A stretch of DNA of 40,962 nt, from positions 1-40,962 of the forward strand of contig VHCN01000025.1 of the NCBI GenBank assembly GCA_016871675.1. Reading direction: 5' to 3'. Position numbers and translations under genes: made by a program. How positions within the stretch are numbered: position 1 is the first letter of the stretch; every line of letters begins with the position of its first letter. The notes under the pieces were generated by a model. That model was not told the origin of the DNA. It saw only the letters and a list, made by a program, of their open reading frames with translations, and did no database searches. Source of the DNA: Verrucomicrobiota bacterium. GTDB lineage: Bacteria > Verrucomicrobiota > Verrucomicrobiia > Limisphaerales > VHCN01. This document shows, piece after piece, positions 1-40,962 of this stretch.

Positions 1-919
1 CGGCCTTCATCGTCCACGGCACCACGTTCGCGCCCTGCTCCACGCCCCCCTTCACCGAGGGCATCGCGAGCAGGATGGCGCAAATCATCACCCAGCCGAA
101 CACGCCGGACACCCACACGGAACGCACGATGCCCTTGGGCACGTTCAGCGCCGCGCCAACAGTCTCTTCGCTCGTGTGTGCCGAGGCGTCGAAGCCGGTG
201 ATGGTGTAGGCAGGCAGCAGGAAGCCGAGCGCGAAGAGCCACATCAAGTTGTCCTGCTTCGGGAACACCGCGCCGCCCTCGGGCAGTCCGCTGAAGTTTT
301 CGAACGTCCACAGCCGCGCCCACTCGAAGTGTTTCGTCGCGAGCAGCAACGCGACGGTGAGCACCGTTGCCACGCCAAGAATCAAGTAGCCGCTCAGATC
401 CGTGAGCCGCGTGGTGAGATGGATGCCGTAGTGGTTCAGCAGCCCTTGCGAGAGCGTCATCAGCACGATGACCATCGTGCGAGTGATGTCGGTGTTCACT
501 TCCTTCGGCACGTCGAAGGCTGCCGTGGCGAAGTCGTAAGTGCCCGCGTTGATGGCCGCGAGCACGGTGATGAGGCCGGCCAGGTTGAACCATGCCGTCA
601 CCCAGCCGCACGCGCGACCGCCGAGGATGCTGCCCCAGTGATACAGCCCGCCCGCCGTCGGGAACGCGCTGGCCACCTGCGCCATCGTCGCCGCCACGCA
701 GAGTGAAAACAGGCACACCAGCGGCCAGCCCAATCCGATGCTCGCCCCGCCCGCGCTGCACAAGCCGACGTGGAACGACGTGATGCCGCCCGCGAGGATG
801 CAGATGATGGAGAGGGAGATGGCGAAGTTCGAGAAGCCGCTCATCCGGCGGGACAGCTCCTGTTCGTAGCCGAGCTGGCGGAGCAGCTTCTCGTCGTCGG
901 GGTGGTGCTCGGAGGGCAT
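1..919 (-). CDS. APC-family amino acid permease (C-terminus cut by window edge)
   Basis: This reading frame is open from an ATG at 919 to the window edge, giving 306 residues and no stop, so the C-terminus lies outside. After a short polar N-terminus (MPSEHHPDDEKLLRQLGY) there are alternating hydrophobic helices. The first carries the glycine-rich signature of APC transporters (FAISLSIICILAGGITSF), followed by FPTAGGLYHW, as in the GABA/choline-type permeases. A later segment, ITGFDASAHTSEET, is the typical helix 6-7 region of that branch. The expected role is proton- or sodium-coupled amino acid or amine uptake across the inner membrane. It lies 37 bases downstream of the alcohol dehydrogenase gene on the same strand and may be co-transcribed with it. 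The substrate cannot be read from the sequence. Family assignment is strong; the GABA/choline-like sub-branch is inference. Confidence 0.88.
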   Translation of the reverse strand, partial: MPSEHHPDDEKLLRQLGYEQELSRRMSGFSNFAISLSIICILAGGITSFHVGLCSAGGASIGLGWPLVCLFSLCVAATMAQVASAFPTAGGLYHWGSILGGRACGWVTAWFNLAGLITVLAAINAGTYDFATAAFDVPKEVNTDITRTMVIVLMTLSQGLLNHYGIHLTTRLTDLSGYLILGVATVLTVALLLATKHFEWARLWTFENFSGLPEGGAVFPKQDNLMWLFALGFLLPAYTITGFDASAHTSEETVGAALNVPKGIVRSVWVSGVFGWVMICAILLAMPSVKGGVEQGANVVPWTMKA

Positions 920-956
920 GGTGGAAAGCGTAATGCGTAAGGCGTAAGGAGGGCGG

Positions 957-2117
957 CTACATCGAGGCTTCGTAGAGGGTTCGCAAGTCTGCCTCCGTCA
1001 CGGGAACCGCGTTGGTCCTGTGGCACGGGTCGTCCCAGGCTTGGGCGACGAGGGCGTCGAGGTGCTCCGGCTTCACGCCGTGATCGCGGAGCTTGGTGTT
1101 CAGGCCGATGCTCGCAAGGAATTCCCCGATGAAGGCGATGGTGCGTTCGTCGGCCTCGCGGTCCGGACACTTCATCACTTCCAAGCCGCACGCGACGCCG
1201 ACGCGACGATAGAGGCCGGGTTTGCGCGCGGCGCAGAACTTCATGCTCGCGACAAGGCAGAGGGCGTTCGCGAGGCCGTGGTGGAGGCCGCAGATGTTTG
1301 AGAGCGGGTGCGCGAGCGAGTGGACGACGCCGAGATCCTTCTGGAACGCGACCGCCCCCATCGCGGCGGCGACGAGCATCTTGCCGCGCGCGTCGAGGTC
1401 CTTGCCGCCACGCACCGCGCGGGGCAGCGCGTCCACGATGAGCCGGATGCCTTCGAGTGCGATGCCATCGCACATCGGGTGGAACGCGGGGCACGTGAAG
1501 CTCTCGAGGCAGTGCGTGAGCGCGTCCGCGCCGGTGGCGGCGGTAAGCTTCGGCGGCAGGCCGACGGTGAGTTCGGGGTCGAGGATGACGAGCTTGGCGA
1601 GCAGTTCGGGATGGAAGAGCACGGCCTTGCGCTTCGTGGCGTCGAGCGTGATGACGGAACTGCGGCCCACCTCGCTGCCGGTGCCTGCGGTCGTCGGGAT
1701 CGCGATGAACGGCACGAGGCCCGACCAGTCCGGCTCGTCGTAAAATTTCGCGAGGTCGAAGCCGGGCCGCTTCACGAGCAGCCGCGCCGCTTTGCCCGCG
1801 TCCAGGGCGCTGCCGCCGCCGATGGCGAGGACGCCGTCGCAGTGCTTGTCCTGAAACAGCGCCGCCGGCTCGCGCACGTCGGACTCGATGGGATTCGGAT
1901 GCACGCCGGAGTAGAGGAACCAGTTCGCCCCCTGCGCCGGCACGCCGAGCACCTGCGCGAGCGGGCGGAAGGCGTCGGTGCCGAGCAACCCGTTGTCCGT
2001 CACCACCAGCGGCCGGCGCACGCCGAGCTTCGCGAGCCGGGCGGGCAATTCCCCGAGAGCGCCGGCGCCGAACAGCGTCGTCGTCGGAAATGAAAACGTC
2101 GCGACCGCGGAACTCAT
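957..2117 (-). CDS. Iron-containing alcohol dehydrogenase (type III)
   Basis: The protein has 386 residues, the usual length of group III NAD(P)-dependent alcohol dehydrogenases, which oxidise alcohols or reduce aldehydes in the cytoplasm. The dinucleotide-binding GGGS motif is at residues 100-103 (GGGSALDAGKA), and PTTAGTGSEV follows at 141-150. The metal ligands expected for the family are visible as D198 and H202 (GADALTHCLE), H266 (VVHSLAHPL) and H280 (GLHHGLAN). The frame continues 57 codons upstream, but that part does not look like the family, so I chose the ATG at 2117. The DapA-like gene lies upstream on the same strand and the permease downstream, which suggests a small catabolic operon. 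The substrate is unknown; lactaldehyde, butanol and 4-hydroxybutyrate dehydrogenases share these motifs. Confidence 0.9.
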   Translation of the reverse strand: MSSAVATFSFPTTTLFGAGALGELPARLAKLGVRRPLVVTDNGLLGTDAFRPLAQVLGVPAQGANWFLYSGVHPNPIESDVREPAALFQDKHCDGVLAIGGGSALDAGKAARLLVKRPGFDLAKFYDEPDWSGLVPFIAIPTTAGTGSEVGRSSVITLDATKRKAVLFHPELLAKLVILDPELTVGLPPKLTAATGADALTHCLESFTCPAFHPMCDGIALEGIRLIVDALPRAVRGGKDLDARGKMLVAAAMGAVAFQKDLGVVHSLAHPLSNICGLHHGLANALCLVASMKFCAARKPGLYRRVGVACGLEVMKCPDREADERTIAFIGEFLASIGLNTKLRDHGVKPEHLDALVAQAWDDPCHRTNAVPVTEADLRTLYEASM

Positions 2118-2309
2118 GCGCTGAACAATGTCAGGCGAGGCCGCGCCGCGCACGCCGAATTCGAATCCAGTGCCGCACCACGGCCGAGGTGAACGCTGGT
2201 TCGCGCGGCCATGCTCGGCCTCGTTGGAGGGACGTTTCTGCTGGACTGCCTCACGCCGCGCGGCGCGGCGGTTCGAGGATGAGCCCATCGTCCCGCGACG
2301 AGCGCCACT

Positions 2310-3290
2310 TCAAGCGGCGGTCACCGCCGGTTCCACCGCCGGCTGCTGGGGCATCGCGGCCGCGTTCGCTTCCGCAAGAGCGCGCGCCACCGGGGCAATC
2401 TGTTCCTGCTGCTGCGCATTCAGCACGGAGAGGAACGGCGGCGTGGGACCGGTCTTGGCGATCCCCGAGAGTTCGACCGCGTGATGCAGCACCTTCGCCG
2501 GGCCCCATTGGTCGCGGAGATCCTCGTGTGCGATGAACTTCTCGCGGATGGCCTGAGCCTTGTCGAAATCGCCCGCCGAACACGCCTCGAAGATGTCCTG
2601 CGAAGGCCGCGGCGCGATGCAACCGGAACCCGTGGTGAAGCCCGGCAGTTTCCAGTCGCGCATGTGGCACACCGCCGGGCGCTCGCCGATGCCGCTGATG
2701 ACAAACTTCGACTTCACCCGCTCAAGCAACGCGGCGAGGTAGGTGTCCTCGGCTGGATTCGCGCGCACCACGGCATACTTGATTGCGACGCAAACCCCGT
2801 CACGCACGAGGCGCGCGACTGCGTCCAGCCCGGCGTCTTTGTCGGCACCGAAACTGTTTTCCTCCTTGAGGTAGAGAATGAGTTTCGTCTCGCTCGCCTC
2901 GGCGAACTCGCGCAGGCCCACTTCGAGTCCGGCCGCGTCGCGAGGGTCGCTGCACGGCAGGTGCATGACGGCAGGAAAACGGTGCTTGCGCAGCAACCGT
3001 GTCAGGTCCATGAGCCGGCCGTGGCTCGGGCCCACGCTCGGGATCATCCACCAGTCCTGGGGCGCCGCGGTCATCCAGTCGAAGAGCACCTCGAACTCGG
3101 AGTGCCGGAGGTGGTAGAGAAACGCGTTGCCGCCGAAGAGAAACCGCGTGATCCCGCCCGAGGCGATGTGCTGCACGAGTCGTTGGCATTCCCTGAACTC
3201 GATCAAGCGTCGCGTGTCGTTCCGGCGGGGCAGCGGGGGCACGGCGAAAACCCCGCGAAGGGTTTCAGGGGTCAGGGGCGCGCGATTCAT
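2310..3290 (-). CDS. DapA/NanA-family class I aldolase or dehydratase, divergent
   Basis: This 326-residue protein has the layout of the dihydrodipicolinate synthase/N-acetylneuraminate lyase family, TIM barrels that use a Schiff-base lysine. The probable lysine is K171 (VCVAIKYAV) and the partner tyrosine is Y140 (KLILYLKEE). The segment after the second strand, normally a GTTGE-type loop that contacts the substrate carboxylate, reads FGGNAFLYH here (residues 52-60). This argues against true DHDPS or sialate lyase activity. A conserved-looking C-terminal sequence follows (GFTTGSGCIAPRPSQDIFEA). The C-terminus is rich in alanine and proline. It lies upstream of the alcohol dehydrogenase on the same strand, with a 192-base gap. 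The family is clear. The reaction is unknown; a sugar-acid dehydratase or aldolase role is inference from neighbours. Confidence 0.85.
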   Translation of the reverse strand: MNRAPLTPETLRGVFAVPPLPRRNDTRRLIEFRECQRLVQHIASGGITRFLFGGNAFLYHLRHSEFEVLFDWMTAAPQDWWMIPSVGPSHGRLMDLTRLLRKHRFPAVMHLPCSDPRDAAGLEVGLREFAEASETKLILYLKEENSFGADKDAGLDAVARLVRDGVCVAIKYAVVRANPAEDTYLAALLERVKSKFVISGIGERPAVCHMRDWKLPGFTTGSGCIAPRPSQDIFEACSAGDFDKAQAIREKFIAHEDLRDQWGPAKVLHHAVELSGIAKTGPTPPFLSVLNAQQQEQIAPVARALAEANAAAMPQQPAVEPAVTAA

Positions 3291-3368
3291 CGGGCGGCGA
3301 AACTCTCACGGGCGCGGGAGCTTTGGAAGAGCGAACTCGGCCGCGCCGGGGATGATCGAGAGCTTCGC

Positions 3369-3695
3369 GCCGACGACTGGCCGCAATGGCCCGGGCCGCG
3401 ACGCGACGGTGTGTGGCGTGCCCCCGGCATCATCGAGAAGTTCCCCGCGAGCGGGCCGAAAGTTCGCTGGCGCACACCCATCGGCGCCGGTCACGCCGGG
3501 CCCGCGGTCGCGCTCGACCCGGAAACCGGCAAGGTCAACTGGTCCGTCCCGTTCGAAGTCCGCCCCGGGCTCACCGTGCCGGCGCCGCGGCAGTTTGGCG
3601 ACCCGCACTTCCTCACGAGCCTTTACAACGGCCCGATGCTGCTGACGATCGGCGCGCCCGCCACCAACCCGTTCGACTTCGCCCGCGGCTTCTGA
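3369..3695 (+). pseudogene. Remnant of a PQQ-like (BamB-type) beta-propeller protein
   Basis: One frame encodes a recognisable start of a secreted PQQ-like beta-propeller protein (DDWPQWPGPRRDGVW, then GIIEKFPASGPKVRWRTPIG). It then jumps directly to what looks like a later blade (LDPETGKVNWSVPFEVRPG and HFLTSLYNGPMLLTIGAP) and stops at 3693-3695. Full members of this family usually exceed 400 residues; only about 108 codons remain. No signal peptide or plausible start is visible upstream in frame, as the codons back to the divergent DapA-like gene at 3290 read as non-coding. The simplest reading is a gene that has lost its start, its middle and its C-terminus. Parts of the match to the later blade rest on my memory of the family, so an alignment is needed. 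Confidence 0.6.
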
Positions 3696-3709
3696 TACAC
3701 ACGCGCCCT

Positions 3710-4618
3710 GTGACCGAGCCCGTTCCAAGCCTGCTGGTGCTCATCCCGGCCTACAACGAGGAGCAACGCATCGAGCCCGTGCTCCGCGATTACGCGGAAC
3801 ATTTTCGCCGGCATTACAACGGCAAGTTCCGCCTCATCGTCGTGCTCAACGGCTGCCGCGACAACACGCTCGGTGTCGTCGAACGCGTCGCGCTCGATTT
3901 TCCCGAGGTCAGCGCCGACAACTTCCCCGCGCCCATCGGCAAGGGCGGCGCGCTCATCGAGGGGCTTCGCCTCGCCCCCACCGCGGACCTCATCGGCTAC
4001 GTGGATGCCGACGGCGCGACCCCCCCGCACGCGTTTCACGAACTCGCGAAACTCTGCGACGGCCGTCGCGCGGACTGCGTGGTCGGCTCACGCTGGCTCC
4101 GCGGCGCCGTGCTGCATCAAAGCCAGACGTGGGTGCGCCGCTTTACGAGCCGGTGCTTTCATCTCATCGTCGAGTCGCTTTTCTGGATGCACATCCAGGA
4201 CACGCAATGCCCCGCGAAGGTGATGCGGCGCGAGGCGGCTCAGAAGATCCACGACTCGCTCCGCATCGCGGACCTCGCGTTCGACGTCAACCTCCTCTAC
4301 TCGCTCAAGCGCGCGGGCTTCAAAGTCCTCGAAATCCCGACCGAGTGGACGGACAAGATCGGCTCCAAGGTCACATCCTCGCTCTTCCGCGTCTCGCTCA
4401 CGATGTTCCTGTCCGTCGTGAGGCTGCGGCTGATTCATTCACCGTTCCGGCCGGTGCTCCGCTGGCTGCGCCCGCTCGATGCCTGGATTTACTGCACCCT
4501 TCGCGCGCCCGTGCCGCTCACTTCGAAGGAAGTGGCCGAGCGCAAGGCCGCGAGCGCGCAGGTCGCAACGCAGGGCCCGGCCAAGCCGACCACGCCCGGC
4601 GCGGGAATCACGTCGTAG
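3710..4618 (+). CDS. Family 2 glycosyltransferase (dolichyl/polyprenyl-phosphate type)
   Basis: The protein has 302 residues from a GTG start at 3710; there is no ATG before the first conserved strand. The GT-A fold is shown by LLVLIPAYNEEQRIE at residues 8-22, the nucleotide-sugar/metal DxD motif in VDADGATPP (D99, D101) and the acceptor-region segments VVGSRW and QDTQCPAKVMRR. These are typical of enzymes that transfer glucose or a related sugar to a lipid phosphate such as dolichyl or undecaprenyl phosphate. The C-terminal part (KVTSSLFRVSLTMFLSVVRLR) could form an amphipathic membrane helix, and the last 30 residues are low complexity. It starts 15 bases after the stop of the upstream remnant. 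The family is certain; the sugar and acceptor are not. Confidence 0.87.
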   Translation: MTEPVPSLLVLIPAYNEEQRIEPVLRDYAEHFRRHYNGKFRLIVVLNGCRDNTLGVVERVALDFPEVSADNFPAPIGKGGALIEGLRLAPTADLIGYVDADGATPPHAFHELAKLCDGRRADCVVGSRWLRGAVLHQSQTWVRRFTSRCFHLIVESLFWMHIQDTQCPAKVMRREAAQKIHDSLRIADLAFDVNLLYSLKRAGFKVLEIPTEWTDKIGSKVTSSLFRVSLTMFLSVVRLRLIHSPFRPVLRWLRPLDAWIYCTLRAPVPLTSKEVAERKAASAQVATQGPAKPTTPGAGITS

Positions 4619-4693
4619 TTTGCCGCCCGGCGCGCCCGGCCCGGACCTGCAAGTTCGCTTCCCCGGAGTGCGGCTTCCTGCTACTTCAAGCGC

Positions 4694-6151
4694 GTGCGCC
4701 CTTATCAAAACTTCATCGGCGGCGAATGGACCGCCGCCACGTCCGGACAGACCACGCAGACTTTCAACCCCGCGGACGCGCGCGAGACTGTCGCGCAATA
4801 TCCGTTGAGCAGTCGCGACGATGCGCTCGCCGCGATCGCGTCCGCGACGTCCGCGTTCCCGTCGTGGGCCGCGCAGACGCCCGTTGCACGCGGGCGAGTG
4901 TTGAGCAAGGCCTCGCAACTGATCGAGGCGCGCAAGGCCGAACTCGCCGAACTGCTCACGCGCGAGGAAGGCAAGACGCTCGCCGAGTCCACCGGCGAAG
5001 TGCAGCGCACGGCGGACATCTTCCGTTTCTTCGGCGCGCTCGGCTATCAACTCGGCGGGCAGACCATCCCGCACGATTTGCCGGACCAACTGCTCTATAC
5101 GCGCCGCGAACCGCTCGGCGTCGTTGCGCTCATCACGCCGTGGAATTTCCCCATCGCCATCCCCGCGTGGAAGCTCGCGCCCGCGCTCGTCAGTGGAAAC
5201 GCGGTCGTGCTAAAGCCCGCGTCGCAGGCGCCCGCGATGTCCTGCGAACTCGCGAAGATTCTCGCCGAGGCGGGCCTCCCGAAAGGCGTGCTCAACCTCG
5301 TCATCGGCGAAGGCCGCGCGGTCGGTGGCGAGCTTGCGACGAATCCCGCCGTCGTCGCGCTCTCGTTCACCGGCTCGCACAGCGTCGGTTCGCAAATCTA
5401 CCGGCAACTTGCCGGCCGCATGGCGCGCGCGCAGATGGAAATGGGCGGCAAGAATCCCACCATCGTCCTCGCGGACGCCGATCTCGACCTCGCCGCGCGG
5501 CTCGTGGCCATCGCGGGCTTCGGGCTGACAGGCCAGGCCTGCACGGCGACGAGCCGCGTCATCGTCGAGCGCGGGGTGGCGGACGCCTTCACCGCGAAAC
5601 TGGTCGAAAAGGCAAACGCCGTCGTCGCGGGCAACGGCTTGAAGGCGGGCGTGACGATGGGGCCCGCGGTAAGCAAGCAGCAGCTCGCGACAAATCTCGG
5701 TTACGTGGACCTTGCCGTCGCCGAGGGCGCAACGATCGCGTGCGGCGGGCGGCGGCTCACGGACGGTGACTTCGCCCACGGCCACTTCATGCAACCGACC
5801 GTGCTCACGGGCGTCAAACCATCGGCGCGCATCGCATGCGAGGAAGTGTTCGGACCCGTCGTCGGCATCATCGAAGCGGACAACTTCGACGCCGCGCTCG
5901 CGGTGGCAAACAGCGTGGACGTGGGGCTGAGCGCGTCCCTCGTCACGCGCGACTTGAAGAAGGCGATGCTTTACACCGAGCGCATCCAGGCGGGCGTGGT
6001 GAAGGTGAATCAGATTTCAACCGGCCTTGCCTTGCAGGCGCCGTTCGGCGGGGTGAAGAAGTCGAGCACCGACTCCTTCAAGGAGCAGGGCGCGGGCGCG
6101 GTGGATTTTTACACGCGGATGAAGACCGTTTATCTGGATTACTCGGCGTGA
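4694..6151 (+). CDS. Aldehyde dehydrogenase, alpha-ketoglutaric semialdehyde dehydrogenase-like
   Basis: This is a 485-residue NAD(P)-dependent aldehyde dehydrogenase of normal length, starting at GTG 4694 with the family's usual opening (YQNFIGGEW). The catalytic elements are all present: the asparagine of TPWNFPIAIP, the general base glutamate in QMEMGGKNP, the nucleophilic cysteine in TGQACTATSR, and the FGPVV motif. The C-terminal stretch (LQAPFGGVKKSS, then FYTRMKTVY) closely resembles alpha-ketoglutaric semialdehyde dehydrogenases such as YcbD of Bacillus, which complete sugar-acid and hydroxyproline breakdown. The gene lies 75 bases after the glycosyltransferase and converges on the RDD gene. 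In Bacillus the neighbour of ycbD is a DapA-family dehydratase, which makes the DapA-like gene at 2310-3290 an interesting partner. The exact substrate is inference. Confidence 0.88.
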   Translation: MRPYQNFIGGEWTAATSGQTTQTFNPADARETVAQYPLSSRDDALAAIASATSAFPSWAAQTPVARGRVLSKASQLIEARKAELAELLTREEGKTLAESTGEVQRTADIFRFFGALGYQLGGQTIPHDLPDQLLYTRREPLGVVALITPWNFPIAIPAWKLAPALVSGNAVVLKPASQAPAMSCELAKILAEAGLPKGVLNLVIGEGRAVGGELATNPAVVALSFTGSHSVGSQIYRQLAGRMARAQMEMGGKNPTIVLADADLDLAARLVAIAGFGLTGQACTATSRVIVERGVADAFTAKLVEKANAVVAGNGLKAGVTMGPAVSKQQLATNLGYVDLAVAEGATIACGGRRLTDGDFAHGHFMQPTVLTGVKPSARIACEEVFGPVVGIIEADNFDAALAVANSVDVGLSASLVTRDLKKAMLYTERIQAGVVKVNQISTGLALQAPFGGVKKSSTDSFKEQGAGAVDFYTRMKTVYLDYSA

Positions 6152-6187
6152 GGCCCGGACAGGTCCCATCAGAAACCGTCGTGGCGC

Positions 6188-7696
6188 TCACGCCACCGTC
6201 ACACCTCTCGGCACTTTCACCACAATCGTTCCCGCGATGTGGTCGTGCCACGAGCGCTTCGCGCGGCTCCAGCCCGCCCAGAAGAATCCCACAAACAACA
6301 CCAGCGCCGAGAACACGCTTGCCAGCGCCCGCACGAGTGCCACGGCGAACCCGAGCGGACGGCCATCCTCGCGGACCAGCTTCAACCGCAGTGCCATCCC
6401 GCCCACGGTCGAGCCGGCCAAAGTCCAAAGTCCGACGTGATACACAAACCAACCGAGCGGCAGAAGCACAGGCACGGCTTGGGATCGCGTCACTGCCGTC
6501 ACCAGCAAAACCGCTCCAAGCACGAGCATTGCATCGAGCCCCATCGCGAGCAGCCGGCGCCAGAAACCCGCGCGCGGCCACGCGCCCGCCTGCTGGATGA
6601 GTGGAGGCGTCGAGCCCGGCGCGGCGACCGCTGGATGTTCCACCGGGGCGCGAGGCGCATCGCCGCGCCGCATGCCGCCCACTGCGGCGACGACCGCGTT
6701 GCCGATGCCGAGCACTGTGAAGCCGCCCCACGCCAGGAACCCCAGCACCGGGATCATGTAAAGCAGGTGCAGCACCGCCGCGCCGGCGAGCAGCGCGACC
6801 AGCGGGGATTGCAACGCGGCGACGCCCAGTTGCCGCCCAACCTGCTGGCCCGCGTAGCGATACACCGCGACCTTGCCCAGCAGCATCGCGAGCGCGAGCG
6901 CGCACACGAGGAACGGCACGACAAGCAGGCCGATGCCGGTGAACGCGAGCAGCAGCATCGCGGGGGCGAACAGCACCACGGCGAGCAGCCCCGCGAAGAA
7001 TGACCCCACGGGCTGCCGGTCCAGCGCGTCCACGCATGATTGGAGGGGCTTCGGAAAAATCACCGCGAGCAGCAGGTGAATGAACAGCATGGCCGCGACG
7101 ACCCACCAAACCCATCCGAGCGACGGTGGCAAGGGACGTCCGAGCAACAGCCCGTGCGTCACCCAGTCCACGCCCATGCGCAGCTTCGGGAATTCCGTCC
7201 GCCAGTCTTCGAACCACTTGAACCCGGAGAAGTCGAAGCCCTTGTGCACCCGTGCGCGCGCGCGGATGAGCGCGTCCTCGGGCGCGTGAATCTGCCCGCC
7301 GAGCACAAACACCTCGCGCGCCACCTCGGCCTTCGCGTCCGCGCGGAGGTCGCCTCCGAGCACGACGAGTTCACGACGGATTCGCGCCGCGGGGCCGAGC
7401 GTTGCCGTCCCGAGAATCACGACGAGGTCGCCCACTTCGCCGTCAATCCTCGCGTCGCCCATCAGCACGACAACGTCCCCGACGGTTTCGCCTTCCTTGA
7501 TGACAACATCCTTGCCGACACGGACGATCTCGCCGGGAGCGGACCGGACGCGAAGCATCCCATGACGGAGCTCGCGTCGGGTTTCCTCGCGCGAACGGTT
7601 CGCTTCCGGCGCGGCTTGCGGGTGAGCTCGGGGGAGAAACGCGAGCAGGCACGCCGCGAGAAGCCCCGCGCGAAGGGTGAAACACCGCGGGCGCAT
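6188..7696 (-). CDS. Exported bactofilin-like/RDD-domain membrane protein
   Basis: The product has 502 residues. A signal peptide (about 1-27) is followed by a region of short repeating strands (about 55-145, e.g. GETVGDVVVLMGDARIDGEV) that resembles the right-handed beta-helix of bactofilins and other polymer-forming proteins. Next come five or more hydrophobic helices (about 195-345). The C-terminal 129 residues form an RDD domain: PRAGFWRRLLAMGLDAM, STVGGMALRLKLV and WHDHIAGTIVV. The function of RDD proteins is mostly unknown. The gene is third in the sigma/anti-sigma operon, only three bases after the upstream stop, so it may be an envelope target or a stress-sensing partner of that switch. 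Domain calls are from pattern; the operon role is inference. Confidence 0.8.
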   Translation of the reverse strand: MRPRCFTLRAGLLAACLLAFLPRAHPQAAPEANRSREETRRELRHGMLRVRSAPGEIVRVGKDVVIKEGETVGDVVVLMGDARIDGEVGDLVVILGTATLGPAARIRRELVVLGGDLRADAKAEVAREVFVLGGQIHAPEDALIRARARVHKGFDFSGFKWFEDWRTEFPKLRMGVDWVTHGLLLGRPLPPSLGWVWWVVAAMLFIHLLLAVIFPKPLQSCVDALDRQPVGSFFAGLLAVVLFAPAMLLLAFTGIGLLVVPFLVCALALAMLLGKVAVYRYAGQQVGRQLGVAALQSPLVALLAGAAVLHLLYMIPVLGFLAWGGFTVLGIGNAVVAAVGGMRRGDAPRAPVEHPAVAAPGSTPPLIQQAGAWPRAGFWRRLLAMGLDAMLVLGAVLLVTAVTRSQAVPVLLPLGWFVYHVGLWTLAGSTVGGMALRLKLVREDGRPLGFAVALVRALASVFSALVLFVGFFWAGWSRAKRSWHDHIAGTIVVKVPRGVTVA

Positions 7697-7699
7697 GAC

Positions 7700-8245
7700 T
7701 CAACGCCGCAGGCGCGCGAGCCGCCAGCAAAGCGCGCCGAGCGTGAGCGCGCTCACATACACGGTCGAGAGAAGCATCCCGCCGGCGAAAAGGATGAGCG
7801 CGAAATCGCTGCGCGCGATCGCGGCAAGCGCGCGCGCCAGCACCGCGAGGAACTCACCCGCGGACGTTTGCGCGAACCAGCCCGCGGTCCCGGTTGTTCC
7901 CGCGGTCGCCGATTGCAATGCCCCGGCCGCAAGCCAGCCGACGACGGCCAGCACCGCGACGGCGAGCGGCGCCGAGGCCGCGCGCGCGGCGGCGGGCCAT
8001 AGAAACCACGATTGCTGCCACCACGCGGGGCGCTGCCGGCGCTCGATGGCCGCGAGCACGCCGGCCGCGAGCGAATCCGGCGCATGAAGCGGCGGCAGCG
8101 CGCGGAGCTTCGTGTCGAGCGAACGACGGGCCTCGACTTCAGCGAGCACGCGTGACGCGACTTGCGCCGGGGCCGTCACCTCGGGCAGCGAGCGCAGGCT
8201 TTCGGCGAGCGGGGCGCGGCGCGGGTTGGGAGTGGCTGGTTCCAT
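7700..8245 (-). CDS. Putative anti-sigma factor, two membrane segments
   Basis: The 181-residue protein has a soluble N-terminal half and two membrane segments (about 92-110 and 147-170). The N-terminal half holds two copies of one motif: LRSLPEVTAPAQVASRVLAE at residues 17-36 and LRALPPLHAPDSLAAGVLAA at 47-66. Short LRxLP...AP...VLA segments of this kind are common in membrane proteins encoded beside ECF sigma factors. No zinc-binding HxxxCxxC site is present. The gene starts four bases after the sigma stop and ends three bases before the RDD gene, strong evidence for co-translation. Being directly downstream of an ECF sigma and membrane-anchored are the reasons for the anti-sigma call; sequence alone does not prove binding. 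Confidence 0.7.
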   Translation of the reverse strand: MEPATPNPRRAPLAESLRSLPEVTAPAQVASRVLAEVEARRSLDTKLRALPPLHAPDSLAAGVLAAIERRQRPAWWQQSWFLWPAAARAASAPLAVAVLAVVGWLAAGALQSATAGTTGTAGWFAQTSAGEFLAVLARALAAIARSDFALILFAGGMLLSTVYVSALTLGALCWRLARLRR

Positions 8246-8249
8246 GAAC

Positions 8250-8858
8250 TCAAATCAGTTGCACCGCGCCGGTGCGAAGCAGGTCCGGACCGGCGACTCC
8301 CGGAGCGGAGACTCCCGTGGAAAGTTCGCCCTCCTCGCTCAAGCGCAGCTTGCGCCGGAGCGCGGCGCGGCCGCGGTGGATGTCAGTCTTGACCTTGCTG
8401 AGTGACACGCCGAGTTGCCGCGCGATTTCCTCGTAGCTCAACTCGTCGAAGTGGTAGAGCACGAGCGGCACCCGCTGCGAGGACGGCAGCTTGCGAAGCG
8501 CGGCTTCGAGGACGGCGCGCTCCTGTTCCTCGTCCATCGGCTGCCCGCCTGCGTCGGGCGCGGGGACGTTGGACGCGAAGTCACGGTCATCGTCCTCGCT
8601 GCCGAGCTCGCTGAAAAACCTCCACCGCGCGCGGTAGCGCTGGAGGTGGTTGAGGCTGAGGTTGCGCGCGACCGTGCGGAGCCAGCCGCCCGCGGAAGGG
8701 CTCGCGCGCAGGTCGTCGAAGTGCTCGTGCGCGCGCAAGAAAACCTCCTGGGAAATGTCGGCGGCGTCCGGCTCGTTTCCAAGCAGGCGCACGGCGGTGC
8801 TGAACACCATGTTCTGGTGGTTGCGCATGAACGTCTCAAATTCGCCGATGTCGGGCAT
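8250..8858 (-). CDS. ECF-type RNA polymerase sigma factor
   Basis: The protein has 202 residues from the ATG at 8858; an in-frame start 13 codons upstream is less like the family. Sigma region 2 spans about residues 7-78, with the core-binding and -10 recognition segments (DAADISQEVFLRAH, WLRTVARNLSLNHLQRY). After an acidic linker comes region 4 at about 115-171, with the helix-turn-helix that reads the -35 element (LSYEEIARQLGVSLSKVKTDIHRGRAALRRKL). There is no region 1.1 or 3, as expected for extracytoplasmic-function sigma factors. About 30 residues extend beyond region 4. It heads the operon with the anti-sigma candidate and the RDD protein and is probably autoregulated. Confidence 0.93.
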   Translation of the reverse strand: MPDIGEFETFMRNHQNMVFSTAVRLLGNEPDAADISQEVFLRAHEHFDDLRASPSAGGWLRTVARNLSLNHLQRYRARWRFFSELGSEDDDRDFASNVPAPDAGGQPMDEEQERAVLEAALRKLPSSQRVPLVLYHFDELSYEEIARQLGVSLSKVKTDIHRGRAALRRKLRLSEEGELSTGVSAPGVAGPDLLRTGAVQLI

Positions 8859-9023
8859 CGTTGTCCCGCCGGGACGGGGCGAAGCTACCTCAAGCACACC
8901 CGCCCGGCAAAGAAGTTGCAGGGCAATTCGAGGAAGGCGGGCATCGGCTCGACGCCGTGGAGGGCGGATGAGTTCATGCCCCGCCGGCCCGCGGCACGAT
9001 TCAAACCAAGATTCCCTTCGTCC

Positions 9024-10283
9024 CTACTGTCCGTGCATCGGACGGTTCGGAGGAGGAGGAGGCAACGCCTTCCACTCAAACGTCGGCTTGTAGCTGATCG
9101 CGAGATGCGGGGTGTCGAGGCGGACGCCGCCTTGTTTGCGGGATTGGAACGCCGCCGCCAGCACGCCGGTGACGAGGAGGGTGCGCTCGACAGGCCACGT
9201 GGGCTTGCCGCTGAAGATCATCCGCTCGATGCCCTGCGTGAGCAGGGTGAAGTGCGCGAACGGCCTCGCCTCCTGTGTGTAATGCACGGTGGCCTGATGC
9301 TCCTTGCGGCCTTCCTCGCTCCACGCGGTGACCCACTCGCTGTTGGCCGAACCGGTGTCGTGCAGGAGCAGCGACTTGAATCCGTCGAGATGCTCGATGA
9401 AATACGCCGTCGGCTTGAGCGCGTCCTTGAATTCGCCCTTGAACCGGCCCTTCGCCTCGCGCGCGTTCGCGGCGGCATCGAGCAGGCTCAGGTCGAAGCG
9501 GCCCGAGGCGCCGGCCTTCCACACTTCGTCGCCCGCGACGAATTGCACGGACCGCACGCCGCTTTCACCGCCGCGCCGGCGCTCGACGATGGCCTGCATC
9601 GCCTCGAGGCCGTGGTAACTGTAGCCCTCCTGCGGGCCGTAGCTCAGTTCGATCGCCTCCTTCGCGCGCGCGCCGAGTTTCATCTCGAGCGCCGGGCGCC
9701 GCCACGTGCCAGGCACGGAGGATCCCGCCATGAACGGCACCTTCAACTCGCGCGCGGTGTCATACATCCACTTCGCGTCCTCCCAATTCCATGCAAGGTG
9801 CTTGTCGGTGAAGACGGGCACGGACTTTCCGGTGCGCCGGAAGACCGTTGCGGTCTCCTCGAAGAACCGCCGGCGCGGATACATGATCTGGTCGGTGTCG
9901 CTGCGCGGATATGTGCCGTGCTCGCCGATGAGCAGCACGCCGTCCACCGCAAGGTCCTTGCCGCCGAGTGTGAGCGCCTCGGCGATGGTCGGGAAAATCT
10001 TGAAGCCGTGCTCGGCGGCGAGCGCGCGGCTCATGTCGTTCGGCGGAACCTGATCCACAAACAGGCTGACCAACCTGAGCCTCGGGAAGGGCGGTTGTTT
10101 GTCGAGGTTCCAGCCCTGGAGCAGGCGGCTCACAATCACGTCCGCGTGTGAGTTGTGCGTGTAATGCGTGACGATCGCGGCGATGCGCTTGGTCGGCGCG
10201 TCCGCGGCGAACGCGCGAGCGGTGAGCGCGGCGGCGCCGGTGGCGGTGAGTTGTCCGATGAAGTGGCGGCGGGTGGTTTGCAT
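9024..10283 (-). CDS. Tat-exported protein of unknown function
   Basis: The protein has 419 residues. The ATG at 10283 begins a twin-arginine signal (MQTTRRHFIGQLTATGAAAL), after which the mature protein should start near residue 30. The first mature stretch (RIAAIVTHYTHNSHADVIVSR, later FPTIAEALTL) looks like a dinucleotide-binding Rossmann fold of the Gfo/Idh/MocA type, but the usual GxGxxG loop is missing. Other motifs are LLIGEHGTYPRSDTDQIMYP and PFMAGSSVPGTWRRP. Export by Tat suggests folding in the cytoplasm, perhaps around a cofactor. The C-terminus is proline-rich. I do not recognise a characterised homologue; similar Tat proteins occur in Planctomycetota and Verrucomicrobiota. The gene sits 87 bases downstream of the mannosyltransferase-like gene on the same strand. 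Confidence 0.75.
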   Translation of the reverse strand: MQTTRRHFIGQLTATGAAALTARAFAADAPTKRIAAIVTHYTHNSHADVIVSRLLQGWNLDKQPPFPRLRLVSLFVDQVPPNDMSRALAAEHGFKIFPTIAEALTLGGKDLAVDGVLLIGEHGTYPRSDTDQIMYPRRRFFEETATVFRRTGKSVPVFTDKHLAWNWEDAKWMYDTARELKVPFMAGSSVPGTWRRPALEMKLGARAKEAIELSYGPQEGYSYHGLEAMQAIVERRRGGESGVRSVQFVAGDEVWKAGASGRFDLSLLDAAANAREAKGRFKGEFKDALKPTAYFIEHLDGFKSLLLHDTGSANSEWVTAWSEEGRKEHQATVHYTQEARPFAHFTLLTQGIERMIFSGKPTWPVERTLLVTGVLAAAFQSRKQGGVRLDTPHLAISYKPTFEWKALPPPPPNRPMHGQ

Positions 10284-10370
10284 GGCGGGATTCAGTGGTG
10301 CGGGGCGATGAAACTCATGCGGCGCCCGGGAACACGATGAAATCTCTGACGCCGGCCGCGGCACGCGGCG

Positions 10371-11153
10371 TCACCCGGAAGGCGCGCGGGCGGACTCGGG
10401 CTTCACGGCGGGCGCGGCAGGCTTCGGCCGGGGCGAACGGCGGCATCCATGCTGCAGCCACAGGCTCCAGACCATCCACAGCGCCTCGCGCACGATCTTC
10501 TTCGACATCTTCGACGTGCCCAGAAAGCGGTCGGTGAAAATGATCGGCACCTCGGCAATCGTCCACCCGTCGCGCCAGAGTTTGTGCGTGAGTTCGATCT
10601 GAAAGCTGTAGCCGTTGGACCGGACGGCCTCGAGGTCGAGCGCCTGGAGCGCATGCCGGCGGAAGCACTTGAACCCGCCCGTCGGGTCGCTGATGCGCAT
10701 GCCGGTGATGAGCCGGACATACTTGCCCGCGCCGAGGCTGAGCATGAGCCGCGTGAGCGGCCAGTTGATGACGCGGATGCCATTGCAATAGCGCGAGCCG
10801 AGCACGAGGTCCGCGTGCTGCGCGGCGGCGAGGAATTTGGGGATGTCATCCGGGCTGTGCGAGAAGTCGCCGTCCATCTCGAGGATGAACTCGTAGCCGC
10901 GTTCGAGCGCCCACTTGAAGCCCGCGATGTAGGCGCGGCCAAGGCCGTCCTTCGTCTGCCGGTGCAGCACGTGGATTTGCGGGTGCTTCGCCGCAAGTTC
11001 GTCCGCGAGCCTGCCTGTGCCGTCCGGCGAGTTGTCATCCACCACGAGCATGTCCACAGGCACGGGAAGGCCGAGCACGCGCGCCGCCAGCGGAAGGAGA
11101 TTGTCCTTCTCGTTGAAGGTGGGAACGACGACGAGGGTTTTGCCCGTGCTCAT
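10371..11153 (-). CDS. Polyprenol-phosphate mannosyltransferase-like (DPM1-type) GT2 enzyme
   Basis: The 260-residue protein matches single-domain dolichol/polyprenol monophosphate mannose synthases in length and motif order. These are VVVPTFNEKDNL at residues 8-19, LVVDDNSPDGTG at 36-47, the DxD site EMDGDFSHSPDD at 92-103, VLGSRYCNG, and DPTGGFKCFRR near the acceptor loop. A catalytic-region segment (SNGYSFQIELTHKLWRDG) and IIFTDRFLGTSKMSKKI complete the pattern. The enzyme moves a sugar from GDP-mannose, or a related donor, to a lipid phosphate at the inner membrane, for use in glycan or protein glycosylation. The C-terminal 25 residues are a basic, proline-rich tail. No membrane extension is present, unlike GtrB-type homologues. 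The gene is transcribed divergently from the protease gene. Confidence 0.9.
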   Translation of the reverse strand: MSTGKTLVVVPTFNEKDNLLPLAARVLGLPVPVDMLVVDDNSPDGTGRLADELAAKHPQIHVLHRQTKDGLGRAYIAGFKWALERGYEFILEMDGDFSHSPDDIPKFLAAAQHADLVLGSRYCNGIRVINWPLTRLMLSLGAGKYVRLITGMRISDPTGGFKCFRRHALQALDLEAVRSNGYSFQIELTHKLWRDGWTIAEVPIIFTDRFLGTSKMSKKIVREALWMVWSLWLQHGCRRSPRPKPAAPAVKPESARAPSG

Positions 11154-11208
11154 GCTTGCGCTTCCGTGAGACAGAGGGAAGCCAAGCGCCGCTCAAACTT
11201 CAAGGCGC

Positions 11209-11232
11209 AATCTCCGCGCGAATCTCCGCGCG
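11209..11232. repeat. Perfect 12-bp tandem duplication
   Basis: The unit aatctccgcgcg occurs twice without a mismatch in the 135-base space between the divergent mannosyltransferase and protease genes. It lies where promoter elements or a regulator site for either gene might be. Its function is unknown, and a simple slippage event is equally possible. Confidence 0.6.
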
Positions 11233-11288
11233 GATCGCGCAAACCATTTCATCGCCACGGCGTTGAACGGGGTGTAACATCCGACGCG

Positions 11289-12674
11289 ATGAAGCCACAC
11301 ACCCGACTGCTGTTGCTCGCGGCCGCGGTGCTCACGTTCGTGCGCGCGGCGGGCGCGGCGGATTCCTTCGTGTGGCGCGCAACGCAGGACCGCGTGGACG
11401 CCGACATCCGCGGCTGGGAACTGCCGCAACTTCTCGAGCACATCGCCAGCGCCACCGGCTGGCAGGTGTTCGTCGAGCCCGGCACGCAGCTCAAGCAGCC
11501 CGTGACGATGCGTTTCCAAAAACTCCCGCCGGGTCAGGCGCTCGACCGGTTGCTGGGCGACTTGAGCTTCGGCCTCGTGCCGCAACAATCCGGCCCGGAC
11601 AAACTGCTCGTCTACCACACCTCGCGCGACGGAGCCACGCAGCGCGTCAAGCCGCGCGCCAGGCCGGGCGACGACAAGCGCATTCCCGACGAACTCATCG
11701 TCATGCTCCGGCCCGGAAGCGGCGAGGACGTCGACAAGCTCGCCGCCCGGTTCGGCGCGAAAGTCGCCGGCCGCGCGGACAAGCTGGGCGCATTTCGATT
11801 GCAGTTCGGCGACGAGGCCGCCGCAAGTGCCGCGCGCTCCGCGCTGCTCGGCAACGACAGCGTCGCCGTCGAAAACAACTATCCCGTGCAACGCCCGGCG
11901 GATCCGAACGCGCCCGCCGCCGCAGGCGTGGTCGCCCCCGGACTTGGCGTGAAACCCGGCGCGGGACCGGACTCCGGCCGGTTCATCGTCGCGCTCGTGG
12001 ATTCCCCGGTGCAATCGCTCACTTCGCCCTACCGGGACTTCATCCTCCCGACCATCTCCGTGGCGGGCGAATCCACGCAGGGCGGCACGTTCCCGACGCA
12101 CGGCACCTCGATGGCTGAGACCATCTTGCGCGGGTTGGACCGCTCGACGGACTCGACGACGACCCAGATGCGAATCCAACCCGTGGACGTTTATGGGGAC
12201 TCACCGTCGACGACGACCTTCGAAGTCGCGAAGGGCGTCGCCGAGGCGGTCAACGGCGGCGCGTCCATCGTGAACCTCTCGCTCGGCAGCCCCGGCGACA
12301 GCCCGCTGCTGCACCGCGTCATCAAGGAAGGCTTCAACCGCGGCGTGCTGTTCACCGCGGCCGCAGGCAACGAGCCGACGACATCGGCGAATTATCCCGC
12401 GGCGTATCCCGAAGTGCTCGCCGTCACCGCGCGCGACCGCTCCGGCGCCATCGCGCCTTACGCGAACCGCGGCACGTTTGTGGACGTCGCTGCGCCCGAC
12501 AGCCAGGTCGTGAACTACGCCGGGAAAAACTACGTGGTCAGCGGGACGTCCGCCTCGACGGCTTACATCAGCGGATACGCGGCGGGCCTCGTGATGGAGA
12601 ACGGCGGCAAGCCCATCTCGGCGGCGAAGGCGTTGGTGCCGATCTTCACACCCGTGCCGAGAACGAGACCGTGA
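11289..12674 (+). CDS. Exported S8 (subtilisin-like) serine protease with N-terminal STN-like domain
   Basis: The protein has 461 residues from the ATG at 11289, which starts a clear signal peptide (cleavage near 23). Residues 33-110 (VDADIRGWELPQLLEHIASA, then QPVTMRFQKLPPGQALDRLL) resemble the secretin/TonB short N-terminal (STN) fold. Residues 131-200 look like a protease propeptide (PDELIVMLRPG, then a repeated alpha/beta pattern). The catalytic domain follows with Asp238 (IVALVDSPV), His271 (FPTHGTSMAE), oxyanion Asn361 (AAAGNEPT) and nucleophile Ser421 (VSGTSASTAYISG). All four are in family order. It should act outside the inner membrane. The gap between Asp and His is short, and the C-terminus ends about 40 residues after the serine. 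The STN call is by pattern. Confidence 0.85.
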   Translation: MKPHTRLLLLAAAVLTFVRAAGAADSFVWRATQDRVDADIRGWELPQLLEHIASATGWQVFVEPGTQLKQPVTMRFQKLPPGQALDRLLGDLSFGLVPQQSGPDKLLVYHTSRDGATQRVKPRARPGDDKRIPDELIVMLRPGSGEDVDKLAARFGAKVAGRADKLGAFRLQFGDEAAASAARSALLGNDSVAVENNYPVQRPADPNAPAAAGVVAPGLGVKPGAGPDSGRFIVALVDSPVQSLTSPYRDFILPTISVAGESTQGGTFPTHGTSMAETILRGLDRSTDSTTTQMRIQPVDVYGDSPSTTTFEVAKGVAEAVNGGASIVNLSLGSPGDSPLLHRVIKEGFNRGVLFTAAAGNEPTTSANYPAAYPEVLAVTARDRSGAIAPYANRGTFVDVAAPDSQVVNYAGKNYVVSGTSASTAYISGYAAGLVMENGGKPISAAKALVPIFTPVPRTRP

Positions 12675-12742
12675 GGGTGGGACGAACTCAGAAGTTCCAG
12701 GTCTGAAACCGCGGCGGCTGGCCGGCCTTGGTTTCCCTCTCC

Positions 12743-13303
12743 TTACACCGCCCGGCGCCGGGTGACCCGGACCGCCGTGTAACGCGCCTTCTTGAGGATG
12801 AACTTCTTCACCTCCACAGTCACCTCCTGCGCCGGGAATTCCTTCAGCAAGTCGGACACGATGTCGTAAGCGAGCTTCTCGATCAGCTTCCACGCCCGGC
12901 CATCGCCAAAGCGCAGCACCCGCTCATACACGCGCTGATAGTCAATCGTGGTGGCCAAAAAATCCGTGGTGGCCGCGGCAGTGAAATCGCTCGTCAACTC
13001 GACGGAGATCAGCAGCCGCTGCGGCTTCGACCGCTCCTCGTCTGGAACGCCGACGTGATAGTGGACCTCGACGTCGTGGAGAATGATCCGGTCGGCCGCG
13101 GGCAATTCGCGTTCAGCCTTCGCGAGCCGGGAGAAATGGACCGTTGCGGAACCCTTGCTCGACGCCGGCGCGAGTTCCGCGGGTTCGGCGGGCGGCCCCT
13201 CGGGAATCACGGGCGCTGGCTCGGCGTTCGGCGGCGGCTCGGCCGGGGCGCGCGGCGCCTTCCCCTCGCCGAGCCGGTCCGGGATTTTCGGGTTCGACCG
13301 CAT
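12743..13303 (-). CDS. folB: Dihydroneopterin aldolase (FolB family)
   Basis: FolB cleaves 7,8-dihydroneopterin to 6-hydroxymethyl-dihydropterin and glycolaldehyde in folate synthesis. The 186-residue protein carries the full domain at residues 70-186: DRIILHDVEVHYHVGVPDEER, holding the glutamate of the pterin pocket; TIDYQRVYERV, whose tyrosine contacts substrate; WKLIEKLAYDIVSDLL, holding the pterin-anchoring glutamate; and VTVEVKKF, holding the catalytic lysine. The first 69 residues are an unusual proline- and alanine-rich extension not seen in standard FolB (about 120 residues). The ATG at 13303 lies one base after the stop of the HAD-Nudix gene, so translation is probably coupled. No start codon near residue 65-70 would give a standard-length protein, so the extension seems real. 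FolX and other members of the fold are less likely alternatives. Confidence 0.85.
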   Translation of the reverse strand: MRSNPKIPDRLGEGKAPRAPAEPPPNAEPAPVIPEGPPAEPAELAPASSKGSATVHFSRLAKAERELPAADRIILHDVEVHYHVGVPDEERSKPQRLLISVELTSDFTAAATTDFLATTIDYQRVYERVLRFGDGRAWKLIEKLAYDIVSDLLKEFPAQEVTVEVKKFILKKARYTAVRVTRRRAV

Positions 13304-13304
13304 G

Positions 13305-14381
13305 CTAGTCCGCGATGCCGCGACGCACGGCCTCGAGCAGGACTCGTGTCGGCCGGTTCAAGTCCATTGCCATCGCCTCGTCGGTTGTCGCCCAGCAGAA
13401 CTCGCGCGCCTCGTCGTTGAGCCGCACCGGGCCCGTGCCTGCCGCGTGACATGTGTAGTTGAGCAGGAGGAAATGTTCATCGCGGCAAAATTCCTTCGAG
13501 TGGATGCAATCCTGCACCATCACGAATTGGATGCCCGACACGTCCAGGTTCGTTTCCTCCTTCAACTCGCGGCGCAACGCGTCCTCGGACCGCTCACCCC
13601 ACCTGATCTTGCCGCCGGGAATGCCCCACAGGTTTGACCACTTGTGAGTCCGCACCAGCAGCACGCGTCGCGATGCATCGAAGATCAGCGCACCGACGGT
13701 GGAGACGGGCATGCGGTCGTCGCGATGTGAGGTCGTGTGCGACGCATGAAGCGCCATGCCACCGCGCTCGAGCAGGGCGCGCAATTCGCCGAGGTGCTCG
13801 ACGATCACGTCGGGGTCCGCCGCGCGCAGTTGATGCAGGTGGTTGTAGCCCGTCAGCACGGCGACGGACCCGATGCCGCCGTGTTTCGCCGTCACGACGT
13901 CGTGCTCCATGTCGCCGATGAAAATCGTCTCGCGCGCCGCCAGCCCGTTTTCGGCGAGAATCTGGTGGATCAGCTTGCGCTTGTCCCGCACGCCGGTGTA
14001 AGGCCGGTCGATGAAACTCCCGAGCCCCGACCGCGCCGATTGCACCTGCCAGTGATCAGGGTGCACGGTGCTCAGCAGAAACGTCCGCATCCCGCGCTCG
14101 CGCGACCACGCAAGGAAGTCGCGGGCGTGCGGCAGCGGCTCGACGGTGTCCTGCACCTCGCGGAAGCGCGCGTGGAACCACGACTCCAGTTGCTCCATCG
14201 CGACGCCCGGCAGGTGCCGCTCGTAAAACGGCGTGAACGGCAGGCAGAACTCGGACCGGAACCGGTCGAGCGACAGCGCTTCGCGACCCGCCTGCTCGAA
14301 GACGAAGTTCGTCGCGCGCCAGACCGCGGGCAGGTCATCCACCAGCGTGCCGGACCAGTCGAAGATGATGTTGCGGATCAT
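13305..14381 (-). CDS. HAD hydrolase-Nudix hydrolase fusion
   Basis: This 358-residue protein joins two phosphate-releasing folds. Residues 1-210 are a HAD phosphatase: motif I IIFDWSGTLVDD (nucleophile D8, with Ser10 where an Asp acid/base is usual), motif II LLSTVHP (S104), a motif III lysine near 133-135, and motif IV IFIGDMEHDV (D157, D161). Residues 225-358 are a Nudix hydrolase with the box G257-x5-E263-x7-R271-E-L-x-E-E. Nudix enzymes split nucleoside-diphosphate-type bonds and HAD phosphatases remove the remaining phosphate, so the fusion could take a triphosphate to the free alcohol. The gene stops one base before folB. That fits dihydroneopterin triphosphate as substrate, but this is inference. 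Other nucleotides, GDP-sugars or house-cleaning roles remain possible. Confidence 0.87.
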   Translation of the reverse strand: MIRNIIFDWSGTLVDDLPAVWRATNFVFEQAGREALSLDRFRSEFCLPFTPFYERHLPGVAMEQLESWFHARFREVQDTVEPLPHARDFLAWSRERGMRTFLLSTVHPDHWQVQSARSGLGSFIDRPYTGVRDKRKLIHQILAENGLAARETIFIGDMEHDVVTAKHGGIGSVAVLTGYNHLHQLRAADPDVIVEHLGELRALLERGGMALHASHTTSHRDDRMPVSTVGALIFDASRRVLLVRTHKWSNLWGIPGGKIRWGERSEDALRRELKEETNLDVSGIQFVMVQDCIHSKEFCRDEHFLLLNYTCHAAGTGPVRLNDEAREFCWATTDEAMAMDLNRPTRVLLEAVRRGIAD

Positions 14382-14456
14382 GCGGGCAACGATGAGTGGC
14401 TCGCGTGACGTTGCCGGAACGGAGCGGTTTCAGGAAGTCTTTTGAGGCCCCGGGAC

Positions 14457-15668
14457 TCACCCCGCGTCCGGCGACTTGCCGACCGCGAGGCCCTCGCCGC
14501 CCCGGCACAACCTCGCCCACGCGAGCCACGCGGCGACGAGCGCGATCCCGGCGCAGATGAGATACGGCCACGAGTGATGCAGGTCAAACAGGCTCGCCGC
14601 GAAAATCGGGCCCACGATCCGCGCGAGGCTCCCGGCACTTTGTGCGATGCCCAGCGTCGCGCCCTGCTCCGATTCGGGCGTCAGCGCCGAAATGAGCCCG
14701 AAGATCGGCGGACGCGCGAGGCTCGACCCGATGGAAAGCAGCGCCAGCACCACGAGCAGCACCGGCAAGCTCGTCGCGAAGGGCAGCGGCGCGAGCCCCG
14801 CGGCCACGAGAACGAGGCTCACCGTGATCAGCTTTGGCTCGCCGAGCCTGCGCACGAGCCGCCCGATTCCCCCGCCCTGCACGGAGGCGCCGATGGCTCC
14901 CGCGAACGCAAACAAGTAGCCGACTTGATTCGCATCGAAGTGGAAATTCACATCCACCAGCAGGCCGAGCGTCGTCTCGAAGCACGTGAAGCAAAACGTC
15001 GCGAGGAAGAAAAGCCCGATCATGAACCCCACGCGCGGCGCTCGCAGCGTGTGCAGCCACTGGCTCAGGTGCGCCCGCTGCGGGACGGATTCCGACCCCG
15101 GCTTGCGGCTCTCCGGCAGCAGCGCGCACGCGAGGAAGAAGTTCACCGCGCACAACGCCGCGGCCACGAAGCCCGGCCCGCGGATGCCAAACTTCTTCGC
15201 CGCGAACGCCCCGATCGCCGGGCCAAGGATGAATCCCAGCCCGAACGCCATCCCGATCAACCCCATGCGCCTCGATCGCTCCGCCGGCGGCGTGATGTCG
15301 GCGATGTAGGCCTGCGCGACCGTGATGCTCGCGCCGAACAGCCCGGCGAAAATGCGCGAGCCGAGCAGCACCGCGAGGGCCACCGTGCCGGCCATCCCCG
15401 ACCCGAACGCGAACAGCGCATACGAACCCGTCGCGCCCGCCGTGCTGATGAGCATCACCGGCCGCCGCCCGATGCGGTCCGACAGCCGGCCCCACAGCGG
15501 CGTGCAGAGGAACTGCATCATCGAGTAACTCGCCATGATCAGCCCGATGAGCGCCCCCGGCGCGCCGAAGTCGCGGCTGTATACCGGCAGCAATGGCAGC
15601 ACGATTCCGAACCCCACGAGGTCCATGAACACCGCGAGGAAGAGCACGAGCAGCGACGGTTTTTTCAT
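14457..15668 (-). CDS. MFS transporter, TetA/drug-efflux-like
   Basis: The 403-residue protein has the twelve hydrophobic segments of the major facilitator superfamily. It begins at the ATG at 15668, immediately before the first helix (MKKPSLLVLFLAVFMDLVGF). The loop between helices 2 and 3 has the MFS motif A (WGRLSDRIGRRPVML), and helix 5 has the antiporter-like GLGFILGPAIGAF. These features and IVLPLLPVY in helix 1 match the tetracycline and multidrug efflux branch, where proton influx drives export. A long loop near residues 185-200 separates the halves. It lies upstream of the HAD-Nudix/folB pair on the same strand, 75 bases away, and is divergent from tyrS. The substrate cannot be told; resistance is not implied. 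Confidence 0.88.
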   Translation of the reverse strand: MKKPSLLVLFLAVFMDLVGFGIVLPLLPVYSRDFGAPGALIGLIMASYSMMQFLCTPLWGRLSDRIGRRPVMLISTAGATGSYALFAFGSGMAGTVALAVLLGSRIFAGLFGASITVAQAYIADITPPAERSRRMGLIGMAFGLGFILGPAIGAFAAKKFGIRGPGFVAAALCAVNFFLACALLPESRKPGSESVPQRAHLSQWLHTLRAPRVGFMIGLFFLATFCFTCFETTLGLLVDVNFHFDANQVGYLFAFAGAIGASVQGGGIGRLVRRLGEPKLITVSLVLVAAGLAPLPFATSLPVLLVVLALLSIGSSLARPPIFGLISALTPESEQGATLGIAQSAGSLARIVGPIFAASLFDLHHSWPYLICAGIALVAAWLAWARLCRGGEGLAVGKSPDAG

Positions 15669-15782
15669 CACGTCAACATCAAGGCGGCGGAGCCTAGCGG
15701 CGGGCGACGGTCGCGGCGAGAAGGATTCCGCGCGAGTTTCCACTTGTCCGCTCCGTGGCGGGTCGCGAAACTTCGCGTGTTC

Positions 15783-17075
15783 ATGAACATCTTCGAAGAC
15801 CTACAGTGGCGCGGGCTGGTCGCGGATTGCACGGACGCCGCACAGTTGCAAGCGCGGCTCGCAGCCGGACCGATCACGCTCTACTGCGGGTTCGACCCCT
15901 CCGCGGACAGCCTGCACGCGGGCAACCTCGTCCCGCTCATCGCGCTGCGGCGCTTCCAGCTTTGCGGGCATCGTCCCATCGCCGTCGCGGGCGGCGCGAC
16001 GGGCAGCATCGGCGACCCGAGCGGCAAGTCCGCCGAGCGGCAGCTCCTCACCAAGGACGCGCTCGCCGCGAACATTGCGAACGTGAAGCCGCAGCTCGCG
16101 CGGCTGCTTGAGTTCGACGCCGCGAAGACGCCCGCCAACAATCCCGCGCGGCTTGTGGACAACGCGGACTGGACCGCAGGCGTGGGCCACCTCGACTTCC
16201 TGCGCGACATCGGCAAGCACTTTTCCGTAAACCAGATGGTCGCGAAGGAATCCGTCCGCGCGCGGATGGAGGACCGCGAGACGGGCATCAGCTACACCGA
16301 GTTCAGCTACATGCTGCTGCAAGCGTTCGACTACTACGTGCTCTGCCGCGACCTCGGCTGCGAGCTGCAAATCGGCGGCTCCGACCAGTGGGGCAACATC
16401 ACCGCGGGCATCGACCTCATCCGCAAGAAGCTCGGTCGGCACGCGTTTGCGCTCACGCTGCCGCTCCTCACGAACGCCGACGGCACGAAGTTCGGCAAAA
16501 CCGAGGCCGGCGCCGTGTGGCTCGACCCGCGGCGCACGAGCGTCTACCGCTTCTACCAGTTCTGGATTCGCACGGACGACCGCGACGTGGTGCGTTACCT
16601 GAAGTTCTTCACGTTTCTCGGTCACCACGACGTTGATGCGCTCGAGCGGGAACACACGGGCAATCCCGGCGCGCGCGCAGCCCACACAGCCCTGGCGAAG
16701 GCGGTCACGGACCTCGTGCATGGCGAGGACGCGGCTCGCGAGGCGCAGCGCGCGAGCGAGATTCTCTTCGGCGGCGGCCTCGAAGGCATCAGCGAGGCGA
16801 CGTTCGCGGAGATCGTCGGCGAAGTGCCGTCGAAGTCGCTCGACGCCGCGCGCTTCGACGGCGCGGGGGTGCCGCTCATCGAATTGCTCCAGCACGCGGG
16901 ACTGTGCACGTCGAAGGGGCAGGCGCGAAAGGACATCGAAGGCGGCGGCATCTACGTGAACAACGTGCGGCAGCCCGATGCGCACGCGACCGTGACGCGG
17001 AGCAGTTTGAACTTCGGAAAACACGTCCTCCTGCGAAAGGGCAAGCGCAACTATGCCGCGGTGACGGCGGTGTAG
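15783..17075 (+). CDS. tyrS: Tyrosyl-tRNA synthetase
   Basis: TyrRS activates tyrosine with ATP and loads it onto tRNA-Tyr in the cytoplasm. The 430-residue length is standard for the bacterial enzyme. The class I HIGH-type signature is SLHAGN at residues 43-48, within YCGFDPSADSLHAGNLVPL. The KMSKS-type loop is KFGKT at 236-240. The tyrosine pocket segments FSYMLLQAFDYYVL and QIGGSDQWGNITAG are intact. A C-terminal S4-like RNA-binding domain covers about residues 360-430 (LCTSKGQARKDIEGGGIYVN). The ATG at 15783 directly precedes the usual first helix. The 114 bases separating it from the divergent MFS gene show no T-box-like element that I can recognise. The open frame runs far upstream, but that part is antisense to the MFS gene. 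Confidence 0.97.
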   Translation: MNIFEDLQWRGLVADCTDAAQLQARLAAGPITLYCGFDPSADSLHAGNLVPLIALRRFQLCGHRPIAVAGGATGSIGDPSGKSAERQLLTKDALAANIANVKPQLARLLEFDAAKTPANNPARLVDNADWTAGVGHLDFLRDIGKHFSVNQMVAKESVRARMEDRETGISYTEFSYMLLQAFDYYVLCRDLGCELQIGGSDQWGNITAGIDLIRKKLGRHAFALTLPLLTNADGTKFGKTEAGAVWLDPRRTSVYRFYQFWIRTDDRDVVRYLKFFTFLGHHDVDALEREHTGNPGARAAHTALAKAVTDLVHGEDAAREAQRASEILFGGGLEGISEATFAEIVGEVPSKSLDAARFDGAGVPLIELLQHAGLCTSKGQARKDIEGGGIYVNNVRQPDAHATVTRSSLNFGKHVLLRKGKRNYAAVTAV

Positions 17076-17129
17076 CGCAGGCTGTTCGCTCGACTTCGCG
17101 GCCGGGGTGTGCTGAAACTGCCCCACGCG

Positions 17130-17357
17130 ATGGAGCCCGACGAGAAGTTCATCCCGCCGCCGTCCAGGAGCGCGCCGCTGCCGTCGCGCGGGTTTCGCGT
17201 GTTCGTGCTGTTCATCTTCGTGGTCGCATTCATCGTGCCGCTCGTCGTCGTGCTGCTGCTGCTGGCCAAGGGCAAGCCGAAGTGGATCAAGCCCAAGCCC
17301 GCGCCGGCACAGGCCACGAACGCACCGCCCGTGAACCCCGCGCCCGCGCCGCGATGA
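17130..17357 (+). CDS. Small single-pass membrane protein
   Basis: The 75-residue protein has one strong membrane segment (VFVLFIFVVAFIVPLVVVLL, about residues 27-48). It is flanked by a proline-rich N-terminus (KFIPPPSRSAPLPSRG) and a lysine/proline/alanine-rich tail (KGKPKWIKPKPAPAQA). I chose the ATG at 17130; a GTG seven codons upstream is possible. The stop overlaps the start of the following permease in an ATGA arrangement, so the two are probably translated together. No family is recognised. It could be an accessory subunit of the transporter, or simply a small orphan protein. The gene starts 54 bases after tyrS. Confidence 0.7.
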   Translation: MEPDEKFIPPPSRSAPLPSRGFRVFVLFIFVVAFIVPLVVVLLLLAKGKPKWIKPKPAPAQATNAPPVNPAPAPR

Positions 17358-18748
17358 ACCCGCCCGGCCCGACCGATTCGGCGCCCACGCCGCACCTGCA
17401 CCGGCGTTTCGGGATGCTCGAGGCGACGGCGCTGAACATGTCGAACATGATCGGCATCGGGCCGTTCATCACCATCCCGGCGCTGATGTCGGCGGTGAAC
17501 GGCGGCGGGCCGCAGGCGATGCTCGGTTGGTTTGTGGCGCTGCTCATCGCCATCCCCGACGGCATGGTGTGGAGCGAACTGGGCGCGGCGATGCCCGGCT
17601 CCGGCGGCACGTATCACTACCTGCGCGAGGGCTTCGGCCGGGAGAAGCTTGGCCGGTTGATGGCGTTCCTGTTCATCTGGCAGTTCGTGCTGAGCGGGCC
17701 GCTGGAAATCGCGTCGGGCTGCATCGGCTTCGCGCAGTATCTCGGCTTCCTGTATCCGCCGCTGCGGCAGGCCGATCATCAGTGGATGGCGAAGGGCGTC
17801 GCCGCGCTGGTCGCCGCGCTGGTGGTGGCGCTGCTTTACCGGCGCATCGGCACGATCGGCAAGCTGACGGTGACGCTGTGGGCCGGCACGATGCTCACGG
17901 TCGGCGTGGTGGTCGCGGGCGGCGCGATGAACTTTGACCCGAAGCTCGCGTTCGACTTTCCGCCGGGCGCGTTTGATTTCTCGATCGGCTTCGTGTTCGG
18001 CCTCGGCGCGGCGTCGCGCGTGGGGATGTATGACTACCTCGGCTACTACGATGTCTGCTACATCGGCGACGAGGTGAAGGACCCTGGCCGCGTGATCCCG
18101 CGCTCGGTGCTGCTGAGCCTCGTGACGGTTGCGGCGATTTACTTCGCCATCAACCTGTCGCTCATCGGTGTGGTGCCTTGGCGCGAATTCGTGCCGGCCA
18201 AGGATCCGCCCGACCCGGTCGCCTCAATGTTTGTCGAGCGGCTGTGGGGCGCGAAGCCGGCGGCGGTGTTCACGGTGATGGTGCTGTGGACGGCGATCGC
18301 GTCCGTGTTCGCGCTGATGCTCGGTTACTCGCGCATCCCGTATGCGGCGGCGCGCAACGGGGATTTCTTCTCCGCGTTCGGCAGGCTGCATCCGTCGAAG
18401 GATTTCCCGCACGTGTCGCTGCTGCTCATCGGCGCGGTGTCCATCCTGTGCAGCTTTGTGAACTTGATGACGGTGATCGAGGCGCTGCTGGTGATGCGCA
18501 TCCTGGTGCAGTTCGTCGGGCAGGTCGGCGCGGTGATGCTGCTCCGCAGGACGCAGCCGGGCCTCGCGCGACCGTATCGCATCTGGCTGTATCCGCTGCC
18601 GTGCTTCGTCGCGCTGGCGGGCTGGCTGTTCCTCTTCGCGACGTCGGATTGGAAGGTGATCGTGTTCGGCCTTTCGACACTCGTCGCCGGGGTCGTCGCG
18701 TTCTTCTTCTGGTCGAAGGCGAAGAAAACGTGGCCGTTCGCGGCGTAG
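17354..18748 (+). CDS. APC-superfamily amino acid/polyamine transporter
   Basis: The 464-residue protein has about twelve membrane helices. The N-terminal signature (FGMLEATALNMSNMIGIGPF) is the broken first helix that holds the amino group of the substrate in APC carriers. MPGSGGTYHYLREGFG follows in the loop after helix 2. The helix 6 region (FVFGLGAASRVGMYDYLGYY) and the loop YIGDEVKDPGRVIPRS also match the LAT/APA branch. It should import, exchange or export an amino acid or amine across the inner membrane. It overlaps the small membrane protein gene by four bases and ends seven bases before the convergent jag gene, leaving no room for a conventional terminator. It is not closely similar to the permease at the left edge. 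Confidence 0.9.
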   Translation: MNPPGPTDSAPTPHLHRRFGMLEATALNMSNMIGIGPFITIPALMSAVNGGGPQAMLGWFVALLIAIPDGMVWSELGAAMPGSGGTYHYLREGFGREKLGRLMAFLFIWQFVLSGPLEIASGCIGFAQYLGFLYPPLRQADHQWMAKGVAALVAALVVALLYRRIGTIGKLTVTLWAGTMLTVGVVVAGGAMNFDPKLAFDFPPGAFDFSIGFVFGLGAASRVGMYDYLGYYDVCYIGDEVKDPGRVIPRSVLLSLVTVAAIYFAINLSLIGVVPWREFVPAKDPPDPVASMFVERLWGAKPAAVFTVMVLWTAIASVFALMLGYSRIPYAAARNGDFFSAFGRLHPSKDFPHVSLLLIGAVSILCSFVNLMTVIEALLVMRILVQFVGQVGAVMLLRRTQPGLARPYRIWLYPLPCFVALAGWLFLFATSDWKVIVFGLSTLVAGVVAFFFWSKAKKTWPFAA

Positions 18749-18755
18749 CGCGAGA

Positions 18756-19214
18756 CTACTGCGACGCTTTCTTCGGCTTGAGGAGCATCGCCTTCTTGTC
18801 CGTGCCTTCGACCTCGATGCTCTGCGTCTCGATGTCGGGATCGTCCTTGAGGGCCTGATGGACAAGGCGGCGGTCGTAGGCGTTCATCGGCTCGAGTTCG
18901 ACGATGTCGCCCCACTTGCGGACTTTGTCGGCGGCATCCTTGGCGCGCTTGAGCAACGCATCGCGAGCCTGTGCGCGGAAGCCGCCGACATCCACGGTGA
19001 CTTTCGGGGCGGCCGGGTCGAGTTTGAACAGCAGCCGGTTGAGCACATACTGGAGTTCGCCGAGGGTCTGGCCCTGCCGTCCGATGAGCCGGCTGGATTC
19101 GTCGGCGGCGACGCTGAGCATGACGCCGCCGTCGTAGGGTTGCTCCTCGATGGTGGCTTCGAAGCCGAGGTGTTTCAGGAGTTGCTCGAGCGTGGCCTTG
19201 GGTTGGGTGGACAT
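18756..19214 (-). CDS. jag: KhpB/Jag-type KH-R3H RNA-binding protein
   Basis: The 152-residue protein has a KH domain (about 8-85) with the nucleic-acid-binding GxxG loop in SSRLIGRQGQTLGELQ. It is followed by an R3H domain (about 90-148) with the invariant Arg and His in MNAYDRRLVHQAL. The family (SpoIIIJ-associated protein, Jag, EloR/KhpB) binds RNA and influences cell elongation in Gram-positive bacteria; its role here is unknown. The N-terminal Jag_N domain of longer members is missing. The gene follows yidC, the standard position, 73 bases downstream. I chose the ATG at 19214, because the upstream 19 codons (to 19271) do not look coding and contain a short repeat. Confidence 0.9.
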   Translation of the reverse strand: MSTQPKATLEQLLKHLGFEATIEEQPYDGGVMLSVAADESSRLIGRQGQTLGELQYVLNRLLFKLDPAAPKVTVDVGGFRAQARDALLKRAKDAADKVRKWGDIVELEPMNAYDRRLVHQALKDDPDIETQSIEVEGTDKKAMLLKPKKASQ

Positions 19215-19253
19215 GGGCGTGTCGGTTTGGAATTCCGGGTTCCGCGGTTCGCG

Positions 19254-19273
19254 ACTGTCGCACTGTCGCACTG
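19254..19273. repeat. 8-bp direct repeat between yidC and jag
   Basis: The unit actgtcgc occurs twice in a row, followed by a third partial actg. It sits in the 73-base space between the yidC stop and the jag start. No function is evident. Confidence 0.4.
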
Positions 19274-19287
19274 CGCCAACCGGCGCG

Positions 19288-21156
19288 TCACTGCTTCTTT
19301 TTCTTGGGCGCAGCCTGCGCTGGCGCGGCGGCGGCGGCGGCGGCGGCGGCTTTGTCCTTCGCGTCCTTCGCGTAGGTGTATTTGGTCTGCGCGATGGTTA
19401 ACAGGTTTTGCACAGTCCAGTAAAGCGTCAAGCCCGCGGAGAAGGTGTAGAGCATGACCACGAACATGAGGGGCATGTATTTCATGATCTTCTGCTGCAT
19501 GGGGTCCATGCCGGGCGACGGCGGCATGAGGCGCGCCTGCCAGAGCATGGTGGCGGCCATGACGATCGGCAGCGGGTTGATCGGGAATCCGGCCACGGTC
19601 GCGACGGTGTCGGCTTGCGACAGGTCGCACGCCCAAAGGAACCGCTCGCCGCGCAGCTCAATCGCGCTCTGGAGCATCTGGTAAAACCCGATGAAGACGG
19701 GAATCTGCACAAGCATCGGCAGGCAGCCGCTCATGGGGTTGATTTTGTGCTCCTTCCAAAACTCCATCATCTTGCGCTGCTGCTGCTGCGGGTCGTCCTT
19801 GTATTTGTCCTGGAGCGCCTTGATCTGCGGCTGGAATTCCTGCATGCGCTTCATGGACCGGGTGCTCGCGGCGGTGAGCGGCCAGAACAGCAGCTTGATG
19901 ATCAACGTGATGGTGATGATGCATAGCCAGTAGGGAAAACCAAACCGGTTGAGCCCGTTCATCGCGAGGAGCAGGCCCTTGGAGAAGAAGCCGAAGAAGC
20001 CGCCGAAGCCCATCTCCTGGTCCATCTCGTTCTTGAACTGGTGCGCCAGCCGCGCGAGCAGGTGGTATTCCTTCGGCCCGGTGAACAGCGTGACCTCGCG
20101 CGTGACGAGGCTGTTGGACGCGCCGGCCGGGGCGAGCGTCGTGATGCCGAAGAGCAGCGCGGTCTGGAAACCGTGCGGCTCGGCGACGATCTTGGAGTCC
20201 TCGGCGAGCAGCGCCTGCGCGGGCTTCGGCAGCGGCACCCGTCGCGACACGACTTCGGCGGCGGCGTCGTTCGTCGGCGTGATCGCCAGCATGCTGAAGA
20301 ACTGATTGTGCACGCTCGCCCACGAAACGTTGCTCGCGCCTCCGGTGTAAGTCGGCCGCGGCGTGCCGGGGAAACACCCGAGCGTGCTGTTGGCAAACCA
20401 GCCCGTGCCGACATCCTCGGTCTTCTTCCCGTTGAACCACCGCGTGCCCATCAGCAAGCCCTGATCATGCAGGTCGATCGGCGTGGCCGTGCCGAACACC
20501 CACTCCTGCGGCGGCAGAAGCAGCGGCGTCGCGCCGCGGTTTTCGAGGCGCATCGTCGCGCGCAGGAGGTAGTTGCTCGAGGGCGTGAACTCCTTCGCGA
20601 TCACAAGGCCGCTCGGGAGCTGCTTCTCCGCGATCAAGCCCGTCGCGGTGCGCGTCAGCTTGAACGGCGCGCCATCCTGCAACGCGTCGTTCCCGATCAG
20701 CGCAAACGCCGGCACCGGCGCCTGTGTGTTGAGCGACGCGAACTTGTTCGTGTCCTGCTCGCCGCGGAAGCACGCCACGGACTCCCGGTGGCGCTTCAAC
20801 TCCACAAGCTTGAGCCCGCCGCCGTGCGACGTGAACGTGTAGCGCACGTCGGGCGTGTCGAGCACCTCGAGTTGCTCTCGCGCGGCGACGACTGGAACGG
20901 AAACGTGCGCGAGCGCCGAAGAGACCGGGGAAGCGGGCGTGTTGGGCGCGGCCGGCGGCGGGGTGATCGCGGTGGTGTTCGTCGCCGCGGGAACTCCCGT
21001 GTTCGTGACTCCGCCCGCGACGTTGGTCGCGCCGGCAACGGCATTTGTCCCAAGCGCCGAGGGATCCGCCGGCGGATACCACTTCTTCACCAGCTCAAAC
21101 CAGAGCATGATGACCAGGAACGAGACGGCGAGAATGATGAGCGATTTGCGGTCCAT
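19288..21156 (-). CDS. yidC: Membrane protein insertase YidC
   Basis: YidC inserts and folds inner-membrane proteins, alone or with SecYEG. The 622-residue length and layout match Gram-negative YidC: a first membrane helix at about residues 5-22 (SLIILAVSFLVIMLWFEL), a low-complexity linker, a large periplasmic beta domain at about 90-375, then the conserved five-helix core. The core includes YWLCIITITLIIKLLFWPL with the groove arginine in TRSMKRMQ, the coiled-coil loop (IKALQDKYKDDPQQQQRK) and CLPMLVQIPVFIGFYQML. The C-terminus is nine alanines, a short linker and KKKKQ, a basic tail that may contact ribosomes. It follows yidD by 15 bases. The start at 21156 gives the normal N-terminus. Confidence 0.97.
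   Translation of the reverse strand: MDRKSLIILAVSFLVIMLWFELVKKWYPPADPSALGTNAVAGATNVAGGVTNTGVPAATNTTAITPPPAAPNTPASPVSSALAHVSVPVVAAREQLEVLDTPDVRYTFTSHGGGLKLVELKRHRESVACFRGEQDTNKFASLNTQAPVPAFALIGNDALQDGAPFKLTRTATGLIAEKQLPSGLVIAKEFTPSSNYLLRATMRLENRGATPLLLPPQEWVFGTATPIDLHDQGLLMGTRWFNGKKTEDVGTGWFANSTLGCFPGTPRPTYTGGASNVSWASVHNQFFSMLAITPTNDAAAEVVSRRVPLPKPAQALLAEDSKIVAEPHGFQTALLFGITTLAPAGASNSLVTREVTLFTGPKEYHLLARLAHQFKNEMDQEMGFGGFFGFFSKGLLLAMNGLNRFGFPYWLCIITITLIIKLLFWPLTAASTRSMKRMQEFQPQIKALQDKYKDDPQQQQRKMMEFWKEHKINPMSGCLPMLVQIPVFIGFYQMLQSAIELRGERFLWACDLSQADTVATVAGFPINPLPIVMAATMLWQARLMPPSPGMDPMQQKIMKYMPLMFVVMLYTFSAGLTLYWTVQNLLTIAQTKYTYAKDAKDKAAAAAAAAAPAQAAPKKKKQ
19327..19350. repeat. GGC trinucleotide run coding for poly-alanine in YidC
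   Basis: Eight GGC units in a row on the plus strand read as eight GCC alanine codons near the C-terminus of yidC, followed by one GCG alanine codon. The run is in frame, so slippage would change the length of the linker before the basic tail without breaking the protein. Confidence 0.8.
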
Positions 21157-21171
21157 GAAGAATCAGTCCGG

Positions 21172-21462
21172 TCAGCGCGGCAGCATCGCGCCCGCCACGC
21201 GCGAAACGCGGGCCGCGCGGGGCGGGGCGGTCTCGGGAACGGAGTCGTGTCCGCAACCGCCCCAGGGATGACATCGCGCGAGCCGCGCCGTCGCGAGCCA
21301 CGCGCCACGAAGGGCACCGTGTCGCCGCACCGCCTCGATCGCGTAGGCCGAGCAACTCGGCGCGAACCGGCACGCGTGTCCGAACAACGCCACGAGCGCG
21401 GGCGACACGAGCCGTTGGTAGGCTCGGACCGCGAGGACGAGTGCGTGCTGGACAACGTTCAT
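21172..21462 (-). CDS. yidD: Membrane protein insertion efficiency factor YidD
   Basis: YidD is a small protein that helps YidC-dependent insertion at the inner face of the membrane. The 96-residue product has the family's amphipathic N-terminal helix ([14 protein letters not shown]), the cysteine motif [20 protein letters not shown] and the second conserved block [17 protein letters not shown] short alanine/arginine tail follows. The gene lies in the usual place between rnpA and yidC. It has one of the few clear ribosome binding sites in this window (AGGAG seven bases before the ATG), which overlaps the rnpA stop codon. Confidence 0.95.
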
Positions 21463-21469
21463 ATCGGGA

Positions 21470-21474
21470 CTCCT
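21470..21474 (-). promoter_or_regulatory. Shine-Dalgarno site of yidD overlapping the rnpA stop
   Basis: On the minus strand AGGAG ends seven bases before the yidD ATG. Its first bases are part of the rnpA TAG stop codon, so ribosomes ending rnpA are positioned to restart on yidD. Most other genes in the window lack such a site. Confidence 0.7.
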
Positions 21475-21844
21475 AACACGTGCATAGCCGCGCCTGTTTC
21501 AACGCCGCAACCAGGTCGGCTTCCACCATCGCGAGCTTGCGCCCGACGATGGATGGCCGCGCGACGAGCACGAGGTCCGCAGGTCGCACGATTTCATGCT
21601 GGTGCAATCGAAACGCCTCCCGCATGAGCCTCCGCGCGCGAGTGCGCACCGTGGCCTGGCCAATCTTCCGGCTGGTCACCACGCCGACCCGGCTCGTGGC
21701 CAGGTCGGGACGCTCGATCCAGTTGAGCGCGAGGCAGCCGCGGACGACGCGCTGTCCCACGGCTTTGGGACGCAGGAAATCGCGGCCCGTCAGGAGCCGT
21801 CGCTCACGCGGAAGTCTGCGCCGCGGTGTCGGGCCGGCGGGCAT
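21473..21844 (-). CDS. rnpA: Ribonuclease P protein component
   Basis: RnpA supports the catalytic RNA of RNase P in maturing tRNA 5' ends. The 123-residue protein begins after a short arginine-rich leader with [13 protein letters not shown], contains the central strand ([29 protein letters not shown]) and the C-terminal [10 protein letters not shown]. The basic RNR motif that binds the catalytic core appears as RTRARR, with threonine in place of asparagine. I chose the ATG at 21844, five bases after the rpmH stop; a TTG at 21853 overlaps the rpmH stop and would add three residues. The position between rpmH and yidD is the classical arrangement. Confidence 0.95.
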
Positions 21845-21849
21845 GAGGA

Positions 21850-21987
21850 TCAAACCACCGTGAGACGCTTGCGGCCCACGCGGCGCCGGTTGGCGAGAAT
21901 CTTGCGCCCGCCCTTGGTGGACATGCGCGCGCGGAAACCATGCTGCCGCACGCGGCGGATTTTCGACGGTTGATAGGTGCGTTTCAT
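21850..21987 (-). CDS. rpmH: Ribosomal protein L34 (bL34)
   Basis: The 45-residue basic protein starts [20 protein letters not shown] and continues with the near-invariant [20 protein letters not shown], ending LTVV. This is a complete bL34 of the large ribosomal subunit. It is the first gene of the rpmH-rnpA-yidD-yidC-jag block and is often missed by automatic calls because of its size. There is no Shine-Dalgarno sequence before the ATG. The upstream 222 bases separate it from the divergent cytochrome gene and contain an inverted repeat but no DnaA-box-like sequence. Confidence 0.97.
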
Positions 21988-22007
21988 GGGTTCAAATCGG
22001 CTGGCGG

Positions 22008-22040
22008 CTCCGCGAGGCTCAACCTTCCGTCATCGCGGAG
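22008..22040. repeat. Inverted repeat upstream of rpmH
   Basis: The arms ctccgcga and tcgcggag are perfectly complementary over 8 bp, with a 17-base loop. The element lies 21 bases upstream of the rpmH start on the minus strand, where it would fall in the 5' leader or promoter. It might be a leader hairpin that controls the ribosomal protein operon, or a protein site. In this GC-rich setting it could also be chance. Confidence 0.45.
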
Positions 22041-22209
22041 CGCGAAAGGTATCAGTGGCGATGGGAGTGTCAAGCGTGCCAGCGGCCATGAATAGGCTTT
22101 GCAAGCACAAGTCGAAATCGTGTCGTCCTCCCGACGCCACGCACCGCGCGATTTCGCGGGATTGCGCCGACGGGTTCGACGCGGCAGAGTATCCGCAAAC
22201 CAGTCTTTC

Positions 22210-24678
22210 ATGCGCTCCGCAGTCATTGATTCTCCGAACCACGCCAGACGGTCACGCACCGGGCCCGCGTCCGCACTGCTTGCGAGCGCCCTGCTCGCCG
22301 CCTCCCCCGCGGCGGCGCAGGACTACGAATTCTTCGAGAAACGCATCCGGCCGATTCTTGTCGAGCATTGCTACGACTGCCACAGCGAGGCTTCAAAGAA
22401 AGCCAAGGGCGGACTGCGGCTCGACACACGCGAGGCGCTGCTCAAGGGCGGCGATTCCGGCCCCGCGCTCGTCCCGGGCGAGCCCGACAAGAGCAAGCTC
22501 GTGCTCGGCGTGCGTTACGCGGACAGCGAATTCCAGATGCCGCCGAAGTCCAAACTTTCCGACGCGCTCATCAAGGACCTCGAGGCGTGGGTGAGGATGG
22601 GCGCGCCCGATCCCCGCACTGCGGCCGCGAGCGCAACGGCGCCGCGGCCGATCGACATCGCGGCGGGACGCAAGTTCTGGGCGTTCCAACCGCCAAAGGA
22701 CCCGCCCGTGCCCCGAGTTCGAAACTCCTCGTGGGCGAAGTCGTCGCTCGACAAGTTCATCCTCGCGAAGCTGGAGGAACACGGCGCGAAGCCTTCATTG
22801 CCCGCGGACCGCCGCGTGTTGCTGCGCCGTGCCACCTTCGATCTCACCGGCCTTCCGCCCACGCCCCAGGAGATGGACGACTTCCTCGCGGACAAGTCGG
22901 CGGACGCGTTCTCGAAGGTCGTCGAGCGGTTGCTCGAATCCCCGCACTACGGCGAACGGTGGGGACGGCACTGGCTCGACGTCGCGCGCTACGCGGATTC
23001 GAACGGCCTCGACGAAAACGTCGCGCACGGCAACGCGTGGCGCTACCGCGACTACGTGGTGAACGCGTTCAACCGCGACAAACCCTATGACCAGTTCCTG
23101 GTCGAGCAGATCGCGGGCGACCTGTTGCCGCCGACGGCGAGCACCACGATCCGCCACGAGCGGCTCACCGCGCTCGGCTTCCTCGCGATGGGTCCGAAGC
23201 TCCTCGCCGAACCGGACAAGGTGAAGCTCGAGATGGACCTCATTGACGAGCAGATCGACACGCTCGGCCGCGCCGTCACCGCCATGACGCTCGGCTGCGC
23301 CCGCTGCCACGATCACAAATTCGACCCGCTGCCGACCGACGATTACTACGCGCTCACCGCGATCTTCAAGAGCACGCGCACGATGGACGACCTCAAGACC
23401 ATCGCCAAATGGCACGAGCCGCTCGTTGCGTTGCCGGCGGACTTCGCGGCGAAGGAGGCGCACGAGAAACTCATCGCCGCGCAGAAGCTCGCCGTCACCA
23501 ACGCCGTCGCCGAGGCGAACAAGGCGCTCCTCGCAAGCCTCAACACGAACGCGCTGCCACCGCAGCCTGAAAGCCGATACCCGACGAACACAACGGCGGC
23601 GTTGACGAAGTTGCGCGACGAACTCGCACGGCTCGAGAAATCGGCGCCCGAACTGCCGAGCACGATGGGCGTGACCGAGGCGACCAACATTTTGAAGGCG
23701 TTTCCCGTGTTCATCCGCGGCAACCCGCTCACACCCGGGCGCGAAGTGCCGCGGCGCTTCCCGCAAGTCATGAGCGCGCGCGAGGAGAAGCTCGGCGACC
23801 AGCAGAGCGGACGGCTCGAACTCGCCCGCTGGCTCGCGAGCGCGGAGCATCCCCTCACCGCGCGGGTGATGGTCAACCGGATCTGGCGCTGGCACTTTGG
23901 CACGGGGATCGTCGCGAGCACGGACAACTTCGGCCAGCTCGGCGAGCGGCCGGTAAACCAGCCGCTGCTCGACTGGCTCGCGCACCGCTTCATCGAAAGT
24001 GGCTGGTCGGTGAAACAACTCCACCGGCTCATCCTGCTCAGCGCGACATATCAACAATCGTCGGGCGGCGCCACGTCCGCCCACGCCGACGGACGCCTTC
24101 TCTCGCTATTCCCTCCCCGCCGCCTCGAGGCCGAGGAGATTCGCGACGCGCTGCTCGCCGTCAGCGGACTGCTCGACCGCACGATGGGCGGCAAGACCAT
24201 CCCGCAGAAGAACCGCGAGTTCGTCTTCAACCACACGTCGAAGGACGAGACCGGCTACCAGTCGCTGCGCCGGTCGCTTTACCTGCCGGTCATTCGCAAC
24301 AACGTGTATCCCGTGTTCGACCTGTTCGATTTTCCCGACCCGGCGCAGCAGACCGGCAACCGCGCCACCACGACCGTCCCTTCACAGGCGCTCTTCTTCA
24401 TGAACAGCGACCTCATGCAGCAGGCGTCCGCCAAGCTCGCATCGGGCCTGCTCGCGGACGGCTCGTTCGACGACGCCCGCCGCGTTGCGCGCCTCTACTC
24501 GCTCGCCTACGGTCGGGCGCCGTCGGGACTCGAGCTTGGCAAGTCACTCGTCTTCCTCGACCGCGCCGCCTCGCTGGTCGAAGACCGGCAGCCTGACGCC
24601 GCGCAGCGACACGCGCAGGCCTGGACCGCGCTCTGCCAAGCCGTGCTGTCGGCGAATGAGTTTGTGTATCTGAATTGA
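22210..24678 (+). CDS. DUF1549/DUF1553 protein with cytochrome c-type heme site (PSCyt1)
   Basis: The protein has 822 residues with a signal peptide ending near residue 36 (ASPAAAQ). The N-terminal planctomycete cytochrome c domain (about 38-135) has CYDCH at residues 54-58. DUF1549 follows at about 178-390 (ATFDLTGLPPTPQEMDDFL, ESPHYGERWGRHWLDVARYA) and holds a second CxxCH at 363-367 (GCARCHDHKFDPL). DUF1553 covers about 560-800 (RVMVNRIWRWHFGTGIV, RRLEAEEIRDALLAVSG, TTTVPSQALFFMN). The function is unknown; family members are encoded with DUF1501 proteins and sulfatases in Planctomycetota and Verrucomicrobiota and are thought to act on complex polysaccharides or in electron transfer at the envelope. 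I started at the ATG at 22210, before the signal peptide. It overlaps nothing and is followed after three bases by the DUF1501 gene. Confidence 0.92.
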   Translation: MRSAVIDSPNHARRSRTGPASALLASALLAASPAAAQDYEFFEKRIRPILVEHCYDCHSEASKKAKGGLRLDTREALLKGGDSGPALVPGEPDKSKLVLGVRYADSEFQMPPKSKLSDALIKDLEAWVRMGAPDPRTAAASATAPRPIDIAAGRKFWAFQPPKDPPVPRVRNSSWAKSSLDKFILAKLEEHGAKPSLPADRRVLLRRATFDLTGLPPTPQEMDDFLADKSADAFSKVVERLLESPHYGERWGRHWLDVARYADSNGLDENVAHGNAWRYRDYVVNAFNRDKPYDQFLVEQIAGDLLPPTASTTIRHERLTALGFLAMGPKLLAEPDKVKLEMDLIDEQIDTLGRAVTAMTLGCARCHDHKFDPLPTDDYYALTAIFKSTRTMDDLKTIAKWHEPLVALPADFAAKEAHEKLIAAQKLAVTNAVAEANKALLASLNTNALPPQPESRYPTNTTAALTKLRDELARLEKSAPELPSTMGVTEATNILKAFPVFIRGNPLTPGREVPRRFPQVMSAREEKLGDQQSGRLELARWLASAEHPLTARVMVNRIWRWHFGTGIVASTDNFGQLGERPVNQPLLDWLAHRFIESGWSVKQLHRLILLSATYQQSSGGATSAHADGRLLSLFPPRRLEAEEIRDALLAVSGLLDRTMGGKTIPQKNREFVFNHTSKDETGYQSLRRSLYLPVIRNNVYPVFDLFDFPDPAQQTGNRATTTVPSQALFFMNSDLMQQASAKLASGLLADGSFDDARRVARLYSLAYGRAPSGLELGKSLVFLDRAASLVEDRQPDAAQRHAQAWTALCQAVLSANEFVYLN

Positions 24679-24681
24679 ACC

Positions 24682-26133
24682 ATGAAACCGCGCCCCGTCG
24701 CATCCCTCTCCCGCCGCGACGCGCTCCAGCGCGCGGCGTCGGGCTTCGGCTGGCTCGCGGCTTCGGCGCTGCTCGCGGACAAGAGCGCGGCCCAATCCGC
24801 AATTCGCGGTCCGCAAGCCGCAATTCCCGCCAACCCGCTCGCCGCGCGGCCGCCGCAATTCCCGGTGCGCGCCCGGCGCGTCATCTTCCTTTTCATGAAG
24901 GGCGGGCCGTCGCACGTGGACACATTCGACTACAAGCCGCTGCTCCAGCGTGACGACCGCAAGCCGCTGCCGTTCGCCAAGCCGCGCGTCACGTTCGCCA
25001 AGACCGAAAACCTCCTCGCGTCGCCGTGGAAGTTTGAGAAGCGCGGCCAGAGCGGCATCGAGACCAGCGATCTCTTCCCGCACGTCGCGCAGTGCGTGGA
25101 CGACATGTGCTTCATCAACTCACTCCACGGCACGAACCCGGCGCACGGCGGCGCGTGCCTGAAGCTCCACACGGGCAGCGACAACTTCGTGCGCCCGAGC
25201 ATGGGCGCGTGGGTCGCCTACGGGCTCGGCACGGAGAACCAGAACCTGCCCGCGTTCATCACCATCTGCCCGACACTCGCGCACGGCGGGCTCAACAACT
25301 GGGGCTCGGCGTTCCTGCCCGCGCCGTTCCAGGGCACGCCCATCGGCAACGCGAGCGTGCCGTCCGACCAGGCCGCCGTGCGCTACATGAAGAACGACGC
25401 GATGCCGCGCGACCTTCAGCGCGCGCAACTCGACTTCCTCAACGAGATCAACCGCGAGCACCTCCGCCGCTCGGCCGACGCCGCGGCGCTCGAAGGTCGA
25501 ATCGCATCGTTCGAGCTCGCGTTCCGGATGCAAAACGAAATGCCCGGCGCGCAGGACATTTCCGGCGAAAGCCCGGCGGTGAAGCAACTCTACGGCCTCG
25601 ACGACCCGGTCACGGCGCCGTTCGGCCGGCAGTGCCTCATGGCGCGGCGGTTTGCGGAGCGCGGCGTCCGGTTCATCCAGGTGTCGCACAGCGACGGCGA
25701 CGTGCAGTGGGACCAGCACGGCAACTTGCGCAAGGGCCACACGAAAAACGCCGCCGAGGTGGACAAGCCCATTGCCGGGCTGTTGAAGGACTTGAAGTCC
25801 CGCGGCCTGCTCGACGACACGCTCGTGATGTGGGGCGGCGAGTTTGGCCGAACGCCGACTTCGCAGGGCACGGCTTATGACGGGCGCGACCACAGTCCGG
25901 AAGGATTCACCATGTGGCTCGCCGGCGGCGGCGTGAAGCCCGGCATCCGCCACGGAGCGACGGACGACTACGGCTACTACGCACAGGTGAACAAGGTCCA
26001 CATCCACGACCTGCACGCGACGCTGCTCGCGCTGCTCGGGCTCGACCACGAACGGCTCACCTTCCGCCACGCCGGCCGCGATTTCCGCCTCACGGACGTG
26101 CACGGACACGTCGTGAAAGAAATCTTTGCCTGA
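24682..26133 (+). CDS. DUF1501 Tat-exported protein (sulfatase-like fold)
   Basis: The 483-residue protein begins with a twin-arginine signal (SRRDALQRAASG, residues 10-21). It continues with the DUF1501 opening (RRVIFLFMKGGPSHVDTFDYK), then the central FGRQCLMARRFAERGVRF, VQWDQHGNL and LVMWGGEFGRTPTSQG, and a C-terminal DLHATLLALLGLDHERLTF. The metal-binding Asp and His residues of an alkaline phosphatase/sulfatase-like fold are visible in these segments. The activating C-x-P-x-R motif of sulfatases is missing, so it is not a formylglycine sulfatase. It is the constant genomic partner of the DUF1549/1553 protein and starts three bases after it. The substrate is unknown; the role is probably in the same envelope process. 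Confidence 0.92.
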   Translation: MKPRPVASLSRRDALQRAASGFGWLAASALLADKSAAQSAIRGPQAAIPANPLAARPPQFPVRARRVIFLFMKGGPSHVDTFDYKPLLQRDDRKPLPFAKPRVTFAKTENLLASPWKFEKRGQSGIETSDLFPHVAQCVDDMCFINSLHGTNPAHGGACLKLHTGSDNFVRPSMGAWVAYGLGTENQNLPAFITICPTLAHGGLNNWGSAFLPAPFQGTPIGNASVPSDQAAVRYMKNDAMPRDLQRAQLDFLNEINREHLRRSADAAALEGRIASFELAFRMQNEMPGAQDISGESPAVKQLYGLDDPVTAPFGRQCLMARRFAERGVRFIQVSHSDGDVQWDQHGNLRKGHTKNAAEVDKPIAGLLKDLKSRGLLDDTLVMWGGEFGRTPTSQGTAYDGRDHSPEGFTMWLAGGGVKPGIRHGATDDYGYYAQVNKVHIHDLHATLLALLGLDHERLTFRHAGRDFRLTDVHGHVVKEIFA

Positions 26134-26161
26134 GCCCGGACCTTCGCGCAATCTGCGCCGC

Positions 26162-27298
26162 ATGTTCACCGCAGAAAGCCGGCGGCGTGATTTCCCGTCC
26201 CTCGGTGGCATGGCCTACCTCAACACCGCGGCGGAGTGCATCCCGCCGGTGTGCGTGCGCGAGGCGCTCGAAACCTACTGGGCTGACAAGTCGCTCGGCA
26301 TGCGCGGCCGCGAGGCGCACTACGCCACGCTCGAATCGGCGCGGCACGTCGCCGGGAAATTCCTCGGCCTGAGCCCCGGCGAAGTCGGCTTCTGCTCCTC
26401 CTCCTCCGAGGCCTACAATCTCCTCGCCACCGCGCTCGACTTGAAGTCCGGCGACGAAGTGGTGGTGAGCGACCTCGACTTCCCGTCGGGCGCGACACCG
26501 TGGCTCGCGTCGTCGAGCGGATGCAAGACCCGCCTGTGGCGGTCGCGCGAGGGCGCCCTGCTCGCGGACGACCTCGTGTCGCTGCTCAACGAGCGAACGC
26601 GGCTGGTGCAGGTGTCGCTCGTGAGTTTCTACAACGGCTTCCGGCTTGAGTGGGAGCCCTTCCACGGGGCCGTGCGCAGCCTCGCGCCGAACGCCGTGCT
26701 CTCCGTCGATCTCACCCAGGCGCTCGGGCGCATCGTGCTCGATTGTCCCGGCGCGGACATCGCCATCGCGAGCAGCTACAAGTGGACGCTCGGCATCCAC
26801 GGCGGCTGCATCATCGGCGTGCCGCAGGACCGCGCGGGCCGGCTCACCACGCGCGCAGGCGGCTGGTATCACCTCGCGAACGCGTTCGACACGGACCGCT
26901 TCGAGCGCGCGGTGCCCAAGCCCGGCGCGGCGAGCTTCATGGTCGGGATGCCGTCCTTCCCGGCCGTTTACGCGCTGAATGCCTCGCTCCACTACCTCGA
27001 TTCGATCGGCGTCGTCAACGTGGCGCATCACGCCGACCCGCTCGTGCAGCACATGCACAACGGCCTGCGCGAGCTCCGCCTCAAGCCGATGGCGCCGCAC
27101 AACCCGGCCGCGTCGTCCGGCATCGTCGCCTTCCGCCACCCGCATACGGCCGAAATGCACAAGGCCCTCGAGGCCGCGGACATCCACGTGATGCACCAGG
27201 CCGGCCGCATGCGCATCGCGCTGCACGGCTACAACACCCACGGGGACGTGCGGCGCTGCCTCGACGTCCTCGCGCGCGAATTGGACAAGTCGCCCTGA
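26162..27298 (+). CDS. Class V aminotransferase-like PLP enzyme
   Basis: The 378-residue protein has the fold type I pattern of class V aminotransferases and cysteine desulfurase-like enzymes. The opening YLNTAAECIPP marks the N-terminal substrate loop. SSSSEAYNLLA holds the phosphate-binding serine. SVDLTQALGRI has D183 and Q186, which contact the pyridine ring and oxygen. ASSYKWTLG has the PLP lysine K207. It is closest in layout to isopenicillin-N epimerase-like or kynureninase-like members; the cysteine of a SufS/NifS loop is not visible. The ATG at 26162 is preferred over a TTG at 26126. It lies 28 bases after the DUF1501 gene and 19 before the sulfatase, in an apparent operon. The substrate is unknown. 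Confidence 0.88.
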   Translation: MFTAESRRRDFPSLGGMAYLNTAAECIPPVCVREALETYWADKSLGMRGREAHYATLESARHVAGKFLGLSPGEVGFCSSSSEAYNLLATALDLKSGDEVVVSDLDFPSGATPWLASSSGCKTRLWRSREGALLADDLVSLLNERTRLVQVSLVSFYNGFRLEWEPFHGAVRSLAPNAVLSVDLTQALGRIVLDCPGADIAIASSYKWTLGIHGGCIIGVPQDRAGRLTTRAGGWYHLANAFDTDRFERAVPKPGAASFMVGMPSFPAVYALNASLHYLDSIGVVNVAHHADPLVQHMHNGLRELRLKPMAPHNPAASSGIVAFRHPHTAEMHKALEAADIHVMHQAGRMRIALHGYNTHGDVRRCLDVLARELDKSP

Positions 27299-27317
27299 AC
27301 CCGCAACCCGCCCCGAC

Positions 27318-29183
27318 ATGAATTCCCATCCCGTGAGCCGCCGACTCGCCGCGCTCTTCCTCCTCCTCGCGCCCGCCTTCACGCCGTCCCTCAATGCCGC
27401 GCCCGCGCCGCCGCTCAACTTCATCTTCATCCTCATCGACGACTTCGGGTGGACGGACCTCGGCTGCTACGGCAGCAAGTTTTATCAGACGCCGAACCTC
27501 GACCGGCTCGCGGCCGAGGGCATGCGTTTCACCGACGCGTATTCCGCGTGCCCGGTGTGCTCGCCGACGCGCGCGGCGATCATGACCGGCAAGTATCCCG
27601 CGCGCCTGCAGATCACCGACTGGCTGCCCGGCCGCTCCGACCGCCCGACGCAGAAGTTGCTGCGCCCCGTCATCAAGCAGCAGTTGCCCCTCAGCGAGAC
27701 GAGCCTCGCCTATGCCCTCAAGCCGCCCGGCTACACAAGCGCGAGCATCGGCAAGTGGCATCTCGGCGGCGCGGGCTTTTCGCCGCGGGCGCACGGCTTC
27801 GACGTGAACATCGCGGGCGACCACACCGGCACGCCGATGAGCTACTTCGCGCCGTTTCGGAACAACACCGGCCAGATGCCCGGCCTCGGCACCGCGCCCG
27901 AGGGCGAGTATCTCACCGACCGCCTCACGGCCGAGGCGGAGAAGTTCATCACCGCGAACACCAACCGGCCGTTCTTCCTCTACCTGCCGCACTTCACGGT
28001 GCACATCCCGCTGCGCGCGAAGGAGGCGCTCGTTGCGAAGCACGCCGCGCGCACGCCGCCCGTGGGCTCCACGCACACCAACGCCATCTACGCCGCGATG
28101 ATCGAGAGCATGGACGACAGCGTCGGCCGCATCCTCAAGAAACTCGACGACCTCAAGCTCGCCGACCGCACGGTGATCTTCTTCACCGCGGACAACGGCG
28201 GGCTCGCGGTGAAGGAAGGGCCGAACACGCCGAGCACCTCAAACGCCCCACTGCGCGAGGGCAAGGGCTACCTCTACGAAGGCGGCATCCGCGTGCCCCT
28301 CATCGTCCGCTGGCCCGGCGTGGTGAAGCCCGGCGCCGTGAACGCCACGCCCGTGAGCAGCATTGATTACTTCCCAACCTTGCTCGAACTCGCGGGCGGC
28401 AAGGCCGACGCGTCGCGTCCGGTGGACGGCACATCACTCGTCCCCGTGCTGAAAGGCGGCGAACTCAAGCCGCGCCCGCTCTTCTGGCACTATCCGCACT
28501 ACGCGAACCAGGGCGGCAGACCCGGCGGCGTGGTGCGCGAGGGCGATTACAAGCTCATCGAATTCTATGAAGAGGGCCGCTGGGAACTCTACAACTTGAA
28601 AGACGACCTCTCCGAGCAAACCAACCTCGCCACCAAGGAACCCGCGAAGGCCGCGCAGCTCGGCCGCAAGCTCGACGACTGGCGCGTCGCCGTGAAAGCC
28701 CAGATGATGCTCCCCAACCCGAACTTCTCCGCCGCGGCCGAGTCCGCCCCAAAGAAGGAAGCCACGCTCGTGCGGCAGGATGCGGACGGCACGGTGCTGC
28801 TTCACTCGCGCGACGCCACCGTCCACGGCGCAACGCTGCGCTACGAGCCGCAGACGAACAAAATCACGCTCGGCTTCTGGACCAAGAAGGAAGACTGGGC
28901 GAGCTGGGACTTCCAAATCGTGAAAGCCGGGCGGTTCGAGGTGGAAATCCTGCAAGGCTGCGGCAAAGGAAGCGGCGGCGCGGAGGTGGACTTCCTCGTC
29001 GCGAACCAAAAGCTCAAGCACACGGTGGTGGACACGGGGCACTTCCAGAACTTCCAGCCCTACAAGCTCGGCACCGTGGAGATCACGGTGCCCGGCCGCT
29101 ACGAACTCGCCGTCAAGCCGCAGACCAAGCCCGGCGTGGCGGTGATGGATTTGCGGCAGGTCACGCTCAAGCCCGCGAAGTGA
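27318..29183 (+). CDS. Secreted formylglycine-dependent sulfatase with C-terminal accessory domain
   Basis: The 621-residue protein has a signal peptide (cleavage near 28) and the S1 sulfatase pattern. Metal-binding Asp41 and Asp42 lie in FILIDDFGWTDLGCYG. The activation motif is C81-S-P-T-R85 (CSPTRAAIMTGKYPARL), whose cysteine must be oxidised to formylglycine. Further motifs are GKWHLGG with catalytic Lys and His, and FFTADNGG with metal ligands. The catalytic part ends near residue 460. The last 130 residues form a beta-rich domain (TLGFWTKKEDWASWDFQIVK, GRYELAVKP) resembling a sugar-binding module. It would remove sulfate from a polysaccharide or similar ester outside the cell or in the periplasm. 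No maturation enzyme is encoded in the window. The subclass cannot be assigned safely. Confidence 0.93.
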   Translation: MNSHPVSRRLAALFLLLAPAFTPSLNAAPAPPLNFIFILIDDFGWTDLGCYGSKFYQTPNLDRLAAEGMRFTDAYSACPVCSPTRAAIMTGKYPARLQITDWLPGRSDRPTQKLLRPVIKQQLPLSETSLAYALKPPGYTSASIGKWHLGGAGFSPRAHGFDVNIAGDHTGTPMSYFAPFRNNTGQMPGLGTAPEGEYLTDRLTAEAEKFITANTNRPFFLYLPHFTVHIPLRAKEALVAKHAARTPPVGSTHTNAIYAAMIESMDDSVGRILKKLDDLKLADRTVIFFTADNGGLAVKEGPNTPSTSNAPLREGKGYLYEGGIRVPLIVRWPGVVKPGAVNATPVSSIDYFPTLLELAGGKADASRPVDGTSLVPVLKGGELKPRPLFWHYPHYANQGGRPGGVVREGDYKLIEFYEEGRWELYNLKDDLSEQTNLATKEPAKAAQLGRKLDDWRVAVKAQMMLPNPNFSAAAESAPKKEATLVRQDADGTVLLHSRDATVHGATLRYEPQTNKITLGFWTKKEDWASWDFQIVKAGRFEVEILQGCGKGSGGAEVDFLVANQKLKHTVVDTGHFQNFQPYKLGTVEITVPGRYELAVKPQTKPGVAVMDLRQVTLKPAK

Positions 29184-29214
29184 CGGGAGACGCCGGGACA
29201 CGGGGAGACAGCGT

Positions 29215-29246
29215 CCGCGTCGCCGCGTCGCCGCGTCGCCGCGTCA
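29215..29246. repeat. 8-bp tandem repeat, four copies
   Basis: The unit ccgcgtcg occurs three times exactly and a fourth time with the last base changed. It lies between the stops of the convergent sulfatase and nuclease genes and reaches into the nuclease stop codon. A slippage-prone array, or material for a terminator, are both possible. Confidence 0.7.
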
Positions 29247-30284
29247 CTTCCCCTTCTCCGCCCGTATCTGCCGTCGCGCGAGGTAGGACTTCAGAAAGGT
29301 GTCTTCCGGCGCTTCCTGCCACGCCGTGAACCAGAGGTCGCCGAGCAGTTGCGCGCCCGCGGCGAGCTGTTTGTGAAGGAAGGGCTTGCCCTGCAGCCCC
29401 AATTCGCCGTCACCGGAGAGCTTGCCGTCCTTCTCCATCTGGTAGAGCGGCTCGACGAGCTTGAACTGGTCCTCGACGAACTTCATCGCCTCGGGAAAGA
29501 CGTTCTCGCGCTTCTTCGCGCCGGGGTCGAGCCACACGCGACGCGCCGGGCGCATCTCGGCGTTGAGCATGGCCTGGTCGATGCCGACCTTGCCGAGATA
29601 GCCGCCGTCAATCCACGCGTGGAACGAGGTGCGCGTGGTGTAGCCCTTCGGATTCGCCGAGGTCCAGCCGTTGTAGTTGCGCGTGGTGTGGAGCGGCTGC
29701 GAGGCATCGCCCGCGAAGTGCCCCATCGTGCCCATGAGGGCGATGATGTTCTGCTGCGCGTTCGCGATTTCTTCTGCCGCGCCGCCGTTGGCTTCATAGG
29801 TCTTGAGGTAGGAGAAGGCGGACTTGAGCTTCGCATAGTTCTCGGTGAGCACCCACGGGAGAAATCCGGGCAGCTCGCGGGTGTTGTCCTGGTTGCGCGC
29901 GGCGTCGAACGCGGGGAAGCGCTCCGGGTGGGCCTTGCGCTTGGCGTAGACGTGCGCGGTAAAGAGGTAGCGAAAGTGCGGCACGTCGGCGGGCTTGAGG
30001 TCGAGCCACGCGAGGTCCTCCATGTCGAAGTAGTGGTCGAGGTTGTTGACGTGGCGCAGCGGCAGGTCGGGCGTGTTGCGCCAGCGGTCGGGCTCGCCGG
30101 AAAGGAACGCGATGCGCTCGCGGGCCTCGGGCTTGAAGACGAACGACGGGAAGTTGGTGGGCAGCGAGGCGAGCGCGAGAAGGTTGACGGCGCGGTGGCC
30201 CTCGTAGTCCCACGCGCGCAGCGGCAGGGTTGCAAGGGCGAAGGCGGCCACGCCAGCAAGAGTGAGAATGGGAGTGAGTTTCAT
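29244..30284 (-). CDS. Secreted S1/P1-type zinc-dependent nuclease/phospholipase C fold
   Basis: The 346-residue protein has a signal peptide ending at residue 24, so the mature N-terminus is Trp25, itself a metal ligand in this family. All nine ligands of P1 nuclease can be placed: W25, H30 (WDYEGH), D66 (GEPDRW), H84 (NLDHYF), H189 and D193 (GHFAGD), H199 (QPLH), H222 and D226 (FHAWID). The family spacings W-5-H, H-4-D-6-H and H-4-D are kept. S1/P1 enzymes use three zinc ions to cut single-stranded nucleic acid and remove 3' phosphates; relatives act as phospholipase C. It may scavenge phosphate or nucleotides. The frame runs on upstream, but that part is antisense to the prepilin; the ATG at 30284 directly precedes the signal. 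Confidence 0.88.
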   Translation of the reverse strand: MKLTPILTLAGVAAFALATLPLRAWDYEGHRAVNLLALASLPTNFPSFVFKPEARERIAFLSGEPDRWRNTPDLPLRHVNNLDHYFDMEDLAWLDLKPADVPHFRYLFTAHVYAKRKAHPERFPAFDAARNQDNTRELPGFLPWVLTENYAKLKSAFSYLKTYEANGGAAEEIANAQQNIIALMGTMGHFAGDASQPLHTTRNYNGWTSANPKGYTTRTSFHAWIDGGYLGKVGIDQAMLNAEMRPARRVWLDPGAKKRENVFPEAMKFVEDQFKLVEPLYQMEKDGKLSGDGELGLQGKPFLHKQLAAGAQLLGDLWFTAWQEAPEDTFLKSYLARRQIRAEKGK

Positions 30285-30363
30285 GAACCGGCGGGATTGA
30301 CGGACCGTCCCGGCCGGGTGTTCACCGGGAGCAATGAACTGAAACCGCGCATGGGGTCGCGGC

Positions 30364-31290
30364 TTACGGGAACCGATTGCGATGAGCCTGATTCCAAATG
30401 ACAGGCGCGCCGTTGGTCGGTTCGCCCAAAGCCGCCGTCCCTCCGGACATCGTGGCGCCGTTGGTGATGACGGACTTCTTGAAGAGTTCGGCATGGCCGT
30501 CCACGAACGTGATGTTGCCGCCAGTCTTTCCGTGGCGGTTGGCGAAGCTGCGGTAGCGATTCGCCGGGTTGACGGAATTGAAGTTGTTCGGCGTGCCGGG
30601 CACGTTCGACTCTTCGTTCGGACTGAATGACGTGTCATACATCAGAACCGTTCTGGTTGGATGGATGATTTCCGGCAAACGCGGCATGACCGGATAGGCG
30701 GATGGTCCGATCGCCTTGAGGTCGATGTTGAACGTCCAACTGAAGAAACCATTCAGCCCGCTGCCGCCCAGGGCGATGGATGCATCGTCATTCCCGATGA
30801 AACGCGCGCCCGGGCAGTGCCAGACCTTCGGATGTGTGTTGCCTGGAAACGGCATGTTCGCCTTGTTGACGGAGACGACGGAGGAACCTGGCGCAACCCA
30901 ATAATTGGAAAGCGGACGCTCATTCATCCCGGCGCGGGGCAGGAGGTTGAACCACGCCGCAGGATCATCAGGGCGGCCGGTGTTCACGGCCGGTGGCCCG
31001 GCGAACACATTTCCAGGATAGAGCCCGTTCTCGCCCATGCCGTCCCGCGGAATCTTGTCATCGTAATCGCCGGAGTAGATCTGAATGGCCAGACCCCACT
31101 GCTTCGCGTTGTTGAGGCAGGTGGCTTGCTTCGCCTTGTCCTTCGCCTTCGCGAGTGCGGGCAGGAGCATGCCCGCCAGAATCGCGATGATCGCGATGAC
31201 GACGAGCAGTTCGATCAGGGTGAACGCCGAGTCGGCGCGGCTGGAAGTTCGGTTGGCAGTCATGGTCGGGGCGGTCAAGGTTCGGGTCAT
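30364..31290 (-). CDS. Prepilin-like protein (type II secretion G / DUF1559-like)
   Basis: The protein has 308 residues from the ATG at 31290; an ATG at 31263 would remove nine residues. The type IV prepilin signal is [20 protein letters not shown], with the conserved glutamate five residues after the cleavage site. The residue before cleavage is Ala22 instead of the usual glycine. The long single helix continues to about residue 57 ([20 protein letters not shown]). The globular part has the H-x10-DG motif typical of the many verrucomicrobial and planctomycete prepilin-like proteins ([16 protein letters not shown]). Such proteins may form pseudopili of a type II secretion system or surface assemblies. 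No secretion genes are nearby, so it is one of many scattered copies. It follows the YfhO-like genes after a 122-base gap with no recognisable motif. Confidence 0.85.
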
Positions 31291-31412
31291 GCCACGGCCC
31301 GCGCGAAGCACTGCTCGGCACGGTCCTGTGAATGGAGCGGACGCTAACGACGCTGCTCGCCCAATACAATCCCAAAACAGGTGAAGTTCAAGTGCCGAAG
31401 CTGCCACAATGC

Positions 31413-33680
31413 TCAGGCCGCCTGCGGCAACCCGCGCTTCGTGCCGCGCCAAATCCAGGCGCACACGAGCAGCGCGAGCCCGCTTAGCGCAGCGCCCGCC
31501 GCGAGTCGCGGCTCGCGATACTCCAGCACCACGCGCTTTGCCCCCGCGGGCAGCTCGATGGCTTGGAACGCGTGGTTCGCCCGCCACACGCGCGTGGCTT
31601 GGCCATCCACGGTGGCGGTCCAGCCGGGATACCACGTTTGCGCGACGACGAGCATCGCCGCGCCCGCGGTCTCCACCGTTACTTCCACGCGCCGCTGCGT
31701 GAAGCGGGCATCGAGAATCTTGGCACGCGAAGTGTCCGTCGCCTTCACGACGGCGGCGGCTTCCGCCGGGAGCAGAACTTCAACGTCGGGCTGAAACTGC
31801 TTTGAGCCCAGCGCGCGCGATGTGGCCTCGGCATCGGCGAACACCGGCCGCTGGCCGATGCTCACCCACAGACGCGGGCTGGCACGCGGCACGAACTTCA
31901 TCACTTCGCCCGGCGCCGTCACATGCGACACGCCGAGGAAGTCCATCAACCGCGGGAACTCGTTCGTCGAGCCGTAGAGCAACCGGTTCACCTCCGCCGA
32001 CTCGCGGGACACGAGCGTGGTCGCGCCGTTCACCTTTGGCAGGTGGTCGAGGTGGTTCAGGTTGCCCCAAAGCGCGACGCGCTGGGCTAGGAAGTCGTTC
32101 TTAAAGTCCGGCAACATGCGCGTGTGCAGGTCGAGCTCCGCGCGCGGCGAGAGCATCGCGCGCCCCTCGCCCACGCGGGGTGCCGGGTCGAGCTTGTGAT
32201 ACGCCTGCGCCAGCCCCGGCCCGAAGACGTCCGCCGGGATGGTCGGATTCTGTCGCGGGCTGTGCGTAACGAGGTCGAGCCAGAACAGAGCGAGCACGCC
32301 AAGCTGGAGCGCCAACTTCATGGGCTCTCGCGACTGGCCGGCGACCAGCCGCGCCACTGCCAGCACGAGCGCGAACAAGACAACCCGGACCACGGCATTC
32401 ACCGCCGTCGATTGAACGTCATCCGTCGGCAGTGCCGAGTGCTTCGCCCACAACAACACGACTCCGACCACCGCAGCCGCAAGCACTGCGAAAGTGCCCG
32501 CACGTTGAACCTTGAACTTCGAACCTGGACCTTCGCCACAAGCGAACGCCGCCATCAGCGGCAGCGTGAACGCCGTCAGCAAGATGAACTTCACCGGGAA
32601 GCGCATGAACTCGACGGGCGCCAGCATCGCAATTACCGGATAAAGAAACCCGTTCGTCCCCATCGCCATCAGCACCGCGAGCGCCGTCGCCGCCGCGAGC
32701 ACCCACACGCGCCGGTCGCGCATGCGCCACACGGCCAGCGCCGCGAGTGCGAGCACGCCCAGCCCCGCGTAGTAGCTCGGCAGGAACGATTGTCCCGCCT
32801 GCACGTAGATGCCCTGCGGCGTCTTGAAGCAGTGGAACAGCGGCACGATGAAGTTCGCCCAGCCCCACGCCGGCAGCGACCAGAAGCCCGCGCCAAACTC
32901 TCCGCCGCCAAAGCCCCTCGCCCGTTGTGAGACGGACAGCAGTTGGAAAAATGGCATCAAGATCACCGCGCACAAACCGGCCACCAACGCGACGGTCGCG
33001 AGAAACCGGCCGGCGACCTGCCGCTTATTGACCCGTGACCCGTCATCCGTAGTTCCAGCAAGCGCCGCGCACAGCCCCCAAGTCATGAGAATGAGTTCCG
33101 GCGCGCCCGACATCATCTGCATCGCGCCGGCGAGCGCGGCAAGGACGACGTTCCGGCCGCCTTCCGCGCCCGCGCGTTGCACGAGCAGCACCACCCACGG
33201 CATCCAGCCGAACGTGACGAGGTAGTTCGGATAGATGTGGCTTGTCAGCGACGTGCCGCCGAACACGAACGCCACGCCCGCGACGCCCGCGGCGAAGGAC
33301 GAACCCGTCCAGCGATGCGCCAGCGCGTGCATGCCAAGGCCGCCGAGCATCCAGTGCGCGAGGCAGAACACGCCCAGCCCCCACGGCAGCGGCAGCAGCA
33401 GGTAGATCAGCGAGCCCGGATACAGCGCGAGCGTGTTCCATTGCGCGAGGAACGGCGCGCCGCAGTTCACGTAGGGATTCCACAGTGGCAGCTCGCCATT
33501 CCAGAAGCACTCGCGCGCGTAGAACACGAACGGATAGCCGAGGAACCCGTAGTCGCGGTAGAAAAACGCGCCCGTCCCGAGCACCACGCCGGGAAACGTG
33601 GCGAACAACAGCACGCCGAGAAGGAGCGCGAAGCGGCGCGGATTAAACCAGGCGGAACCGTCCATTGCGTCATTGGCCAT
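31413..33680 (-). CDS. YfhO-like multi-spanning membrane protein, copy A
   Basis: The 755-residue protein has about twelve hydrophobic helices and a soluble, periplasmic C-terminal part. Near the N-terminus it carries [20 protein letters not shown] and [20 protein letters not shown]. These match YfhO-like and other GT-C type membrane glycosyltransferases, where an acidic residue in the first loop (here the aspartate in YRD) is catalytic and a lipid-linked sugar is the donor. The C-terminal segment ([40 protein letters not shown]) is the beta domain common to YfhO proteins. Its start overlaps the end of copy B by 11 bases. It is probably an enzyme of cell-surface glycosylation; donor and acceptor are unknown. 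Confidence 0.82.
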
Positions 33681-36033
33681 GGGTCAATCGCTTCCCCCGC
33701 CTCCACATCACGCCGCACACGGCAAGCGCGGCGAGCGAGATGAGGCAGCCGATGCGGAACTTCCGGTCTTCATACGCGAGGCGCACGCGGTGCGTGCCCG
33801 CGGGAACTTCAAGCGCCTGAAACGCGTGGTTCGCGCGCAGCAGCGGCACGGGCTTGTCGTCCACGTATGCCTTCCACGGATGATAAAACGTCTGCGCGAT
33901 GGCGACGAGGGCGGGGACGTCCGCCGTGACTTCGCATTCCACACGATTTGCCGACCAAGACTGCTCGCGAAGGCTCGCCAATGACGGGCCGGTCACCGCA
34001 ACCTTCGACCGGTATTCGGCCGGCAGGTGCACCTGGCCCCGTGGGTCGAACAAACCAGAGAATAGCAACTGCAATGTAGCCGAACTTTCCCTCTTCTCCC
34101 CGAACAGGGGCCGTTGACCGGCAGTGATGAATGGGAGACTTGATGGCCGACTCACCCCGGCAAGATTCGTCATCCCTGTGAGCACGTTTCCCACCCCAAG
34201 GAAGTTCAACAGCGCTTCGCTTGGCGCTGCATTCGAGGCGTAAATCCAGCTTTGCAACTCGTCCTGCTCGCGAATGCGCAGCGTGGAGGAGCCGTTCACC
34301 TTCGGCACACCGTCGAGCGCGTTGAGGTTCGACCAGAACGCGCGCCGCTTGAGGGCGAATTCCTGCGCCCAGTTCGTGGCACCGATGTGGAGCAGCGTCC
34401 GCTCGGCATCAGGCGAGATCATCAGCCGGCCATCGCCAGGCCTGAGCGCGATGCCTGTGGCTTCACGGCCGAGATTCGGCGCGAAGAGCTTCGCATCGAG
34501 CGTCGGATTCTGGTTCTTCAGATGCGTCAATCCGTCCGCCGCAATCAAGGCAAGTGTTGCAAGCCCTGCGAGCAAGCTCGTGCGCTGGCGCGGTCCGGCG
34601 CAGGCGTTGAACAGCATCGCCAGCGAACAACCGAAGAACAGCATCCGACCAACCGTGTTCGCCACGGTTTCGTCGAAGCGGTCGTAGGTCAGCGGGTGGC
34701 CGCGCATCCACCACAGCACGAGCAGCGCGATCGCCGGCACCAGCGTGGCGAGGACGAGCAGCGGCTGCCATTCAGTCGCCGATGGCCGATGGCCCATGGC
34801 CCATGGACCTGATGCCGTCGCGTCGCTCGCGCCGTCACGGGACAGGCACCACTTCACGCCGAATGCCGCGAGCAGCGACACGACGAACGCGACGAGGATC
34901 AGGAACTTCACCAGGTAGCGCGCGATGCCCACGACCGGGATGACCTTGTGCAGGAGCGGGAAGAGCGGCCCGTTGTTGCCCATCGCCAGGAGCACGGCGA
35001 CCACGCCAAGCGCGGCGAGCAGCACCACGCGGCGGTCGCGCACGCGCCACACGGCCAGCGCCGCGAGCGCGAGCGCGGCGGCGCCTGCGTAACACGAGGT
35101 GAGGAACTCCTGTCCCTGCATGAAATAGAACTCCTGCGGCGACATCGCGCAGCGGAACATCGGCACGAGCAGGTTCGCCCAGCCCCACGCGGGCAGCGCC
35201 CACTTGCCGACGGCCTGCGACGGGTCGCGCTGCGAATGCGTGAGCAGGTCGAAGAATGGCAGCAGTTGCGCGGCACAAAGGGCCGAGACGAGTGCGAGGA
35301 TGAGCGCAAATCGCAATCCGTAATGCGTCACCGGAACCCGGCTTCCGTCTTCCGTCTTTCGTTCCACGGATTCCACCGACAGAAGGCCGCCCAGCACGAT
35401 CCACGTGAACACCACAATCTCCGGCGTGCCCGCAAGCATCTGCATCGAGGCGGCGAGCGCGGCGAGGACGACTGTGCGGCCGCCTTCCTTCCACGCGCGC
35501 TGGACAAGCAGCACAACCCACGGCATCCAGCCGAGGGCGACGGTGTAGTTCGGCCAGATGAGGCACGCGAGCGTGATGCCGTTGAAGACGAACACCGTTC
35601 CCGCGACAGCCGCGCCGAAGCGCGAATGGGTCCAACGCTCCGCCAGCTTGAACATGCCGATGCCGCCGAGCCACAAGTGCAGGAGGCAGAACACACCGAG
35701 CGACCACGGCAGCGGAAGCAGCACGTAGAACAGCGTGCCCGGATAGAGCACCATCGTGCCCCATTGCGCGAGGAAGGGCGCGCCGCAGTTGCTCAGCGGG
35801 TTCCACAGCGGCAATTCGCCCGACCAAATGGACTCGCGATGGTAATGCACAAATGGATACGCGAGCACGCCGTAGTCCGAGCGGAAAAACGACTCCGCGC
35901 CGAGCCACACCGTCGGGAATGCGGCGAACAGCGCCGCGAGCAGAAACAGCGCGAACCTCGGCAGCGTGAAACACGCGTCGAGTGTGGCAACACGGCCGCC
36001 CGCGCCCGCCGGAATGGTTGCATCACGGCTCAT
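33670..36033 (-). CDS. YfhO-like multi-spanning membrane protein, copy B
   Basis: The 787-residue protein is a paralogue of copy A, clearly similar over its whole length: [40 protein letters not shown], the repeated [13 protein letters not shown]-type segment ([19 protein letters not shown]), and the C-terminal AQTFYHPWKAYVDDKPVPLL. It therefore arose from a tandem duplication. Multiple membrane helices are followed by a periplasmic beta domain. The aspartate in FRSDYG corresponds to the YRDYG of copy A. It overlaps the upstream truncated copy by 11 bases and the downstream copy A by 11 bases, so the three are translated in series. Function is inferred as for copy A: a GT-C-like transfer from a lipid-linked sugar. 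Confidence 0.82.
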   Translation of the reverse strand: MSRDATIPAGAGGRVATLDACFTLPRFALFLLAALFAAFPTVWLGAESFFRSDYGVLAYPFVHYHRESIWSGELPLWNPLSNCGAPFLAQWGTMVLYPGTLFYVLLPLPWSLGVFCLLHLWLGGIGMFKLAERWTHSRFGAAVAGTVFVFNGITLACLIWPNYTVALGWMPWVVLLVQRAWKEGGRTVVLAALAASMQMLAGTPEIVVFTWIVLGGLLSVESVERKTEDGSRVPVTHYGLRFALILALVSALCAAQLLPFFDLLTHSQRDPSQAVGKWALPAWGWANLLVPMFRCAMSPQEFYFMQGQEFLTSCYAGAAALALAALAVWRVRDRRVVLLAALGVVAVLLAMGNNGPLFPLLHKVIPVVGIARYLVKFLILVAFVVSLLAAFGVKWCLSRDGASDATASGPWAMGHRPSATEWQPLLVLATLVPAIALLVLWWMRGHPLTYDRFDETVANTVGRMLFFGCSLAMLFNACAGPRQRTSLLAGLATLALIAADGLTHLKNQNPTLDAKLFAPNLGREATGIALRPGDGRLMISPDAERTLLHIGATNWAQEFALKRRAFWSNLNALDGVPKVNGSSTLRIREQDELQSWIYASNAAPSEALLNFLGVGNVLTGMTNLAGVSRPSSLPFITAGQRPLFGEKRESSATLQLLFSGLFDPRGQVHLPAEYRSKVAVTGPSLASLREQSWSANRVECEVTADVPALVAIAQTFYHPWKAYVDDKPVPLLRANHAFQALEVPAGTHRVRLAYEDRKFRIGCLISLAALAVCGVMWRRGKRLTHGQ

Positions 36034-36379
36034 TCGGAGCGCCTCGGCGAAACCGCGAGACTGCGAGTCCAGCCACGCAGATCAACAGCCCGGTCATCGA
36101 CAGCAGCACGCCAAGCCGGAATGCCCTGTCCTCATACACCACGCGCACGCGGCTCGAGCCGGCGGGCACTTCGAGCGCTTGATACGCGCGGTTCGCGCGC
36201 CAAAGGGTCGTGGGCTGGTCGTTCACGCAGGCTCGCCACGGATGATACCAAGTCTGCGCGAGCACCACGAGCGCGGGGTGGAGCACGAACAGGATCAACG
36301 CGACGAGCGCGAGGAAGCGGCCGGGAGTGAAATGCGCGCCCACCTCGCTGATCGGGCGGGCGGGCACGGAGGCGGTCAT
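36023..36379 (-). pseudogene. Internally deleted third YfhO-like copy (118 codons, open)
   Basis: The 118-codon frame joins what looks like the N-terminal start of a YfhO copy (AHFTPGRFLALVALILF, compare FTLPRFALFLLAALFA in copy B) to the C-terminal end of such a protein (VLAQTWYHPWRACVNDQP, then RANRAYQALEVPAG and YEDRAFRLG). The junction falls near residues 32-37, about 36268-36286. About 650 residues, including all but the first helix and the beta domain tail, are missing. The frame is still open, has an ATG at 36379 and keeps the 11-base overlap with the following copy, so it may be expressed. It is listed as a pseudogene because the catalytic part is gone. A functional small protein is the alternative. 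Confidence 0.7.
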
Positions 36380-36448
36380 GCGCGATGAGTTTTCCAAAAA
36401 CTGCAAGCCACCCAAAGGCAAAAGTCCGGCGACCCGCGGGGCAGGTCG

Positions 36449-39400
36449 TCAACGCGCGCCCGCGCGGGGCGGGGCCGCGCCGGTTTCGAGAAACGCGATC
36501 AGGTCGAGGATTTCGTCGCGCGACAGGGTGTCGAGGAGATTGCCCGGCATCGGCGAGACGGCGGAGACGCGGCTCGATTTGACGGCGGCCTTCGGCACGC
36601 GCGCGACCTGCTCGGGCGCGAGTGACGTGCGGATGTGGAGCACGCCGGCTTCCTCGCGCACGAACTGGCCGGCCACGGTCGAGCCGTCCTGCAGCGTGTA
36701 TTCCGTGCCGCGGTGCTTCTCGTCCACCACGCGCGAAGGATCGAGCATGGATTCGAGCATCGCGCGGCGGTCGAAGCGACGCCCGACATCGGTGAGATCC
36801 GGCCCGAGGCCGGCGCCTTCGCCGCCGAAGCGGTGGCACGCGGTGCACTGCGCCGCGGCGAACGCCTCGCGGCCGAGCTTGATGGATCGGCCCTTGAGCG
36901 GCGCGGAGACATCGGCGAGCAAGTCGTCCATCTGCCATTGCCTGACGAATATGCGCGGTTTCGGCGGCGGCGCCGCGACGGGCTTGGGCGGCGGCGGGTC
37001 GAGCAGCGAGGCGAGCGCGGCGCGCTCGGCACTGGTGAGCGTGGCCATCGCGTCCTTCCGTGTGTCGGCAATGTATGCCGGCAAAGTGCGGCCGCCGGTG
37101 AATCCCGCGGCCTTGTCGAACCACTTGAAGCAGGTGCGGCGCTCGTCGAGCGTCCACCCGCGCGCGACGTTGCGGAGCAGGAACATGAACTGCAACTGCT
37201 CCTCCTGCGACTTCGCGCGCGCGACGAGCGGCAGCGTCTTGCGGACGACGTTTTGTGATTCGAGGTAGACCAGCAACTCGCACAACTCGGCGTTGAGACG
37301 CGGGCTCGAAGTCGGATAGATGGAATCGAATCTCGCCGCCATGCGCGCACACGTCGCAGCATCGGGCCGGCCCAAGCGGACGAACGCGAGCTGATAAGTT
37401 CGGCACAGGTCAACCCGCTGGCCGTCGGAGAGCTTTGCCCACGGCAGTTGGTCAAGCGCATCGAGCAAGGCAGGCTGCGAGTTCGTGCCGCCGCTGCGGG
37501 CAAGCGCGAGGAGCGCCGTGAGCGCGGCTGGTGTGCGGCGTTCGTTCAATGCGCGCTGCTGCCAGCTTGCGGCGTCCTGATGCTCGATGGCGACTCGCGC
37601 CGCGTGGCGAATCCACGGGTCACCGCTTCCCAGTTGGGGCCAGGCAACGTCCACGGCTGCGGCGGATTGCTTCCCGTGATGCGCCTCGAGTTGGCGACGG
37701 AGTTCCCTCGCCTCGGCGGCTTCGCGCTCGAGTTTCAAATCCGCAGCGCGCGGCGCGGCCGGTTCCGAGGGCTTCACGCCAGCGACGCGATACAAGCCCG
37801 CCTGCGTCCCGCGTCCGCCGGTCGTGAACCACATCGCGCCGTCGGGGCCGAACACCATGTCGGTCACGTTCAGCGGCCTGCCGGTGAGAAACGCCTCGGT
37901 CGCGCCCGAATAGCTCGCGCCTTTCGGCTTCAGATGCACGGCGAGGATGCGGCCGTAAGCCCAGTCGCAGATGAAGAGCGCGTCGCGATACTTCGCGGGG
38001 AAGTTCGCCGAGTTGCAGAACGCCACGCCGGTGGGTGATGCCACGCCGATGTCCGCCACGGGCGCGAGCGCGTCCGGCCAGTCGGTGGGCCACATGCTCG
38101 TGCCGCGGCGCCAGCCGTATTCGCCGCCGGAGACGACGTGATGCACGCGGTTGGGCCGATACCACGGCGCGCCGACGTCCCATTCCATGTCGGCGTCGAA
38201 CGTGAACATCTCGCCGTGACGGTTGAACGCGAGGTCGTAGGGATTGCGGAAGCCACCGGCGACGATTTCCCAGCGCGTGCCTTCGGCGTCTGTGCGCATC
38301 ACGTGGCCGCACGGTGCTTTCGCGTCGCTGTCGAAGAGGCGGTTGTCCCACGGGCACGGCAGCAGCCGGTCCTCGGCGAAGTTCTTGTAAGGCGATGTCG
38401 GCGCGAGGTCCGCGGGCAGCCGCACGTTGTTGCCGTGGACGAAGTAGATCATGCCGTCCGGTCCAAGCGCCAGGCCGTTGCGCCCGTGGCCGACGCCGCC
38501 CCCGGTGGACTTGAGCAGCTTGACCTCGTCGAACGTGTCGTCGCCGCGCGTCGAGCGGAGGCGGTAGAGCGCCTTCGAGTTGTTGGCGTTCACGTAGAGC
38601 GCGCCGTGCGCGTAAAGCAGGCCGCGGCATTCGAGGAGGTTCTCGTTGATGACCTCGACCTTCGCGACGCCGCCGACCGGCGCGAGCGTGAAGCGCAGCA
38701 GGCCGGACTTTTCGCGCGCGACCGTGAGCCGGCCCTGCGGGTCGAACGCGAGGCTGACCCACGAGCCCTCGTCCTCCTGCGCCGAGCGGACGAGCTCGAC
38801 TGCGAAGCCCGGCGGCGCGGTGATGTTCGCGACGGGCGTGGCCTGCTTGGTGCCGAGGCTGCCGCGCCACGCGTTGTAGGCGTCGAACGAGCGCGTCGGG
38901 TCGAACGGGTCGCCCCACGGCGGCGGGCCGGCGGGGCCGAGCACTTGCACACGCGCCCAGTCCACCGCGACGAATGCGCCCGTGACGGGGTTCGTCGCGG
39001 CCGTCGTCGAGGCAAGCCACGAGCCGTCGGACAGAATGTGCGCGTTCACGGCGGTCACGAGCTTGAAAAGAAGCGCGGGCGAGTTCGTGGGATTGGAGGC
39101 GCGGACCTCGATGGCGTTTGCGCCCGGACGGAGCAGCGACGAAACATCTGTGGTCGAGGCACGGAGGAAGCCGTGTGAAACCGCGGCGGGCTTGCCGTTG
39201 ATGAACACGGCGGCTTCTCCGGAGCAAGCCACGGATAATCCGGCCGCGCCGGGCGCAGCGGCGAGGTTGAAGCGCTTGACAAAGAACACCGCGGCGCCGG
39301 GCGCTGGAACCGTTGCCGCGCGAATCCACTGGGGCGCAGCGACCGCCGAGGAGGCCGCGGCAAAACAGACGAGGGCGCAGAGGAGCCGGCGCGGCCCGTG

Positions 39401-39469
39401 GATGCGAGCGAGAGGACTTGAACCTCCAACCCTTGCGGGACCAGATCCTAAGTCTGGCGCGTCTGCCAT
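36449..39469 (-). CDS. Secreted beta-propeller protein with C-terminal cytochrome c domain (PVC-type CxxCH)
   Basis: The protein has about 1,000 residues. A signal-like segment (RRLLCALVCFAAASSAVAAP) is followed by a jelly-roll-like accessory domain with VFINGKPAAVSHGF. Next is a glucose/sorbosone dehydrogenase-like beta-propeller (ALGPDGMIYFVHG, GGFRNPYDLAFNRHGEMF, DMVFGPDGAMWFTTGGRG), a helical repeat region, and a C-terminal cytochrome c domain with CTACH (36833-36847) and a later Met ligand candidate. This architecture is common in Planctomycetota and Verrucomicrobiota and is linked to carbohydrate oxidation. The start is a problem: no ATG, GTG or TTG lies in frame between the tRNA-Leu 3' end and the signal peptide. 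I used the nearest ATG (39469), inside the tRNA; the true start may be a rare codon near 39403. Confidence 0.8.
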   Translation of the reverse strand: MADAPDLGSGPARVGGSSPLARIHGPRRLLCALVCFAAASSAVAAPQWIRAATVPAPGAAVFFVKRFNLAAAPGAAGLSVACSGEAAVFINGKPAAVSHGFLRASTTDVSSLLRPGANAIEVRASNPTNSPALLFKLVTAVNAHILSDGSWLASTTAATNPVTGAFVAVDWARVQVLGPAGPPPWGDPFDPTRSFDAYNAWRGSLGTKQATPVANITAPPGFAVELVRSAQEDEGSWVSLAFDPQGRLTVAREKSGLLRFTLAPVGGVAKVEVINENLLECRGLLYAHGALYVNANNSKALYRLRSTRGDDTFDEVKLLKSTGGGVGHGRNGLALGPDGMIYFVHGNNVRLPADLAPTSPYKNFAEDRLLPCPWDNRLFDSDAKAPCGHVMRTDAEGTRWEIVAGGFRNPYDLAFNRHGEMFTFDADMEWDVGAPWYRPNRVHHVVSGGEYGWRRGTSMWPTDWPDALAPVADIGVASPTGVAFCNSANFPAKYRDALFICDWAYGRILAVHLKPKGASYSGATEAFLTGRPLNVTDMVFGPDGAMWFTTGGRGTQAGLYRVAGVKPSEPAAPRAADLKLEREAAEARELRRQLEAHHGKQSAAAVDVAWPQLGSGDPWIRHAARVAIEHQDAASWQQRALNERRTPAALTALLALARSGGTNSQPALLDALDQLPWAKLSDGQRVDLCRTYQLAFVRLGRPDAATCARMAARFDSIYPTSSPRLNAELCELLVYLESQNVVRKTLPLVARAKSQEEQLQFMFLLRNVARGWTLDERRTCFKWFDKAAGFTGGRTLPAYIADTRKDAMATLTSAERAALASLLDPPPPKPVAAPPPKPRIFVRQWQMDDLLADVSAPLKGRSIKLGREAFAAAQCTACHRFGGEGAGLGPDLTDVGRRFDRRAMLESMLDPSRVVDEKHRGTEYTLQDGSTVAGQFVREEAGVLHIRTSLAPEQVARVPKAAVKSSRVSAVSPMPGNLLDTLSRDEILDLIAFLETGAAPPRAGAR

Positions 39470-39483
39470 TCCGCCACGCTCGC
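39403..39483 (-). tRNA. tRNA-Leu(UAG)
   Basis: The minus strand folds into a complete class II tRNA. The acceptor stem GCGAGCG pairs with CGCTCGC. The anticodon arm is CCAGA-CTTAGGA-TCTGG, with anticodon TAG reading CUA and other CUN leucine codons. The long variable arm includes CCCGCAAGGG, and the T-arm is GGAGG-TTCAAGT-CCTCT. The D-arm has the GGAATGGCAGACGC pattern of leucine tRNAs. The discriminator base is A at 39403; CCA is not encoded. It lies head to tail with the large cytochrome gene, whose open frame runs through it. Confidence 0.95.
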
Positions 39484-39849
39484 TGGAGTTGAGGGGCCGC
39501 ATTGTGTTCCGCCGGACGCTGCTGGCTCGGAACGCTAGCAGCGGGCGCGCGGCGGGCGCAAGCCCGTTGCCTCATGGAAAAGGTCGGGGGAGGATTCTGA
39601 GCCGTGAGGCATGAAGGACCCGCTCACGTTCGGGGTCGCGGGACACTACACGCTAGTGGACATCCTCATCCGTCCCGCGCCGACCACGGCAAACAACACG
39701 ACGTTCATTCCGGGGGCGAACATCCCCTCGGGCTGGCCGCTCATTCCGTCCGGCTTGGCCAACGGCTCGGTGGCTGCGCCCACCACGAGATGCCACGCTG
39801 ACAGGTCTTCGCAACGCCGCGCCGACGTGGTAGGAAGAGGCCGTTCGCC
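39484..39849. other. Intergenic region without a convincing gene
   Basis: This 366-base stretch separates the tRNA-Leu gene from the PIG-L gene. Both strands have open frames, but neither gives a recognisable product; the plus-strand frame starting at 39611 (MKDPLTFGVAGHYTLVD) runs into the PIG-L gene in another frame. It should hold the tRNA promoter on the minus strand and the PIG-L promoter on the plus strand, but I see no good -35/-10 pair. A GGAAGAGG sequence just before the PIG-L ATG could be a ribosome binding site. Confidence 0.5.
39517..39543. repeat. Hairpin with 7-bp stem upstream of tRNA-Leu
   Basis: The arms cgctgct and agcagcg pair perfectly across a 13-base loop. No T-run follows on either strand, so it is not a typical terminator. 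It lies 34 bases upstream of the tRNA 5' end. Confidence 0.4.
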
Positions 39850-40641
39850 ATGCCAACTGCCATCGCCATCGCCGCGCATCCGGACGACATCGAGTTCCAA
39901 GTCGCCGGCACGCTCGTCTTGCTCCAGCAGGCCGGGTGGGAAACGCACTATCTCAACCTCTCCACCGGCAACTGCGGCAGCGCGACGATGAGCGCCGCCC
40001 GGACGCGTCGCGTGCGCCTCGCCGAGGGCGAGGCCGCCGCGCGACTGCTCGGCGCGCACTTCCACCCGCCGATGTGCGATGACCTCGAGATTCTTTACGA
40101 CCTTGCCACGCTGCGCCGGCTTGCATCGGTCCTCCGCGCCGTGAAGCCGTCGGTCGTGCTTACGCATTCGCCTCGCGATTACATGGAGGATCACATGAAC
40201 ACCTGCCGCCTCGCGGTCACCGCCGCGTTCTCGCGCGGGATGCCGAATTTCAAGGTCACGCCACATCGCGCGCCGTCCGACGCCGACGTGACGCTCTATC
40301 ACTTCATGCCGCACGGGTTGTGCGACGGGTTGCGCGAGCCCGTGGTGCCCCACGCGTTTGTGAACACGACTCCGGTCCACACGACAAAACTCGCCGCGCT
40401 CGCCGCGCACAAATCGCAGCAAGGCTGGCTCGACGTCAGCCAGGGGATGAACTCCTACCTCCAGACGATGGAGGACAGCTCGCGTGAACTCGGCCGGATG
40501 TCGCGGAAATTCAAGCTCGCCGAAGGGCTGCGCCGGCATCTGCACCTCGGTTTCAGCGGCTCGCCCGTGGACCCGCTGCGCGACGCTCTCGGGAAAAACT
40601 ACCTTCTGAACCGGCGCGCGACGGCGAGGCACGAGGCTTGA
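39850..40641 (+). CDS. PIG-L family zinc-dependent deacetylase
   Basis: The 263-residue protein has the PIG-L/LmbE fold. The zinc motif is AHPDD at residues 9-13 (AIAAHPDDIEFQVAGTL), with H10, D12 and D13, and the second zinc site is in the segment LTHSPRDYMEDHMNTCRL, with H115 the probable third ligand. These enzymes remove N-acetyl groups from N-acetylglucosamine-containing glycans or lipids, or act on mycothiol and bacillithiol precursors. The length is normal. Further conserved-looking features are LYHFMPHG and the C-terminal LGKNYLLNRRA. The ATG at 39850 is preceded by a GGAAGAGG sequence about nine bases upstream. The substrate is unknown; neighbouring surface-glycan genes are compatible with a sugar substrate. 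Confidence 0.9.
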   Translation: MPTAIAIAAHPDDIEFQVAGTLVLLQQAGWETHYLNLSTGNCGSATMSAARTRRVRLAEGEAAARLLGAHFHPPMCDDLEILYDLATLRRLASVLRAVKPSVVLTHSPRDYMEDHMNTCRLAVTAAFSRGMPNFKVTPHRAPSDADVTLYHFMPHGLCDGLREPVVPHAFVNTTPVHTTKLAALAAHKSQQGWLDVSQGMNSYLQTMEDSSRELGRMSRKFKLAEGLRRHLHLGFSGSPVDPLRDALGKNYLLNRRATARHEA

Positions 40642-40795
40642 CCGAAGCAACCCAGAATTCCCGTGGCTACACTTCCGCCATCGGCGATGTGCACCAGAAG
40701 GTGCTGCCCTTCCCCACCGTGCCGCGCGGCATGACCGGCATTGGCAACGGCAGGTTTGATGTGGCGCTCCACAAGGCTCTGTCCCGTTGGAAAGG

Positions 40796-40962
40796 CTACT
40801 TGGCCAGTTCGCCGATTTCCCCTGCCGACGCCACCCGGTGCAGCACCAACGTCCTCCCCATCAACCCGCGGTAGTAGGCGTCGTGGAAGTAGAAGATTTC
40901 TGCGCCGAGGATGAGCGAGGGGACGATGATAGAGTCGGCGGGGAACTTCTTCGTCACGCCTT
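40796..40962 (-). CDS. C-terminal end of an unknown protein (5' part outside window)
   Basis: On the minus strand an open frame enters from the right edge and stops at TAG (40796-40798), giving 54 complete codons. The sequence begins GVTKKFPADSIIVPSLILGA, continues IFYFHDAYYRGLMGRTLVLH and ends ASAGEIGELAK. It looks like real protein, with a balanced composition and a hydrophobic then aromatic stretch, rather than a shadow frame. I do not recognise the family. Confidence 0.5.
   Translation of the reverse strand, partial: GVTKKFPADSIIVPSLILGAEIFYFHDAYYRGLMGRTLVLHRVASAGEIGELAK

Follow-up and report, generated by a model that had tools for sequence, protein, structure and literature searches.

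A subtilisin-like protease with a predicted STN/N0-type domain is found across an order of the Verrucomicrobiota

The window analysed here, by which we mean the whole stretch of 40,962 nucleotides, comes from a bacterium of the order Limisphaerales (phylum Verrucomicrobiota). On its plus strand, at 11289..12674, lies a gene for a predicted exported protein made up of an STN-like domain, a propeptide and a peptidase S8 domain (STN-S8), as delimited by its open reading frame and by Pfam. The frame is open from the ATG at 11289 to the TGA at 12674, giving a product of 461 amino acids followed by the stop. The same reading frame opens further upstream, with an ATG at 10449, and the start is taken at 11289 because a signal-peptide-like stretch comes directly after it and relatives begin at a similar position. 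The gene stands by itself, flanked by a divergent family 2 glycosyltransferase gene (10371..11153, minus strand) and a convergent folB gene for dihydroneopterin aldolase (12743..13303, minus strand). Its surroundings showed no promoter- or terminator-like site, a result that is weakly informative in this organism.

Elsewhere in the window, a gene for a Planctomycete-type cytochrome c with DUF1549/DUF1553 is followed directly, on the same strand, by a DUF1501 gene (22099-26133), and a sulfatase gene lies near both (27318-29183). Two overlapping same-strand genes at 31413-36033, each with a C-terminal YfhO match, are possibly tandem duplicates.

The preliminary description of this gene had recognised a signal peptide, an STN-like domain, a propeptide-like region and the Asp-His-Asn-Ser set of an S8 peptidase, and this layout is borne out by the reading frame, Pfam, the predicted fold and the family alignment. 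Residues 1-24 (11289..11360, plus strand, as are all parts of the gene) form the signal-peptide-like stretch, assigned from sequence and modelled as a low-confidence helix at residues 5-16; no lipobox was seen in it, and by eye we place the probable cleavage site near AGA/AD. The STN/N0-like domain follows at residues 26-112 (11364..11624), delimited by fold, profile and conservation. It has the order strand-helix-strand-strand-helix-strand-strand and holds the TGWQVFVEP motif conserved in the order. A fervidolysin-type propeptide at residues of about 128-200 (11670..11888), placed by PF22148 and by structural alignment, is joined through a poorly conserved linker (residues 201-226; 11889..11966) to the S8 catalytic domain at residues 227-440 (11967..12608), placed by Pfam and by structural and family alignments. 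In the full-length model, made with 24 sequences (mean pLDDT 87.3), the N-terminal domain, the propeptide and the catalytic domain are separate. Their mean pairwise identities in the family alignment are 41, 43 and 48%, respectively, and that of the linker, which is the likely site of autocleavage, is 25%.

Peptidase_S8 (PF00082) matches at 2.1e-24 (86.8 bits against a cut-off of 21.8) and Fervidolysin_NPro-like (PF22148) at 6.4e-7 (30.1 bits against a cut-off of 21), the latter family also matching 24 of 24 relatives at E 0.1. The catalytic residues are Asp238 (12000-12002), His271 (12099-12101) and Ser421 (12549-12551), with the oxyanion Asn361 at 12369-12371, and all four are kept in 91 of the 94 aligned family rows, about 92 of which are unique as judged by 63-mer. 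The exceptions are two short frames that end before the C-terminal part (L164 and L166) and L093, in which the catalytic His has gone through a short in-frame loss, making it either an inactive copy or an assembly error. Structural alignment with VIA-align superimposes residues 133-459 of the full model on pro-subtilisin E (3whi; Z 31.1, rmsd 3.1, 295 residues) and residues 126-460 on fervidolysin (1r6v; Z 27.3, rmsd 3.3, 304 residues). On the profile, the triad with its oxyanion Asn and the modelled propeptide-subtilisin fold, we assign the protein to the S8 peptidases and predict that it is proteolytic.

The arrangement of a propeptide followed by an S8 domain with Asp, His, Ser and the oxyanion Asn is that of fervidolysin, Tk-subtilisin and pro-subtilisin E. 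The window protein differs from these and from other pro-subtilisins in the STN/N0-like domain that precedes its propeptide; among the best 50 structure rows for the full model, only 3afg aligned from before model residue 126, at residue 41. The best NCBIfam match of the S8 domain is the type VII secretion system (T7SS) mycosin family TIGR03921 (2.8e-23). Despite this likeness, the protein falls far under the equivalog cut-off (82.6 against 278.75 bits), and the match covers only residues 304-432.

For the N-terminal domain, Pfam STN (PF07660) matches the window protein at E 0.031, with 14.6 bits against a cut-off of 28.4, and at E 0.1 it matches only 7 of 24 relatives, the best at E 0.004. 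Modelled alone, the domain gives a pLDDT of 91.9 and a pTM of 0.80. When this model was compared with the PDB by Foldseek, all of the first 25 rows were secretin N0-type domains, TonB-receptor signalling domains, BfpG or the anti-sigma factor BDI_1681, including N0 of GspD, XcpQ, PulD and PilQ and the signalling domains of FpvA and HasR. The best match has E 2.1e-3 and probability 1.00, no row reaching E 0.001, and phage tail-hub proteins, which share the fold, are placed lower. VIA-align gives Z 8.4 against GspD N0 (76 residues, rmsd 2.4) and up to Z 7.9 against phage or contractile tail-hub proteins.

At the sequence-profile level, the best PDB chain is 9u5s_R (E 3.5e-4), which is BfpG, a small lipoprotein with one such domain that was solved in the BfpB-BfpG complex; PilQ, HasR and GspD appear at E 0.19-0.9, among unrelated rows that include chains of complex I. 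The evidence we regard as strongest for an STN identity is the profile-profile match to secretins of the same order. With hhalign, the N-domain profile aligns with three of these at E 1.9e-7 (probability 93.7), as compared with E 0.04 to 0.93 for all 25 control families, which were taken from the same neighbourhoods, and the aligned secretin region is Pfam STN over cut-off in the one secretin scanned. We conclude from these profiles and models that the domain is of the STN/N0 type, diverged beyond Pfam's model. A chance similarity to STN is ruled out by the predicted fold, the profile-profile match and the 25 controls.

The possibility that residues 33-110, where the preliminary description had placed its STN-like domain, are instead a stretch of propeptide is likewise ruled out: the structure prediction gives these residues a separate STN/N0-like fold, and the propeptide is a domain of its own at about 128-200. 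The window protein shares with secretins (GspD, PilQ) and TonB-dependent transducers (FpvA, HasR, FecA) a fold that in each case belongs to the N-terminal part of an exported protein. It differs from both in having the domain, which falls below the Pfam STN cut-off, fused to a protease, and in carrying neither a secretin pore nor a TonB barrel, Pfam seeing only S8, the propeptide and a weak STN. It differs from BfpG in that the 114-residue BfpG chain is a lipoprotein and has no enzyme domain.

When the order was searched with the whole protein, 293 of its 320 genomes gave a match at E 1e-10 or better, as did 151 of the 154 good genomes. The match is weak (E above 1e-40) in 22 of those 293, the remainder being 271 of 320, and a search with the N-domain profile finds 278 of 320 and 147 of 154. 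STN-S8 is an order-wide family, nearly universal in good genomes, and not an odd fusion. Close relatives also occur in records titled Akkermansia muciniphila or Klebsiella pneumoniae (L003, L008, L010 and L019), which are apparently mislabelled metagenome bins.

In a sample of the phylum, 142 of 387 genomes match the whole protein. Among the matches listed, the alignment starts at residue 50 or earlier for at least 18 genomes from other classes and for no genome from another order of the same class. S8 relatives of about 550 residues from other orders, taken from 18 phylum loci (L104-L121), divide into eight with an STN-like N terminus and ten without, several of the latter beginning with an apparent membrane anchor. 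A profile of seven or eight of these STN-like N termini matches the N-domain profile of the order at E 9.2e-12. The STN-S8 layout is also present in other classes of the phylum.

The N-terminal domain is not confined to S8 proteases. We inspected 35 genomes (15 and 20), a non-random set in which the searches of the order disagreed, gave two N-domain matches or gave weak or partial ones. In 10 of the 15, all belonging to family f54, the STN-like domain is joined to a domain of more than 200 residues with an HExxHxxxxxH motif (L168, L170-L178), which reads HELGHALGLPH in some of these proteins. This zincin-like domain is likely a metalloprotease; of the Pfam families, Peptidase_M10 comes nearest to it, with 9.8e-4 and 0.004 for the two proteins scanned, both under cut-off. 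Two of the genomes (G171 and G180) carry the S8 version too (L179 and L180). In G182-G188, which are 50-95% complete, the single N-domain match found is the zincin-like one, and the S8 version has likely been lost. In 5 of the 20 genomes, the N-domain lies on frames of 188-241 residues that have no protease domain (L203-L207), and three further matches in the same set are secretins (L210-L212), the first of them confirmed by Pfam. The frames of 188-241 residues encode exported proteins, some having EF-hand-like tails and some being glycine-rich; the EF-hand-like match of L204 is under cut-off.

These occurrences bear on a rival account of the domain, namely that it docks to nothing and is an added piece of the pro-segment, which assists folding or holds the protease in an inactive state up to its removal along with the propeptide. 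Its position N-terminal to a fervidolysin-type propeptide would suit such a role, as would a degree of conservation, among the S8 proteins, close to that of the propeptide. However, the zincin-like version has no S8 propeptide and therefore speaks against the domain as a mere subtilisin folding aid, and the fold resembles the N-domains of secretins and TonB receptors, with none of the best 50 Foldseek rows being a subtilase or a subtilase propeptide. We consider this account unlikely. Since it turns up both on a zincin-like metalloprotease and in proteins that lack a protease domain, the STN-like domain is a conserved module and not merely part of a propeptide.

Gene neighbourhoods were clustered for 65 loci, in which at least two contigs are counted twice (L003/L122 and L005/L123); antisense frames within the protease gene made up the most frequent clusters and were disregarded. 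Across these loci the STN-S8 gene has no general gene partner, and genes for secretins, TonB receptors or anti-sigma factors are not among its recurrent neighbours. A folB-type gene adjoins it in 14 of 65 loci and a HAD-NUDIX gene likewise in 14. Ten of the 65 (L013, L015, L022, L125, L129, L130, L133, L137, L156 and L160, of which L137 is a short frame), spread over several families of the order, have a TIGR03790-type gene immediately upstream in the same orientation, the gap to the first possible start ranging from a slight overlap to about 110 bases. The TIGR03790 family is presumably linked to exosortase, and the STN-S8 protein might work with its upstream-encoded member in these relatives, perhaps maturing sorted surface proteins. 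The family was confirmed by NCBIfam for L013 only. The genome of the window does have one TIGR03790 match, on another contig. No such gene is adjacent in the window, however, nor in the remaining loci, at least 45 of which extend over 1500 bases upstream, and a partnership of this kind seems to us improbable.

A further alternative is that of a signalling protease, in which the STN domain would recognise STN-like domains, either those of TonB receptors or those of FecR/PupR-type anti-sigma factors, and regulated proteolysis of the partner would fall to the S8 domain. Contacts of STN with STN-like domains are described for cell-surface signalling (PMC11637429, a paper whose title concerns the protection of an anti-sigma factor from proteolysis), and the match of the N-domain fold to BDI_1681 would fit as well. 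Against this, the genome of the window has only one FecR match and no Pfam STN match at E up to 0.1 other than that of the STN-S8 gene, and the 65 loci hold no recurrent anti-sigma neighbour. We regard such a role as improbable.

The reading that we prefer, tentatively and with slightly more doubt than confidence, is that of a Sec-exported subtilisin zymogen whose precursor bears an N-terminal STN/N0-type domain for protein docking. In essence, the STN domain would, after export, bind an STN-type or ring-forming periplasmic partner, for which a secretin N-domain is the leading candidate, and would thereby position the zymogen ahead of propeptide cleavage. A cut between the propeptide and the catalytic domain would then free or activate the protease at the docked place. 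The main difficulty for this reading is that the STN domain lies ahead of the propeptide, so that maturation of the usual subtilisin kind would part it from the enzyme. Were the propeptide cut as in other subtilisins, the STN domain would leave too, and docking would be a matter of delivery or timing and not of permanent anchoring. If, on the other hand, the propeptide remained bound, as it does in fervidolysin and PCSK9, the tether to the enzyme would persist.

The four secretin matches (PF00263) in the genome of the window are a point in favour of docking. Counted against it are the lack of a recurrent secretin, receptor or anti-sigma neighbour, the sub-cut-off Pfam STN match, the absence of a Foldseek row at E 0.001 and the sharing of the fold with tail-hub proteins. 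A precedent, by analogy, is BfpG, a small protein of one domain that is in complex with the secretin BfpB. The preliminary description had suggested from its domain assignment that the protease could be tied to a transport or signalling complex. The assignment stands, on the predicted fold and the separate propeptide; the tie, plausible as it is, finds no support in a conserved secretin, TonB-receptor or anti-sigma gene nearby.

A broader form of the docking reading would make this a core system of the order, in which STN/N0 is a docking module of general use, bringing exported serine and metallo proteases to a secretin-based envelope machine, autocleavage then releasing or activating the zymogen. 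We think this unlikely; if true, it would amount to an undescribed arm of secretin systems that delivers proteases or processes substrates.

The whole STN-S8 protein is described by neither Pfam nor NCBIfam, and our literature search found no publications on the family. What is new is an unnamed, order-wide family of STN proteases, a layout that reaches other classes and a predicted STN domain that is common to two types of protease. Since one and the same STN domain can carry either an S8 or a zincin-like catalytic domain, the docking idea can be tested directly. A protease of the STN-S8 layout is present in nearly every good genome of an order with few cultured members. Were its STN domain to dock to envelope rings, this would be a protease addressed through a domain of the secretin type, offering a handle on the delivery or processing of surface proteins in these bacteria.

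Follow-up and report, generated by a model that had tools for sequence, protein, structure and literature searches.

In the stretch of DNA that we analysed (hereafter the window, 40,962 nucleotides long), the tRNA-Leu(UAG) gene and the gene of a PVC-type haem-binding CxxCH cytochrome protein are placed head to tail on the reverse strand with a spacing of zero. The junction between them is real and unusual, while the protein and the tRNA are each ordinary; what is unusual at this locus is the combination of the zero spacing with a missing canonical start codon. Our reading, which we put forward tentatively from the comparison of sequences, is that the tRNA has replaced the leader of the cytochrome gene together with the first base of its start codon, and that the cytochrome, if expressed, would most likely start at AUC. 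The features of the locus are compiled in Table 1.

Table 1. Features of the tRNA-Leu(UAG)/cytochrome junction, in window positions; on the reverse strand, genes are read from the higher to the lower number.
Feature	Position	Strand	Basis and remarks
tRNA-Leu(UAG) gene, 81 nt, no encoded CCA	39403..39483	-	ARAGORN; anticodon TAG (L116 is the window copy); Rfam RF00005, 57.7 bits
Candidate start codon ATC	39401..39403	-	Direct reading; 26 codons before the conserved Trp, within the homologue range
In-tRNA ATG, alternative start with a 22-residue N-terminal extension	39467..39469	-	In-frame codon listing
Upstream ATG, 33-residue extension	39500..39502	-	In frame, with a weak GGCGGA motif 5 nt upstream
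PVC-type haem-binding CxxCH protein with signal peptide, 984 residues from ATC 39403	36449..39403	-	TIGR02604/TIGR02603, DUF7133, Cytochrom_C, CTACH
Signal-peptide n-region (RR), hydrophobic core and cleavage region: HGPRRLLCALVCFAAASSAVAAPQW	39326..39400	-	Direct translation; starts directly after ATC

The tRNA-Leu(UAG) gene is genuine. It forms a complete cloverleaf with the UAG anticodon, and its acceptor stem (GCGAGCG/CGCTCGC) is paired at all seven positions, with the discriminator A at 39403. Acceptor pair 4:69 is A-U in the window tRNA, and both of its bases differ from those at the 37 other loci compared, in which the alternatives are also complementary; paired changes of this kind are characteristic of a working stem. 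No other UAG copy was found in the window's genome, a 3.6-Mb draft of 149 contigs with an estimated completeness of 97%, in which Leu tRNAs with the anticodons CAA, GAG, CAG, and UAA are present elsewhere. The 3' CCA is not encoded, the tRNA being followed by TCCACGG, whereas nearly all of the other 37 loci encode it. We rejected the missing CCA as proof of the junction because 8 of the 49 other tRNAs of the same genome, including three of its four other Leu tRNAs, also lack it. At another tRNA-Leu without CCA (L144), the downstream frame has no Pfam match. Separately, at least seven tRNA genes, several of them low-scoring and some without CCA, are clustered at 1066-2925 on a 6.5-kb contig of this genome (G000:C106, L192).

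The cytochrome frame stays open for 1017 codons, from the ATG at 39502 through the tRNA and on to the stop at 36449. A sequence-only reading of this DNA had drawn attention to this frame, which is indeed free of stops, but trivially so by chance. Since two of the three frames of tRNA-Leu(UAG) contain no stop and a frame runs through the tRNA at nearly every tRNA-Leu(UAG) locus of the relatives, the frame that the tRNA and the cytochrome gene share is uninformative. The tRNA itself encodes no protein, and the frame across it is incidental. The same reading had taken the tRNA-encoded peptide for a likely artefact, and we agree: the ATG at 39469 recurs in almost every tRNA-Leu(UAG) gene of the order, and since it belongs to what is conserved in the tRNA, it did not arise as an adaptation of the cytochrome gene.

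Between 39620 and 39240, the start-like and stop codons in the cytochrome frame are TGA (39574), CTG (39541), ATG (39502), ATG (39469), ATC (39403), ATT (39325), and GTG (39289); another ATC, at 39595, is in frame but ahead of the TGA. As the sequence-only reading had stated, the full codon listing of this interval contains no in-frame ATG, GTG, or TTG from the tRNA 3' end to the signal peptide, and direct reading finds none of the three in any frame within the first 37 nt past the tRNA. Its broader statement, that conventional starts are lacking outside the tRNA, holds between the tRNA and the signal peptide but overlooks the in-frame ATG at 39502, 19 nt before the tRNA begins. The triplet that it proposed as a rare start codon, the ATC at 39403, is present and is the sole in-frame initiator-like triplet at the expected start place; beyond being close to the tRNA, it overlaps it, since the A of the triplet is the discriminator, the last base of tRNA-Leu(UAG).

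The protein encoded downstream of the junction exceeds the cut-off of TIGR02603 (86.8 bits against 68.15; E 1e-24) and matches the N-terminal domain TIGR02604 below its curated cut-off (94.2 bits against 122.2; E 1e-26), in addition to its Pfam matches to DUF7133 and Cytochrom_C. Its C-terminal haem-binding domain contains the CxxCH motif as CTACH, the 984 codons from the ATC are uninterrupted, and the 11-residue hydropathy maximum of 2.78 falls on LLCALVCFAAA, in the signal peptide. The best protein matches, from three genomes of a single genus (G137, G136, and G007), are 50-51% identical over the full length. In domain architecture (with the TIGR02604 match below cut-off), haem motif, and signal peptide, the window protein is like the other PVC-type haem-binding CxxCH proteins (TIGR02604/TIGR02603), and only the 5' end of its gene is abnormal: with no ATG, GTG, or TTG between the tRNA and the h-region, it lacks the canonical start before the signal peptide that homologues usually have, although such a start does not strictly define the family.

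The homologues indicate where this start should be. They share a Trp just past the signal peptide and begin with ATG (or GTG) about 20-45 codons before it. The ATC at 39403 is 26 codons from this Trp, while the ATGs at 39469 and 39502 are at 48 and 59 codons, respectively. The nearest homologues begin with MIPPRHR and MTPSRHW and the window protein with IHGPRRL, so that the ATG of the homologues and the ATC of the window appear alignable without gaps, over only about six residues, which is suggestive but not proof. Because the arginines and the hydrophobic core follow the tRNA directly, little beyond the leader and the start codon can be missing. The sequence-only reading had left three options, namely an ATC start, a start inside the tRNA, or a replaced 5' end, and had suggested the comparison of homologous genes; this comparison supports the last of the three. 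None of the homologues examined, which come from outside the window's genus and family and are at the nearest about 50% identical, has a tRNA-Leu upstream. In the three genomes of the genus with the best matches (f8/g8; G007, locus L002; G136, locus L203; G137, locus L202), a divergent tRNA-Glu(TTC) is found just upstream of the cytochrome homologue instead, and for these two reasons we consider the junction lineage-specific. Another cytochrome homologue (G029:C88, L016) also lacks an ATG, GTG, or TTG within 60 codons of the conserved Trp. Several public MAG records with Verrucomicrobia-like cytochrome genes (L040, L046, L052, and L058) are titled Klebsiella pneumoniae or Akkermansia muciniphila, names that look doubtful.

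Several other protein genes of the window's genome start shortly after a tRNA on the same strand. The gene of a sulfatase begins 14 nt behind tRNA-Gln, that of MlaE 23 nt behind a tRNA-Met, that of EF-Tu 40 nt behind tRNA-Thr(GGT), that of an acetyltransferase-like protein 42 nt behind tRNA-Leu(CAG), and that of a short-chain dehydrogenase 52 nt behind tRNA-Pro(CGG); an amidohydrolase frame runs from +17 behind tRNA-Thr(TGT). The cytochrome gene is therefore the extreme of an ordinary arrangement. By eye, no Shine-Dalgarno motif is evident at any of these six genes. Some Verrucomicrobia have been reported to be SD-scarce (PMC10783764), and in line with this, starts without such a motif seem to be normal in the window's genome.

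We found no sign of a mobile element. We rejected an island integrated at the tRNA 3' end because the window contains no second copy of that end (att) and integrase genes are found on other contigs only; a search of the virus collection gave no match. In two other genomes (G068 and G070; L120 and L119), a permease 67% identical to the amino-acid permease at 16904-18748 of the window ends beside the 3' end of tRNA-Leu(UAG). In the window, this permease and the tRNA have the same relative orientation and are 20.6 kb apart. A 20-kb mobile insertion between the two was also rejected, since the intervening DNA has core genes (yidC, khpB/jag-like). Synteny around the tRNA is uninformative past one neighbour. 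Upstream, a supposed pseudogene fragment at 39611-39991 was discarded, as it has no Pfam match and only chance-level matches. On the other side of the cytochrome gene, the 132 codons of 36023-36421 (reverse strand) have a weak Pfam match to the C-terminal part of YfhO-type membrane proteins; they read like the C-terminus of the adjoining YfhO gene (33670-36033, reverse strand) and may be a partial tandem duplicate of it.

According to the reading that we favour, a chromosomal rearrangement or the erosion of a short spacer would have put tRNA-Leu(UAG) directly upstream of the cytochrome gene, where it would have taken the place of the gene's own leader and of the first base of the start codon. 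The coding frame proper would then begin at the ATC at 39403, sharing its A with the discriminator. AUC would be usable only on RNA left uncut at the tRNA 3' end, because cutting after the discriminator removes the A, and initiation there would be inefficient because of the third-position mismatch; tRNA processing and cytochrome translation would thus be in competition. Among annotated prokaryotic genes, few start with AUC (PMC9845219), and IF3 acts against third-position mismatches at start codons (PMC10158994). Counting against an AUC start are its weakness as an initiator, its place directly behind a stable tRNA fold, and its destruction by normal tRNA 3' maturation. A stricter form of this proposal, in which the shared nucleotide makes tRNA 3' maturation and mRNA translation mutually exclusive for each transcript, we consider quite doubtful.

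The main rival to an AUC start is a silenced gene: a recent rearrangement would have removed the promoter, the leader, and the start, leaving a young pseudogene, dead or nearly dead in expression, that is covered by other cytochrome-like genes. We judge this unlikely, but it has several points in its favour. The canonical start is missing at the expected place, the protein query matches 14 places in the window's genome, several of which are paralogues, and no promoter-like site was found in 39250-39860, although this is a weak test. Against it, the frame, the signal peptide, and the haem motif are intact, and the cytochrome branch is not accelerated (a terminal branch of 0.62, compared with 0.54-0.77 for other lone lineages in a 22-row tree), which gives no sign of long relaxation but would also fit very recent silencing. 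Since a recent loss would look alike, the intact frame limits only the age of silencing.

A somewhat less probable alternative is that translation begins at one of the two ATGs, at 39502 or inside the tRNA at 39469, on transcripts that RNase P has left unprocessed, with an extension of 22-33 residues before the signal peptide and an N-terminus containing PARVGGSSPLAR. Both ATGs are in frame and followed by no stop, and the upstream one has a weak motif ahead of it (Table 1). However, the in-tRNA ATG, as a part of the conserved tRNA, has not been selected for the cytochrome, both ATGs are farther from the Trp than the starts of most homologues, ribosomes would have to traverse the tRNA fold, and translation would compete with the maturation of the only tRNA-Leu(UAG) found. 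Far less probable than either of these is an assembly artefact, in which the tRNA was wrongly joined to the cytochrome gene or sequence between them is missing. The genome is fragmented, and within the tRNA, a core of 72 nt (39408-39479) matches tRNAs from other families of the order exactly, which makes it a possible misjoin site. However, bases 4 and 69 flank this core and form an A-U pair in none of the 37 other loci; as the unique pair spans the shared core and a misjoin would be expected to break it, both ends of the tRNA come from one genome. The sequence-only reading had named an assembly error as something that would overturn it; the same coordinated pair makes such an error inside the tRNA unlikely. 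The junction itself (39403/39402) is outside the core, and a canonical start past the tRNA would not be produced by any single indel. A single-base error hiding a start was likewise rejected, given that the first 37 nt hold no such codon in any frame.

The locus resembles known systems in part. The tRNA cluster upstream of tufB in E. coli is an example of a bacterial tRNA-mRNA co-transcription unit. As in these units, the protein gene here immediately follows a tRNA of the same strand and probably shares its transcript; such units, including those of EF-Tu, the sulfatase, and MlaE in the window's genome, keep a spacer and an ATG, whereas here the spacing is zero and the candidate start overlaps the tRNA by one base. 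In animal mitochondrial genomes, tRNAs punctuate the transcripts, tRNA genes overlap coding sequences, and starts such as AUC or AUU are used. The likeness extends to tRNAs that abut or overlap protein genes and to AUC/AUU starts, but initiation works differently in mitochondria and their genomes are compact throughout, whereas this is a bacterial genome of 3.6 Mb. The AUU start of E. coli infC, a case of near-cognate AUH initiation in bacteria that appears in titles among the references of PMC9845219, is like the candidate AUC a third-position mismatch start with low expression; infC uses AUU for autocontrol, whereas the AUC of the window seems to have arisen as a side effect of the junction, and nothing points to a regulatory role. 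As a separate observation, the infC frame of the window's genome (G000:C24, L230) has no in-frame ATG ahead of the conserved domain, and its candidate starts are TTG or ATC.

If the cytochrome gene is not expressed, the locus would show cleanly how a rearrangement deprives a gene of its start, and would be a reminder that false starts within the tRNA are to be expected from gene callers. If it is expressed, it would be a natural example from bacteria of a single nucleotide for which tRNA maturation and downstream translation compete, and its AUC start would belong to a lineage that seemingly initiates without Shine-Dalgarno motifs; and if the two processes were mutually exclusive, the output of the cytochrome would be governed by the processing of the tRNA together with leaky near-cognate initiation.
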